From positions 1 to 47,196 of the forward strand of contig CAIVSQ010000321.1 in NCBI GenBank assembly GCA_903908605.1: a stretch of 47,196 bases of DNA. The letters are read 5' to 3'. Both the position numbers and the translations under genes were made by a program. Position 1 is the first letter of the stretch. Every line of letters begins with the position of its first letter. The DNA is from an uncultured Anaerolineae bacterium (GTDB taxonomy: Bacteria; Chloroflexota; Anaerolineae; Anaerolineales; Villigracilaceae). Under the pieces are notes generated by a model. It saw only the letters and a list, made by a program, of their open reading frames with translations. It had not been told where the DNA came from and did not search any database. Positions 1 through 47,196 of this stretch are shown here, piece by piece.

Positions 1-143
1 GCACGTACAAAACCGGCGTTGCCAAAGCCCCAACGGCGCAGTTCAAACCAAACGTGCAGACCCTTGATGGAGAGGATGGTATCTTCCGTCTCAGCTGCAA
101 CTGGAATATTTTTATCGATTGTATTGGTCATCTGATCAGACAT
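1..143 (-). CDS. Peptide ABC transporter ATP-binding protein (OppF/DppF-type), N-terminal fragment
   Basis: Only the first 47 codons are inside the window; the gene runs off the left edge. I read it by translating the minus strand from the ATG at 143-141. A GGGAG site lies 5 bases upstream; a second in-frame ATG four codons later is an alternative start. After a short polar leader the frame gives ILSIKGLHVWFELRRWGFG, the usual opening beta strand of the second ATPase of oligopeptide transporters, where a phrase like LKVWFPIRRG precedes the Walker A region. It begins 13 bases after the stop of the DppD-type ATPase, so it is the last visible gene of operon 1. It would supply the second nucleotide-binding domain. 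The Walker motifs are outside the window, so the call rests on this short stretch and on context. Confidence 0.75.
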   Translation of the reverse strand, partial: MSDQMTNTIDKNIPVAAETEDTILSIKGLHVWFELRRWGFGNAGFVR

Positions 144-156
144 GCCCGGCTCCCTG

Positions 157-1113
157 TTATTGATGTAACCAGCACTTGACTTTACGGCCATCTTTTTCGA
201 AGACGGGCGGTTCCTGGGCACATTTTTCAAAGCGCATGGTACAACGCGCGGCAAAACGGCAACCAGTGGGGGGATTGATCAGGCTGGGCGGCTGACCGGT
301 GATAAATTCCAACTCGCGGGTCCCACGCAAACGCGGAACACTGGACATTAGTTTTTGGGAATATGGATGCAAAGGCATTGAGAAGAAACGCTCGGCATCA
401 CTCATTTCCACCACCTGGCCAGCATACATGACGGCCACATCATCAGCCAGCTCGCTGGATGTGGCAATATCATGGGTAATGAGGATGAAACTGACACCCA
501 ATTCCTTCTTGATGCGTTTGAGAACATTGAAGATATTGGCCTGGGTGAGAACATCAAGCGCGGAGGTGGGCTCATCAAGAATCACCAGGCTGGGTGAGGT
601 CACCAGGGACATGGCGATGGCAACACGTTGGCGCATACCGCCCGAAAGCTCAAATGGGTAACGCTCAAGGAAATCCGCTGAAACACCCACATGCTGGAAC
701 ATTTTGCGAGCCATTTCGAGGGCTTCGGTTTTGCTGACTCCGAGATGCACCATGGCTGGCTCAGCCACCTGGTCTCCAACCTTGAGAACCGGGTTAAGAG
801 CATTCATGGCCGCCTGGGGAACGATGGACATGGCTGCCCAGCGAATGTCCTGGCGAAATTCTTCTTCGTTGAGTGGCATGATGTCCTTGCCATCCAGGAT
901 GATCTGACCGCTATACGCTGCCACGTTACGGGGTAACAAGCGTAAAATAGCCTTGGCAAGTGAACTCTTGCCACAGCCAGATTCGCCCAAGATGACGACC
1001 GCACGGTTATAGTCGAGCTCAAAATCAACACCATCCACAGCCTGTACCACACCGCTACCAGCGCGGAAATGTAAAACCAGTTTTTCGACTCGTAGTAATT
1101 TCTTCTCAGCCAT
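157..1113 (-). CDS. Peptide ABC transporter ATP-binding protein (DppD/OppD-type)
   Basis: 318 aa cytoplasmic ATPase that powers peptide import by operon 1. Visible motifs in order: Walker [10 protein letters not shown] near residue 43, Q-loop SIVPQAAMNALNP near 97, ABC signature [12 protein letters not shown] near 156, Walker B LVILDEPTSALD near 175, and switch histidine ITHD near 212. The C-terminal extension carries the oligopeptide-transporter zone with the cysteine motif GCRFAARCTMRFEKC. Length is normal for the family. The ATG at 1113 lies 3 bases after the stop of the upstream permease, so translation is probably coupled. The partner ATPase follows 13 bases downstream. The exact substrate cannot be read from the ATPase. 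Confidence 0.95.
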   Translation of the reverse strand: MAEKKLLRVEKLVLHFRAGSGVVQAVDGVDFELDYNRAVVILGESGCGKSSLAKAILRLLPRNVAAYSGQIILDGKDIMPLNEEEFRQDIRWAAMSIVPQAAMNALNPVLKVGDQVAEPAMVHLGVSKTEALEMARKMFQHVGVSADFLERYPFELSGGMRQRVAIAMSLVTSPSLVILDEPTSALDVLTQANIFNVLKRIKKELGVSFILITHDIATSSELADDVAVMYAGQVVEMSDAERFFSMPLHPYSQKLMSSVPRLRGTRELEFITGQPPSLINPPTGCRFAARCTMRFEKCAQEPPVFEKDGRKVKCWLHQ

Positions 1114-1116
1114 GGA

Positions 1117-2457
1117 TTACATACCTCTCAAGCGGGGGTTGAAAATACGGTCAAGCGCAAAACCGAGCATGGCAAAACCCAGGCCAGTGAACATCAACAA
1201 AACCGCGGGTTCCAAAATCCAGTAATACATACCCTTGTACAGGGCGCCGTTTGACCAGGCATCATTGATGATTTTTCCCCAGGTCGGAAGAACCGGGTCA
1301 CCAAGACCAAGCACAGCCAGCGACGCTTCGAGGAACACGAAGGAAGGAATGGCAGAGACCAGGCCAGGGATCAACAGGGGGATCATGCGAGGAATTAGAT
1401 AGAGGAAAATAATACGTCCATTACTGGCGCCATATGCACGAGCCGCTTCAATATAGGTTGATTCTTTCAACTGCATGAAGATGGCGCGGTAACCCTTGAT
1501 ACTGCCAGTAAAGATACTCAACAAGATAGTAGCACCCAGGATCACCCAAATACTACGCGAGTAGAAAGTACCAATCATGATCAGTATGTTCAGGAAGGGT
1601 AAAACCAGGTTAACCTCAGTGATACGCTGAATGAGTTCATCGACCCAACCGGCATACCAGGCGCCCAGCGCCGCGATGATCATGGTGAGGACGGATGTAC
1701 CCAGGGAAGCGATCAGACCGAAGGAAAGAGCAATGGGCGCGCCCCAAAGAAGCGGGATCATCAGGTCGCGGCGGGCGTGATCGGTACCAGCCAGGCCAAA
1801 AACCAAGCCGTGGAAGACAAATTCCACTTCCATGTCAGCGCCATCTTCAAATGTGACCGCATTCAGGATGAGTTTGTACTTACCCTTGAGAGGGACAGGT
1901 GGATTTGAATCCGGAATGGAAAACAACCCGGTCATAATTGCCTGATCCTTCAGACGGCGCTTGAGCTTCTCTTCCTGTGAAAAGCGAAAGGTCTGGGTCT
2001 TGGAGACACCAAAATCCGAAATGCGCACCTTGCGATTATCGGGCGTCTGCAAGTAAATGGACAGGAAGGGTTGTTTTGCGGTGTAAGTTGATTTTAGATA
2101 CAACAACATTTCCTGGGGAAATTCGTCGTATGAAAAATCGAAGTCATAGGTGAATTCAATCGAACTGGCACCAACACCCTTGGTCACTGTTTTGGTAATT
2201 TTGCCATCGAGACTCTTGACGGCAAATGATTCAGGCAACTTCTTTTCTGAGAAGAGATTTGTCCAGGCGGGGGGGGCGAAACGCGGGTTCTGGTACCAGA
2301 CTTCTTCACCACCACGCCAAAGGCGAATTGCCTCGTTATATGGAATAGTCGCCACGGCATAGACGGCCTCAGCGACAAATAGCAAGATGATGAAAACGCC
2401 CAAAATGGCCGATGGGTAGAGCATGATTTCGCGGAAAGCGTTTTTAATTGAGTTCAT
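1117..2457 (-). CDS. Peptide ABC transporter permease (DppC-type) with large extracytoplasmic insertion
   Basis: 446 aa, against about 280-350 aa for ordinary DppC/OppC permeases. Residues 15-36 form the first membrane segment. About 180 mostly polar, beta-rich residues (roughly 40-225) follow before the normal family core resumes at FGLAGTDHARRDLMIPLLWG, equivalent to the canonical GTD..GRD..SRLLYG. The C-terminal half has five further hydrophobic segments and an EAA-type loop around EAARAYGASNGRIIFLYLIP that docks on the ATPase. The inserted part should sit outside the membrane. It may contact the unusual binding protein encoded two genes upstream (inference). The start codon lies 8 bases after the upstream permease stop and has only a weak ribosome-binding site, suggesting coupling. 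Confidence 0.93.
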   Translation of the reverse strand: MNSIKNAFREIMLYPSAILGVFIILLFVAEAVYAVATIPYNEAIRLWRGGEEVWYQNPRFAPPAWTNLFSEKKLPESFAVKSLDGKITKTVTKGVGASSIEFTYDFDFSYDEFPQEMLLYLKSTYTAKQPFLSIYLQTPDNRKVRISDFGVSKTQTFRFSQEEKLKRRLKDQAIMTGLFSIPDSNPPVPLKGKYKLILNAVTFEDGADMEVEFVFHGLVFGLAGTDHARRDLMIPLLWGAPIALSFGLIASLGTSVLTMIIAALGAWYAGWVDELIQRITEVNLVLPFLNILIMIGTFYSRSIWVILGATILLSIFTGSIKGYRAIFMQLKESTYIEAARAYGASNGRIIFLYLIPRMIPLLIPGLVSAIPSFVFLEASLAVLGLGDPVLPTWGKIINDAWSNGALYKGMYYWILEPAVLLMFTGLGFAMLGFALDRIFNPRLRGM

Positions 2458-2465
2458 AATTAGTT

Positions 2466-3581
2466 TTATCCGCCAACTTTAACTCTTGGATCAACCAAGG
2501 CGTAGACAAAGTCCAGTAAAAAGACTGTTATGGCTAGTAAATAGGCATAAATGATGGTGGTTCCAACAATGACGGGCGTGTCATACAGCCCGATGGCTTC
2601 AAAGGAAGTGCGCCCCAGACCAGGCCAAAGGAATACCGTTTCGGTAATGGTGGCACCGCCCCACAAACCAATAATTAAAAGGGCAAAATTGGTAATGATG
2701 GTGGGCAGGGTTGGTCGCAGAATGTAGCGTTGTTCAATATCACGGGGCAAAAGACCCTTGGCCTTGGCCATTTCAACATAATCTTCGCTGGAATAGATCA
2801 AGAAGAAGGTGCGCCAACTGTAAATACTGATGAAGATCGAGCTGACAATCAGTGAGGAAGCAGGCAGGATCAAGTGTTGCAGCAGGCTAAGTGCGTATTC
2901 CACCTTGTTTTCGGGTGGAGGGGCTGAGACCATCCCACCAAATGGCAGGACTTTGAACACAGCAGCAAAAATCAGGATGAAGAAAATACCGTAAAACCAG
3001 GCTGGGGCAGCCGAGGTCGGCGAGAACGCAATGACCAGCTTATCCCAAAAACTACCATATTTCCTGGAAAGAGAAAGCGCCAGGTAAATGCTGGCAAAAA
3101 ATAGCAACAAGTTGGATGAACCCATCAACAACAACGTGGCAGGCAAACGCTCCAGAATGATCAGGCGAACCTGCCGGGAACCGCTGTCGCTGGACATGTT
3201 GATGGCACGTCCGAGATTCATTTGTAGAGCATTGGTGAGGTAGCCAAAATTTCGAATGGCGACCGGGATATCGAGGCGCAAGCGTTTTTCCTCTTTTTTG
3301 ATCAAATCCTCGATCAGCTTGCGCTTGGTATCCACATCCATACCTTTGTTCGCGGGGTTAGCCATGACTCTTTGCATGGTGTTCTCGCGAATTTCAGAGC
3401 GCATGATGTCATCGACATACCCACCCATGTTCGCAATCACAATCGTCAGGTAAATACCGATCACGATCGTGATGAACAGGGTGACCAACCTGACGCCGGT
3501 GTAACGCGCCACGCGCACCAAGGTGGAGTTGGTGGCTTTTTTCTTTTCAGAACCCGAACCTGACTGGCTACCAGATGTCAT
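2466..3581 (-). CDS. Peptide ABC transporter permease (DppB-type)
   Basis: 371 aa from the ATG at 3581, which has GAGG 7 bases upstream. An open extension to 3641 would run through a strong hairpin and has no ribosome site, so I reject it. The first membrane segment is residues about 25-46. It is followed by an approximately 100-residue charged extracytoplasmic stretch containing KRKLIEDLIKKEEKRLRLD, then the core: ERLPATLLLMG, further membrane spans, and the EAA loop EDYVEMAKAKGLLPRDIEQRYILRPTLPTII. It ends with ITETVFLWPGLGRTSFEAI and the C-terminal signature LVDPRVKVGG. It is the first permease of operon 1, separated from the binding-protein gene by the hairpin at 3606-3640. Confidence 0.94.
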   Translation of the reverse strand: MTSGSQSGSGSEKKKATNSTLVRVARYTGVRLVTLFITIVIGIYLTIVIANMGGYVDDIMRSEIRENTMQRVMANPANKGMDVDTKRKLIEDLIKKEEKRLRLDIPVAIRNFGYLTNALQMNLGRAINMSSDSGSRQVRLIILERLPATLLLMGSSNLLLFFASIYLALSLSRKYGSFWDKLVIAFSPTSAAPAWFYGIFFILIFAAVFKVLPFGGMVSAPPPENKVEYALSLLQHLILPASSLIVSSIFISIYSWRTFFLIYSSEDYVEMAKAKGLLPRDIEQRYILRPTLPTIITNFALLIIGLWGGATITETVFLWPGLGRTSFEAIGLYDTPVIVGTTIIYAYLLAITVFLLDFVYALVDPRVKVGG

Positions 3582-3605
3582 GTCCTTGCCTCGATAAATT
3601 AGGAT

Positions 3606-3640
3606 TGCTAGGGGCAAGGATATTCTCCTTGCCCCTAGCA
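3606..3640 (-). promoter_or_regulatory. Intra-operon hairpin between binding-protein and permease genes
   Basis: A perfect 15-bp inverted repeat (arms 3606-3620 and 3626-3640, 5-base loop) lies between the binding-protein stop at 3670 and the permease start at 3581. No T-run follows it on the transcribed minus strand, so it is more likely an mRNA-stabilising or processing hairpin, or a weak attenuator, than a full terminator. Such elements typically let the binding protein be made in excess over the permeases. Operon 2 has an equivalent at the same junction. Confidence 0.8.
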
Positions 3641-3669
3641 TTACATACGGTTTGAAACTAAATTTCGAA

Positions 3670-6210
3670 TTACGGGGCGGTCACGAACTCAAAGCTCGTG
3701 AAGGTCGGGACACTGACGGGCAGCGGGATAACGGCGATTTCGATCTTGTTGGAGCCGGTTTCGAGCTTGGCGGTTACATCAGCGGGCAGAACGACCTTGT
3801 ACTGACCATCGGCGACGAATTCAGCTTCGCCGACCAGAGCAACTTCGCCCTTGGCTTTGTAGAGCAGGTACTTGACCTTCTTGATCTCGGCTTGCGGGTA
3901 AGGAGCGCCAGCATAGGTTACGAAGACATCGAAGGAAGCTTCATCACCAATCTTGAGCTGTCCGGCACCATCGATCTGAGCATCGGCCAGCTTGGGAGCA
4001 CCAAAGACTTCCCAGCGGTCAGCAAGATCGGTGTAATCAGCAAAGTTCTTGAGGGTGAGGGTTTTCTCGGTCGGGAAGACCTTGTCGAGGACGTACGGAC
4101 CGGTGCCGATCCAGAAGTGGCCGTGGTCGCCAAAGAACTTGGCGGTGTTGGCGTAGCGGGCCTTGGCTTCATCAGCATTGACATACTGACCGAGGGTGGC
4201 AGCGTAGGGAACATAACCTTCGCCAGCGGCCTGATCAAGGTATTTCTTGAGGACATCGAGGCTTGGGCCGGCAATGTAGCTGGTCCATTCAATCGACTTG
4301 GCGCCAGCCTTGTCAGCCGAATAGGCCAGTTCGCCAGCAGCTTCGGCCAGGTTGGAAACAGCAATCATGTCCCACTTGGTACCAGACCACCAGGAGACGG
4401 CGAGGTTTTCAGCATCCGGGGTGGTGACATCGGAGTAGTACTCGATCACCAGCGGCTTGGTGGAAGCGATCTTGACGCCCTTGAAGGAGGACATGAAGGA
4501 GTCGTATTGGGGAACAGCGGCTTCATCGTAGATGGGGCTGTCGGTCTTGGCCTGGTCGAAGGTCATGATCATGCCCATAACGACATCGGCGACCGAGTAA
4601 TTGCTGCCATCATGCCACTTGACGGTGTCAAAGAGGTCGGCAGGGTAGGTCACAACGGACTTGACCTTGGCGGTCTTGCCATCACCGGCGGCGACGAAAG
4701 TACCAGCCTTGGCATCCCAATCAACCCACGCATCGGCGGGAACCTTGATTTCGGGAGCGGTATTGAGGGTAACCCAATCGAGGGTCTTGTTGGTGGGGGG
4801 CAGGCTATCGAGAACGGTGATTTCAGCGGATTCTGCGCGCAGAGGCCACTGGAGACCGGTGTAAGGATCGGGCATGAAGCCGCCACTGGCGGTGGCGCGA
4901 ACAGCAGCCTGGTCAAAGGTCCAGTTGCCACCGGCGATCGGGTTCCACGGATCAGCAATCAGGTTCTGGGTGGCCCACTTCATGGTGCCACCTTCCTGAC
5001 CCTTGAAGCGCAGGGTGTAGGGGTAGATTGAAGCGCTTTCAATACCAGCTGCCAGGTCGGAAGTGGCCTGAACGGTATCGAGGTAGGGGGTATAGTTCTT
5101 GCCGTCGATCAGGAAGACCTGCAGGGAGTCCTGGAGGCTGAGTTCCATGGCCTTGGCGAACATTTCCTTGCGCTGATCGAGGGTAGTGAAGGCGGAATTG
5201 GCCAGGTCATCGCCGAGCTTCTGGAATTCGGGATCGGAAGCATTGGCAAGGAAGACGGGCATACCCTGAACAGAGGTGCTCAGGTACATCTGCTGGAACA
5301 TATCCTTCTCATCACGGTTGATGGCGGTGGAGCTCCATGCAGCAGTGTAAGCGCCCCAGAGGCATTCAACCGGGTCGGATTGGATCCAGAGCGGGGAAGC
5401 TTCGGAGGCTTTCTTGTACTGGCGATCAACGGTGAAACCAACGGCTTCGAGCTGGGTGGCGACATAATCACCAATCGGCTTGCGGGTGCCATCGGAATCG
5501 GGGCGGATCAGCAGAATGATGGTAACGGGCTTGTCCTTGAACATCCATTTACCATCGGCGCCGAGGGTGGCGCCCAAGGCTTCCATCTGAGTCTTGACAA
5601 CTTCCTTGGCCTTATCGGGGTTGTAAGCGTACTTGGATTCAAGCGCGCGGGCGACATCAGCAAATTCAGCATAGTCGGGACCATTGGTTTGGATGGTGAA
5701 GAACTTGGCCAGACCACCACCAGCATACACTTCCTGGTTGATATAGTTGCGGTCATACATCCAGTTGGTGGCTTCGCGGATCTTGCGATCTGAGAAGGGG
5801 TTGAGCATGGTCTCGTCTTTGCAAACGGCCGGGTTGTAGATCATGTCATAGTACAGGCCGTTGGAGCTGGAGTAGCTCAGACCGGCTTCTTTGATGCTGG
5901 GGAGGTCGGCAGAAGAAACACCGTTGGCGTAAATATCAATAGCGCCGGCTTTAAGCTGGGTCACAGCTGAGTCCTTGGCAACCACAGAGAAAACGATCTC
6001 ATCCAGCCAGCCACCCTTGCGGGTAACGGGGACCTTGGTCGGTTCGGCTGTGGGGGGAACAGCGGTGGGTTCAACAGGTGCGGGAACTTCGGTCGCGGGG
6101 GCAGCCGGGGGTTCAGTCGCGGGTGCAGCAGTGGGCGTTCCGCAAGCGGAAAGCACCATGCTAGCAATCAGGACCAGACCAAAAATGGTCATCAAACGGT
6201 TTCGTAACAT
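3670..6210 (-). CDS. Family 5 peptide-binding lipoprotein with circularly permuted lobes and Ig-like C-terminal domain
   Basis: 846 aa from the ATG at 6210, which has AGGAGG 9 bases upstream. The signal peptide ends in lipobox LSAC (Cys23), followed by a Pro/Thr/Ala-rich linker to about residue 65. The next part reads LDEIVFSVVAKD..LKAGAIDI (69-93), DRKIREATNWMYDRN (141-155) and YNPDKAKEVV (196-205). In ordinary SBP_bac_5 proteins these belong to the later half. Only afterwards come the usual N-terminal-half elements: TMKWATQNLIADPWNP (409-424), PDPYTGLQWPLRAES (447-461), KWHDG (531-535) and GTGPYVL (702-708). Residues from about 740 to 846 look like a beta-sandwich (Ig-like) tail. The order is therefore permuted, with the break just before LDEIVF. 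Function is expected to be extracytoplasmic capture of peptides or similar solutes for the permeases of operon 1. Typical family members are about 500-600 aa. Confidence 0.92.
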   Translation of the reverse strand: MLRNRLMTIFGLVLIASMVLSACGTPTAAPATEPPAAPATEVPAPVEPTAVPPTAEPTKVPVTRKGGWLDEIVFSVVAKDSAVTQLKAGAIDIYANGVSSADLPSIKEAGLSYSSSNGLYYDMIYNPAVCKDETMLNPFSDRKIREATNWMYDRNYINQEVYAGGGLAKFFTIQTNGPDYAEFADVARALESKYAYNPDKAKEVVKTQMEALGATLGADGKWMFKDKPVTIILLIRPDSDGTRKPIGDYVATQLEAVGFTVDRQYKKASEASPLWIQSDPVECLWGAYTAAWSSTAINRDEKDMFQQMYLSTSVQGMPVFLANASDPEFQKLGDDLANSAFTTLDQRKEMFAKAMELSLQDSLQVFLIDGKNYTPYLDTVQATSDLAAGIESASIYPYTLRFKGQEGGTMKWATQNLIADPWNPIAGGNWTFDQAAVRATASGGFMPDPYTGLQWPLRAESAEITVLDSLPPTNKTLDWVTLNTAPEIKVPADAWVDWDAKAGTFVAAGDGKTAKVKSVVTYPADLFDTVKWHDGSNYSVADVVMGMIMTFDQAKTDSPIYDEAAVPQYDSFMSSFKGVKIASTKPLVIEYYSDVTTPDAENLAVSWWSGTKWDMIAVSNLAEAAGELAYSADKAGAKSIEWTSYIAGPSLDVLKKYLDQAAGEGYVPYAATLGQYVNADEAKARYANTAKFFGDHGHFWIGTGPYVLDKVFPTEKTLTLKNFADYTDLADRWEVFGAPKLADAQIDGAGQLKIGDEASFDVFVTYAGAPYPQAEIKKVKYLLYKAKGEVALVGEAEFVADGQYKVVLPADVTAKLETGSNKIEIAVIPLPVSVPTFTSFEFVTAP

Positions 6211-6360
6211 TTTGGTTCTCCTCCTAGAGAAAGTGGATGGAAATAAGATGGTGTTACTGACAAACAATTTTCTACAAAAGTTATGACAGTAGCCTCCTTG
6301 TCGGAATATTTTCCTATCCCGAAACAATAAAATAACAGGAATTTAAACCGGCAGAAATCA

Positions 6361-6389
6361 CTTATAGCACATGGCTTTTTGCCAGTCAA
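6361..6389 (-). promoter_or_regulatory. Sigma70-type promoter of operon 1
   Basis: On the minus strand, TTGACT (6389-6384) and TATAAG (6366-6361) are separated by exactly 17 bases. The predicted start near 6354 gives a leader of roughly 145 bases before the binding-protein ATG at 6210. The spacing and both boxes are close to consensus. Confidence 0.75.
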
Positions 6390-6471
6390 GAAAAAAAACG
6401 ATAATGGGGCTGTTTTTTATATAATAATATCCAAAAACATCCAGAATCGCAACTACCCAATTAGGGAATGA

Positions 6472-8442
6472 TCACTGCCCGCAAGCAGGTCCGAACTCAA
6501 ATTCCTCGACGTTCCATAGGTCATTGACCGCAAAAGCATCCAAGGCGAAATTACACATATCACGCCGGGTGGCGGCTGCTTTGATGCGTACATATAGAGG
6601 GACGGATGGCAAGTCATTGGTAAAAATCACCTGGGCTTTGTCATAGGCATCCTTGTATTCGGCACTACCAGGCAGTCTGCGCATCCCCTGAGCACACAGC
6701 GCATCATAATCGGCATTGGTATAACCGCTGATGTTGATTCCCAACCATTTGTTGAATTTGGTCGGCACCTGGCTGGTTACAAACCAGGAACACGGGGGTT
6801 CGGTACCAATGGTACCCAGTGCGTATTCCGCCAGATCAAACTTGCGACCAAACAGGGGGCCTTCGGGACCGGAGGCGTAAAATTCATCCTGACTGTAATA
6901 TTTTATATCAACACCCACCCCGCACTGAGACAGGGAATCAGCCAAAATTTCGCTGACCTGGCGACGCTGGAGGGCGGAGGTTGTCCAGTAGCTGACGACC
7001 AGCTTGGTGCCGTTGGGTACATTTTTTACACCATCGGCCACGCGAGGCGTGCCAGCGTCATTATCATCATCCAACCAACCTGCCTGGGTAAGCATGGCAC
7101 TGCCAGAATTGGGGTCGAAGGGGAACTTGGCAGTGTTGGGGTTATAGTATGGATGCGAGGGAGCAACAAAAGTTTCAGGAATCGCTGAGAGACCGGCCAA
7201 GACCGTAGTGACCACCTTTTTACGATCCAGGCAGAAGGCAATTCCCTGGCGGGTGCGGACATCTCCGAACAAATCCACACGATCACCAACCATCGAAAGA
7301 TCATCATAGGCGGAGGGAACAATGCCAAAATCCAGCCGTTCAATCAATGGGGTGGTGGAAGTAAGCAGCTTGACCTGTTCGCTGCGCTGCAGTTCTGTGA
7401 GTAAATCTATTTCACTTTCCAGACGCAAGCTGGTATCGAGCATATCGCATTGCCCGGAGACCAGGGCACTGATCCCGGCAACCGCATCTTTTACAAATAG
7501 GAAAGTGAGCGTATCAAAACGTGGCAGGTTTTGTGAAGCAAAGCGAAAATAGGAAGCGTTACGTTCGAGACTGATGTAGTTGCCTGAGGACCATTCCTTA
7601 AAGACATAGGGTCCCCAACCAAGCGGGGGATATGCCTGAACATTGCCCTTGGCAAGCTCTTCCGGTGCAACCTTGCCCCACAGATGGCGTGGAAGCGGTG
7701 ACCAGAAATTAGCCTGATAGGTGGGGTCTACAAAACCGGGAACTCCCCACCACTGAACTGTCAAATCATCAACCGCTTCGTAGGAAGCCGTGCGATCGAT
7801 GAGATATTTGGAACCAGGGGTAGCTGGTGCTGATGCTAATTCAAAAGCAAAAAGCGAATCATCGGCAGTGAGCTTCTGTCCGTCGGACCAGGTGAGGTTG
7901 GGCAGCATCTTATAGGTGACGACCAATTGGTCCATCTTCAAATCGGCGCGACCGTCGTATTTGATGGAACAGGCATCTTGAGTACACCCACTGGGCAGCA
8001 CATCCAGGCCAAAATCGAGGATGGCAAAATTACCATGCGCATCGACAACCGGGTCACCACGTTTTACAGCCGCCGGGGCGAGCTGGGCTTCTCCGTTTTC
8101 AATGGTAGGGATTTTTTCAAGGATGACAGCCTGATAGCCATTGGTAAAAACATCAATGGGGCCATCATAAATCGCGCCGAGCACACTGCGCGCGGCTGAA
8201 TTAAGAGTTCCAAAGGGGTAGAGTGTATTGGGTTCCTGGCCCAGGCAAACGGTCAGGCCACGCGGCAGGGTGTGGGTGGGGCTGGGCTGAGGGGCGGGTT
8301 TACTAACCTCAAGAACTGGAGGGGTGGGGGTTTGTACAGGCACCAGAATGGGCAGGGATTGGAATGGATCCAGCCCACAGGCTGAAAGCGGAAGCAATAC
8401 AACGACCAAAATCAAAAACAGGAATTTTTTCTTCCTGGACAT
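6472..8442 (-). CDS. Family 5 extracellular solute-binding lipoprotein, solo gene
   Basis: 656 aa from the ATG at 8442; GGAG lies 6 bases upstream, whereas the in-frame ATG at 8454 has no ribosome site. The lipobox is LSAC (Cys22), followed by a Pro/Thr-rich linker. Family 5 elements occur in the canonical order: TVCLGQEPNTLYPFG, LPNLTWSDGQKLTADDSLFAFE, GWGPYVFKEW, SALVSGQCDMLD, then DVRTRQGIAFCLDRKKVV. No permease or ATPase gene is adjacent in the same transcript, and it has its own candidate promoter. It probably delivers its ligand to one of the two flanking transporters (inference). Extra cysteines in SGCTQDACSI could form a disulphide. The ligand is unknown; peptide is the default expectation for the family. 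Confidence 0.9.
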   Translation of the reverse strand: MSRKKKFLFLILVVVLLPLSACGLDPFQSLPILVPVQTPTPPVLEVSKPAPQPSPTHTLPRGLTVCLGQEPNTLYPFGTLNSAARSVLGAIYDGPIDVFTNGYQAVILEKIPTIENGEAQLAPAAVKRGDPVVDAHGNFAILDFGLDVLPSGCTQDACSIKYDGRADLKMDQLVVTYKMLPNLTWSDGQKLTADDSLFAFELASAPATPGSKYLIDRTASYEAVDDLTVQWWGVPGFVDPTYQANFWSPLPRHLWGKVAPEELAKGNVQAYPPLGWGPYVFKEWSSGNYISLERNASYFRFASQNLPRFDTLTFLFVKDAVAGISALVSGQCDMLDTSLRLESEIDLLTELQRSEQVKLLTSTTPLIERLDFGIVPSAYDDLSMVGDRVDLFGDVRTRQGIAFCLDRKKVVTTVLAGLSAIPETFVAPSHPYYNPNTAKFPFDPNSGSAMLTQAGWLDDDNDAGTPRVADGVKNVPNGTKLVVSYWTTSALQRRQVSEILADSLSQCGVGVDIKYYSQDEFYASGPEGPLFGRKFDLAEYALGTIGTEPPCSWFVTSQVPTKFNKWLGINISGYTNADYDALCAQGMRRLPGSAEYKDAYDKAQVIFTNDLPSVPLYVRIKAAATRRDMCNFALDAFAVNDLWNVEEFEFGPACGQ

Positions 8443-9177
8443 ATACCTCTCCATTGGTGCACCGATTTCTAGGCGATGCAGAATCCTACCGTAACTTACG
8501 CTATCGATCAAGCCTTACGCCAACTGATCGCGTGCATAAGATTACCATAAAATAATACACTATTATGTCAAATAAAAAAGCCTCACAATTTGGAAATCCT
8601 GGCGAAATGACAAAATTGGCCCGGTTTGCTGTTGGAATGTAGCTCACTATACCGATCGTGTATGTGCCGAAGACATCAGCTCTCCCCGCCTTTTGATTTT
8701 CGGGTTCGCACATTCATCCTGACCTGCCATACGGTCGAAGCCCCGTCATGGAGTGTAAAAGGCAAAGAAAGACAGTGTTGGCAGCTGAATTTTTGGGGAA
8801 AAGCCAGACCACCACTATAGCAGGCGGTGCCTTCATTGAAAACCGTAGAGTGGAAAAGATAGGTGGCAAATCCGGTGCTGCAATAGCCCTGCAACTTGCA
8901 CACATACAATCTGACGATATTAAACTAAAGAAAGGGGAACAGGGGAGTGAAATTTCCAACCCGGCGCCCCGGGCATTCCATTATTCGCCTTAATAACAGA
9001 GAGACAAAGTACCAATCCTGGCAGGAATCGCATAAGCCAGACGTTGGTTGACCAGCCTGAAGAATTCGTCCTTTATAAATGAGGCCTAATTCTCAAAAAC
9101 ATCACCACTCAGCCGGAACAAGAGCCCGGTCGCTACGCCATCCTCATTTTTCGCGTGAGGGACACAACGCCAATCAA
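8443..9177. other. Gene-poor stretch, 735 bp
   Basis: No convincing gene. Short overlapping open frames on both strands between about 8626 and 9342 lack good ribosome sites and match no family I recognise. Base composition near 8700-9000 resembles coding DNA, so a decayed gene is possible, but I cannot name one. The part nearest 8442 holds the candidate promoter of the solo binding-protein gene. Confidence 0.5.
8544..8571 (-). promoter_or_regulatory. Candidate promoter of the solo binding-protein gene
   Basis: The minus strand has TTGACA (8571-8566) and, after 16 bases, TATGGT (8549-8544). The -35 box is nearly perfect; the -10 box matches four of six consensus bases. It lies about 100 bases upstream of the ATG at 8442, in an AT-rich segment. 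Confidence 0.5.
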
Positions 9178-10179
9178 TTATATTTTTTCCAGGCCAATAC
9201 CAGCACCCGATGGAAGGCTGAAGGAAGCACCGCTATATTTCAAGCCACGATAGGGATCGTTTTTTATCAAAAGTGGTCCATCCAGGTCGGCATACTCACA
9301 AAGGGGCGCAAGGTGGGCGGCGGCGGTGACCCCTACAGATGACTCGACCATACAGGAGAGCATGATCTGCATGTCATAGGCACGGGCGACGTGGATAGCG
9401 CGCAGGGCCTCGCGTAACCCGGCTGTTTTCATCAATTTCACCACCACGCCATCCACCGCGCCCGCCAGGCTGGCAATTTCCCTGGATGTTTTGGCGCTTT
9501 CATCGGCAAAGATTGGCAGGGTAATTTTTTGCTTACTCAGTTGATCCTTGAGCCAGAAGAAGCCTTCAATATCATCCACCGCGAGTGGCTGTTCGACAAA
9601 TTCAAGATCATATTCGGCCAGCCGTGGGATGAGACGCAAAGCCTGTTCACGGCTCCAACCGGCGTTGGCATCCACTCTTAAACGAGCAGTGGTGGACTGG
9701 CGAATGGCAGCCACTATCGCGAGGTCGCCTTCGCCGCCACCCAACTTGACCTTGATAATCGGGTAACCGGACTCGGCTGCCCGGCGCGCCATCACCTCAG
9801 GCTCATCCATCGCAATCGTAAAGGAAGTCAGCGGTAAGTTATTTGGATTAAGCCCAAATAAGCGGTAAAGCGGCTGACCCAGGCGTTTGCCCCACAAGTC
9901 GTGCAAAGCTATATCAACTGCTGCCCGGGCAGCACGTGAGCCAGGCGGGAGACGAGCCAGGACACCATCGATATCAAACAGGTCATCGCCCAGATCGGGC
10001 AGGTGCTGCAGATAATCGACAATACCTTGCTGAGTTTCGCCATAATAGGGAACGGCGGGCGCTTCACCGACCCCTTCATCAAGATGCACCAATACATTAA
10101 AGCGCTGGTCATCGGCACCGTGGGCAATACGAAATGTGGTTTTCAGGTTCAGGCAAATGGGTTCAATCGTAATCTTCAT
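9178..10179 (-). CDS. ykfB: Dipeptide epimerase, L-Ala-D/L-Glu epimerase type (enolase superfamily)
   Basis: 333 aa from the ATG at 10179, with GGGAG 7 bases upstream; the extension to 10206 has no ribosome site. It has the muconate-lactonising fold with the epimerase residues in order: KxK in IIKVKLGG (Lys143, Lys145), metal ligands Asp170 (RVDANAGW), Glu196 (VEQPL) and Asp226 (ADES), opposing base Lys248 (VVVKLMK), and the substrate aspartate in DLDGPLL (about Asp300). This set is typical of dipeptide epimerases that interconvert L-Ala-D-Glu and L-Ala-L-Glu so that ordinary peptidases can use murein peptides. Specificity varies in the family, so the exact dipeptide is inferred. Neighbours are peptide transporters and, divergently, an NlpC/P60 peptidase that could produce its substrate. 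Confidence 0.9.
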   Translation of the reverse strand: MKITIEPICLNLKTTFRIAHGADDQRFNVLVHLDEGVGEAPAVPYYGETQQGIVDYLQHLPDLGDDLFDIDGVLARLPPGSRAARAAVDIALHDLWGKRLGQPLYRLFGLNPNNLPLTSFTIAMDEPEVMARRAAESGYPIIKVKLGGGEGDLAIVAAIRQSTTARLRVDANAGWSREQALRLIPRLAEYDLEFVEQPLAVDDIEGFFWLKDQLSKQKITLPIFADESAKTSREIASLAGAVDGVVVKLMKTAGLREALRAIHVARAYDMQIMLSCMVESSVGVTAAAHLAPLCEYADLDGPLLIKNDPYRGLKYSGASFSLPSGAGIGLEKI

Positions 10180-10265
10180 GGATAGTCTCCCGAATGGCAA
10201 TAGCACCGCAGGAATTTTTTATGGGTCCCGCATCTGTAAGGATGGGCTGGAAAAACGGAACATGG

Positions 10266-10294
10266 GTTATAACGATAGACAACACCTTGTTCAA
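10266..10294 (-). promoter_or_regulatory. Promoter of the dipeptide epimerase gene
   Basis: On the minus strand, TTGAAC (10294-10289) and TATAAC (10271-10266) are separated by 17 bases. The predicted start is about 80 bases upstream of the ATG at 10179. The element lies in the divergent gap shared with the NlpC/P60 gene. Confidence 0.65.
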
Positions 10295-10422
10295 ATTATC
10301 ACACACAATTCAACTCAAGGCCAAGCTACAGATGAAAAAAGAGCAGATCAAAACAGGAATAGCTACGAAGATACGCTACAATAAGAGAAGAACCAATACG
10401 AACTTACAGGATTGGAGCAAGT

Positions 10423-11439
10423 ATGATCGATCAAATTAAAGAATTTATTCAAAATTTTGCCAAGACCTACGCTGATGAACGGACCAATGTTTTCAAGATC
10501 GAAATTGAGTCTCATCAACAGGGACTGGTGGCATTGGGCGGGCGTGTATTAGACAACAACCAGCTAGAGCTGTTGTCAGGACGGCTCAACAGCCAGTTTG
10601 GCGGCTTGCAGGTGGATGCACAAGGGGTGAACATCCTGCGTAAACCCGGCAACCCGGTAATGGCGGTCGGGACCAACCTGACCAGTCTGCACACTTCGAC
10701 CTCCTTTATTTCTGAAATGTCCAGCCAGTTGGTCTTTGGCGAAAGGGTGGAGATCCTCGAAGAACAGGGAAATTGGGTTTTTACCAGGCAGATGGATGGC
10801 TACCTGGGTTGGACGTATAAACCTTACCTGAGTGCGAACCTGCCTGCACAAGCCAATCACATTGTGCTGGCCCCCTCGGTAGAGTTGTTGGCGGAACCGA
10901 TGAATGGAGCCGCAGTTCTGACGCGTATTTTCTGCGGCACACAAGTTGAGCTGCTTTCAACCCAGGGCGGCTGGGCACAGATACAGGCTCACAAAGTTGG
11001 CTGGATAAAACAAAAGGATTTGCGCGCGCTATCGGAATTTCCAGGCACATATGCCGCCAGACGGAATATGATCAAGCGCGACACACAACGCATGATTGGT
11101 GTACCGTATTTATGGGGCGGATCGGCAGGAAATGGGATTGATTGTTCAGGGTTTGCACGCCTGGCGCACCGCTGGATTGGGATTGAGATTCCGCGCGATG
11201 CGGACATGCAATCAGCCCAATGCCAACGAGTCGAAGCCCCTTACCGGGCAGGCGACCTGTTTTTCTTCGGCGAGGGTGAGGGCAAACGACGCATCACACA
11301 CGTGGGCATCTGCATGGGCGGCTGGAAGGTACTGCACTCCTCACGCAGCCGCAACGGAGTCTACCTGGACGACCTGCAGGAAAAAGAATTTCTACGAAAC
11401 ATCTTTGTGCACGGGGGATCCTTCCTACCCGGGCGATAA
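10423..11439 (+). CDS. ykfC: NlpC/P60 gamma-D-glutamyl-diamino acid endopeptidase, YkfC-like
   Basis: 338 aa; GGAG lies 5 bases before the ATG. No signal peptide, so probably cytoplasmic, as expected for peptide recycling rather than wall cleavage. Residues about 20-60 (FKIEIESHQQGLVALGGRVLD) resemble a BON-like alpha/beta module. Residues about 65-205 contain two bacterial SH3-like repeats (GERVEILEEQGNWVFTRQ..GYLGW and GTQVELLSTQGGWAQIQ..KVGW). The catalytic NlpC/P60 domain (210-338) shows Cys241 in GIDCSGFA, His293 in ITHVGIC and His305 in VLHSS. SH3 repeats plus a Cys-His-His NlpC/P60 domain is the YkfC architecture, which cleaves L-Ala-gamma-D-Glu-diamino acid peptides with a free N-terminus. 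The divergent epimerase would act on the dipeptide released. Confidence 0.88.
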   Translation: MIDQIKEFIQNFAKTYADERTNVFKIEIESHQQGLVALGGRVLDNNQLELLSGRLNSQFGGLQVDAQGVNILRKPGNPVMAVGTNLTSLHTSTSFISEMSSQLVFGERVEILEEQGNWVFTRQMDGYLGWTYKPYLSANLPAQANHIVLAPSVELLAEPMNGAAVLTRIFCGTQVELLSTQGGWAQIQAHKVGWIKQKDLRALSEFPGTYAARRNMIKRDTQRMIGVPYLWGGSAGNGIDCSGFARLAHRWIGIEIPRDADMQSAQCQRVEAPYRAGDLFFFGEGEGKRRITHVGICMGGWKVLHSSRSRNGVYLDDLQEKEFLRNIFVHGGSFLPGR

Positions 11440-11477
11440 ATTACCTTTTCATATTGAAACCAGGGTCCGCGAACGGG

Positions 11478-12203
11478 TTAGCTATCCTCGTCTGCCGATT
11501 TTGTTTTTCTGGAAGACAACCATAGGGGCAAAAGCAAACCGCCCATCAAGATCAAAATACAAACCACGAACCCATACGCCATCACATTGTTGGAATAGGT
11601 CGGCGAGAAGGGTGTAAGCGGTGTTGGGGTGGGAAGCTTGATATGGATGATATACAACGCGGCATTGTCCGCGTCGATTGTGCTCGATTCCTTCCAAAGC
11701 CCGTTGGAACGCAGCAGGAAAGCAGTAACCTGCCAGTATTCGTTCTCTTTTAAGGTACCGGGGGCGTGCCAGGGCATGTATTTTTTTATGTAGTCATGCA
11801 AAGCCAATCCGTTGCTAAAACGATCGGTTAGTACCGGACCGATCACCCCGGGAATTTTGCGGGGCAGCTTAAACCCTTCTGGAGGATGATTGGCGGCATG
11901 GCAGCGAGATTCCCAGCAGGAATTTTTACCAAGATCCCACTCCTCCATCCATTCGGGGGTCAGCCCCTGGCCTTTGTCACCATGGCAGGCCATACAGACA
12001 TAATAATAGACCTGGGCACCGTAGTCAGCCTGATCTGGATTGTCCCCGAGGGGCGGGGGCACCATTAAATCCATAGGAGAGGTCATGCCCGGAGGTGTGG
12101 GGGTTGGCGTGATTTCCTGCGCAGAGGCAGGCTGGGTAACAATGATAAGAGCCGGGCTTAGCACCCCCAAAACAACCAACAAAAAGATCAGCTTGTTTTT
12201 CAT
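11478..12203 (-). CDS. Membrane-anchored cytochrome c family protein
   Basis: 241 aa. The N-terminal signal sequence ends near ALIIVTQPASAQE and is followed by a Thr/Pro linker. A canonical heme c site CMACH is at residues 70-74, with a plausible distal Met143 in KKYMPWHAPGT. A second motif, CWESRCH (96-102), has four residues between the cysteines instead of two; it could be an atypical heme site or a structural disulphide. One C-terminal membrane segment (about 207-229) ends in Arg/Lys and an acidic tail. This suggests an extracytoplasmic electron carrier held in the membrane; redox partners are not in the window. The ATG directly follows the terminator of operon 2, with no recognisable ribosome-binding site and almost no room for a separate promoter. 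Confidence 0.85.
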   Translation of the reverse strand: MKNKLIFLLVVLGVLSPALIIVTQPASAQEITPTPTPPGMTSPMDLMVPPPLGDNPDQADYGAQVYYYVCMACHGDKGQGLTPEWMEEWDLGKNSCWESRCHAANHPPEGFKLPRKIPGVIGPVLTDRFSNGLALHDYIKKYMPWHAPGTLKENEYWQVTAFLLRSNGLWKESSTIDADNAALYIIHIKLPTPTPLTPFSPTYSNNVMAYGFVVCILILMGGLLLPLWLSSRKTKSADEDS

Positions 12204-12205
12204 AG

Positions 12206-12242
12206 TTAAAAAAGCAGGCGGGCGTAGTTATTACGCCCGCCT
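12206..12242 (-). terminator. Rho-independent terminator of operon 2
   Basis: An 11-bp GC-rich perfect stem (arms 12216-12226 and 12232-12242, 5-base loop) is followed on the minus strand by a run of six T (within 12208-12215). It starts 12 bases after the permease stop at 12254 and ends just before the cytochrome start at 12203. Confidence 0.88.
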
Positions 12243-12253
12243 GGAGACTTCAA

Positions 12254-13297
12254 TTATTTACTTCCACGCATCTTAGGATCAAGCACGTCACGCAGGGCGT
12301 CACCGACCAGGTTCCAACCCAGCACATAGAACACCAGGGCAAGACCCGGGAAAACAACGATGTACCAGTAGGTACCCAGGCTGGTGATCCAAGAGCGCGC
12401 AAAACTGAGCAGCTGGCCCCAGTCAGCGTAGCCAATATCAGTACCAATCCCCAGGAAACTAAGGGCGGCGAAACTTAATACGTAGGTACCAACATCCAGT
12501 GAGGCAATCACCAGGGTGGGGAAGATGGCGTTGGGCAGGATGTGAGAGAACATGATGCGGCTGTCCTTTACGCCGATGACGCGGGCGGCGAGGACATAAT
12601 CACGTTCGCGTACAGAGAGGATATCGCCGCGCACCAAGCGCGCATAGCCCATCCAACCAAAGGCGATCAACGCAATGACGGTCGGCAACACACTCCGGCC
12701 TAATTTTGGCGTCAGCACTGCCGCCAGGATCAAGGCAGCCATAATGAAGGGGAGTGTCAGGAAGATATCGACAATACGCATCATGACATTATCGAGCCAA
12801 CCACCGTAGAAAGCGGACACGGTGCCTATCAGCACCCCGATCAACAATGTAAGACTGGTAATCAGGATGCCTGTCCAGAAGGCAGTTCGTGTGCCCCAGA
12901 TGACGCCATAGAAGATATCCCACTGGCCACTGGCTGTTCCAAAGAGATGCACCCATTTATCGGTACCCATGATCGACTTCCACCAAAAAGGCAGTGGCGG
13001 GGGAGTACGTTTCCATTCACTCATTGGGGGCTTGGGATCCGGGCTAAAGCCATCGCGTGGGATCTTGTAGGGATCGCGGTTGGGCAGCGGTGGGGCGATC
13101 AGCGGGGCACCGAGTGCTATGAGAGCAAAAAAAGCAATCAGGAAAAAACCTGCGATCGACGCGGGGGTGGTAAACAAGCCCTTGATAACACGGTAGTTAT
13201 CGGGGCCAAGAAAACGTTCCAACCGGCCAATTTTGCGGGTGGCGATCGTTTCTGATTGTATGTGTTTTGGCAAGGTGAGGGGTGGGGTCTGGTTCAT
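12254..13297 (-). CDS. Peptide ABC transporter permease (DppC-type), operon 2
   Basis: 347 aa; GGAG lies 5 bases before the ATG at 13297, which is 8 bases after the upstream permease stop. The first membrane segment is residues about 50-72. A proline-rich extracytoplasmic stretch follows to about 110 (RDGFSPDPKPPMSEWKRTPP), then the family motif in divergent form, FGTASGQWDIFYGVIWGTRTAF. Five more membrane segments follow, with the EAA loop RERDYVLAARVIGVKDSRIMFSHILPN. The end is typical: NLVGDALRDVLDPKMRGSK. It pairs with the DppB-type permease of the same operon and is the last gene before the terminator. Confidence 0.95.
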   Translation of the reverse strand: MNQTPPLTLPKHIQSETIATRKIGRLERFLGPDNYRVIKGLFTTPASIAGFFLIAFFALIALGAPLIAPPLPNRDPYKIPRDGFSPDPKPPMSEWKRTPPPLPFWWKSIMGTDKWVHLFGTASGQWDIFYGVIWGTRTAFWTGILITSLTLLIGVLIGTVSAFYGGWLDNVMMRIVDIFLTLPFIMAALILAAVLTPKLGRSVLPTVIALIAFGWMGYARLVRGDILSVRERDYVLAARVIGVKDSRIMFSHILPNAIFPTLVIASLDVGTYVLSFAALSFLGIGTDIGYADWGQLLSFARSWITSLGTYWYIVVFPGLALVFYVLGWNLVGDALRDVLDPKMRGSK

Positions 13298-13305
13298 AAT
13301 ATCTC

Positions 13306-14367
13306 CTACGCCAGGCGAACACGCGGGTCAATAAAGCCATACATGACATCGACCATCAAGTTGGCCAGGATCAAGACAAATCCGTTGAACAGGGCAAAAC
13401 CGAGGGTTGTGACCACATCCAACTGTGCAGCGGCGGCGGCAGCAGCGGAACCAATGCCGGGATACGTGAAGACCGTCTCGGTAATGACCACGCCGCCCAG
13501 CAGGCTGACCACCTGGAAACCTGCCAGGGTGGCAATCGGAATGAGCGCGTTGGGCCGGGCATGGTTGTTAATCACTGCCCGCTCGGTGAGACCCTTGGAA
13601 CGGGCGGTAGTGACATATTCCTGGCGCAGGGTTTCAAGCATGGAAGAGCGCGTCACACGCAGGAAAGTCGCCCAGTTAATGTATGAAAGCGTCAGGACGG
13701 GCAATATCATGTGCTTAAGAGAATCGATGAAAATATCCAGGCGCCCATTGATGATGGCATCGACGGTCATCAAGTGAGTGTACTGCTTAAAGATACCGGC
13801 GGCGATATCCTGGTTAACCCAATCCGAGATGCGACCCGGTGGAAACCAACGCAGGTTGGCATAAAAAATCATCAGCATCAACAAGCCAAACACGAAAGTG
13901 GGGAAGGATGTGCCGATGATACTGAAGATACGCGCCACCTGGTCAAACCAGCCGTTATGGTGCACGGCGGCCTGGACCCCCAGCCAGAGACCAATACCAA
14001 TAATCGGGAAGATACTCCAGAGAGCCAGTTCAAGCGTAGCGGGGAAGCGCTGTTTGATCAGATCGATGACCGGTTGGGAACCCACGCGGGAATAACCAAA
14101 ATTGCCCTGCAAAATACCCGGGTGAAATTCCTTGTTGTCATCACTGAAGCCAGCCAACCAGCGCCAATACTGCACATAGATGGGTTTATCAAAGCCGTAA
14201 CGTTTGATGATGCCAGATACGACGTTTTCATTCTTGGGAATGTCACGCACGTACAGCGCAGAGCGCTCCACCGGGCTGAGAAATTGAAGCATCCCAAAAA
14301 TCATCACGGTTACACCAAAAAGCAGGAGCGGTAGAAGCATCAAGCGACGAATAATATATGCAATCAT
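13306..14367 (-). CDS. Peptide ABC transporter permease (DppB-type), operon 2
   Basis: 353 aa; AGGTGA lies 7 bases before the ATG at 14367. Start MIAYIIRRLMLLPLLLFGVTVMIFGM is the usual DppB opening with membrane segment 1. Then come an extracytoplasmic part, KQRFPATLELALWS and further spans, the EAA loop LRQEYVTTARSKGLTERAVINNHARPNALIP, and ITETVFTYPGIGSAAAAAAAQLD. The last motif carries a run of seven alanines where the family usually has GLG.L...A. It ends VDVMYGFIDPRVRLA, the typical C-terminus. It follows the binding-protein gene after a hairpin-containing gap and forms the import pore with the DppC-type partner. Confidence 0.95.
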   Translation of the reverse strand: MIAYIIRRLMLLPLLLFGVTVMIFGMLQFLSPVERSALYVRDIPKNENVVSGIIKRYGFDKPIYVQYWRWLAGFSDDNKEFHPGILQGNFGYSRVGSQPVIDLIKQRFPATLELALWSIFPIIGIGLWLGVQAAVHHNGWFDQVARIFSIIGTSFPTFVFGLLMLMIFYANLRWFPPGRISDWVNQDIAAGIFKQYTHLMTVDAIINGRLDIFIDSLKHMILPVLTLSYINWATFLRVTRSSMLETLRQEYVTTARSKGLTERAVINNHARPNALIPIATLAGFQVVSLLGGVVITETVFTYPGIGSAAAAAAAQLDVVTTLGFALFNGFVLILANLMVDVMYGFIDPRVRLA

Positions 14368-14467
14368 CGGTTATCACCTTGCGAGAAAGGATTGGGTCCT
14401 ACACACAAATTGAAGCTGGAATAGTATCCCAACGTCAATGTCTGGGTACAACCTTTTTGAAGAAAGA

Positions 14468-14498
14468 CTGGCAGGGGTCTTTTACGGACCCCTGCCAG
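14468..14498 (-). promoter_or_regulatory. Intra-operon hairpin between binding-protein and permease genes, operon 2
   Basis: A perfect 12-bp inverted repeat (arms 14468-14479 and 14487-14498, 7-base loop) lies between the binding-protein stop (14513) and the permease start (14367). The minus-strand sequence after it is only weakly T-rich, suggesting partial termination or 3' protection of the binding-protein mRNA. Its position matches the 15-bp hairpin in operon 1. Confidence 0.8.
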
Positions 14499-14512
14499 GA
14501 TGGAGCTAGTTT

Positions 14513-16552
14513 TTACTTCTTGGAGAACTGGTAGTAGGAGAAGCCAGGTTGGATCGGGTTGTAGTAGTAACCATCGACCCAGCGCTGCTGGTAGGAGCGG
14601 GTGGTGGCCAGGGCCAGGATGATCTGGGGAGACTGGTCGAAGGCAAGCTGGTTGACCTTGGTGTAGATCTCAGTGCGCTTGGCAGGATCGGTTTCAGCAA
14701 CACCAGCATTAATCAGCTCGGTGAACTGTGAAGTCAGATCATCGGGCAGTTTCTGGCGGCGGCCATAGGTACCAATGATGTAGGGCTGGAACCAGTTATG
14801 GGGATCATGAACATCTTCAACCCAACCGGAGAAGAACATCGGGAGGGCGCTGGCGCGCTGCTGCTTGAGGAAGGTGGGCCACGGGAGACCAATGATCTCG
14901 AGAGCGAACTTTTCGTTGACAGCGGCGACGTTGCCGGCCAGGATTTCAGCAATGGTCTGGCGAACAGTGTTACCGATGTTGTAAGCAACCTGCATACGGA
15001 AACCAGTGGTCCAGACATCGCCTTCGGGGTCATCACCAGCGGCGATACCATCTTTGTCGAGATCGGCGAGCTTGAATTCGGCGGCGCACTTCTCAGCATC
15101 GAAGTTGTACTTGGGGCCAGCAGGATCGTAACCAGGCATACCGGGCAGCAAGATACCAACGGACTGAACAGCTTCGCCAGCCAGAGCATCGTTGATGTAG
15201 GTGTCCCAGTCAAAGCAGTAGTTGAAAGCGCGGCGGATATGAACATCCGTGAAGAAGTCCGCGGGGATACCATTCCCATCCAACTTGCCGGAACCCAGGA
15301 GGGGGTTGGGGCTTTCGGGGGAGGTGGCAATATTGAAGGTCATGAAGGCATCGGTACGAGTAACTGGCGGCGCGCCCTTGTAAAGGCGGAAGGGCTGGTC
15401 GCCGGAGGCTACGCAGGCATCGAAGTCATTCTTGTCGTTGTTGTAAAGGCAGAGCTCGCCAACCAACGGGTCGATCTGGGCAATATCGGTGCGGTTGACG
15501 GTAGCGAGGTCAGCATCACCAGCCTGTAACATGGCGAAGCGGGTACCCCATTCATCAACCTTCTTGATTACAACACGGGCCAACTTGGCGGGGCCGGTGG
15601 GGGCGCCATTCCAAGCGGGTTCGGTGCGCCAGTAGTTGTCATTGCGAGCAAGAACAATTTCCTGACCCTTGGTCCAGGATTCCAGCTTGAAGGGGCCAGA
15701 ACCATTCATCTTGTCGGTGAAGGGATCGGCATCGGAGGTAATGCCGTAGAAGTTCTGCCAGGTATCGCAGGAACCATCCCAACCACCATTTTCAGCAACC
15801 CACTGCTGGTCCATAACGGCACCCCAGGAGTTGGCGATGGTGGCGATAAACAAACCCCAAGGCTGGGCCAGGGTGAAGGTAACGGTGCCAGCGGCGTCAT
15901 CGGCCACGATAGCGGCCTTAACTTTTTCGCAGGCTTCCTTCACCTTGGCAGCATCTGCTCCCTTAAGAGCTTCCTGGTCGTCCATGAGGGCGGAGTCGAT
16001 CAAATCAGTGATATCGGCAAGACCGATGCCAAAGAAGGGCTCGACCATCAGGAACTGCGGGGAAGCGCTACCACCCTGGATAATACCGCGCTGGAAGGAG
16101 TAGGCCACATCGGAGGGGGTCAAATCGTTGCCGTTGTGGAACTTGACACCAGGGCGAATCTTAAAGGTGTAGGTTTTGCCATCAGCGGAGATGGCGGGCA
16201 TTTCGGAGGCCAGTTCAGGTACGAAGGTGGTGGGCTTCTCACGATCGTAGGTGATCAGTTTGTCATAGACGTTCTGGATGATTTCGCCACCGGCGGTTTC
16301 ATAAGCCAGGGCGGGATCGAGGGTCTCAGGCTCACCAAAAACAGCCACAACCATGGTGGTGGGGTCTTTGGAAGCGAAATCCTTGGCCGGAGCGGCAGTG
16401 GGGGTTACTTCAACAACCTGAACCTGCGGGGTGCCGGCAACAACCACGGTCTGAACAACAGTCTGCGGGGTGGGCTGGGCGGCGGGCGCACAAGCCGACA
16501 TCACCATACTGGCGACGATCAGCAGACTAATTACAGCAAAAATTTTACGCAT
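14513..16552 (-). CDS. Family 5 peptide-binding lipoprotein, operon 2
   Basis: 679 aa from the ATG at 16552, with GAGGAG 7 bases upstream; an in-frame TTG five codons earlier is a poorer start. The signal peptide ends in lipobox MSAC (Cys21), followed by a Thr/Val/Pro linker. Motifs are in canonical order: VVAVFGEPETLDPALAYET, GKTYTFKIRPGVKFHNGNDLTPSDVAYSFQR, GSGPFKLESW, MLQAGDADLATV, HIRRAFNYCFDWDTYI and RTEIYTKVNQLAFDQSPQI. An extra acidic segment near PKYNFDAEKCAAEFKLADLDKDGIAAGDDPEG-type residues (about 490-520) could bind calcium, but this is only suggestive. The protein is lipid-anchored outside the membrane and delivers ligand to the two permeases encoded downstream. Confidence 0.94.
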   Translation of the reverse strand: MRKIFAVISLLIVASMVMSACAPAAQPTPQTVVQTVVVAGTPQVQVVEVTPTAAPAKDFASKDPTTMVVAVFGEPETLDPALAYETAGGEIIQNVYDKLITYDREKPTTFVPELASEMPAISADGKTYTFKIRPGVKFHNGNDLTPSDVAYSFQRGIIQGGSASPQFLMVEPFFGIGLADITDLIDSALMDDQEALKGADAAKVKEACEKVKAAIVADDAAGTVTFTLAQPWGLFIATIANSWGAVMDQQWVAENGGWDGSCDTWQNFYGITSDADPFTDKMNGSGPFKLESWTKGQEIVLARNDNYWRTEPAWNGAPTGPAKLARVVIKKVDEWGTRFAMLQAGDADLATVNRTDIAQIDPLVGELCLYNNDKNDFDACVASGDQPFRLYKGAPPVTRTDAFMTFNIATSPESPNPLLGSGKLDGNGIPADFFTDVHIRRAFNYCFDWDTYINDALAGEAVQSVGILLPGMPGYDPAGPKYNFDAEKCAAEFKLADLDKDGIAAGDDPEGDVWTTGFRMQVAYNIGNTVRQTIAEILAGNVAAVNEKFALEIIGLPWPTFLKQQRASALPMFFSGWVEDVHDPHNWFQPYIIGTYGRRQKLPDDLTSQFTELINAGVAETDPAKRTEIYTKVNQLAFDQSPQIILALATTRSYQQRWVDGYYYNPIQPGFSYYQFSKK

Positions 16553-16629
16553 CTTTCTTCTCCTCAACGAATTAAGAAATTTGAAATCGGTTAATATGGT
16601 ACTACCTTCAACAATCGTTCTTGTCGAAA

Positions 16630-16641
16630 ACCACCTCCTTT
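16630..16641 (-). promoter_or_regulatory. Orphan extended Shine-Dalgarno sequence in the leader of the binding-protein gene
   Basis: Directly after the oppF stop the minus strand reads AAAGGAGGTGG, an almost complete match to the 16S anti-SD. No gene start lies at normal distance; the next gene has its own GAGGAG site about 70 bases further on. It could be a ribosome standby or pausing site, or the remnant of a lost small gene. Confidence 0.45.
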
Positions 16642-17626
16642 AAGAAACCAGATGACAGGCCACAAAGTGACCCGGTTTTACCTCTCGGAAAGCCGGCTGT
16701 TCCACGTCGCAAATACCCAATTTTACAATTGGGCAGCGGGTTCTAAAGCGACAACCCGAGGGTGGGTCAACGGGTGAAGGAACATCCCCTTCCAAGATAA
16801 CACGCTGACGGGTTTCTTCAGCGATCGGGTCGGGAATGGGAACAGCCGAGAGCAAAGCTTGGGAATAGGGATGGAGCGGATCGCGATACAAGGTGGCCCG
16901 GTCTGCCAGCTCAACGATAATACCCAGATACATCACTGCAACACGATCGCTGATGTGCTTGACCATTGAGAGATCATGGGCAATAAACAGGTAGGTCAAT
17001 TCAAACTGCTGCTGGAGCTCCTCGAGCAGGTTGACAACCTGGGCCTGGATGGAGACATCCAGAGCCGAAATGGGCTCATCACAAACGATGAAGGAAGGCT
17101 GCAAGGCCAGGGCACGGGCAATACCTACGCGTTGACGCTGCCCACCGGAAAATTCGTGCGGATAACGGGCTGCAAAATCGGGGTTGAGATTAACCTTTTC
17201 GAGCAAATCTGCAACGCGCTGTTCAATCTCTTTGGGCTGGGCCAGGTTGTGCACCATCAAAGGCTCGCCAACAATATCGCCGATGGTCATACGCGGATTG
17301 AGGCTGGCATAAGGATCCTGGAAGATCATCTGCATTTTTCGCCGCGACAGGCGCAGCTCCTCGGCCTTCATCTTTACCAGGTCGACACCCTCAAAACGAA
17401 CGCTGCCTGCGGTAGGTTTATACAACTGCAGGATTGTACGGCCGGCGGTGGATTTTCCGCAACCAGATTCGCCCACCAGGCCAAGCGTCTCACCCTTATG
17501 GACTTCAAAACTGATGTTATCCACCGCGTGAACCGCGCCAACCTGGCGTTGAAAGACACCACGATAAATTGGGAAGTGCTTGACAAGCCCCTCAACAGAA
17601 AGCAATACCTCTTTGTTCGTATCCAT
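16640..17626 (-). CDS. oppF: Peptide ABC transporter ATP-binding protein (OppF/DppF-type), operon 2
   Basis: 328 aa from the ATG at 17626, which overlaps the stop of the upstream ATPase gene by one base (TAATG) and has GGGAG 9 bases before it. Motifs: [21 protein letters not shown] (the OppF-type opening), Walker [11 protein letters not shown]-loop [13 protein letters not shown], signature [15 protein letters not shown], Walker [17 protein letters not shown], switch IAHDLS. The C-terminal oligopeptide zone contains [16 protein letters not shown]. It forms the heterodimeric ATPase with the OppD-type protein encoded just upstream. Length is normal for the family. Confidence 0.95.
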
Positions 17627-18615
17627 TATCGGGCACTCCCGGTTTTCGTATCCACAAAACAAGCCACGCGATGATCGGGCCCAATAGCTTCCAGAACCGG
17701 ATTTTCATTCCAACAGCGCTCCAAAGCCCACCTGCAACGGGGGGCAAAGGGACAGGATTGGGGTTTACTGTATAAAACCGGGGGTTTACCCTCAATGGAA
17801 ATCAAAGGCTTACGTTCAGTTTCGTCGAGACGAGGCAGGCTTCCTAATAACCCGAGGGTGTAGGGATGCGAGGGATTGGCATATAAATCCTTGACAACCG
17901 ATTCCTCGATAATGTAGCCCCCATACATCACAAGTACACGCTTGGCAAGACCAGCAACAATTCCAAGATCATGGGTGATCCAAATAATGGCCATGCCGAG
18001 TTCATCACGCAGGCGTTTAACCAGTTCAATAATCTGAGCCTGGATGGTGACATCCAGCGCAGTCGTGGGTTCATCCGCGATCAAGATTTGCGGGTTGCAG
18101 GCCAGGGCCATGGCAATCATCACACGCTGACGCATACCGCCAGAAAACTGGTGAGGATAATCCTTTAGGCGATCCTTGGCATTTGGAATACCCACCATGC
18201 TCAACAAATCTGCAGCGCGAACACGAGCCTGTTCAATGTTCATTCCCATGTGCAAGATCAGACCTTCGGTAACCTGGCGCTCAACTGTCAACACCGGGTT
18301 TAGCGAAGTCATTGGATCCTGGAAAATCATGGCGATCTGAGCCCCACGCACGTGACGAATCTCTTCATCCGACATGGCTAACAAATCATGACCCTGGTAA
18401 AACGCTTTTCCAGCGACCACTTTGCCAGGAGGAGAAGGTATAAGGCGTAGAACAGAGAGCATGGTGACACTCTTGCCACAGCCTGATTCACCGACCACCC
18501 CGAGCGTTTCGCCTTCTTTCAGGGTAAAGGAAACGCCATTTACTGCATGAACAACCCCTTCGGGAGTACGGAACTGGGTTTCCAGCCCCTGGATATCGAG
18601 CAGCGATTCGGGCAT
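17626..18615 (-). CDS. oppD: Peptide ABC transporter ATP-binding protein (OppD/DppD-type), operon 2
   Basis: 329 aa, first gene of operon 2. The ATG at 18615 has AAAGGA 9 bases upstream. Motifs: [20 protein letters not shown], Walker [11 protein letters not shown]-loop [16 protein letters not shown], signature [15 protein letters not shown], Walker [17 protein letters not shown], switch ITHDLGIV. The C-terminal region has [16 protein letters not shown], the cysteine-bearing OppD tail. This is the usual first ATPase of oligopeptide importers. In this operon the ATPases precede the binding protein and permeases, the reverse of operon 1. Confidence 0.95.
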
Positions 18616-18698
18616 CCGCGTAAATCCTTTGCATATTTTTTATTTTTTGTAATCTATTAATCGAAAACAATTCAACCAAAATGCGACACGGCATTAAG

Positions 18699-18726
18699 AT
18701 TATACTCTAATTCAAGGTCGAGTCAA
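18699..18726 (-). promoter_or_regulatory. Sigma70-type promoter of operon 2
   Basis: On the minus strand, TTGACT (18726-18721) and TATAAT (18704-18699) are separated by 16 bases, about 85 bases upstream of the oppD ATG. The -10 box is perfect. Confidence 0.78.
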
Positions 18727-18837
18727 TTAGGATAGGGTCGGGTTGGAATGGCTACAAAGCGAAAATATGTAATTTTAAATCAACGAAAAATACAATAGAG
18801 GCGGAAACAGACAGAATTCCAGCCGTTTGCTGTCGCG

Positions 18838-18866
18838 TTGACATGCCCCTACCCAAAAGGTACAAT
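18838..18866 (+). promoter_or_regulatory. Sigma70-type promoter of mscL
   Basis: TTGACA (18838-18843) and TACAAT (18861-18866) are separated by exactly 17 bases. The predicted start near 18873 leaves a leader of about 23 bases containing the AGGAG site of mscL. It is divergent to the operon 2 promoter. Confidence 0.8.
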
Positions 18867-18895
18867 GCTGTTCATAAATCACTAGGAGAGAAATC

Positions 18896-19333
18896 GTGCT
18901 GAAAGAATTCAAAGAGTTTGCCCTGCGTGGTAATGTGATGGATCTGGCAGTTGGTGTAATTATCGGTGGTGCATTTGGTAAAATTGTAACGTCCTTTGTC
19001 AACGACATCCTGATGCCTCCGTTCGGTCTGCTGCTGGGGCAGGTCAACTTTGTAAACCTCTACCTGGTGATCAGGGGCCAGGTTCCTGCGGGAACCCCCT
19101 TGAGCGAAGCACAGGCGATGGCAGGTGTGGTGACATGGAATTATGGTTCCTTCATCAATTCGGTGGTGGATTTCACCCTGATTACATTTGCAATCTTCCT
19201 TGTGATCCGTGCCGTGAACCGCATGCGCAAGATCGTCCCAATCGTTGAACCAACCACCAAGACCTGCCCGCAATGCGCAACTGAAATCCCGGTCAAGGCA
19301 AAGCGCTGCCCGCACTGCACATCACAAGTATAG
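18896..19333 (+). CDS. mscL: Large-conductance mechanosensitive channel with C-terminal zinc ribbon
   Basis: 145 aa with a GTG start; AGGAG lies 8 bases upstream. The opening MLKEFKEFALRGNVMDLAVGVIIGGAFGKIVTSFVNDI is the conserved MscL amphipathic helix and pore-lining TM1. TM2 is residues about 85-107. The channel opens under membrane tension and releases solutes on hypo-osmotic shock. The C-terminus has four cysteines as CPQC..CPHC (Cys124, 127, 138, 141), a zinc-ribbon-like module on the cytoplasmic end; similar tails occur in MscL of several Gram-positive-type lineages. The gene has its own promoter and no operon partner. Confidence 0.96.
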   Translation: MLKEFKEFALRGNVMDLAVGVIIGGAFGKIVTSFVNDILMPPFGLLLGQVNFVNLYLVIRGQVPAGTPLSEAQAMAGVVTWNYGSFINSVVDFTLITFAIFLVIRAVNRMRKIVPIVEPTTKTCPQCATEIPVKAKRCPHCTSQV

Positions 19334-19475
19334 AAAGCGAAGGCTGTTTTATAAAAAGCCGGTGCGGTCCCGATTTCAACCAGGCAAGTTCAACAGGGAA
19401 CAGGCTGCTTTTGGTCTACACATTCCTGCTGGTAACACTCACTCCAATCAAAGCAAACAGGCTCAAAAACATTCT

Positions 19476-21653
19476 ATGGATTTCTTAGACAAACTTAATC
19501 CGGCGCAAAAGAGCGCTGTTAATGCCGGTGAAGGACCGGTGCTGGTGCTGGCTGGTCCGGGCTCGGGGAAAACCCGGGTACTGACCCAACGCATCGCTTA
19601 CCTGATCGGTTACGAGGGCGTGCGCCCTTACCAGATGCTGGCGGTGACATTCACCAACAAAGCCGCCCGCGAAATGGAACAGCGCGTGCAAAACCTGCTG
19701 GGCGAGGAAATGACGCGCGGCTTGCTGCTCGGCACCTTCCACTCCATTTGCGCACGAATCCTCAGACGCGAATCGGAAAAACTACCGGTCAACGGTGATT
19801 TTGTCATCTTTGACGCCGATGATCAGCAAAGCGTGGTGAAAAGCGCCATTCGCGAACTAAACCTTGACGAAAAGAACTACCGACCGGTGGCAGTACACGC
19901 GGCGATTTCGCGCGCCAAGAATGAGCTGCAAGGACCGGAAGATTTCCCGGTAGTGACCTACCGCGACGAAGCCATCAAGCGCATTTATAAACGTTACCAG
20001 GAACTGCTGCAGGCTTCAAATGGGATGGATTTTGACGACCTGCTCTTGCTGACCACCAATCTGCTGGCAGACAACCTGGATGTGCGTGAGAAATACGCCC
20101 AGCGCTTCAGACACGTGCTGGTGGATGAATTCCAGGACACCAACATCGCACAATACAACCTGATCAGCTACCTTTCTTCCTATCATCACAACGTCTTCTG
20201 CGTGGGTGACCCGGACCAATCCGTCTATCGCTGGCGCGGTGCCGATTATCGCAACGTGCTGCGCTTCGAAGAAGATCACCCCGGCTGCCAGACGATCCTG
20301 CTGGAACAAAACTACCGTTCGAAACAGAACATCCTGGATGCCGCCATGGCGGTGATCGATCGCAATCCACGCCGCAAACGTAAAAAACTCTTTACCGACC
20401 GGGGTGCTGGCGAAAAAATTGTGTTTTTTGAGGCGAACGATGATTACGGCGAAGCCAGCTTCGTGGTCGACACCATCGCCCAGTTGGTGGCCACGCGACA
20501 GTTTGAACCAGGTGATTGCGCGGTCATGTACCGGACAAACGCCATGTCGCGCCTGATCGAAGAAGCTTTTCTGCAAGCGCGCCTGCCCTACCGCCTGGTG
20601 GGGGCTCAACGCTTCTATGGACGCCGCGAAGTGAAGGATATGATTTCTTTCTTGCGGCTGGTGCAAAACCGGGCAGATGATATTTCCCTGGGACGCGTGA
20701 TCAACGTTCCACCGCGCGGCATCGGGGAAAAAACCATACAATCGCTGCACATTGCGGCGCATAACGCCAATATTACACCTGGCGATGTGCTGCTGGACCT
20801 GGCACGCGGCTCGGACTCACCTTTCTTCAGCCAGTTCCCCGCACGGGCAGCCCTTTCGCTGGCGGAGTTTGGTGGGATGCTCTCGGCCTGGCAATCGATG
20901 GCCGCGACTGCGACCGTTTCGGAAATATTTGAACAGGTGGCCAATGATATTCGCTACAAGGATCACCTGGAAGACGGCACGGATGAAGGCAAGGAACGCT
21001 GGGAAAACGTGCAAGAACTTCACCGGTTGGCGGATGAGTATGAAAAGCGCACCCTGGCCGAGTTCCTCGAAAACATAGCCCTTGTTTCAGATCAGGATAC
21101 GATCAAAGATGGCAATGTGCCCACCCTGCTCACACTGCACGCCGCCAAGGGTTTGGAGTTTGGCGTGGTATTCATCGTCGGGCTGGATGACGGCATCCTG
21201 CCGCACAGCCGCTCACTGGACGAACCCGAAGAGATGGAGGAAGAGCGCCGGCTGTTTTATGTGGGGATTACGCGCGCCAAGGATAAGCTGTATGTGCTGC
21301 GCGCCCAGCGACGTGGTGGACGTGGTTACGCCGAGGACACGATTGAATCGCGCTTCCTGGCTGACATCCCGGCCGAGTTGATCAGCGGGCAAAACAGGGC
21401 CGGCAAGCGCGGACAGACAAACGCCTATGGCAGCAATAAATCGAACTGGGTACTGCCTTCACCCAGGCAGCCTGCCGCCATTATTCAACCAACCTACCGC
21501 GCGGGGATGCGCGTAAAACACTCGGTCTGGGGAGACGGCATCATTGTTGACAGTCGCATTCAGGACAATGATGAAATCCTGGACGTGGTATTTACCAGCG
21601 TAGGCCTGAAAAAACTGGCAGCCAGCCTGGCAAAACTGACCATCATCAAATAA
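19476..21653 (+). CDS. pcrA: ATP-dependent DNA helicase PcrA/UvrD (superfamily 1)
   Basis: 725 aa from the ATG at 19476. The frame stays open 231 bases further upstream, but that part reads into the mscL end in another frame and looks non-coding. Motifs: Q-motif and Walker A LNPAQKSAV..LVLAGPGSGKTRVLTQR (res 26-33), Ia TFTNKAAREM, II VDEFQDTN, III GDPDQSVYRWRGAD, IV EQNYRS, V LTLHAAKGLEF, VI EERRLFYVGITRAKDKLYVL. The last about 50 residues (YRAGMRVKHSVWGDGIIVDS) are the Tudor-like domain typical of PcrA. It is a 3'-5' helicase in nucleotide-excision repair and removal of RNA polymerase or recombinase from DNA. The ribosome site is weak. Confidence 0.96.
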   Translation: MDFLDKLNPAQKSAVNAGEGPVLVLAGPGSGKTRVLTQRIAYLIGYEGVRPYQMLAVTFTNKAAREMEQRVQNLLGEEMTRGLLLGTFHSICARILRRESEKLPVNGDFVIFDADDQQSVVKSAIRELNLDEKNYRPVAVHAAISRAKNELQGPEDFPVVTYRDEAIKRIYKRYQELLQASNGMDFDDLLLLTTNLLADNLDVREKYAQRFRHVLVDEFQDTNIAQYNLISYLSSYHHNVFCVGDPDQSVYRWRGADYRNVLRFEEDHPGCQTILLEQNYRSKQNILDAAMAVIDRNPRRKRKKLFTDRGAGEKIVFFEANDDYGEASFVVDTIAQLVATRQFEPGDCAVMYRTNAMSRLIEEAFLQARLPYRLVGAQRFYGRREVKDMISFLRLVQNRADDISLGRVINVPPRGIGEKTIQSLHIAAHNANITPGDVLLDLARGSDSPFFSQFPARAALSLAEFGGMLSAWQSMAATATVSEIFEQVANDIRYKDHLEDGTDEGKERWENVQELHRLADEYEKRTLAEFLENIALVSDQDTIKDGNVPTLLTLHAAKGLEFGVVFIVGLDDGILPHSRSLDEPEEMEEERRLFYVGITRAKDKLYVLRAQRRGGRGYAEDTIESRFLADIPAELISGQNRAGKRGQTNAYGSNKSNWVLPSPRQPAAIIQPTYRAGMRVKHSVWGDGIIVDSRIQDNDEILDVVFTSVGLKKLAASLAKLTIIK

Positions 21654-21692
21654 TCACCTGACCACTGGCAGGTAAAGCAGACGGAGATGCGC

Positions 21693-23408
21693 ATGAAAAA
21701 CAAATTTCCAAAAGACACCGAAGCGCTGCTTAAATGGACGTGGAAAGAAGTACAACCGTTTTACCAGGAGCTGCGCGAACGCGATTTAAACGAGGGCAGC
21801 GTGGATGCCTGGCTAAAAGACTGGTCAGACCTGGCCTCGCACCTGGACGAGCTTTACACGCGCTTGTTTATCGCCACCACCCAGTACACGGCTGATGCGG
21901 AAATCGAGCGGCGCTTCAATGATTTCATCGAAAGCATCCAACCGAATGCCAAGGCAGCCGAACAAGAGCTGAAAAAAAAGCTGCTCGGTAGCGCCTTACA
22001 ACCACGGGATTTCGAACTGCCCCTGCGAAAAATGCGCACCGAGGCCGGTCTTTTCCGGGCTGAAAACCTGCCTCTGATCACCGAAGAACAAAAGCTGGCG
22101 GGCGAATACAACAAAATTATCGGCTCAATCACCTATCGCTGGAACGGTGAGGAACGAACAACCCCCGAGATGATGCCGCTGCTACAGGAAAAAGAGCGCG
22201 AGACCCGCGAAAAAGCCTGGAAGCTGATTGTGGCAGGCAGGTTGGCAAAACGCGAAGAACTGCTGGAACTGTGGGAAAAACTAATGAAGGTGCGCCTGCA
22301 GATGGCGGATCAGCACGGCAGCGCGGATTACCGTGCTTATATCTGGGAACAGAAGTTCCGCTTTGATTACAGCCCACAGGACTGCAAAGACTTTCACCGC
22401 GCGATCGAAGAAGTGGTTGTACCGGTGGCAAAACGGGTGCTCGAACGCCATAAAAGCAGGTTGGGGCTGGATCATATGCGCCCCTGGGATACCAGCGTGG
22501 ATCCTTTTGGTGATAATCCGCTCAGGCCATTTACCAATAGCAGCGAGCTGCAGGAAAAAACAAAAAACATCCTCGAGCGAGTGGATCCTGAATTTAGTGC
22601 CTATTTCGCAAGCATGATTCAACATGGGCTTCTGGACCTGGAAGCACGCAAGAACAAAGCCCCGGGAGCCTATTCCCTGGGGTATGCGGCGGTACGCCAG
22701 CCATTCATCTTTATGAGTTCGGCCGGCACCCACGAGGATGCGCTGACCCTGCTGCATGAATGCGGTCACGCCGTGCATGAATTTGAGCGCGCAAAAATTG
22801 AATATTTTCAACACCGTTCAGAAAATTACCTGCCGGCCGAGTTTGCAGAAGTGGCCTCAATGGGCATGGAACTGTTGGCTGCGCCTTTCCTGACCTGCGA
22901 CCAGGGAGGGTTTTATACCGAAGAAGAAGCTGCGCGGGCACGTATTCAACAACTCGAAGACATTATCAGCTTTTGGCCATACATGGCACTGGTGGATGCC
23001 TTTCAACACTGGGTATTTGAGAACCCTACACAGAGTATCGATGGTACGCTGTGCGAAGGAAAATGGGTAGAGTTATGGGGACGGTTCATGCCAGGCGTGG
23101 ATTATGATGGGTTGGAAGACGGAAAGAAAACCATCTGGCTACGGCAAGCGCATATCTTCACGACACCTTTTTATTACATTGAATACGGCATGGCTCAGTT
23201 AGGCGCGGCGCAAGTGTGGGCCAACTCCATCAAGGATTACAGGGCTGCCGTGCAAGCCTACAAAAAATCGTTAGCATTGGGTTCCAGGGTGGGGCTACCC
23301 ATGTTGTTTGAGACTGCCGGGGCAAAATTTGCATTTGATCCGGCGACCTTAAAATATTCGGTCGACTTGATGGAAAAAACCATCGCTGAACTGGAAGCCC
23401 GGTTGTAG
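21693..23408 (+). CDS. pepF: M3 family oligoendopeptidase F
   Basis: 571 aa from the ATG at 21693, with GGAG 6 bases upstream; an ATG two codons earlier abuts the GGAG. It is a zinc metallopeptidase with the HExxH motif LLHECGHAVHEFE (His355, Glu356, His359) and a third ligand glutamate in EFAEVASMGMELL about 25 residues later. The substrate-side segment GAYSLGYAAVRQPFIFMSSAGTHEDALTLLHE is typical of the M3B oligoendopeptidases, as is the helical N-terminal domain. It is cytoplasmic and cleaves peptides of roughly 7-20 residues, which fits the imported-peptide theme of the neighbouring transporters. It follows pcrA by about 40 bases and may be cotranscribed. Confidence 0.94.
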   Translation: MKNKFPKDTEALLKWTWKEVQPFYQELRERDLNEGSVDAWLKDWSDLASHLDELYTRLFIATTQYTADAEIERRFNDFIESIQPNAKAAEQELKKKLLGSALQPRDFELPLRKMRTEAGLFRAENLPLITEEQKLAGEYNKIIGSITYRWNGEERTTPEMMPLLQEKERETREKAWKLIVAGRLAKREELLELWEKLMKVRLQMADQHGSADYRAYIWEQKFRFDYSPQDCKDFHRAIEEVVVPVAKRVLERHKSRLGLDHMRPWDTSVDPFGDNPLRPFTNSSELQEKTKNILERVDPEFSAYFASMIQHGLLDLEARKNKAPGAYSLGYAAVRQPFIFMSSAGTHEDALTLLHECGHAVHEFERAKIEYFQHRSENYLPAEFAEVASMGMELLAAPFLTCDQGGFYTEEEAARARIQQLEDIISFWPYMALVDAFQHWVFENPTQSIDGTLCEGKWVELWGRFMPGVDYDGLEDGKKTIWLRQAHIFTTPFYYIEYGMAQLGAAQVWANSIKDYRAAVQAYKKSLALGSRVGLPMLFETAGAKFAFDPATLKYSVDLMEKTIAELEARL

Positions 23409-23439
23409 CACTGCGGGCCAATAAGCACAGGAGGCAGCC

Positions 23440-24423
23440 ATGCAATACACAAATCTCGGAAAGACCGGCATGAAGGTATCTCGTTTATGCCTGGGAATGA
23501 TGACTTATGGTTCGACCAGTTGGAGGCAGTGGGTACTTAGTGAGGAACAGGCCCGGCCCTTTGTGCAGCGCGCACTCGAGGCGGGAATCAATTTTTTTGA
23601 CACAGCCGATGTGTATTCGTTGGGCGAGAGTGAAGTCATTACCGGCAACCTGCTCAAGAGCCTGGCTGTAAAGCGAGAGAATGTCGTCATCGCGACCAAG
23701 GTTTGCAGCCAAATGAGCGAGGAGGTCAACGACCGGGGGCTTTCGCGCAAACACATCCTCGATTCAATCGACAAATCCCTGCGACGCCTGCAGGTGGATT
23801 ATGTCGACCTGTATCAAATTCACCGCTGGGATTACAACACGCCCATCGAGGAAACCATGCAGGCCCTGCATGATGTGGTCCGCATGGGCAAGGCGCGTTA
23901 CATCGGAGCTTCCTCCATGTTCGCCTGGCAATTTGCCAAGGCCCAGTACAGCGCCGATTTGCATGGGCTGACTCGTTTCGTCTCGATGCAAAATCACTAT
24001 AACCTGGTATACCGCGAAGAAGAGCGTGAGATGATCCCATTTTGCATCGACCAGGGTGTTGGCTTAATCCCATGGAGCCCGATGGCACGTGGCTTTTTTG
24101 CAGGCAACCGCAAACCGGGCGGCGGCGGAGAGACCATTCGCGCGCAAAGCGATCCGTTTGCCAACCAGTTGTATTTCCGCCAAGAGGATTTCATCCTGGC
24201 CGAAAGGGTGCAGGATATTGCCAGGGCTCACAATGCCAGTGGTTCGCAAATTGCCCTGGCCTGGATGTTGCAAAAAGCGCACATCAGCTCACCGATCATC
24301 GGAGCCAGCAAGATGGAGCATTTAAACCAAGCCATCGCCGCGCTGGAAATCCAACTCAGCCAGGACGAAGTCAAGCGGTTGGAAGAACTGTACCAGCCAC
24401 ACACCATCCTGGGACATTCCTGA
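23440..24423 (+). CDS. Aldo/keto reductase
   Basis: 327 aa; AGGAGG lies just upstream of the ATG. It opens MQYTNLGKTGMKVSRLCLGMMTYG. The catalytic tetrad is visible: Asp54 and Tyr59 (FFDTADVYSLGESE), Lys87 (VVIATKV) and His128 (DLYQIHRWD). NADPH-binding residues follow in the C-terminal half (IIGASKMEHLNQAIAALE). Length and motifs fit the YajO-like branch of bacterial AKRs, which reduce small aldehydes or ketones with NADPH; the natural substrate cannot be read from sequence. It sits 31 bases after pepF and 14 bases before the chromate-transporter gene, so the three may share a transcript. Confidence 0.94.
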   Translation: MQYTNLGKTGMKVSRLCLGMMTYGSTSWRQWVLSEEQARPFVQRALEAGINFFDTADVYSLGESEVITGNLLKSLAVKRENVVIATKVCSQMSEEVNDRGLSRKHILDSIDKSLRRLQVDYVDLYQIHRWDYNTPIEETMQALHDVVRMGKARYIGASSMFAWQFAKAQYSADLHGLTRFVSMQNHYNLVYREEEREMIPFCIDQGVGLIPWSPMARGFFAGNRKPGGGGETIRAQSDPFANQLYFRQEDFILAERVQDIARAHNASGSQIALAWMLQKAHISSPIIGASKMEHLNQAIAALEIQLSQDEVKRLEELYQPHTILGHS

Positions 24424-24437
24424 TCATTAAGGCAGGC

Positions 24438-25037
24438 ATGATGAACTGGAAACTTTTGTGGGATATTTTCTTGCTATTTACCCGCGTAGCCATGTTTTCA
24501 TGGGGCGGAGGGCCAGCCTCCCTGGCAATGATGCAACGCGAAACCACTCATGCCATGTGGATGCCGCCAGGCACAAGCGCAGCGCAACCCTGGGTAAATG
24601 CTGCCGAGTTCGCTGACGCGGTGGCAGTCGGTAACGCGCTGCCGGGCCCAATTGCGCCGCAGGTTTCGGCTTATGTGGGCTACAAATTGGCCGGTACTCC
24701 GGGGGCTATCGCCGCTGCAGCTGGGACAGTCATTCCGACCACGATATTAATGTTAATCATGGTGGCGTTTTTCTTTGGTGTTAAGGACAGCCCAACCGTG
24801 CAGGCCATGCTCAAAGCGGTCAGGCCGCTGGTGGTGGGGCTATTGCTGTGGACCGCCTACGATATGTTCACCACCGTATTTGCCATTAAAAAACTTGGGC
24901 TGAGTACAAGCCTGGCAACCAGCTGGGACAAGTTGTTGATCGTAGCGGCGTCTTTTGCACTACTGACCTTCACCAGTATCAACCCGGTTGTGCTGGTCAT
25001 TGGGGCTGCCATACTGGGGCTGATCGCCTATCGCTAA
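24438..25037 (+). CDS. Chromate transporter (CHR family), single-domain form
   Basis: 199 aa with two adjacent ATG codons (24438 and 24441) after GGCAGG. It carries the half-CHR signature: FTRVAMFSWGGGPASLAMMQRE near the start and FADAVAVGNALPGPIAPQVSAYVGYKLAG around residue 60, followed by four hydrophobic segments. CHR proteins export chromate or related oxyanions. Most are two-domain proteins or pairs of short genes with opposite topology; only one half is seen here, with no partner next to it. The second domain may be elsewhere in the genome, or the protein may work as a homodimer. A long open extension upstream to 24042 overlaps the reductase gene in another frame and is rejected. Confidence 0.88.
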   Translation: MMNWKLLWDIFLLFTRVAMFSWGGGPASLAMMQRETTHAMWMPPGTSAAQPWVNAAEFADAVAVGNALPGPIAPQVSAYVGYKLAGTPGAIAAAAGTVIPTTILMLIMVAFFFGVKDSPTVQAMLKAVRPLVVGLLLWTAYDMFTTVFAIKKLGLSTSLATSWDKLLIVAASFALLTFTSINPVVLVIGAAILGLIAYR

Positions 25038-25234
25038 CACTTCCGCAGGTTGTGTTGCCTGCCCACAATTTGAATCTCGAAGTCACCCAAACCACACGAT
25101 GCCACTCTGTTTGAAGTGTAATTTAAGATTACAATTAAACCTGCGCTGCAAAACATAACCATCCTTTTTTGCTGCGCAGCTACGCAAACAACCTGGCATT
25201 TTTTCGGAATCATCTGTATTGCAGGAGGAATACC

Positions 25235-26248
25235 TTGACTGAGACTCTCAAGATTGTCATCCCGATGGCAGGATGGGGCACGCGCATGCGCCCGCATACC
25301 TGGAGCAAACCGAAGCCGCTGATCGGCGTAGCCGGCAAGCCATCCTTCGATCACCTGATGGATATGTTCAAAACCCTGCCCGAACCGGATAACACCGAGT
25401 ACGTCTTCATCATCGGGCCATTCTTGGGAGAACAAATCCCGGTATATGTAAAAAAACATTACCCACACGTCAATGCGCATTACGTGGTTCAGGAAGAAAT
25501 GAAAGGCCAGAGTCACACCATCTGGCTGGCGAGACACTTGCTTAGTGGACCGACAATCGTAGTATTCTCGGATACACTGCTCGAAACCAGTTTCTCTTTC
25601 CTGGCAGATGAACAAAGCGATGGGGTGGCCTGGGTAAAGCAGGTCCCTGATCCACGCCGCTTTGGGGTGGCGGAATTGAACACAGAAGGCGGCATCAAGC
25701 GGCTGATCGAAAAGCCGCAAAGTATGGAAAACAACCTGGCGGTAGTCGGATGTTACTACTTCAAGCAGGGCGAAAACCTGGTGGCGGCAGTTGATGAACA
25801 AATTAAGCGTGGAATCCAGCTGAAGGGCGAGTATTTTCTGGCAGATGCGATTAATATCATGTTGGAAAAAGGTGCCAAGATGCGCATCAACAGCGTGGAT
25901 ATCTGGCTGGACACCGGTACGATTGAAGCCACCCTGGATACCAACAAATACATGCTCGAACACGGCCGCGATAATTCTAAAGAAGCGGATAAGCGGAAGG
26001 GTGTGACCATTGTTCCCCCGGTTTTCATTCATCCGAGCGCCAAGGTAGATGGCTCGGTCATTGGCCCGCATGTTTCAATCAGCGCGGAGTGCGAAGTGAG
26101 TGGCTGCGTTATTCGTAACAGTATCCTGGATGACGGTGCGGCGGTCACAGATTCCGTTCTAGATGGATCTTTTATTGGCCGGCACGCTCGTGTTGAGGGT
26201 CAGCCAAAGACGATCAATATCGGTGACAATTCGAGCATTCAACTGTAA
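25235..26248 (+). CDS. Nucleotide-sugar pyrophosphorylase (sugar-1-phosphate nucleotidyltransferase)
   Basis: 337 aa with a TTG start that has AGGAGG 6 bases upstream; no ATG in the frame is as well placed. The nucleotidyltransferase fingerprint is IVIPMAGWGTRMRPHTWSKP followed by KPL (residues 7-28), with later motifs SDTLLE, EKP and GEYFLADAI. From about residue 255 the sequence shows hexapeptide-type repeats (VFIHPSAKVDGSVIGPHVSI, CEVSGCVIRNSILDDGA) of a left-handed beta helix. It probably makes dTDP-, UDP- or GDP-sugar from NTP and sugar-1-phosphate; the exact base and sugar are undecided. It may feed the polysaccharide genes at 38787-47196. A terminator follows directly. Confidence 0.9.
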   Translation: MTETLKIVIPMAGWGTRMRPHTWSKPKPLIGVAGKPSFDHLMDMFKTLPEPDNTEYVFIIGPFLGEQIPVYVKKHYPHVNAHYVVQEEMKGQSHTIWLARHLLSGPTIVVFSDTLLETSFSFLADEQSDGVAWVKQVPDPRRFGVAELNTEGGIKRLIEKPQSMENNLAVVGCYYFKQGENLVAAVDEQIKRGIQLKGEYFLADAINIMLEKGAKMRINSVDIWLDTGTIEATLDTNKYMLEHGRDNSKEADKRKGVTIVPPVFIHPSAKVDGSVIGPHVSISAECEVSGCVIRNSILDDGAAVTDSVLDGSFIGRHARVEGQPKTINIGDNSSIQL

Positions 26249-26251
26249 ATA

Positions 26252-26303
26252 AAAAGTGCGTGGGGAATAGTGACATCTTCCACTACGCACTTTTCATTTT
26301 TAA
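26252..26303 (+). terminator. Terminator after the nucleotide-sugar pyrophosphorylase gene
   Basis: Outer arms 26252-26261 and 26285-26294 pair perfectly over 10 bp and end in a T-run. Inner bases GGGGAA and TTCC can extend the stem. It begins 3 bases after the stop codon and has T-rich sequence on its far side. Confidence 0.85.
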
Positions 26304-26398
26304 TCATAAAATGATTTCGACTCAGTAAGCTGGGTACGACTAAGCCTGGATGCGCAGTTACCTTCAACAACCAGGTGGAATGTTTCACAGGAGGAAAC

Positions 26399-27574
26399 AT
26401 GCAGGAGATTGATCCTAAAAAATACCTTTCAAAACGCGTGGCAGCCCTAAAGCCATCCGGCATTCGAAAATTCTTCGATATCGCAGCGACCATGAAGGAT
26501 GTCATTTCGCTTGGCATCGGCGAACCTGATTTCACCACCCCACAGCCCATCCTTGAAGCCGGTATCCGCTCACTGCGCGCCGGGGAGACACATTACACCT
26601 CCAATTCTGGCAAAATGGAACTGCGGCAGGGTATCGCGGACAAGCTGGAAAACCTTTACGGTGTGAAATATGACCCGGCAACGGAAATCATTTCGACCGT
26701 GGGCGTTTCAGAAGCCCTGTACCTGGCCTTTATGGCCATCCTGGACCCTGGGGACGAGGTGATCATTCCGACACCCTGTTTCGTAGCTTACCAGGCGGAA
26801 GTCTACCTGGCAGGCGGGGTGCCGGTGGAAATTCCGAGCAGGATGGAAGATAACTTCCAGGTTGATCCGGATGAAGTGCGCGCGGCGATTACACCACGAA
26901 CCAAGGCGATTTTTATTGGCTACCCGAGCAACCCGACCGGGGCGGTAGCCGAACGCGAAATTCTAATGGAAATTGCGAAGATCGCGATAGAACACGACCT
27001 GATGGTGGTTTCAGACGAAATTTATGACCGCCTGGTATACAACTTCAAACATGTCTGCTTCCCGGCCCTGGGCGAAGAGATCAAACAGCGCACAATCCTG
27101 CTGGGTGGTTTCTCCAAGAGCCACGCGATGACCGGTTGGCGTATTGGTTTCGCCGCCGCACCGAAGGACCTGATCCAGGGCCTGCTGCGGGTTCACCAAT
27201 ACACAATCATGTCCGCACCAACCACGGCGCAGGACGCAGCCATTGAAGCGATCCGATCAGACAGCTTCGTAGATGAAATGGTGGCAGAATATGACCGGCG
27301 ACGCAAGCTAATCGTCGGTGGGTTGAACCGGCTCGGGTTGACCACCTTTGAACCGCGCGGGGCCTTCTATGCCTTCCCGAGTATTAAAGCCTCTGGGATG
27401 AGCAGCGAAGCATTTGCTGATGCGCTCTTGTTCGAGGAGCACGTGGCGGTCGTACCCGGGGATGCCTTTGGCCTGGGTGGATCGGGATTTGTGCGCTGCT
27501 CTTACGCGACGGCCTACGAAAAAATTGAAGAAGCTCTGCGTCGCATGGAACACTTCATGCAGCGCCACGGGTAG
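26399..27574 (+). CDS. Class I/II pyridoxal-phosphate aminotransferase
   Basis: 391 aa from the ATG at 26399, with AGGAGG about 5 bases upstream. Fold type I residues: Asn178 in YPSNPTGAV, Asp206 and Tyr209 in VSDEIYDRLVY, the Schiff-base Lys240 in GGFSKSHAMTGWRIGF, and the carboxylate-binding Arg in the C-terminal GFVRCSYATAYEKIEEALRRM. The GEPDF motif near residue 41 is typical of the aspartate/aromatic aminotransferase group I-gamma. It transfers an amino group from a donor such as glutamate or aspartate to a 2-oxo acid; the precise substrates cannot be told from sequence. It is monocistronic, flanked by terminators on both sides. Confidence 0.93.
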   Translation: MQEIDPKKYLSKRVAALKPSGIRKFFDIAATMKDVISLGIGEPDFTTPQPILEAGIRSLRAGETHYTSNSGKMELRQGIADKLENLYGVKYDPATEIISTVGVSEALYLAFMAILDPGDEVIIPTPCFVAYQAEVYLAGGVPVEIPSRMEDNFQVDPDEVRAAITPRTKAIFIGYPSNPTGAVAEREILMEIAKIAIEHDLMVVSDEIYDRLVYNFKHVCFPALGEEIKQRTILLGGFSKSHAMTGWRIGFAAAPKDLIQGLLRVHQYTIMSAPTTAQDAAIEAIRSDSFVDEMVAEYDRRRKLIVGGLNRLGLTTFEPRGAFYAFPSIKASGMSSEAFADALLFEEHVAVVPGDAFGLGGSGFVRCSYATAYEKIEEALRRMEHFMQRHG

Positions 27575-27583
27575 GAAGTGAGG

Positions 27584-27616
27584 ACAGGGACGGGAGAATT
27601 CCGCCCCTGTTTTTTT
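27584..27616 (+). terminator. Terminator after the aminotransferase gene
   Basis: Arms 27584-27593 and 27601-27610 pair over 10 bp with one mismatch and are followed by seven T (27610-27616). It lies 10 bases after the stop codon. Confidence 0.88.
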
Positions 27617-27619
27617 CTA

Positions 27620-27649
27620 TTGGAAATTCTTATCGCACCCCTTTATAAA
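27620..27649 (+). promoter_or_regulatory. Candidate promoter of ppgK
   Basis: TTGGAA (27620-27625) and TATAAA (27644-27649) are 18 bases apart. The predicted start (about 27656) is only about 5 bases from the ATG at 27661, so the mRNA would be leaderless or nearly so. Confidence 0.5.
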
Positions 27650-27660
27650 ATGAGGCAGCC

Positions 27661-28407
27661 ATGGAAATTCTTGGAATTGATGTGGGCGGTTCGGGTATCA
27701 AAGGCGCACCCGTAAATATCAGCACTGGTGTGCTGACAGCTGAGCGCTTCCGGATTAAAACCCCGCCGGGAGCGGAACCTCAGGCAGTGGCAGAGGTAAT
27801 CACAGAGATAGTGAACCACTTTGAATGGAAAGGGCCTGTAGGAATCGGTTTTCCAGGGCCAATCAAACATGGAATCGTAAAACTCGCCGCAAATGTTTCT
27901 GCTGATTGGGTCGGGATGAACGCAGATGAATTTCTGACGACTGCCACCGGTTGCGATGTGACGGTTGGAAATGACGCGGATGTAGCCGGTCTGGCAGAGA
28001 TGTCTTTTGGCGCTGGCGTCGGTCAGCAAGGAACGGTCGTCATGATCACACTGGGCACCGGCATTGGCTCGGCGGTTTTCCATGGTGGGGTCTTGATCCC
28101 GAACACAGAATTTGGTCACCTGGAAATTGAAGGAGAAGACGCAGAAATCCGCGCCTCAGACGCCGCCCGTCAACGCGAGGATTTATCCTGGAAAAAGTAC
28201 GCGCGCAGGTTAAATAGATACCTACTGCGAATGGAAAAATTATTCTGGCCAGATATGTTCATCATTGGTGGCGGCATCAGCAAGGATTCAGATCATTACA
28301 TTCCACTCCTGACAGTTGAAGCTCACGTCGTACCGGCCCTCTTTTTGAATGAGGCTGGCATCGTTGGCGCGGCACTGGCTGCACGGAGCCAGGCTGCGCA
28401 GCCATAA
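27661..28407 (+). CDS. ppgK: Polyphosphate glucokinase (ROK family)
   Basis: 248 aa. N-terminal phosphate-binding motif [17 protein letters not shown], catalytic aspartate in [16 protein letters not shown], phosphate-2 motif [16 protein letters not shown], and the PpgK-type [19 protein letters not shown]. The zinc-binding cysteine cluster of repressor-type ROK proteins is absent. The length of about 250 aa and the segment [16 protein letters not shown] are typical of strictly polyphosphate- or ATP-dependent glucokinases from Actinobacteria and Chloroflexota. It phosphorylates glucose to glucose-6-phosphate in the cytoplasm, using inorganic polyphosphate as phosphoryl donor. It is monocistronic, with a hairpin between it and the convergent helicase gene. 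Confidence 0.93.
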
Positions 28408-28442
28408 TAGAGACCTGAATTCCTGCAAAGTGATTAAATACA

Positions 28443-28478
28443 GGCGGGATTTGCGAGTTGATGCTCGCAAATCCCGCC
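28443..28478. terminator. Hairpin between convergent ppgK and DEAD-box helicase genes
   Basis: A perfect 15-bp inverted repeat (arms 28443-28457 and 28464-28478, 6-base loop) lies between the two stop codons. T-rich but interrupted sequence lies on both sides, so it may end transcription from both directions or protect 3' ends. Confidence 0.7.
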
Positions 28479-28529
28479 CTATTTATCCCGGAACTAGCAG
28501 ACACCGGGAGGTTTTTATGACTTGTTGGG

Positions 28530-30260
28530 TTATGCCTTCTCGACCGTGAAAGCCTGCTTGCGGATGCTGTATTTGCCAGCCTTGGCGAGGACCTGCCCGA
28601 CGAACTGCTCAGGCACATCGACCAGGGTGTGCTGTTCTTCGATGTAAATCTTGCCGATGGTATTGCCGGGAATATCGGCATGATAGGCGATCGCGCCAAC
28701 CACGTCCGCAGGGCGGATACCATGCATTTTACCGATGCTCATGGTCAGGCGCACCATGCCAGGTTCATTGGACTGGAGGCTGAACTTGGCACCCAGGTAG
28801 CCTTCACGGCTCTTGGGATGGGCCGGGCGCTCAGTAACATGCTTATCAGGACCATAAGCGCGCTTCTCAGTGAAGGGACGCTTCTCGGGGAAATCATGTC
28901 GAACTGCACCACCACGCGCGGGTCGGGCCGGACGGACTTCTACAAGCTCGGTGATGGGGGCAATCGGGCGCTGCTTTTCATCACCACGGGCGATCTTGAG
29001 GGCAACCGCCGCGATTTCAAGCGGGTCCAAGCCATCGGCAACCAATTTTTCCACAATCACGCGTTCGGTTTTGCAACGTCCACGCGCCATCCAGACAGTG
29101 ATCTGTTTGGTAAGCTCAGCTTCGCGGCGAGCAAGAATTTCCTCAGTGGTGGGAACGACGGCCAGGGTAAGCTTGGAACGCGTGATGCGTTCGATATCCT
29201 TGATGCGGCGCTTCTCAAAAACTGGAACGAGAGAAATGGCGATACCAGTCTTACCAGCACGCCCGGTGCGTCCGATGCGGTGCACATATACATCGGTATC
29301 ATCGGGGAGGTCGTAATTGAAAACATGGGAGATATCTTCGATATCCAGACCACGGGCGGCGACATCGGTGGCGACCAGGACTTTGACCTGTCCGGCACGG
29401 AAGCGGTTGAGGGTTCGTTCGCGAGCATCCTGGTTGAGATCACCATTGAGCGCTTCAGATGGGAAGCCACGGTTGGACAACTCGCTGGCCAACTCACCGG
29501 TACCGGCGCGGGTGCGCACAAAAATCAAAGCAGAGGTGATTTCTTCGACTTCAAAGAGACGGGTAAGAGCCGCGGTTTTCTCGCGTTCATTCACCAGGTA
29601 ATAGCGCTGCTCTATGGCAGCAACGGTAATTTGTTCACGCTGGATGGTGACCGATTGTGGGTCACGCATATACTTATCCGCCAGGCGCCGAATGGGAGCA
29701 GGCATGGTGGCAGAGAAAAGGGCAGTCTGTCGTTCAGGGGGGGTGGCCGACAAGATTGTTTCAATATCCTCGATGAAACCCATCGAGAGCATTTCGTCGG
29801 CTTCGTCCAGAACGACGGTATGCACGGAGCCCAGGTCAAGGACGCCACGATTCAACAGGTCGATCAGACGACCTGGAGTACCGACGACGATATCCACGCC
29901 ACGGCGCAGCTCGTTGATTTGGCGGATGTATGGCGCGCCGCCATAAACAGCCAGCACACGTACATTAAGAAATTTGGCGAAGGATTCAGTCGCTTCAGCT
30001 ACCTGCAAAGCAAGTTCGCGGGTAGGGGCCATGACCAATGCCTGGGGAATACGGCTGCCAGAATGTAAATTGTGGAGGATGGGGAGAGCAAACGCGGCAG
30101 TTTTGCCGGTTCCTGTCTGAGCCTGACCGATCACATCGGCGCCAGACAGCATAAGCGGGATCATTCCGTGCTGGATCGGGGTGGGGTCCACGTAGCCAAG
30201 CGCGTCAATGGCCTGCTCCAGTTCGGGGCGCAGGTTAAAAGCACTAAATTCGGTTGTCAT
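28530..30260 (-). CDS. deaD: DEAD-box ATP-dependent RNA helicase, DeaD/CshA type with DbpA-like RNA-binding domain
   Basis: 576 aa from the ATG at 30260, which has AGGAG 5 bases upstream; the adjacent ATG at 30263 is too close. Motifs: Q-motif YVDPTPIQ, I AQTGTGKT, Ia PTRELALQ, Ib TPGRL, II VLDEADEM, III SAT, IV ALIFVRTRAG, V ATDVAARGLD, VI HRIGRTGR. After the RecA-like core come a helical dimerisation-like part, a basic linker (about 445-490), and a C-terminal RRM-like DbpA/DeaD domain (from about 495, GYLGAKFSLQSNEPGMVRLTMSIGKM). It unwinds structured RNA, usually in ribosome assembly and mRNA decay or translation at low temperature. The long structured leader fits cold-inducible control, but this is inference. 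Confidence 0.96.
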   Translation of the reverse strand: MTTEFSAFNLRPELEQAIDALGYVDPTPIQHGMIPLMLSGADVIGQAQTGTGKTAAFALPILHNLHSGSRIPQALVMAPTRELALQVAEATESFAKFLNVRVLAVYGGAPYIRQINELRRGVDIVVGTPGRLIDLLNRGVLDLGSVHTVVLDEADEMLSMGFIEDIETILSATPPERQTALFSATMPAPIRRLADKYMRDPQSVTIQREQITVAAIEQRYYLVNEREKTAALTRLFEVEEITSALIFVRTRAGTGELASELSNRGFPSEALNGDLNQDARERTLNRFRAGQVKVLVATDVAARGLDIEDISHVFNYDLPDDTDVYVHRIGRTGRAGKTGIAISLVPVFEKRRIKDIERITRSKLTLAVVPTTEEILARREAELTKQITVWMARGRCKTERVIVEKLVADGLDPLEIAAVALKIARGDEKQRPIAPITELVEVRPARPARGGAVRHDFPEKRPFTEKRAYGPDKHVTERPAHPKSREGYLGAKFSLQSNEPGMVRLTMSIGKMHGIRPADVVGAIAYHADIPGNTIGKIYIEEQHTLVDVPEQFVGQVLAKAGKYSIRKQAFTVEKA

Positions 30261-30531
30261 CATAACTCCTGATTAATTGTGCCGTCCTTCCGGACGGCCC
30301 TATCCCGAATCAAAACCGGGATTGAAAAGGGAACGTTCTGATGACTCCGTCAAATTATTGCCTGCACCGACCGGCCCTCACGGGCAAGCCGTCCCATATG
30401 GAGCTGCGCACGGACGATTGGCGTCCTCTGCGTTCCGCGCAACAAAAATGCCCGATACTTATTGAACCGGGCAAAGATTCGGAATATCAAAACATTGTCC
30501 CAAGCGATCGCCCTTCATACAGGGCCAAACG
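30261..30531 (-). promoter_or_regulatory. Long structured 5' leader of the DEAD-box helicase gene
   Basis: About 265 transcribed bases precede the ATG. Hairpins are visible at 30281-30298 (7-bp stem, directly upstream of the ribosome site), 30302-30322 (6-bp stem) and 30450-30472 (5-bp stem), with more GC-rich pairing between them. Cold-shock helicase mRNAs such as csdA have long leaders that control translation; a similar role here is inferred. No gene is seen between 30264 and 30667. Confidence 0.55.
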
Positions 30532-30559
30532 AGTATACCTCATTTTTGGATTAGCACAA
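30532..30559 (-). promoter_or_regulatory. Promoter of the DEAD-box helicase gene
   Basis: On the minus strand, TTGTGC (30559-30554) and TATACT (30537-30532) are separated by 16 bases. The predicted start is near 30525, about 265 bases before the ATG. Confidence 0.6.
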
Positions 30560-30560
30560 G

Positions 30561-30584
30561 GTTTTTCTGGGTTTTTCTGGGTTT
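30561..30584. repeat. Short tandem repeat, 10-bp unit
   Basis: The unit GTTTTTCTGG occurs twice head to tail (30561-30570, 30571-30580), with a partial third copy (GTTTT). It lies directly behind the -35 box of the helicase promoter, in the gap to msrP, and could change length by slippage. Confidence 0.8.
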
Positions 30585-30667
30585 TAGCCATGGCCAGCTG
30601 CGTTAACGTAATATTTAGACTATTATGGTAAGCTTATTCCATAATTCAAACAGCAGGAGATGCACCC

Positions 30668-31627
30668 ATGGCAGAAAAAAATCGATCGATCGGCATAAAA
30701 TCCTCAGAAATCACCCCCAAGCAGGCCTACCTATCGCGCCGAGATTTTATCAAGGCTGCGGGCGTCGTGGCCGGGTCTTTGACGCTGGCGAGCTGCGCCC
30801 CCGCAAGCCTGCAAGCTGCTTCTTTGCCGACCCCGGCCAACCCAAGCCTGGCCAGTAAAACCGATGAGCTCGGCGGGCAGGTCAATGCCTTTGAAGACAT
30901 CACCGGCTACAATAATTATTACGAGTTTACGACCGATAAAGCTGGCGTAGCTCCCCTAGCGGCTAAGTTCAAAACCACTCCATGGGATGTGGAAGTTTAT
31001 GGCATGGTCAATAAACCCAAGACCTACGCGCTCGAAGATCTGATCCGGCTGTTCCAGCCCGAAGACCGTATTTACCGCCTGCGCTGCGTGGAAGCCTGGA
31101 GCATGGTCATCCCCTGGCAAGGATTCCCGCTCTCCAAGTTATTGAAAGAAGTTGAACCAAATAGTGATGCAAAATTTGTACGTTTTGAAACAATCACCCG
31201 CCCGGAAGAAATGCCAGGATTAAAGAACATGCTTTACCCCTGGCCCTATCAGGAAGGCTTGCGGTTGGACGAGGCCATGAACGACCTGACCCTGCTAGCC
31301 ACTGGGATGTACGGTGGAGAACTGCCCGCCCAAAGCGGCGGCGGTCTGCGGTTGGTGGTGCCGTGGAAATATGGGTTTAAATCGATCAAAGCAGTCATCA
31401 AGATTGAGTTGGTATCTGAGCCCCCCGCCACCATGTGGAGTGAGATCGCCCCGAATGAATATGGCTTTTATTCAAATGTGAACCCACAAGTGGATCACCC
31501 GCGTTGGTCACAGGCCAGTGAAAGACGGATTGGCGAGTTGAATCGGCGGGAGACATTAATGTTTAATGGCTATGCCGAACAGGTCGCTCACCTGTATGAC
31601 GGCATGGATCTGAAAATCAACTATTAA
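30668..31627 (+). CDS. msrP: Protein-methionine-sulfoxide reductase catalytic subunit MsrP (YedY family)
   Basis: 319 aa; AGGAG lies 8 bases before the ATG. The twin-arginine signal is LSRRDFIKAAG (from residue 22). It is followed by LTLASCAPAS with a lipobox-like LASC (Cys43), so the protein may be a Tat-exported lipoprotein. The molybdenum ligand is Cys140 in RLRCVEAWSMVIPWQGFPL, followed by WPYQEGLRLDEAM and GLRLVVPWKYGFKSIK, all typical of YedY/MsrP. It reduces methionine sulfoxide in extracytoplasmic proteins using electrons from the quinone pool via MsrQ, encoded 16 bases downstream. Length matches the family. Confidence 0.95.
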   Translation: MAEKNRSIGIKSSEITPKQAYLSRRDFIKAAGVVAGSLTLASCAPASLQAASLPTPANPSLASKTDELGGQVNAFEDITGYNNYYEFTTDKAGVAPLAAKFKTTPWDVEVYGMVNKPKTYALEDLIRLFQPEDRIYRLRCVEAWSMVIPWQGFPLSKLLKEVEPNSDAKFVRFETITRPEEMPGLKNMLYPWPYQEGLRLDEAMNDLTLLATGMYGGELPAQSGGGLRLVVPWKYGFKSIKAVIKIELVSEPPATMWSEIAPNEYGFYSNVNPQVDHPRWSQASERRIGELNRRETLMFNGYAEQVAHLYDGMDLKINY

Positions 31628-31643
31628 ACTGCAGCCGCTCCGT

Positions 31644-32273
31644 ATGAAGAAACTTACCCTACTACAAGCCGGCGTACACCTGGCCGGATGGATCCCCCTG
31701 GCACAGATCATCCTGGACTATTTCGCCAGGCGGCTGACCGCCAACCCAATCCAGGCAATTGAACAACGCACAGGTATTCAGGCGCTGACATTTTTAATGT
31801 TTTCGTTGGCCTGCACACCGCTGGGTTCCGTCCTGGGATGGAAGGAACTCTATTTACGCAGAAAAGCGCTTGGTAATTACGGTTTCATGTACGCAGCCAT
31901 CCACCTGGCGACTTTTGTGGGGCTGGATTATGGTTTTGACTTTGAGACGATCCTGCGAGACACAGGCACCAAGTGGTACATTATGATCGGGCTGGCGGCT
32001 TTCCTACTATTACTTCCGCTGGCGGTTACTTCTTTCAAATATTGGATGAAACGCCTTGGGAAAAACTGGAAAAGGCTGCACCGCATGGTGTATGTTATCT
32101 CGCCGTTGGTGATCTTGCACTTCCTGTTATCGGTCAAGGGCGACTTGACCCGCCTGCAGGGAAACCTGGTTCAGCCCATACTGTACGGATTGATCGTGGG
32201 GCTGATGTTGGTTTTGCGCATTCCCAGCATAAAAAACGGCCTGATCGGGCTGCGCACGCGGTTGCTCGGCTAA
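31644..32273 (+). CDS. msrQ: Heme-binding membrane subunit MsrQ (YedZ family)
   Basis: 209 aa, about six hydrophobic segments. Heme-ligand candidates are His in YGFMYAAIHLATFVGLDYGF, His in NWKRLHRMVYV and His in LVILHFLLSVKG, in the spacing usual for the ferric-reductase-like YedZ/MsrQ family. It carries electrons from quinol to the molybdenum centre of MsrP. The ribosome site is weak, consistent with coupling to msrP 16 bases upstream. The stop codon overlaps the stop of the convergent small membrane protein gene by 4 bases. Confidence 0.93.
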   Translation: MKKLTLLQAGVHLAGWIPLAQIILDYFARRLTANPIQAIEQRTGIQALTFLMFSLACTPLGSVLGWKELYLRRKALGNYGFMYAAIHLATFVGLDYGFDFETILRDTGTKWYIMIGLAAFLLLLPLAVTSFKYWMKRLGKNWKRLHRMVYVISPLVILHFLLSVKGDLTRLQGNLVQPILYGLIVGLMLVLRIPSIKNGLIGLRTRLLG

Positions 32274-32497
32274 AAAATCCCGCGCAGCAAAAGCAGAAAG
32301 CCAATGATCGCCAGAGGGATGCCAACAATCGCGCCCAGGATGGTGAGGCTGACAAGCACGCCAACCAAAATCAATATCAGGCCAATCACCATGGCAACAA
32401 AACGCCCCACCATCTCAACAATGGTGGCAAGTAACATCCAAAGGGCCCAAAACGGCCAGAGAAACCAGGGTACATGGTGTTTTTGAGTAGCTGTCAT
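32270..32497 (-). CDS. Small membrane protein, function unknown
   Basis: 75 aa from the ATG at 32497, with AGGAG 11 bases upstream. Almost the whole protein is hydrophobic: WFLWPFWALWMLLATIVEMV, then FVAMVIGLILILVGVLVSLT and AIVGIPLAIIGFLLLLRGIF, i.e. two or three membrane segments with very short polar ends. I cannot assign a function; similar short proteins of unknown role are common in Chloroflexota and Firmicutes. Its end overlaps the msrQ end, and a strong hairpin stands about 50 bases upstream of its start, so any promoter must be very close. Confidence 0.75.
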   Translation of the reverse strand: MTATQKHHVPWFLWPFWALWMLLATIVEMVGRFVAMVIGLILILVGVLVSLTILGAIVGIPLAIIGFLLLLRGIF

Positions 32498-32548
32498 TTT
32501 TATAAAATCTCCTGAATAAGATATACGCCTGGGTGTAGAAAAAGGTGC

Positions 32549-32583
32549 AAAAACAGCCATCCGGCAAAAGGATGGCTGTTTTT
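32549..32583. terminator. Bidirectional terminator-like hairpin between divergent genes
   Basis: A perfect 14-bp stem (arms 32549-32562 and 32570-32583, 7-base loop) ends in an A/T run on both sides, so it can act as a terminator on both strands. It stands between the starts of the small membrane protein gene (minus) and the DsbA-like gene (plus). On the plus strand it would stop transcripts reading through from msrPQ. Confidence 0.85.
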
Positions 32584-32608
32584 ATGTTTTCAGCCTCTTT
32601 CTTCGGGT

Positions 32609-32614
32609 TATAAT
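32609..32614 (+). promoter_or_regulatory. -10 box of the DsbA-like gene, possibly giving a leaderless mRNA
   Basis: A perfect TATAAT ends 6 bases before the ATG at 32621, so transcription should begin at or very near the start codon. No Shine-Dalgarno site is present and the -35 region is weak. Confidence 0.6.
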
Positions 32615-32620
32615 GCAGGC

Positions 32621-33412
32621 ATGGATGACACAAACTCAAATTACGAACCAAAATATCCGGAACAAAACCCGGGCGAGAGCCAAACGCCTCAATCCGCGAA
32701 CTTTAATTCTGCGCCTGTAAAGCGGATTATCAGGCGGCCCCCGCCACGGTCTAACGCGCTGACCATGTGGATTACTCTACCACTGGTTTTCCTGTTGGGG
32801 CTAGGTTTTGGGTGGCTGCTGCGGGGTCAATCTGACACTTCAAACGCCAATTCTCAGGTGACCATCGATGAAAACGTCAAGCGTTACGATGTCAGCATGG
32901 ACGGCGATCCATCCCAAGGGCCTGAAAACGCGCCGGTCACCATCATTGAATTCAGCGATTACCAGTGCCCTTACTGCACAAAATGGTACGATGATGTTTA
33001 CGCGCGCTTGATGAAGGATTACGAAGGCAAGATACGCTTTGTTTACCGTGATTTTCCGCTTTATTCCATTCACCCGCAGGCCCAATCGGCTGCCGAAGCA
33101 GCAAACTGCGCGGGCGAACAGGGCGCTTACTATCAATATCACGACGCGCTTTTTGGGCAGAAAAACGGACTGGACGCGCAAGCTTATTCACTCTACGCCA
33201 GTGAACTGAATTTGAATGTGGAGCAATTTAATCAATGCGTCAGTGAAAGACGCTTCCAGGCAGAAGTAGAAGCGGACTTTAAATATGCCAGCAGCCTGGG
33301 GGTTAGTTCCACACCGACCTTCTTTGTCAATGGCCTGGCAGTGGTGGGCGCTCAACCATACGAAGTATTTAAACAAATCATCGACAAAGAATTGGCAGGG
33401 GATATTCCGTAG
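32621..33412 (+). CDS. Membrane-anchored DsbA-like thiol-disulfide oxidoreductase
   Basis: 263 aa. A polar N-terminal cytoplasmic part of about 45 residues is followed by one membrane anchor (about 48-66) and an extracytoplasmic thioredoxin fold. The active site is CPYC (Cys116-Cys119 in FSDYQCPYCTKWYDD), with a DsbA-type helical insert (AAEAANCAGEQGAYYQYHDAL) and a cis-Pro loop SSTPTFFVNG. It resembles BdbD/DsbA proteins that form or isomerise disulphides in exported proteins. It lies next to msrPQ, so the region groups extracytoplasmic redox repair functions, although the hairpin at 32549-32583 separates the transcripts. An extra cysteine in FNQCVSERR may form a second pair with the one in AANCAG. 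Confidence 0.92.
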   Translation: MDDTNSNYEPKYPEQNPGESQTPQSANFNSAPVKRIIRRPPPRSNALTMWITLPLVFLLGLGFGWLLRGQSDTSNANSQVTIDENVKRYDVSMDGDPSQGPENAPVTIIEFSDYQCPYCTKWYDDVYARLMKDYEGKIRFVYRDFPLYSIHPQAQSAAEAANCAGEQGAYYQYHDALFGQKNGLDAQAYSLYASELNLNVEQFNQCVSERRFQAEVEADFKYASSLGVSSTPTFFVNGLAVVGAQPYEVFKQIIDKELAGDIP

Positions 33413-33425
33413 TTCTCTCTCATCC

Positions 33426-33447
33426 GCCCGGTCCTGATGGACCGGGC
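33426..33447 (+). other. Short hairpin between DsbA-like and deoxynucleoside kinase genes
   Basis: A perfect 9-bp GC-rich stem (33426-33434 with 33439-33447, 4-base loop) starts 13 bases after the stop. No T-run follows, so it is a weak terminator at best. Confidence 0.55.
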
Positions 33448-33460
33448 ATGATTGGAAAAC

Positions 33461-34129
33461 ATGATGAAAAAATTTGTCGCCATTGCCGGGAACATTGGTG
33501 TGGGTAAATCCACCCTGGTGGATTTGCTGTGCAATAGGTTAAATTGGGAACCTTTTTACGAACCTGTGACAGACAACCCCTACCTGGCTGATTTTTACAA
33601 GGATATGCCCGCCTGGGCGTTTCATTCGCAGGTATTTTTTCTAACACACCGCCTGCGTGCTCATCACCTGATCGCCGGTCACAGTACATCTGTCATCCAA
33701 GACCGCAGTGTTTATGAGGACGCAGAAATTTTTGCACAAAATTTATTTATGCAGGGCCACATTAGCCCGCGTGATTACGCTACCTACCGCGAACTTTACG
33801 ACACAGTCATGCAATTCCTGCCCCCACCCGACCTGGTCATTTACCTGCGGGCATCTGTGCCCACCCTGCTCAGCCGTATCTCTGGCCGCGGACGGGATTA
33901 TGAGCGTTCAATCAGCCCGGAATATCTTTCCAACTTAAACAAGCTGTACGAAAGCTGGATCTCCAAGTTCACACTGTGTCCTGTGCTCAGTGTGCCCGCT
34001 GATCAGATCGATTACGTGGCCCACACCGGGCACCTGGACCTGATAGCACGCAAAGTGCAAGAAAAATTAACCGGTAAAGAGGAAGTGGTCTTTGCGGCGG
34101 ATGAAGTCGCCCGGGCGTCTGAAGACTGA
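33461..34129 (+). CDS. Deoxynucleoside kinase (dGK/dAK type)
   Basis: 222 aa from the first of two adjacent ATG codons (33461, 33464). P-loop VAIAGNIGVGKSTLVDLL near the N-terminus; substrate-site YEPVTDNPYLADFY; the ERS-type motif as QDRSVYEDAEIF; lid region SRISGRGRDYERSI. These are features of the dCK/dGK family of bacterial deoxynucleoside kinases (about 210-225 aa). It phosphorylates deoxynucleosides, probably purine ones, for salvage of DNA precursors. Base specificity is not certain from sequence. It may be cotranscribed with the DsbA-like gene; a very strong terminator follows. Confidence 0.92.
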   Translation: MMKKFVAIAGNIGVGKSTLVDLLCNRLNWEPFYEPVTDNPYLADFYKDMPAWAFHSQVFFLTHRLRAHHLIAGHSTSVIQDRSVYEDAEIFAQNLFMQGHISPRDYATYRELYDTVMQFLPPPDLVIYLRASVPTLLSRISGRGRDYERSISPEYLSNLNKLYESWISKFTLCPVLSVPADQIDYVAHTGHLDLIARKVQEKLTGKEEVVFAADEVARASED

Positions 34130-34134
34130 AGAAA

Positions 34135-34182
34135 CCAATCAAAAAGGAGCGCAGCCAGTGGGCTGCGCTCCTTTTTGATTGG
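34135..34182. terminator. Bidirectional terminator between convergent genes
   Basis: A perfect 22-bp inverted repeat (arms 34135-34156 and 34161-34182, 4-base loop) contains a GC-rich core bounded by A5/T5 runs. It is a symmetrical terminator shared by the deoxynucleoside kinase gene (plus) and the phosphoribosyltransferase gene (minus). Confidence 0.93.
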
Positions 34183-34194
34183 CAGGGAAATACC

Positions 34195-34743
34195 TTAATT
34201 GGTAAAAAGCGGTAAATGGCCCAGGGCAATGATATGCAGCCATTGCGATTTCTCGCCCTCGGTCATGATGGCAGCTTCGGCCACAACAGACGCCCCAGCT
34301 TTGTCCAGGATCATGCGCATACCCTGTAAAGTGGAACCGGTGCTGATGACATCATCCAGGATGATGACCTTCCTACCTTGCACCAGGGCTTTGTCTTTCT
34401 CATCCAGGATGAGGACCTGGGGCTGACCGGTGGTGATGGAAAGCGTCTCAGCCTGGATGGCTTCACCCATATAAGGTTTATAGGATTTACGCAGAACAAT
34501 GTACGGTTTTTTGGTTTCGACAGACAGCGCATATGCCAGTGGGATCGACTTGGCTTCAGCGGTCACAAGAATGTCATATTCAACGGATTGAAGTTTTTCC
34601 GCCAGGGCGCGAGCGCTGACCTGCACGAGTTCTGTATCACCCAAGATATTCAAAATGGCTATCTTTAATCCTGGCGCAATTTGAAACAAGCGAAGATCTC
34701 GCTTGAGACCTGCAATTTCGACGGTGTAAATGTCTTTATTCAT
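34195..34743 (-). CDS. Purine-type phosphoribosyltransferase family protein
   Basis: 182 aa from the ATG at 34743, with GGAGG 6 bases upstream; the ATG at 34749 abuts the GGAGG. PRPP-binding motif VIILDDVISTGSTLQGM, preceded by ILVTAEAKSIPLAYALS and YIVLRKSYKPYMGE, the layout of adenine/xanthine phosphoribosyltransferases. The hood region LSITTGQPQVLILDEKD replaces the flexible loop. Several such orphan genes are annotated as adenine phosphoribosyltransferase-like, but the base used is uncertain; it may be a purine salvage enzyme or a regulator. It faces the deoxynucleoside kinase gene, another salvage function. Confidence 0.88.
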   Translation of the reverse strand: MNKDIYTVEIAGLKRDLRLFQIAPGLKIAILNILGDTELVQVSARALAEKLQSVEYDILVTAEAKSIPLAYALSVETKKPYIVLRKSYKPYMGEAIQAETLSITTGQPQVLILDEKDKALVQGRKVIILDDVISTGSTLQGMRMILDKAGASVVAEAAIMTEGEKSQWLHIIALGHLPLFTN

Positions 34744-34831
34744 TATCATCCTCCAAATAGAAATCCAACGTCGAAAATTTTATCATAACTCCGCAGGGCA
34801 ATCGTTTATTTAGTGGCAATCGCTCTTACGG

Positions 34832-34837
34832 TATAAT
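34832..34837 (+). promoter_or_regulatory. -10 box upstream of the DUF951 gene
   Basis: A perfect TATAAT lies 43 bases before the DUF951 ATG. The -35 region is not recognisable, so this is a partial promoter call. Confidence 0.45.
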
Positions 34838-34880
34838 TTTGAGCGTATGCTCTCAAATATGTCTATCATGCCGAATAACC

Positions 34881-35102
34881 ATGCTTCCTGACCTGCAACT
34901 CAACCAACTCGTACGCATGCGTAAACCCCATCCCTGTGGGGGCTATGTATGGAAAATAACACGACTCGGTGCAGATATTGGCCTGGAGTGTCTCACCTGC
35001 GGACACCGCGTGATGTTAACGCGCCGGGAATTGGCCCGCCGCACAAAAACACTTCTGCCCCCCGGCGGCCAATCCACGGATGCACCAGGAAAAACGCAAT
35101 AA
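34881..35102 (+). CDS. DUF951 family small protein
   Basis: 73 aa from the ATG at 34881 (MLPDLQLNQLVRMRKPHPCGG). The body matches the DUF951 pattern of a small basic protein: VRMRKPHPCGGYVWKITRLGADIGLECLTCGHRVMLTRRELARRTK, with three cysteines. The family is widespread in Firmicutes and Chloroflexota and has no firmly assigned function; the fold suggests nucleic-acid or protein binding. An upstream extension to the TTG at 34839 would start right next to the TATAAT box and is unlikely. The glycosyltransferase gene starts 13 bases downstream and is probably cotranscribed. Confidence 0.85.
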   Translation: MLPDLQLNQLVRMRKPHPCGGYVWKITRLGADIGLECLTCGHRVMLTRRELARRTKTLLPPGGQSTDAPGKTQ

Positions 35103-35115
35103 TCCGGAGATGCTC

Positions 35116-36252
35116 ATGCAAAGCACTAATCGAAAGCCTCACATTCTTTTCCTATTTTCCGATACAGGTGGTGGACATCGCTCAGCCACAGAAGCCATCA
35201 TAGAAGCACTAGAGATAGAGTATCCAGATGAATTCACATGTGAGAAAGTGGACATCTTTAAGGATTACGCGCCGCGGCCACTCAACCGGATGCCAGACTG
35301 GTACCCATACATGGTGCTGGCACCACACTTATGGGGAGCCAGCTTCAAAGTGACCAACGGGCGCCCACAGGCACGAGCCATCACCACCACCATGTGGCCA
35401 GTGGCAGCCCGCACAGCCCGCAATATTATCCGCAACCATCCCAGTGACCTGGTAGTGACCGTCCATCCCCTGGCAGTTTCATTTATTCTCAAAGCGCTTG
35501 GTAAAAACCGCCCCCCTTTCATAACGGTCGTGACAGATATGGTCACCACACATGCCCTGTGGTTTGACAAACGCTCAGATGCCATCCTGGTGCCCACTGA
35601 AATCGCCCGGCAAAAGGCGATCCATTACGGTATGCCTCCCGAAGTGTTACAGGTGGTGGGGCAACCCGTTGCCCGCAAATACTGCGTACCCAGCGGGGAC
35701 AAGAACACCCTGCGAGAAAAACTTGGCTGGCCAAAGGATAAGTTTATCGTCCTGGCGGTGGGCGGCGGAGATGGAATGGGTCCGCTGGGACAAACCGCCC
35801 GGGCTATCGCAGATTCAGGTTTGGATGTGGGGCTGGTCATCGTGACTGGTCGCAATGAAAGATTAAAAGCCAGTCTTGAAAAGACAAAATGGCAGGTGCC
35901 CACCACCATCTATGGCTTCACCAAAGAACTGCCCGATTTTATGCGCGCAGCAGACGCGCTTGTCACAAAGGCCGGCCCAGGCAGCATTGCAGAAGCTTTC
36001 AACGCGCACCTGCCGGTGATCATGTTTGCCAAGCTACCCGGACAAGAAGATGGAAATGTAACCTACACGGTGGAAGAGGGGGCGGGTGTTTGGGCGCCAA
36101 CACCAAACCTGGTGGTTGCCACGCTCAGAACATGGATTAATAACCCGGCCGAAAAAGAGAAGGTGATCGAAGCCTGCAAAAGGATTGCCCGGCCACAATC
36201 CTCAATCGATATTGCCCATACCATCGGCGATAAACTGGGATTGAACAAATAA
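35116..36252 (+). CDS. MGDG synthase-like glycosyltransferase (GT28, UgtP family)
   Basis: 378 aa from the ATG at 35116, with CCGGAG 6 bases upstream. N-terminal FLFSDTGGGHRSATEAIIEAL is the acceptor-domain signature of monogalactosyl/processive diacylglycerol glycosyltransferases (GGGH). The C-terminal GT-B domain shows VLAVGGGDGMGPLGQTARAI, IYGFTKELPDFMRAADALVTKAGPGSIAEAF (the UDP-sugar-binding motif) and PGQEDGNVTYTVEEGAGVW. It transfers a hexose from UDP-sugar to diacylglycerol at the cytoplasmic membrane, giving glycolipid for membrane or lipoteichoic-type polymers. Sugar and acceptor are inferred from the family. Confidence 0.92.
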   Translation: MQSTNRKPHILFLFSDTGGGHRSATEAIIEALEIEYPDEFTCEKVDIFKDYAPRPLNRMPDWYPYMVLAPHLWGASFKVTNGRPQARAITTTMWPVAARTARNIIRNHPSDLVVTVHPLAVSFILKALGKNRPPFITVVTDMVTTHALWFDKRSDAILVPTEIARQKAIHYGMPPEVLQVVGQPVARKYCVPSGDKNTLREKLGWPKDKFIVLAVGGGDGMGPLGQTARAIADSGLDVGLVIVTGRNERLKASLEKTKWQVPTTIYGFTKELPDFMRAADALVTKAGPGSIAEAFNAHLPVIMFAKLPGQEDGNVTYTVEEGAGVWAPTPNLVVATLRTWINNPAEKEKVIEACKRIARPQSSIDIAHTIGDKLGLNK

Positions 36253-36293
36253 ACTTACAGTGCGCAATGCGAAGCGACCCGCGCACGCACTGA

Positions 36294-36299
36294 TATAAT
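36294..36299 (+). promoter_or_regulatory. -10 box upstream of tsaE
   Basis: A perfect TATAAT lies 19 bases before the tsaE ATG (36319). The predicted leader is only about 12 bases and has no Shine-Dalgarno site. No good -35 box is visible. Confidence 0.45.
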
Positions 36300-36318
36300 G
36301 TCAACACAACGGTGCCCC

Positions 36319-36816
36319 ATGCCAGTATTACCAGCCAATGCCTTTGATTTCTTAAGCCACAGTCCCGAGCAAAGTCGCCGCTTGGGAATGCGCCTCGGCG
36401 CATACCTGCTGCCCGGCGATGTTATTTGCCTACAGGGTGAATTAGGCGCTGGGAAAACCACCTTCGTACAGGGCTTAGCCTCAGGCTGGGGCTCGCTGGA
36501 TGCTGTTTCCAGCCCCACCTTTGTGCTTGTCAATCTTTACCGCAGGTCGGACGGTGGGCAGCTATTTCACTTTGACACCTACCGGGTTGAATCCGCCCCG
36601 GAAGCCGAAGAATTGGACCTGGATAGTATGCTGACCAATGGACCGTTGGTCATTGAATGGCCTGAACGCATGTTGGGGATCATCCCAGCAGAACGGTTGT
36701 GGATCAAGCTGGAATATGTGGACGATGACCGGCGTGAATTGACTTTTTTACCAACCGGGCAGCGTTACATTGATCTGCTGGCCGAATTTAGAAAATCAAG
36801 TTTTGGGACTGACTAA
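36319..36816 (+). CDS. tsaE: tRNA threonylcarbamoyladenosine biosynthesis ATPase TsaE
   Basis: 165 aa from the ATG at 36319; an in-frame ATG at 36298 lies inside the -10 box and is rejected. Walker A is GELGAGKTTFVQGLASG, then SPTFVLVNLY and FHFDTYRVESAPEAEELDLDSML with LVIEWPERM, all typical of YjeE/TsaE. It assists the TsaB-TsaD complex in adding threonylcarbamoyl to A37 of ANN-decoding tRNAs. The stop overlaps the tsaB start by one base (TAATG). Confidence 0.95.
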   Translation: MPVLPANAFDFLSHSPEQSRRLGMRLGAYLLPGDVICLQGELGAGKTTFVQGLASGWGSLDAVSSPTFVLVNLYRRSDGGQLFHFDTYRVESAPEAEELDLDSMLTNGPLVIEWPERMLGIIPAERLWIKLEYVDDDRRELTFLPTGQRYIDLLAEFRKSSFGTD

Positions 36817-37562
36817 TGCTTCTCGCTGTTGACACTTCCACACCACAAATTGGCCTCGCTCTCTATGATGGCGCTCAGGTACTGGCGGAATCGCTGTGGA
36901 CCAGTAAAGCCAGGCACACGGTTGAGCTTGCGCCTGCGGTTAGCGAAATGCTTGCGCACACAGACCTGAAAATATCTCAGCTCAAAGCATTGGCCGTGGC
37001 TGTTGGGCCCGGATCGTTCACTGCCTTGCGAGTAGGGATTTCTTTTATCAAGGGCCTGGCCTTTGCCCAATCACTGCCTGTAATCGGTGTCAATACATTG
37101 GACGTAGTGGCTGCCAGCCAGGCACCGGTGGATCTACCGCTGGTGTGTGTCCTGCCCGCGGGGCGCGGCCGGTTGGCTGTGAGTTGGTTTAACAACCAAC
37201 TGCCCAAAAACCATCACCAGGCGGAAACCAGGAGAATTGGAGCCTACCCTGGCGGCCACGGCAAGTGGCTGCCAGAAAGTGCAGCCCAAATCATGACCGC
37301 AGAGGGATTGGCAGAAAAGATAACTACCGACACAATTGTCTGCGGTGACCTGACTGCTGCTGAAAGACAAATCTTAAAAAAGAACCCTCTGGCCCACCTG
37401 GTTTCGCCCGCGATGGGAGCACGCCGCCCAGCGCTGCTGGCGGAGCTAGCCTATTTGCGCTGGCAGGCGGGGGCCGTAGACGATGCAGCGAACCTGGCAC
37501 CGCTCTACTTACACCTGGCAGATCCAATTCCGGATATATCCACAGGAAATGCAGTGGTATGA
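36816..37562 (+). CDS. tsaB: tRNA threonylcarbamoyladenosine biosynthesis protein TsaB
   Basis: 248 aa. ASKHA-fold start MLLAVDTSTPQIGLALYDG, then HTVELAPAVSEMLAHTDL and LKALAVAVGPGSFTALRVGISFIKGLAFAQSLPVIGV, the signature of YeaZ/TsaB. It is a scaffold that binds TsaD and TsaE in the t6A pathway. It overlaps tsaE by one base at its start and rimI by four bases at its end, so the genes are translationally coupled. tsaD itself is not in the window. Confidence 0.95.
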   Translation: MLLAVDTSTPQIGLALYDGAQVLAESLWTSKARHTVELAPAVSEMLAHTDLKISQLKALAVAVGPGSFTALRVGISFIKGLAFAQSLPVIGVNTLDVVAASQAPVDLPLVCVLPAGRGRLAVSWFNNQLPKNHHQAETRRIGAYPGGHGKWLPESAAQIMTAEGLAEKITTDTIVCGDLTAAERQILKKNPLAHLVSPAMGARRPALLAELAYLRWQAGAVDDAANLAPLYLHLADPIPDISTGNAVV

Positions 37563-38077
37563 TCATTCGTAAAATGCGGGCACCCGACCTGCCCACAGTT
37601 ACGCACATTGATGAACTCTGCTTCAGCCAACCGTGGCCACCGGAAGCCTTTGACCACGAAATGGACAACAACGACGCACGTTGTTGGGTGGCGGAACTGA
37701 ATGGAAGCGTAATTGCTGCCCTGGTGCTATGGCGAGTGCTGGATGAAGCGCATATCGCCACCATAGCAGTACACCCCGATCTGCGCAGACAAGGCGTGGG
37801 GAAACTGTTACTGGAAAACGCAATGAAAGCCGCGTACAGCGAAGGCGCACGGATTTTTCACCTGGAAGTACGCACCACCAATCTGGCAGCGCAAAAACTT
37901 TACCAGGCCTTTGGATACGAAATTGTCGGGCGTAGGCCAAAATATTACAAAGACAACGGCGAAGATGCCTTATTACTAACTCTCGACCTGAACCTGCCAG
38001 TTACCGAACCCGGCAAGTTGGACTTCCTGACGGAGGCACTGCATGACAGCACAAGAAACCCTGGCCAAGATCGCTAG
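37559..38077 (+). CDS. rimI: Ribosomal protein S18-alanine N-acetyltransferase RimI-like (GNAT family)
   Basis: 172 aa. GNAT acetyl-CoA motif VHPDLRRQGVGKLLLENAMKAA, then ARIFHLEVRTTNLAAQKLYQAFGYEIVGRRPKYYKDNGEDALLLTLDL, the usual RimI pattern with the catalytic Tyr and Glu region near the C-terminus. The start overlaps tsaB by 4 bases (ATGA). The tail after the GNAT core extends about 25 residues and overlaps the uracil-DNA glycosylase start. tsaB-rimI clustering is widespread. Substrate in this organism is inferred. Confidence 0.93.
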   Translation: MIIRKMRAPDLPTVTHIDELCFSQPWPPEAFDHEMDNNDARCWVAELNGSVIAALVLWRVLDEAHIATIAVHPDLRRQGVGKLLLENAMKAAYSEGARIFHLEVRTTNLAAQKLYQAFGYEIVGRRPKYYKDNGEDALLLTLDLNLPVTEPGKLDFLTEALHDSTRNPGQDR

Positions 38078-38726
38078 CGAAGTATCAACCTGCACAAATT
38101 GCGATTTGCATAAAACCAGGACATTATCGGTCCCAGGGGAAGGCCCGGCAAACGCAGAGATCATGCTGATCGGCGAAGGCCCGGGTGCCAACGAAGACAT
38201 GCAGGGTCGGCCATTCATTGGCGCGGCGGGCAAGTTCCTGGTGGAACTACTGGCGCAGGCCGGCCTGCAACGCACGGATGTGTGGATTTGTAACGTGGTG
38301 AAATGCCGTCCCCCCGCCAACCGTGACCCTATGCCTGAAGAGCTGGCGGCCTGTAACCTCTTCCTGGAACGACAAATCGAAAGAATCAATCCGAAAATCA
38401 TCATCACGCTGGGACGATTTTCAATGTACAAATTTATGCCTGGCGTAAAAATCACCCAGGTTCACGGGCAAATGCGCCGAATTAACAATCGCTTCGTGAT
38501 CGCCATGTTTCACCCGGCGGCAGCTCTGCACCAAGCTGCACTCAAGCCAGCCATCCTGGCAGATTTTGCTAAGCTCCCCCAGCTGCTGGATACGGCCCGT
38601 AAAGAATTGAACACGAATAAAACCCAACCGGCCATGCCTGAAAAACAGGCTCAACCAGAAACTTCGCACGATGCGGAGACATCCGCCGAGCAAATGGAAC
38701 CACCCAAGCAAATGAAATTGTTTTAA
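38043..38726 (+). CDS. Family 4 uracil-DNA glycosylase with [4Fe-4S] cluster
   Basis: 227 aa; the ATG lies 35 bases inside the rimI end, with GGAGG 6 bases upstream. Cluster cysteines are STCTNCDLHKTR (two), VVKCRPPANRDP and ELAACNLFLERQ. Active-site motif GEGPGANEDMQGRPFIGAAGKF corresponds to the family 4 GEAPG..ED motif, and MFHPAAALHQ carries the second motif. It removes uracil from DNA after cytosine deamination. The C-terminal 40 residues are a low-complexity polar tail rich in Gln, Glu and Pro, not part of the enzyme core. It ends about 60 bases before the sugar dehydrogenase gene. Confidence 0.94.
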   Translation: MTAQETLAKIASEVSTCTNCDLHKTRTLSVPGEGPANAEIMLIGEGPGANEDMQGRPFIGAAGKFLVELLAQAGLQRTDVWICNVVKCRPPANRDPMPEELAACNLFLERQIERINPKIIITLGRFSMYKFMPGVKITQVHGQMRRINNRFVIAMFHPAAALHQAALKPAILADFAKLPQLLDTARKELNTNKTQPAMPEKQAQPETSHDAETSAEQMEPPKQMKLF

Positions 38727-38786
38727 TTTCTTATCCTTTTATATAAACCACAAAAAAATCGGCCCATGTGCCGACTGGAGAATTTT

Positions 38787-40124
38787 ATGACTACAAAAGA
38801 AGATTTGATTAAAAAGCTCGAAAATAAAACCGCCCGGATTGGCATCCTGGGGATGGGCTATGTCGGAATGCCGCTGGCGGTGGTTTTTGCTGAAAAGGGT
38901 TTCAATGTGCTCGGCATAGACCCTGACAACCGCAAGGTGGATACGTTTAACAAGGGCATATCCTATATCCAGGATGTTCCCTCAGAAACGGTGGCACGCT
39001 TGCAGAAGGCCGGCAAATTGAACATGACAACTGATTTCGCGGCACTGGCGGAGATGGATGCGGTCAGTATTTGTGTGCCAACGCCACTGCGCCAAACCGG
39101 TGACCCCGATATGTCCTTCATCCTCTCTGCCACCGAACAGTTGGCCAAATACGTCCATGCCGGCATGGTGATTGTGCTCGAATCAACCACATACCCGGGC
39201 ACCACACGCGAGCTGATGGTGCCTATGCTGACCCACGAAGGCAAAGCCGGGCTGGAAGTAGGCAAGGATCTCTTTATCTGCTTTTCACCCGAACGCGTGG
39301 ACCCAGGACGCGAAGATTGGACCACTTACAACACTCCCAAGGTGTTGGGTGGCATGACCCCGGCCTGCGTGGAAGTTGCCACAGCCTGGTACGCAGGCGC
39401 CATCCAGACCATTGTGCCGGTCTCATCCCCCGAGGCGGCTGAAATGGCGAAGCTCCTCGAGAACACCTTCCGGATGATCAACATCGCCATGGTCAACGAG
39501 CTGGCGCTGATGTGCGAGCGGCTGGGTGTGGATGTGTGGGAAGTGATCGACGCAGCCGCCTCCAAACCATTCGGTTTTATGAAATTTACCCCCGGGCCTG
39601 GGCTGGGGGGACACTGCATCCCGATTGACCCGCTTTACCTTTCATGGAAGATGAAAGCGCTGAACTACAACGCCAAATTTATTGAATTGGCATCCGAGAT
39701 CAATACCAACATGCCGCGTTACGTGGTTAGCCGTGTAATGGAAGGATTAAACGATCGCAGCAAGGCGCTCAAAGGAAATAAGGTTTTGGTGCTGGGCGTT
39801 GCCTACAAACCCGATATTGACGATGTGCGTGAATCACCGGCGTTGGATGTGATCGCGCTGCTACTGCAAAAAGGCGCGCTCGTTGAATACCACGACCCGC
39901 ATATCCCGCATATTCACCATGAGCGGGAAGGCTGGAAGATGAACAGCATAGCCAACGAGGATCTGATGAAGTCGGTCAGCGCGGCAGATGTGGTTGTTAT
40001 CGTTACCAATCACAAATCGTATGATTACCCGGCGATCATTGAGGCTGCATCCTTCATTTTCGACAGCCGCAACGCGCTTGGCAAATGGGGCGGAAAAACC
40101 AACCCCAAGGTTGTGCGTCTCTAA
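38787..40124 (+). CDS. Nucleotide-sugar 6-dehydrogenase (UDP-N-acetylhexosamine type, WbpA/TviB family)
   Basis: 445 aa from the ATG at 38787, with GGAG 7 bases upstream. NAD-binding GILGMGYVGMPLAVVFAEKG, catalytic Lys/Asn in LLENTFRMINIAMVNELA, catalytic Cys in GPGLGGHCIPIDPLYLSW, and VLGVAYKPDIDDVRESPALDVI. The phrase FSPERVDPGREDW distinguishes the UDP-GlcNAc/ManNAc dehydrogenase branch from the UDP-glucose branch (which has a FNPEFLREG-like phrase). It oxidises the C6 alcohol of a UDP-sugar to a uronate for surface polysaccharide. It opens the polysaccharide cluster. Confidence 0.93.
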   Translation: MTTKEDLIKKLENKTARIGILGMGYVGMPLAVVFAEKGFNVLGIDPDNRKVDTFNKGISYIQDVPSETVARLQKAGKLNMTTDFAALAEMDAVSICVPTPLRQTGDPDMSFILSATEQLAKYVHAGMVIVLESTTYPGTTRELMVPMLTHEGKAGLEVGKDLFICFSPERVDPGREDWTTYNTPKVLGGMTPACVEVATAWYAGAIQTIVPVSSPEAAEMAKLLENTFRMINIAMVNELALMCERLGVDVWEVIDAAASKPFGFMKFTPGPGLGGHCIPIDPLYLSWKMKALNYNAKFIELASEINTNMPRYVVSRVMEGLNDRSKALKGNKVLVLGVAYKPDIDDVRESPALDVIALLLQKGALVEYHDPHIPHIHHEREGWKMNSIANEDLMKSVSAADVVVIVTNHKSYDYPAIIEAASFIFDSRNALGKWGGKTNPKVVRL

Positions 40125-40133
40125 TAAAACCAA

Positions 40134-40179
40134 CGCAAACCGCTGCCAGACAAAATTACCAGTCTGGCAGCGGTTTGCG
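40134..40179. terminator. Long hairpin after the nucleotide-sugar dehydrogenase gene
   Basis: A perfect 18-bp inverted repeat (arms 40134-40151 and 40162-40179, 10-base loop) starts 10 bases after the stop. No T-run follows on either strand, so termination is uncertain; it may protect the upstream mRNA 3' end while allowing some read-through to the epimerase gene. Confidence 0.65.
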
Positions 40180-40218
40180 TGATACTGGCACGTTTTAAGA
40201 ATGTAAACAGGTAAGCAA

Positions 40219-41190
40219 ATGGCACACTATCTTGTTACGGGTGCCGCCGGATTTATCGGCGCGCGAACGTCGGAAATATTGATCGAGGCCGGGCATACAG
40301 TAAGCGGTATTGATAACATGAACGATGCGTATGACCCACGCATGAAGGAATACCGGCTCGAAAGACTGCGGCAAAAAAATGGCTTCCAGTTTATTAAAGC
40401 AGACATTTCACACAAGGATGTCATCACGCTGTTCGAAGGGCAAAAGTTTGATGGGGTCATCAACCTGGCAGCCCGTGCTGGTGTACGCCTGAGCGTTGAC
40501 AACCCGTGGATATTTGTCGAATCGAATGTAAATGGCACGTTGAATATGCTCGAAGTATGCCGTAAAACCGGGTCAGGGACTTTTATCCTGGCTTCGACAT
40601 CCAGCATTTACGGGTCCAACCCACCCTACCCAACCCCCGAGACAGCCCCAAGCAGCGAACCTCTGCAACCTTATGCCGCCAGTAAAAAAGGCGCTGAGGC
40701 TATGACACACGCCTATCACCATCTTTACGGCTTGAATACCAACGTCTTGAGATTTTTCACGGTGTATGGCCCGGCAGGGCGCCCCGACCTGGCACTGTTT
40801 CGCTTTGTGCAATGGATCATCGAGGGCCGGCCTGTGCACATCTTTGGCGATGGAGAACAATCCCGCGGATTTACGTATATCGATGATATTGCCCGGGGCA
40901 TCATTGCAGCACTGAAACCAATGGGTCACAACATCATCAACCTGGGTGGGCACGAAGTCATCACCATCAACGGTTTGGTATCCCTGATCGAGGACTTGAC
41001 CGGCAAGAAAGCCAACGTCATTCATGGACCTGCCAACCCGGCAGACATGTCCACCAACTGGGCCGATGTCAGCAAAGCCCGCGAGCTATTAAGCTGGTCC
41101 CCGGAATATGACATGCGGCGGGGTACCCAGAACTTAATTAATTGGTACCTGGCAGAACGGTCCTGGGCGGACAAGGTGATAACCCTGTGA
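40219..41190 (+). CDS. NAD-dependent sugar epimerase, UDP-glucuronate 4-epimerase type
   Basis: 323 aa; AGGTAAG lies just before the ATG. Extended SDR with GxxGxxG in YLVTGAAGFIGARTSEIL, Asp in GIDNMNDAYDPRMKEYRLERL, Ser/Thr in LASTSSIYG, and YxxxK in PYAASKKGAEAMTHAYHHLYG. The phrases DNMNDAYDPRMK and LRFFTVYGPAGRPDLALFRF match bacterial UDP-glucuronate 4-epimerases (CapI/GAE group). It would act on the uronate made by the neighbouring dehydrogenase, or on an N-acetyl analogue, to give a galacto-configured precursor. It overlaps the flippase gene by four bases (GTGA). Confidence 0.92.
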   Translation: MAHYLVTGAAGFIGARTSEILIEAGHTVSGIDNMNDAYDPRMKEYRLERLRQKNGFQFIKADISHKDVITLFEGQKFDGVINLAARAGVRLSVDNPWIFVESNVNGTLNMLEVCRKTGSGTFILASTSSIYGSNPPYPTPETAPSSEPLQPYAASKKGAEAMTHAYHHLYGLNTNVLRFFTVYGPAGRPDLALFRFVQWIIEGRPVHIFGDGEQSRGFTYIDDIARGIIAALKPMGHNIINLGGHEVITINGLVSLIEDLTGKKANVIHGPANPADMSTNWADVSKARELLSWSPEYDMRRGTQNLINWYLAERSWADKVITL

Positions 41191-42533
41191 GCGCATGGCA
41201 AAGGGTGCTGACTGTCTGGCGGGGAGATATCCTGTTACGCCGGGTGGTAAAAAATAGTGGATATCTATTTTCCAGCAGCACACTGAGCATCTTTTTCAAT
41301 ATCATCGCCAGCGTGTTTTCGACCCGCGCACTGGATATATTTGGTTTTGGCGTGCTCGGCGCGGTGACCGCGTTTGCAGCTGTGGCGGATAAGCTGTTGT
41401 CGTTCCGCATCGGCGAACTGGTGATTAAATACGCCGGGCAGGCAATGGCAAAGGGCGAAAAAGAGCGCGCTGCTGCTGTGTTTAAAACCGCAGCACTAAC
41501 CGAACTGACCGTTTCGCTGTTATCCTACCTATTAATCATCCTGATGGCACCCATGGCGGCCCAATATTTCGGGAAAAACGCCCAACTGGCGCCTTATTTC
41601 ATTTTCTACGGCCTGATCGTTCCGGCTGGGTTTATGTACGAGACGTCCAGCGCACTTCTGCAAATCAGTGGACACTTTCGCTCCCAGGCGATCTTGAACC
41701 TGGCGCAAAGTGTGGTCACTGCGGGCGTGGTGTTTTACGCCTACATGGTGGGTGCCGGGTTGCAAATGATCTTGAGTGCCTATCTGATTGGAAAAACCAT
41801 CAGCGGGGTGGGTTTTGCCTGGCTGGCTCTCGCACGCGCAAATATTCTCTTCGGTAAGAACTGGTGGCGGGTCTCCTTCAAAGAACTGCCTCCGCTGCGC
41901 GAGTTTTGGGGATTTGCCTTTTCGAGCAATTTTTCTGGAACAGTCAACCTGTTTGTGCGCGATAGCGATATCCTTTGGATCAACTACCTGCTTTCCCCCA
42001 CTGCGGGTGGTTACTACAAATTGGCCATGGCAATCATCAACTTTATGATGATGCCAGTGGATCCACTGATCAAAACATCCTTTCCGGAGATTTCCAGGGC
42101 AATCGCAGAAAAAGCCTGGGATCGTGTGAACAAGTTGCTATTTCGGTTGACGACCATTTCGACAGGAATCACTTTTGGGTTTACGGTAATGCTGGTTTTA
42201 TTTGGCAGGTGGGGTGTTTCGTTGGTGTACGGTGCGAAATTTCTACCTGCGTTGGAACCGGCACTGTTCCTGTTGGTGGGCTATGGAATCGCCAATATAT
42301 TTTTTTGGAACCGGCCGCTCATGCTGGCGGTGGGAAAACCAACTTTCCCTTTGGTCGTGATGTTAATCGCAGGTTTGGGTAAAATAGGACTTAGTTTCTG
42401 GTTGGTTCCAATATATGGATTAAATATTCAGGCCGCGCTCATGTCCTGTTATTTTGTTGTTACAATCGGTTTGATTGTGTGGCAGGGTTTGCGACAAGTG
42501 AACTTGTTACGAATGCAAACCAATACCCTCTGA
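41187..42533 (+). CDS. Polysaccharide flippase (Wzx-like, MOP superfamily)
   Basis: 448 aa with a GTG start inside the epimerase stop (GTGA); AGGTGA lies 7 bases upstream. About 12-14 hydrophobic segments from VVKNSGYLFSSSTLSIFFNIIASVF onward. The opening with a polar residue pattern, the internal VNLFVRDSDILWINYLLSPTAGGYYKLAMAI, and LIKTSFPEISRA are typical of polysaccharide-biosynthesis MOP exporters. It moves lipid-linked oligosaccharide across the cytoplasmic membrane. The low overall conservation of this family limits substrate inference. Confidence 0.9.
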   Translation: MSAWQRVLTVWRGDILLRRVVKNSGYLFSSSTLSIFFNIIASVFSTRALDIFGFGVLGAVTAFAAVADKLLSFRIGELVIKYAGQAMAKGEKERAAAVFKTAALTELTVSLLSYLLIILMAPMAAQYFGKNAQLAPYFIFYGLIVPAGFMYETSSALLQISGHFRSQAILNLAQSVVTAGVVFYAYMVGAGLQMILSAYLIGKTISGVGFAWLALARANILFGKNWWRVSFKELPPLREFWGFAFSSNFSGTVNLFVRDSDILWINYLLSPTAGGYYKLAMAIINFMMMPVDPLIKTSFPEISRAIAEKAWDRVNKLLFRLTTISTGITFGFTVMLVLFGRWGVSLVYGAKFLPALEPALFLLVGYGIANIFFWNRPLMLAVGKPTFPLVVMLIAGLGKIGLSFWLVPIYGLNIQAALMSCYFVVTIGLIVWQGLRQVNLLRMQTNTL

Positions 42534-42577
42534 AAGAAACGTCAATATTCAGCACTTAGTAGGGAAAGGTTTATCCC

Positions 42578-43738
42578 ATGAAAATAGTTGCCATCTCAGG
42601 TTCACAGGTCCCCTCCAATGTCGCCAATAGCTTGCAAGCTATGAAAGCCGTGCATGCGCTGGCAGAACTGGGTCATGATGTAACCCTGATTGTGCCTTTC
42701 AGCGAACAGGATACCAGTGAAAAAAGCTGGAATGAACTGGCCGCTTACTATGGCCTTAAACAGGAATTCCACATGGAATACCTGCCCAGCGCTTCCAGAC
42801 GTTTGTTTTTTCTTGCGGCTGTCCGTAGAGCAAAAAGACTCAACCCAGATCTGTTGTATGTCTGGCCATTGCAGTCAGCTGTATTAGGATTGATGAACGG
42901 CCTGCCGGTGGTGCTGGAGATGCACGACCTGCCTGGTGGCAGAATCGGCCCCTTCTGGTTTGGTTACTTCCGTGATTTCAAGGGCAAGAAACGCCTGGCG
43001 GTGATTACCCAGGCTCTCAGCGAAGCGCTGACCGAACGCTACGGAGCCTCCTTCCGGAGCTCGGATATCATCCTGGCACCCAACGGCGTAGAGCCTGAAC
43101 GCTTTGAAAACCTTCCCAAGCCACAAGAAGCGCGGCAAGCACTGCAGTTGCCCGAGGCGCCAACCGTGGTTTGCACCGGGCACCTCTATTCAGGGCGTGG
43201 AGTGGAATTATTTATCGAACTGGCGGAAACCTTCCAACAAAGTGGCGTACGCTTCTTGTGGGCTGGGGGACGCCCCAATGATGTGGAAATGTGGAAAACC
43301 CGTACAGCATCCGTCAAGAATTTGACTTTCAGCGGTTTTGTACCGAACTCGCAACTTCCGCTTTACCAGGCAGCCGGGGACATCCTATTAATGCCCTATG
43401 GAAACGAGATTGGCATCAGCAGCGGTGCAGGGCATTCGGCTGCAATATCCAGCCCAATGAAGATGTTTGAATATCTGGCAACCGGACGACCAATCGTGGC
43501 TTCCAACCTGCCCGTGTTTCGCGAGGTGCTGGATGAGAACAACGCTGTCTTCTGCCCTCCCGACGCATTGCCCGAATGGAAAAGCGTCATCCAGGACTTG
43601 CTGGACAACCCGACCAAACGTGAAAAACTGGCGAACCAGGCCCGTATTGACGCAAAGAAATACTCATGGACAGAACGCGCCCGCCGTATCCTGGAAGATT
43701 TTCCAGGACAGGAATCGCCACGACTGCCATCTCAATAG
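42578..43738 (+). CDS. Glycosyltransferase family 4 protein
   Basis: 386 aa; AAAGG lies 8 bases before the ATG. GT-B fold: N-terminal VPSNVANSLQAMKAVHALAELGHDVTLIVPF for the acceptor domain and IILAPNGVEPERFENLP at the domain boundary. The C-terminal donor site is VVCTGHLYSGRGVELFIELAE, then FSGFVPNSQLPLYQAAGDILLMPYG and AISSPMKMFEYLATGRPIVASNLPVFREVL, with the EX7E-like glutamates in MKMFEYLATGRP. It adds a sugar to a lipid-linked or polysaccharide acceptor on the cytoplasmic side. Donor and acceptor cannot be assigned. It is part of the polysaccharide cluster, 44 bases after the flippase. Confidence 0.92.
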   Translation: MKIVAISGSQVPSNVANSLQAMKAVHALAELGHDVTLIVPFSEQDTSEKSWNELAAYYGLKQEFHMEYLPSASRRLFFLAAVRRAKRLNPDLLYVWPLQSAVLGLMNGLPVVLEMHDLPGGRIGPFWFGYFRDFKGKKRLAVITQALSEALTERYGASFRSSDIILAPNGVEPERFENLPKPQEARQALQLPEAPTVVCTGHLYSGRGVELFIELAETFQQSGVRFLWAGGRPNDVEMWKTRTASVKNLTFSGFVPNSQLPLYQAAGDILLMPYGNEIGISSGAGHSAAISSPMKMFEYLATGRPIVASNLPVFREVLDENNAVFCPPDALPEWKSVIQDLLDNPTKREKLANQARIDAKKYSWTERARRILEDFPGQESPRLPSQ

Positions 43739-43770
43739 CGAAATCAACCTGATCACGATTAGGATGTGGA

Positions 43771-45138
43771 TTGAAGAAGTCAGGTGTTGGTTTGCGCAGG
43801 TGGCTAATGCTGGTCCTGGTCGTGTCTGTCCTGGCGCGAGCAGGGCTTTTGCTTACATACCCACCTGCCGAGGGCAACGACACGCCTACCTACCAACATC
43901 TGGCCAATTCGCTCCGAAACAATCAGGGCTTTGAACGTTACAACGGAACCCGCACGCCTGGATATCCCCTATTTCTGATGCTGACAGGCACGCCCGCAGT
44001 AACCAGCCTGGTGCAAACAGGGCTTGGCTTATTGACCACGCTGCTGGTATTTTATATCACCTGGCTGGTGAGCCAGCGCTCCTGGCTGGCTGGACTGATG
44101 GCGCTTGCGCATACACTTAACCTGGGCCAATTATTTTTTGAGGGCACTCTGCTCTCAGAAGCTGTAGCAACTTTTTTACTTTTTGTGTGCCTGGCTGGGT
44201 TGGCAAAGCTCTGGTATGGATCAACGGGGGAACAGCCTCAAAAACTCACAACCTGGTGGCTCGCAGCAGTGCTGGGACTGGCCGCCGCCAGTCTTGCACT
44301 CACCCGTCCGCTGTTCGCTTTTATCCCTTTTTGGGGAGCATTCTTCCTGCTATTTTTCTGGCGCGGACAAGCTGTGAAGATTCGATTGCTGGTGGCGTTG
44401 GTCTGTGTTTTACCGGCGCTGGTAACTTTGCTACTATGGGTGAATTTTATTTACACCCGTTTTCATATCCTGGGGATGGATTCGATCGGTGGCTACCACC
44501 TGGTCAACCACACAACCAGCTTTTTTGAGCTGGCGCCGGAAGAATTCGCGCCCATTCGCGACACATTCTTAACAATTCGCGCCCAAAGGGTTGCCCGGAC
44601 AGGCTCTTCTATCAATACAATCTGGGACGCCATCCCAACCTTGATGGATCAGACAAAACTCAATTATTACGCCCTCGGGCGCCAGATGGGGAAGATTTCC
44701 TCACGCTTGATCAGTGAACATCCCTGGCTTTACATGCAAAAACTGGCCTTGGGATGGTGGTGGTTCTGGCGGGTGGGTGTGCTATGGTTCCCCGATACGA
44801 TTTCAAACACGACGCTAAGCGCTGTGGCAAAAACACTGATGTTACTGGAACGGGTAGCTCTGTTTGGAATCAACCTGCTATTCCTGGGCGGATCCCTTGG
44901 CTTGCTATGGCCCAAAATCCGCGCCTGGTTTAAGATGGATCTGTTCGCCTGGTTCGCACTGAGCGCGGTATGGATGACGTCCATCCTACAAACCCTGGCA
45001 GAGCACGGGGATAACCCACGTTTCCTCGCTCCATTGCAGAGCCTGGTGGTCATTGTGGTGGCCTGCTGGCTGGTAAACATTTTCGCTGCCTGGAAGGGCA
45101 CGAGCCGCACCCGTACGCCCCAACAAGAAGAGGCATAA
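43771..45138 (+). CDS. Multi-spanning membrane protein, GT-C (GT39-like) glycosyltransferase candidate
   Basis: 455 aa with a TTG start preceded by AGGATGTGGA. About ten membrane segments. The first extracytoplasmic loop holds GNDTPTYQHLANSLRNNQGF, with an Asp where GT-C enzymes have their catalytic aspartate, then TRTPGYPLFLML, the phrase common to the glycosyltransferase 39/RgtA-like group. Such proteins transfer a sugar from a polyprenyl-phosphate donor on the outer face of the membrane. The assignment is by pattern only. It lies in the polysaccharide cluster, 5 bases before another large membrane protein of similar layout. Confidence 0.78.
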   Translation: MKKSGVGLRRWLMLVLVVSVLARAGLLLTYPPAEGNDTPTYQHLANSLRNNQGFERYNGTRTPGYPLFLMLTGTPAVTSLVQTGLGLLTTLLVFYITWLVSQRSWLAGLMALAHTLNLGQLFFEGTLLSEAVATFLLFVCLAGLAKLWYGSTGEQPQKLTTWWLAAVLGLAAASLALTRPLFAFIPFWGAFFLLFFWRGQAVKIRLLVALVCVLPALVTLLLWVNFIYTRFHILGMDSIGGYHLVNHTTSFFELAPEEFAPIRDTFLTIRAQRVARTGSSINTIWDAIPTLMDQTKLNYYALGRQMGKISSRLISEHPWLYMQKLALGWWWFWRVGVLWFPDTISNTTLSAVAKTLMLLERVALFGINLLFLGGSLGLLWPKIRAWFKMDLFAWFALSAVWMTSILQTLAEHGDNPRFLAPLQSLVVIVVACWLVNIFAAWKGTSRTRTPQQEEA

Positions 45139-45143
45139 CCAAT

Positions 45144-46607
45144 ATGAAACGTCCAGTTTACCTGCTTATTTTGCTTGCGTTTCTTTTACGCATTGGGTTG
45201 GGGATCAGCGCTGCACAGCTGTTGCCGGCCATTGGCTACGAGAGCAAATCGCAGCAGGCCGGCTATTTATTCTTCGATGCCTACCGGCGCGACTCGCAAG
45301 CCTGGGAACTGGCCGAATCAGAAAAACCGTTGACGCGCGCTTTTGACGGGAAATATTCCTCCGACCAGTACGGTGGCCTTTTGTGGATCAGTGCATTTTT
45401 GTACCGAACGCTATCCGCTGGCACGCATCAACCCATGCTTGTAGTGACGCTGGCAGCCCTTGTCGGAGCTTGCGGGGTATGGTTCGTGTTTATGGCTGCA
45501 CGACGGGTGGCCGCACAAATCGGGATGGACATGCCGGCATCCGAACGAAGCGCGCTGGTGGCTGCACTAATCTTTGCCTTTTTTCCTGAAGCCATCCTGC
45601 TGGGCGCGTCGCAGATGCGCGAACCATTCCTGATGACGTTTGTTGCCATGGCTTTTTACGGCATCACCGAATGGCAGGAAACCCATAAAAAACAAAACTG
45701 GGCCTGGATTTTCCTGGCACTGGCCGGAATGCTTTTGATCTCGCCCGGCATCGTTGTGATCACCCTGTTGGGATTGACTGGTTGGCTGTATTTTTCTACC
45801 AGCAACAGCCGGGTGAGAATCCCCTGGCAAGTGTTGGTGGCTACACTGATCGCGCTTATCCTGGCGGTGGTCATCTTAACCGCCAGTTGGGATTCGCTGG
45901 TACAGGTTAAGGGCAGCGGTTTCCTAGGCATCATCGGAAGCTGGGCACGGGGTACCACGCGCTGGAACGCCTACCTGCTTGAACGCAGCTCGGGCATTGT
46001 GCAGGTATTGTTCAAATCCCTGCCACCCGTATTGGCGTTTCCGTTTGTGGCCATGTATGGCATCCTCCAACCGGTACTGCCGGCAGTCCTACTGGAACCT
46101 GGCATTGTTTTCTGGCAAATCCTGGGAATCATGCGAGCATTGGGATGGTTTTTGGCCCTGCCATTGGTGGCGTTCGCGCCAATTGCCAATGGAATTATGT
46201 TGTTTGACGATAAAATTGCCAAGCAAGCGCGGAAACCAGCAAGCGCAACTGGCGGGCTGCTGTGGCTAAGCCTGGTGGTGTGGAGTTGGATCGTGGTGGC
46301 AGCGCTACGCGGCGGCGGCGATCAGTGGGATAATCCACGCTACCGGGTGATCTTGTTGGCCTGGATCGCCATCCTCATTTCGATATCGCTTGGGCAAATC
46401 CATTCACGCGCCCAACGCTGGTTCTGGCGAATATGCAGCGTCAACCTGATCATCCTGTTGGTCTTTGGTCATTGGTATACATGGCGCTATATTGGCATAG
46501 GCTTCAACCTGGGGATACGTAACACGCTCGTAATCGCCATTACCCTATCGATCCTGGTCGTACTGGGTGACTGGCTATGGTGTAAATTAAATAAACGGAG
46601 TGAGTGA
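45144..46607 (+). CDS. Multi-spanning membrane protein, possible GT-C glycosyltransferase
   Basis: 487 aa; GAGG lies 10 bases before the ATG, inside the end of the previous gene. About eleven membrane segments. The first loop contains FDAYRRDSQAWELAESEKPL and FDGKYSSDQYGGLLWISAFLYR, reminiscent of the DxD-bearing first loop of GT-C enzymes, followed by LVVTLAALVGACGVWFVFMAARRVA. I cannot decide between a GT-C transferase and an uncharacterised polysaccharide membrane protein. Close spacing to the upstream gene suggests the two act together. Confidence 0.7.
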   Translation: MKRPVYLLILLAFLLRIGLGISAAQLLPAIGYESKSQQAGYLFFDAYRRDSQAWELAESEKPLTRAFDGKYSSDQYGGLLWISAFLYRTLSAGTHQPMLVVTLAALVGACGVWFVFMAARRVAAQIGMDMPASERSALVAALIFAFFPEAILLGASQMREPFLMTFVAMAFYGITEWQETHKKQNWAWIFLALAGMLLISPGIVVITLLGLTGWLYFSTSNSRVRIPWQVLVATLIALILAVVILTASWDSLVQVKGSGFLGIIGSWARGTTRWNAYLLERSSGIVQVLFKSLPPVLAFPFVAMYGILQPVLPAVLLEPGIVFWQILGIMRALGWFLALPLVAFAPIANGIMLFDDKIAKQARKPASATGGLLWLSLVVWSWIVVAALRGGGDQWDNPRYRVILLAWIAILISISLGQIHSRAQRWFWRICSVNLIILLVFGHWYTWRYIGIGFNLGIRNTLVIAITLSILVVLGDWLWCKLNKRSE

Positions 46608-46626
46608 ATCGAACCGGCATCTCGGT

Positions 46627-46632
46627 TATAAT
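46627..46632 (+). promoter_or_regulatory. -10 box upstream of gmd
   Basis: A perfect TATAAT lies 31 bases before the gmd ATG, leaving a leader of about 25 bases with AAAGGAG. The -35 region does not match consensus. Confidence 0.5.
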
Positions 46633-46639
46633 TCACTGA

Positions 46640-47196
<557 letters not shown>

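Follow-up and report, generated by a model that had tools for sequence, protein, structure and literature searches.

A natural, probably circularly permuted family 5 substrate-binding lipoprotein at the head of an Opp-type operon in Anaerolineae

Can a two-lobed substrate-binding protein (SBP) of family 5 be built from a chain in which its two halves have changed places? The question is raised by a gene of an uncultured Anaerolineae bacterium, located on the minus strand (3670..6210) of the window, the whole stretch of 47,196 nucleotides that was analysed. The gene encodes 846 amino acids starting from Met 40 of the open reading frame 3670-6327, from which the residues of the window protein are numbered. 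As read from the sequence, a signal peptide with the lipobox LSAC at its end (residues 1-23, 6142..6210) is followed by a Pro/Ala/Thr-rich linker leading from the lipid anchor to the fold (residues 24-67, 6010..6141). Profile matches and a model of residues 66-410 then delineate the canonical C-terminal half (residues 68-405, 4996..6009), comprising a late domain I strand, domain III and the canonical C-terminus; the domain names I, II and III and their limits are those that we take to be in use in the OppA/DppA literature. The canonical N-terminal half (residues 406-733, 4012..4995), delineated by profile alignments to a solved OppA and to canonical proteins, contains an EGGTMKW..NP opening, KWHDG, GTGPY and NFADY, and the chain ends in an Ig-like/macroglobulin-like beta-sandwich tail (residues 734-846, 3673..4011), assigned from a structural model and fold matches; all of these segments lie on the minus strand. 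The favoured interpretation, with a probability of roughly 0.9, is that of a natural circularly permuted cluster C (family 5) lipoprotein that acts as solute receptor for an ABC importer of the Opp type.

A residue check located every motif where the initial annotation had placed it and in the swapped order that it had described: LDEIVF (69-74), LKAGAIDI (86-93), DRKIREATNWMYDR (141-154) and NPDKAKEVV (197-205) precede KWHDG (531-535), GTGPYVL (702-708) and KNFADYTDLADRW (721-733). The cut point, proposed directly ahead of LDEIVF, was right as well, and the old C- and N-termini are joined by almost no linker. By its aligned motifs, the window protein thus has the make-up of a family 5 SBP whose elements are circularly permuted (C-terminal half, then N-terminal half, with an Ig-like tail behind them), and it departs from the canonical topology, in which the N-terminal half comes first. 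Pfam SBP_bac_5 (PF00496) recognizes the protein with 82.9 bits (cut-off 32.4), positions 148-349 of the family falling on the first half (ORF residues 108-334, E 3.2e-23), and it matches 31/31 members of the permuted family at E 0.01 or better. Annotators should be aware that this match covers half of the protein, which may therefore look truncated. The remaining two SBPs in the window, suggested as internal controls, are indeed canonical, with PF00496 positions 15-348 and 2-360 in normal order; one of them, identified by Pfam, lies directly upstream (6472..8511, minus strand).

The closest solved relative of both halves is OppA of Thermococcus kodakaraensis (7fi3). A PDB search with the single sequence matched 7fi3 at E 3.5e-24 in two segments whose order is swapped, and so did a 31-sequence profile at E 4.2e-72: profile residues 417-671 align with 7fi3 63-307, and 9-276 with 7fi3 324-618. 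Each half aligning to 7fi3, both lobes are present in the window protein. For the other 29 PDB chains listed, which are canonical SBPs (AppA and DppA among them), the best stretch falls in the first half. 7fi3 differs from the window protein in its canonical order, and merely 16 residues separate its matched stretches (307, 324), so that it has no tail domain there. The canonical family 5 SBPs (DppA, OppA, AppA; PF00496) are likewise homologous to the permuted protein in both lobes but differ in the order of the halves and give no match to the tail. 7fi3 scores 252.9 bits against the permuted family versus 42.0 bits against the canonical SBPs of the phylum, and it groups with the permuted family (100/100) to the exclusion of eight other family 5 SBPs.

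Restoring the canonical order removes the discontinuity. When the profile is joined in this order, 7fi3 is matched as a single domain of 252.8 bits, versus two domains of 100.3 and 148.3 bits in the native order. In a rotation scan against 7fi3, the best single piece reaches 141.1 bits in the native order, 131.1-135.5 bits at rotations 30-90 and 244.8 bits at rotations 300-390; this plateau, which includes the proposed junction at 338, is expected because the available 7fi3 stretch begins past the opening of that half. For comparison with canonical proteins, a profile of 35 sequences was used, eight from the source genome and 27 from its relatives. The local profile-profile score against the canonical family rises from 178.1 (native) to 214.7 (rotated), and the rotated profile is the only one to align end to end (1-664 on 69-568). 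The corresponding scan against L002 yields a broad plateau at rotations 320-620 and no peak at the junction, since in the N-terminal half it is the GTGPY stretch alone that is strong in this comparison. None of the profile alignments that were run had the halves in normal order, and the de-permuted profile was continuous on 7fi3 as well as on the canonical proteins.

The uneven strength of the halves would also fit a fusion, in reverse order, of two half-receptors from different genes. Against ordinary canonical SBPs, the N-terminal half is far weaker than the C-terminal half: on its own it reaches best probabilities of 93.7, 77.7 and 73.8, which belong to three templates that each cover another part, and its opening obtains 0.1-0.3, being covered once within the full profile (344-578 on 67-294, probability 65.9). 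Such a fusion is nevertheless unlikely, as both halves match 7fi3 well (100 and 148 bits) and become collinear once rotated.

Structure prediction bears on a further possibility, two incomplete tandem lobes that do not make up a single permuted fold. The whole-chain model (pLDDT 41.9) indeed lacks a confident two-lobed fold, but it was built on six sequences and is of low confidence for most of its length, except in the tail and in some parts of the first half; a search of viral contigs for more first-half sequences yielded none. The first half modelled alone (residues 66-410, pLDDT 53.9) was taken for fold matching only. Residues 51-299 of this model superpose on 7fi3 402..717 with Z 16.5 and an rmsd of 3.3 over 237 aligned residues, and the first half of the chain hence resembles the half with which the canonical fold ends. 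Every canonical element is met once in the alignments, which does not give the picture of two incomplete tandem lobes, and de-permutation produces one collinear alignment. The tandem arrangement is accordingly very unlikely, and we infer a single permuted two-lobed fold from the alignments.

By its sequence, the chain begins at the domain I strand that canonically follows the GTGPY/NPDYW segment, passes through the C-terminal lobe, crosses the junction of the old C- and N-termini and runs through the N-terminal lobe, ending at the starting place of the fold. It would close into one normal two-lobed receptor, which would trap oligopeptides and hand them to its own permease. Tandem duplication with subsequent trimming, put forward in the initial annotation, is a plausible, if putative, route to this arrangement.

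The tail is modelled with confidence. Its ten-residue pLDDT means are 71-90 with one exception at 56, and it matches MG, Ig and PKD-type domains with Z 10.5-12.1 across 84-106 residues. The predicted beta-sandwich is therefore a likeness at the level of fold, not of family, and an Ig-like C-terminal tail, as originally assigned, is borne out by this confident part of the model (residues 734-846). A Pfam search with the tail of the window protein gave no match; FlgD_ig was found on the tail in 2/31 members (best E 0.00059), and the tail profile matched nothing among the canonical sequences (probabilities 0.1-0.3).

The permuted form is widespread among relatives, as a survey suggested at the outset has established. 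Relatives occur in 29/301 sampled Chloroflexota genomes and are collinear with the window protein across both halves (in G168 in two pieces); since the match is collinear, relatives spanning both halves have the permuted order. In the class Anaerolineae, 114/396 genomes contain a match, with identities down to 25-28%; several have two copies, numbers that are lower bounds because two to four candidates were scored per genome. A few of the 114 matches are partial, owing to contig ends or to an insertion near residue 550. A genome-wide scan with window-specific patterns returned five loci with Anaerolineae-type titles. A search around G040, covering two genomes of the same phylum, found nothing, and plasmids gave no match to P0001 (E 1e-5) or to pieces of 7fi3 (E 1e-3). 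With the de-permuted query, no unpermuted homologue was detected at E 1e-15 among the at most three candidates scored per genome in the 301 genomes; the matches came from the same 29 genomes and were all pieces of permuted proteins, none spanning most of both halves. In the alignment of the permuted family (33 rows, including the window protein), the tail comprises at least 107 residues in 31 rows.

This distribution leaves hardly any room for an assembly chimera or a frameshift artefact of the metagenome. The source assembly, with 612 contigs and 6.44% contamination, would invite such a suspicion, but the same order recurs in relatives from 29/301 genomes, including the single-contig genomes G005 and G112, and in four of five named records, the fifth (L015) stopping at a contig edge before the second half; the independent assemblies refute an artefact. 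The family also varies in size and copy number. The genome G256 (L116, G256:C85; L117, G256:C64) encodes the permuted receptor at least three times, with two of the copies in tandem, and its two aligned copies, L039 and L046, are the rows that lack the tail. Longer open frames of 973-1012 amino acids are found in L038 (G168), G370, G376, G520 and G637, where some 90-100 extra residues near query residue 550 split the match of the N-terminal half.

Whether the family goes back to one event is less clear. The most distant members (L040-L045) and the main branch may have been permuted separately, or the 7fi3 lineage may have reverted. In a careful tree, 7fi3 is the neighbour of the distant branch (100/100), and two changes are required by the well-supported branches of that tree; not one of 200 bootstrap trees (0%) has a branch that sets all permuted rows apart from the rest, and a larger quick tree gives 7fi3 the same place with support 92. 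The shared tail and the identical cut point, on the other hand, fit a single event, one permuted clade is not rejected (p-AU 0.136), and 7fi3 is a lone long branch that is represented here by a partial sequence. More than one permutation within the family is thus possible, yet doubtful.

A second permuted family 5 SBP, termed type B, is encoded in the same genome (L007:901-2682, minus strand; G000:C388:20345-22123). A PF00496 search of the source genome found positions 61-366 ahead of positions 2-53 in one open frame, which places the cut between positions ~53 and 61. Type B matches at E 1e-60 in 38/301 genomes (partially in G227), and a rotation scan of it reaches its maximum where the junction was proposed (624.2 versus 505.2 in the native order). 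Like the first family, type B is a permuted family 5 lipoprotein with oppB beside it (in 28/30 aligned loci, L049 and L050 being the exceptions); unlike the first family, it has another cut, has no tail and is placed among canonical proteins. In the quick tree, it forms one supported group among these, apart from the first family, a placement that carries a long-branch warning. Because the cut and the place in the tree differ, the two families appear to have arisen through independent permutations.

A reason for retaining a permutation may lie in membrane anchoring. In the sequence alignment, members of the main branch have a lipid at the N-terminus and a linker as their tether, and a loose lipobox pattern is present in 26/33 aligned rows, the window protein's among them; at least one of the 26 (L020) is spurious, lying in an upstream extension. 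Among the six aligned members that are most distant, four (L040, L042, L043, L044) continue beyond the tail with a linker rich in Gly or Pro, followed by a hydrophobic helix. This helix is probably a membrane anchor that replaces the lipid. Both types of anchor would leave the fold at the permutation site, that is, at the new termini, and this coincidence gives rise to the proposal that the permutation has been retained for shifting the anchor to another point of the fold. The idea does not hold universally: L041 and L045 have neither lipobox nor C-terminal helix, L036 has no lipobox, and L042 and L043, two of the four helix cases, are near-copies. More generally, and quite tentatively, the anchor site may be under selection and permutation may be a recurrent way of moving it, with at least two cluster C families cut independently at different loops and the lipid and C-terminal helix anchors of the first family sharing the new termini. 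If so, lobe order within the chain would count among the traits of ABC importers that can evolve.

To our knowledge, few two-lobed receptors are circularly permuted as a whole in nature. Among the matches listed, a permuted family 5 SBP is named in no open-access title or beginning of an abstract. TpMglB-2 (Tp0684) of Treponema pallidum is described as a circularly permuted and tethered SBP that has kept ligand binding, a glucose receptor of type I/cluster B in which the permutation adds a fourth lobe crossing; the authors suggest the terms "Type Ic" or "Cluster Bc" and also raise an adaptation to membrane anchoring (PMC4990184). TpMglB-2 and the window protein are alike in circular permutation and tethering and differ in the cut and, judged by the family 5 matches of the window protein, in fold class. 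Two conserved families with different cuts in one phylum, each with permease genes beside it, would provide a natural experiment on whether ABC import depends on lobe order, the order of folding and the site of the anchor.

The genomic context points to a receptor of an importer. Signal peptide and lipobox are accompanied by adjoining permease and ATPase genes, as expected for an Opp/Dpp-type receptor. The genes that follow in the same operon, all on the minus strand, encode an oppB-like permease (2466..3641, 391 amino acids, Pfam BPD_transp_1), an oppC-like permease (1117..2457, 446 amino acids), an oppD-like ATPase (157..1113, ABC_tran and oligo_HPY) and, to judge by an open frame and the context in relatives, probably the start of an oppF gene cut by the end of the window (1..143). 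Twenty neighbourhoods of up to 20 kb from 19 of the 29 genomes were compared. An oppB gene comes next in 19/20, oppC is present in 19/20, oppD in 18/20 and an oppF-like gene directly after oppD in 18/20; the order SBP-oppB-oppC-oppD-oppF, headed by the permuted gene, is found in 18/20. The exceptions are L121, with oppB and oppC only, and L117, with no permease. A sensor or surface-binding protein might be considered in view of this L117 copy and of the extra tail and linker, which are reminiscent of surface proteins; with the whole oppBCDF set in 18/20 neighbourhoods, such a role is improbable. For the importer's receptor, binding of peptides is suggested by analogy, as 7fi3, the nearest solved relative, held an endogenous pentapeptide.

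Several features of the neighbourhoods deserve mention. The oppC-like protein (1117-2457) exceeds solved OppC/DppC by about 140-160 residues, which lie ahead of the conserved permease part; they follow the first hydrophobic segment, and its relatives are equally long (frames of 446-511 amino acids where unfused to a neighbouring frame). The P2 loop of MalF contacts its receptor, and by analogy the extra segment might do so too. A relative of the canonical SBP (6472-8511) is found near the operon in L105, L109, L111 and L124, and weakly in L121. Between the two Opp systems of the window lie an epimerase-family gene (mandelate-racemase/enolase family, 9178-10206) and a gene for an NlpC/P60 peptidase with SH3 repeats (10423-11439), a set that we presume to be reminiscent of murein-peptide use. 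The murein-peptide link was rejected: the two genes occur in 0/20 neighbourhoods of relatives, for which reason no substrate is claimed from them. In L122 (G292:C53), oppBCDF is preceded by two consecutive permuted SBP genes that belong to the distant branch. A cytochrome c-like protein (11478-12203; PF13442, barely at the cut-off) adjoins the second opp operon of the window and is found again in L109.
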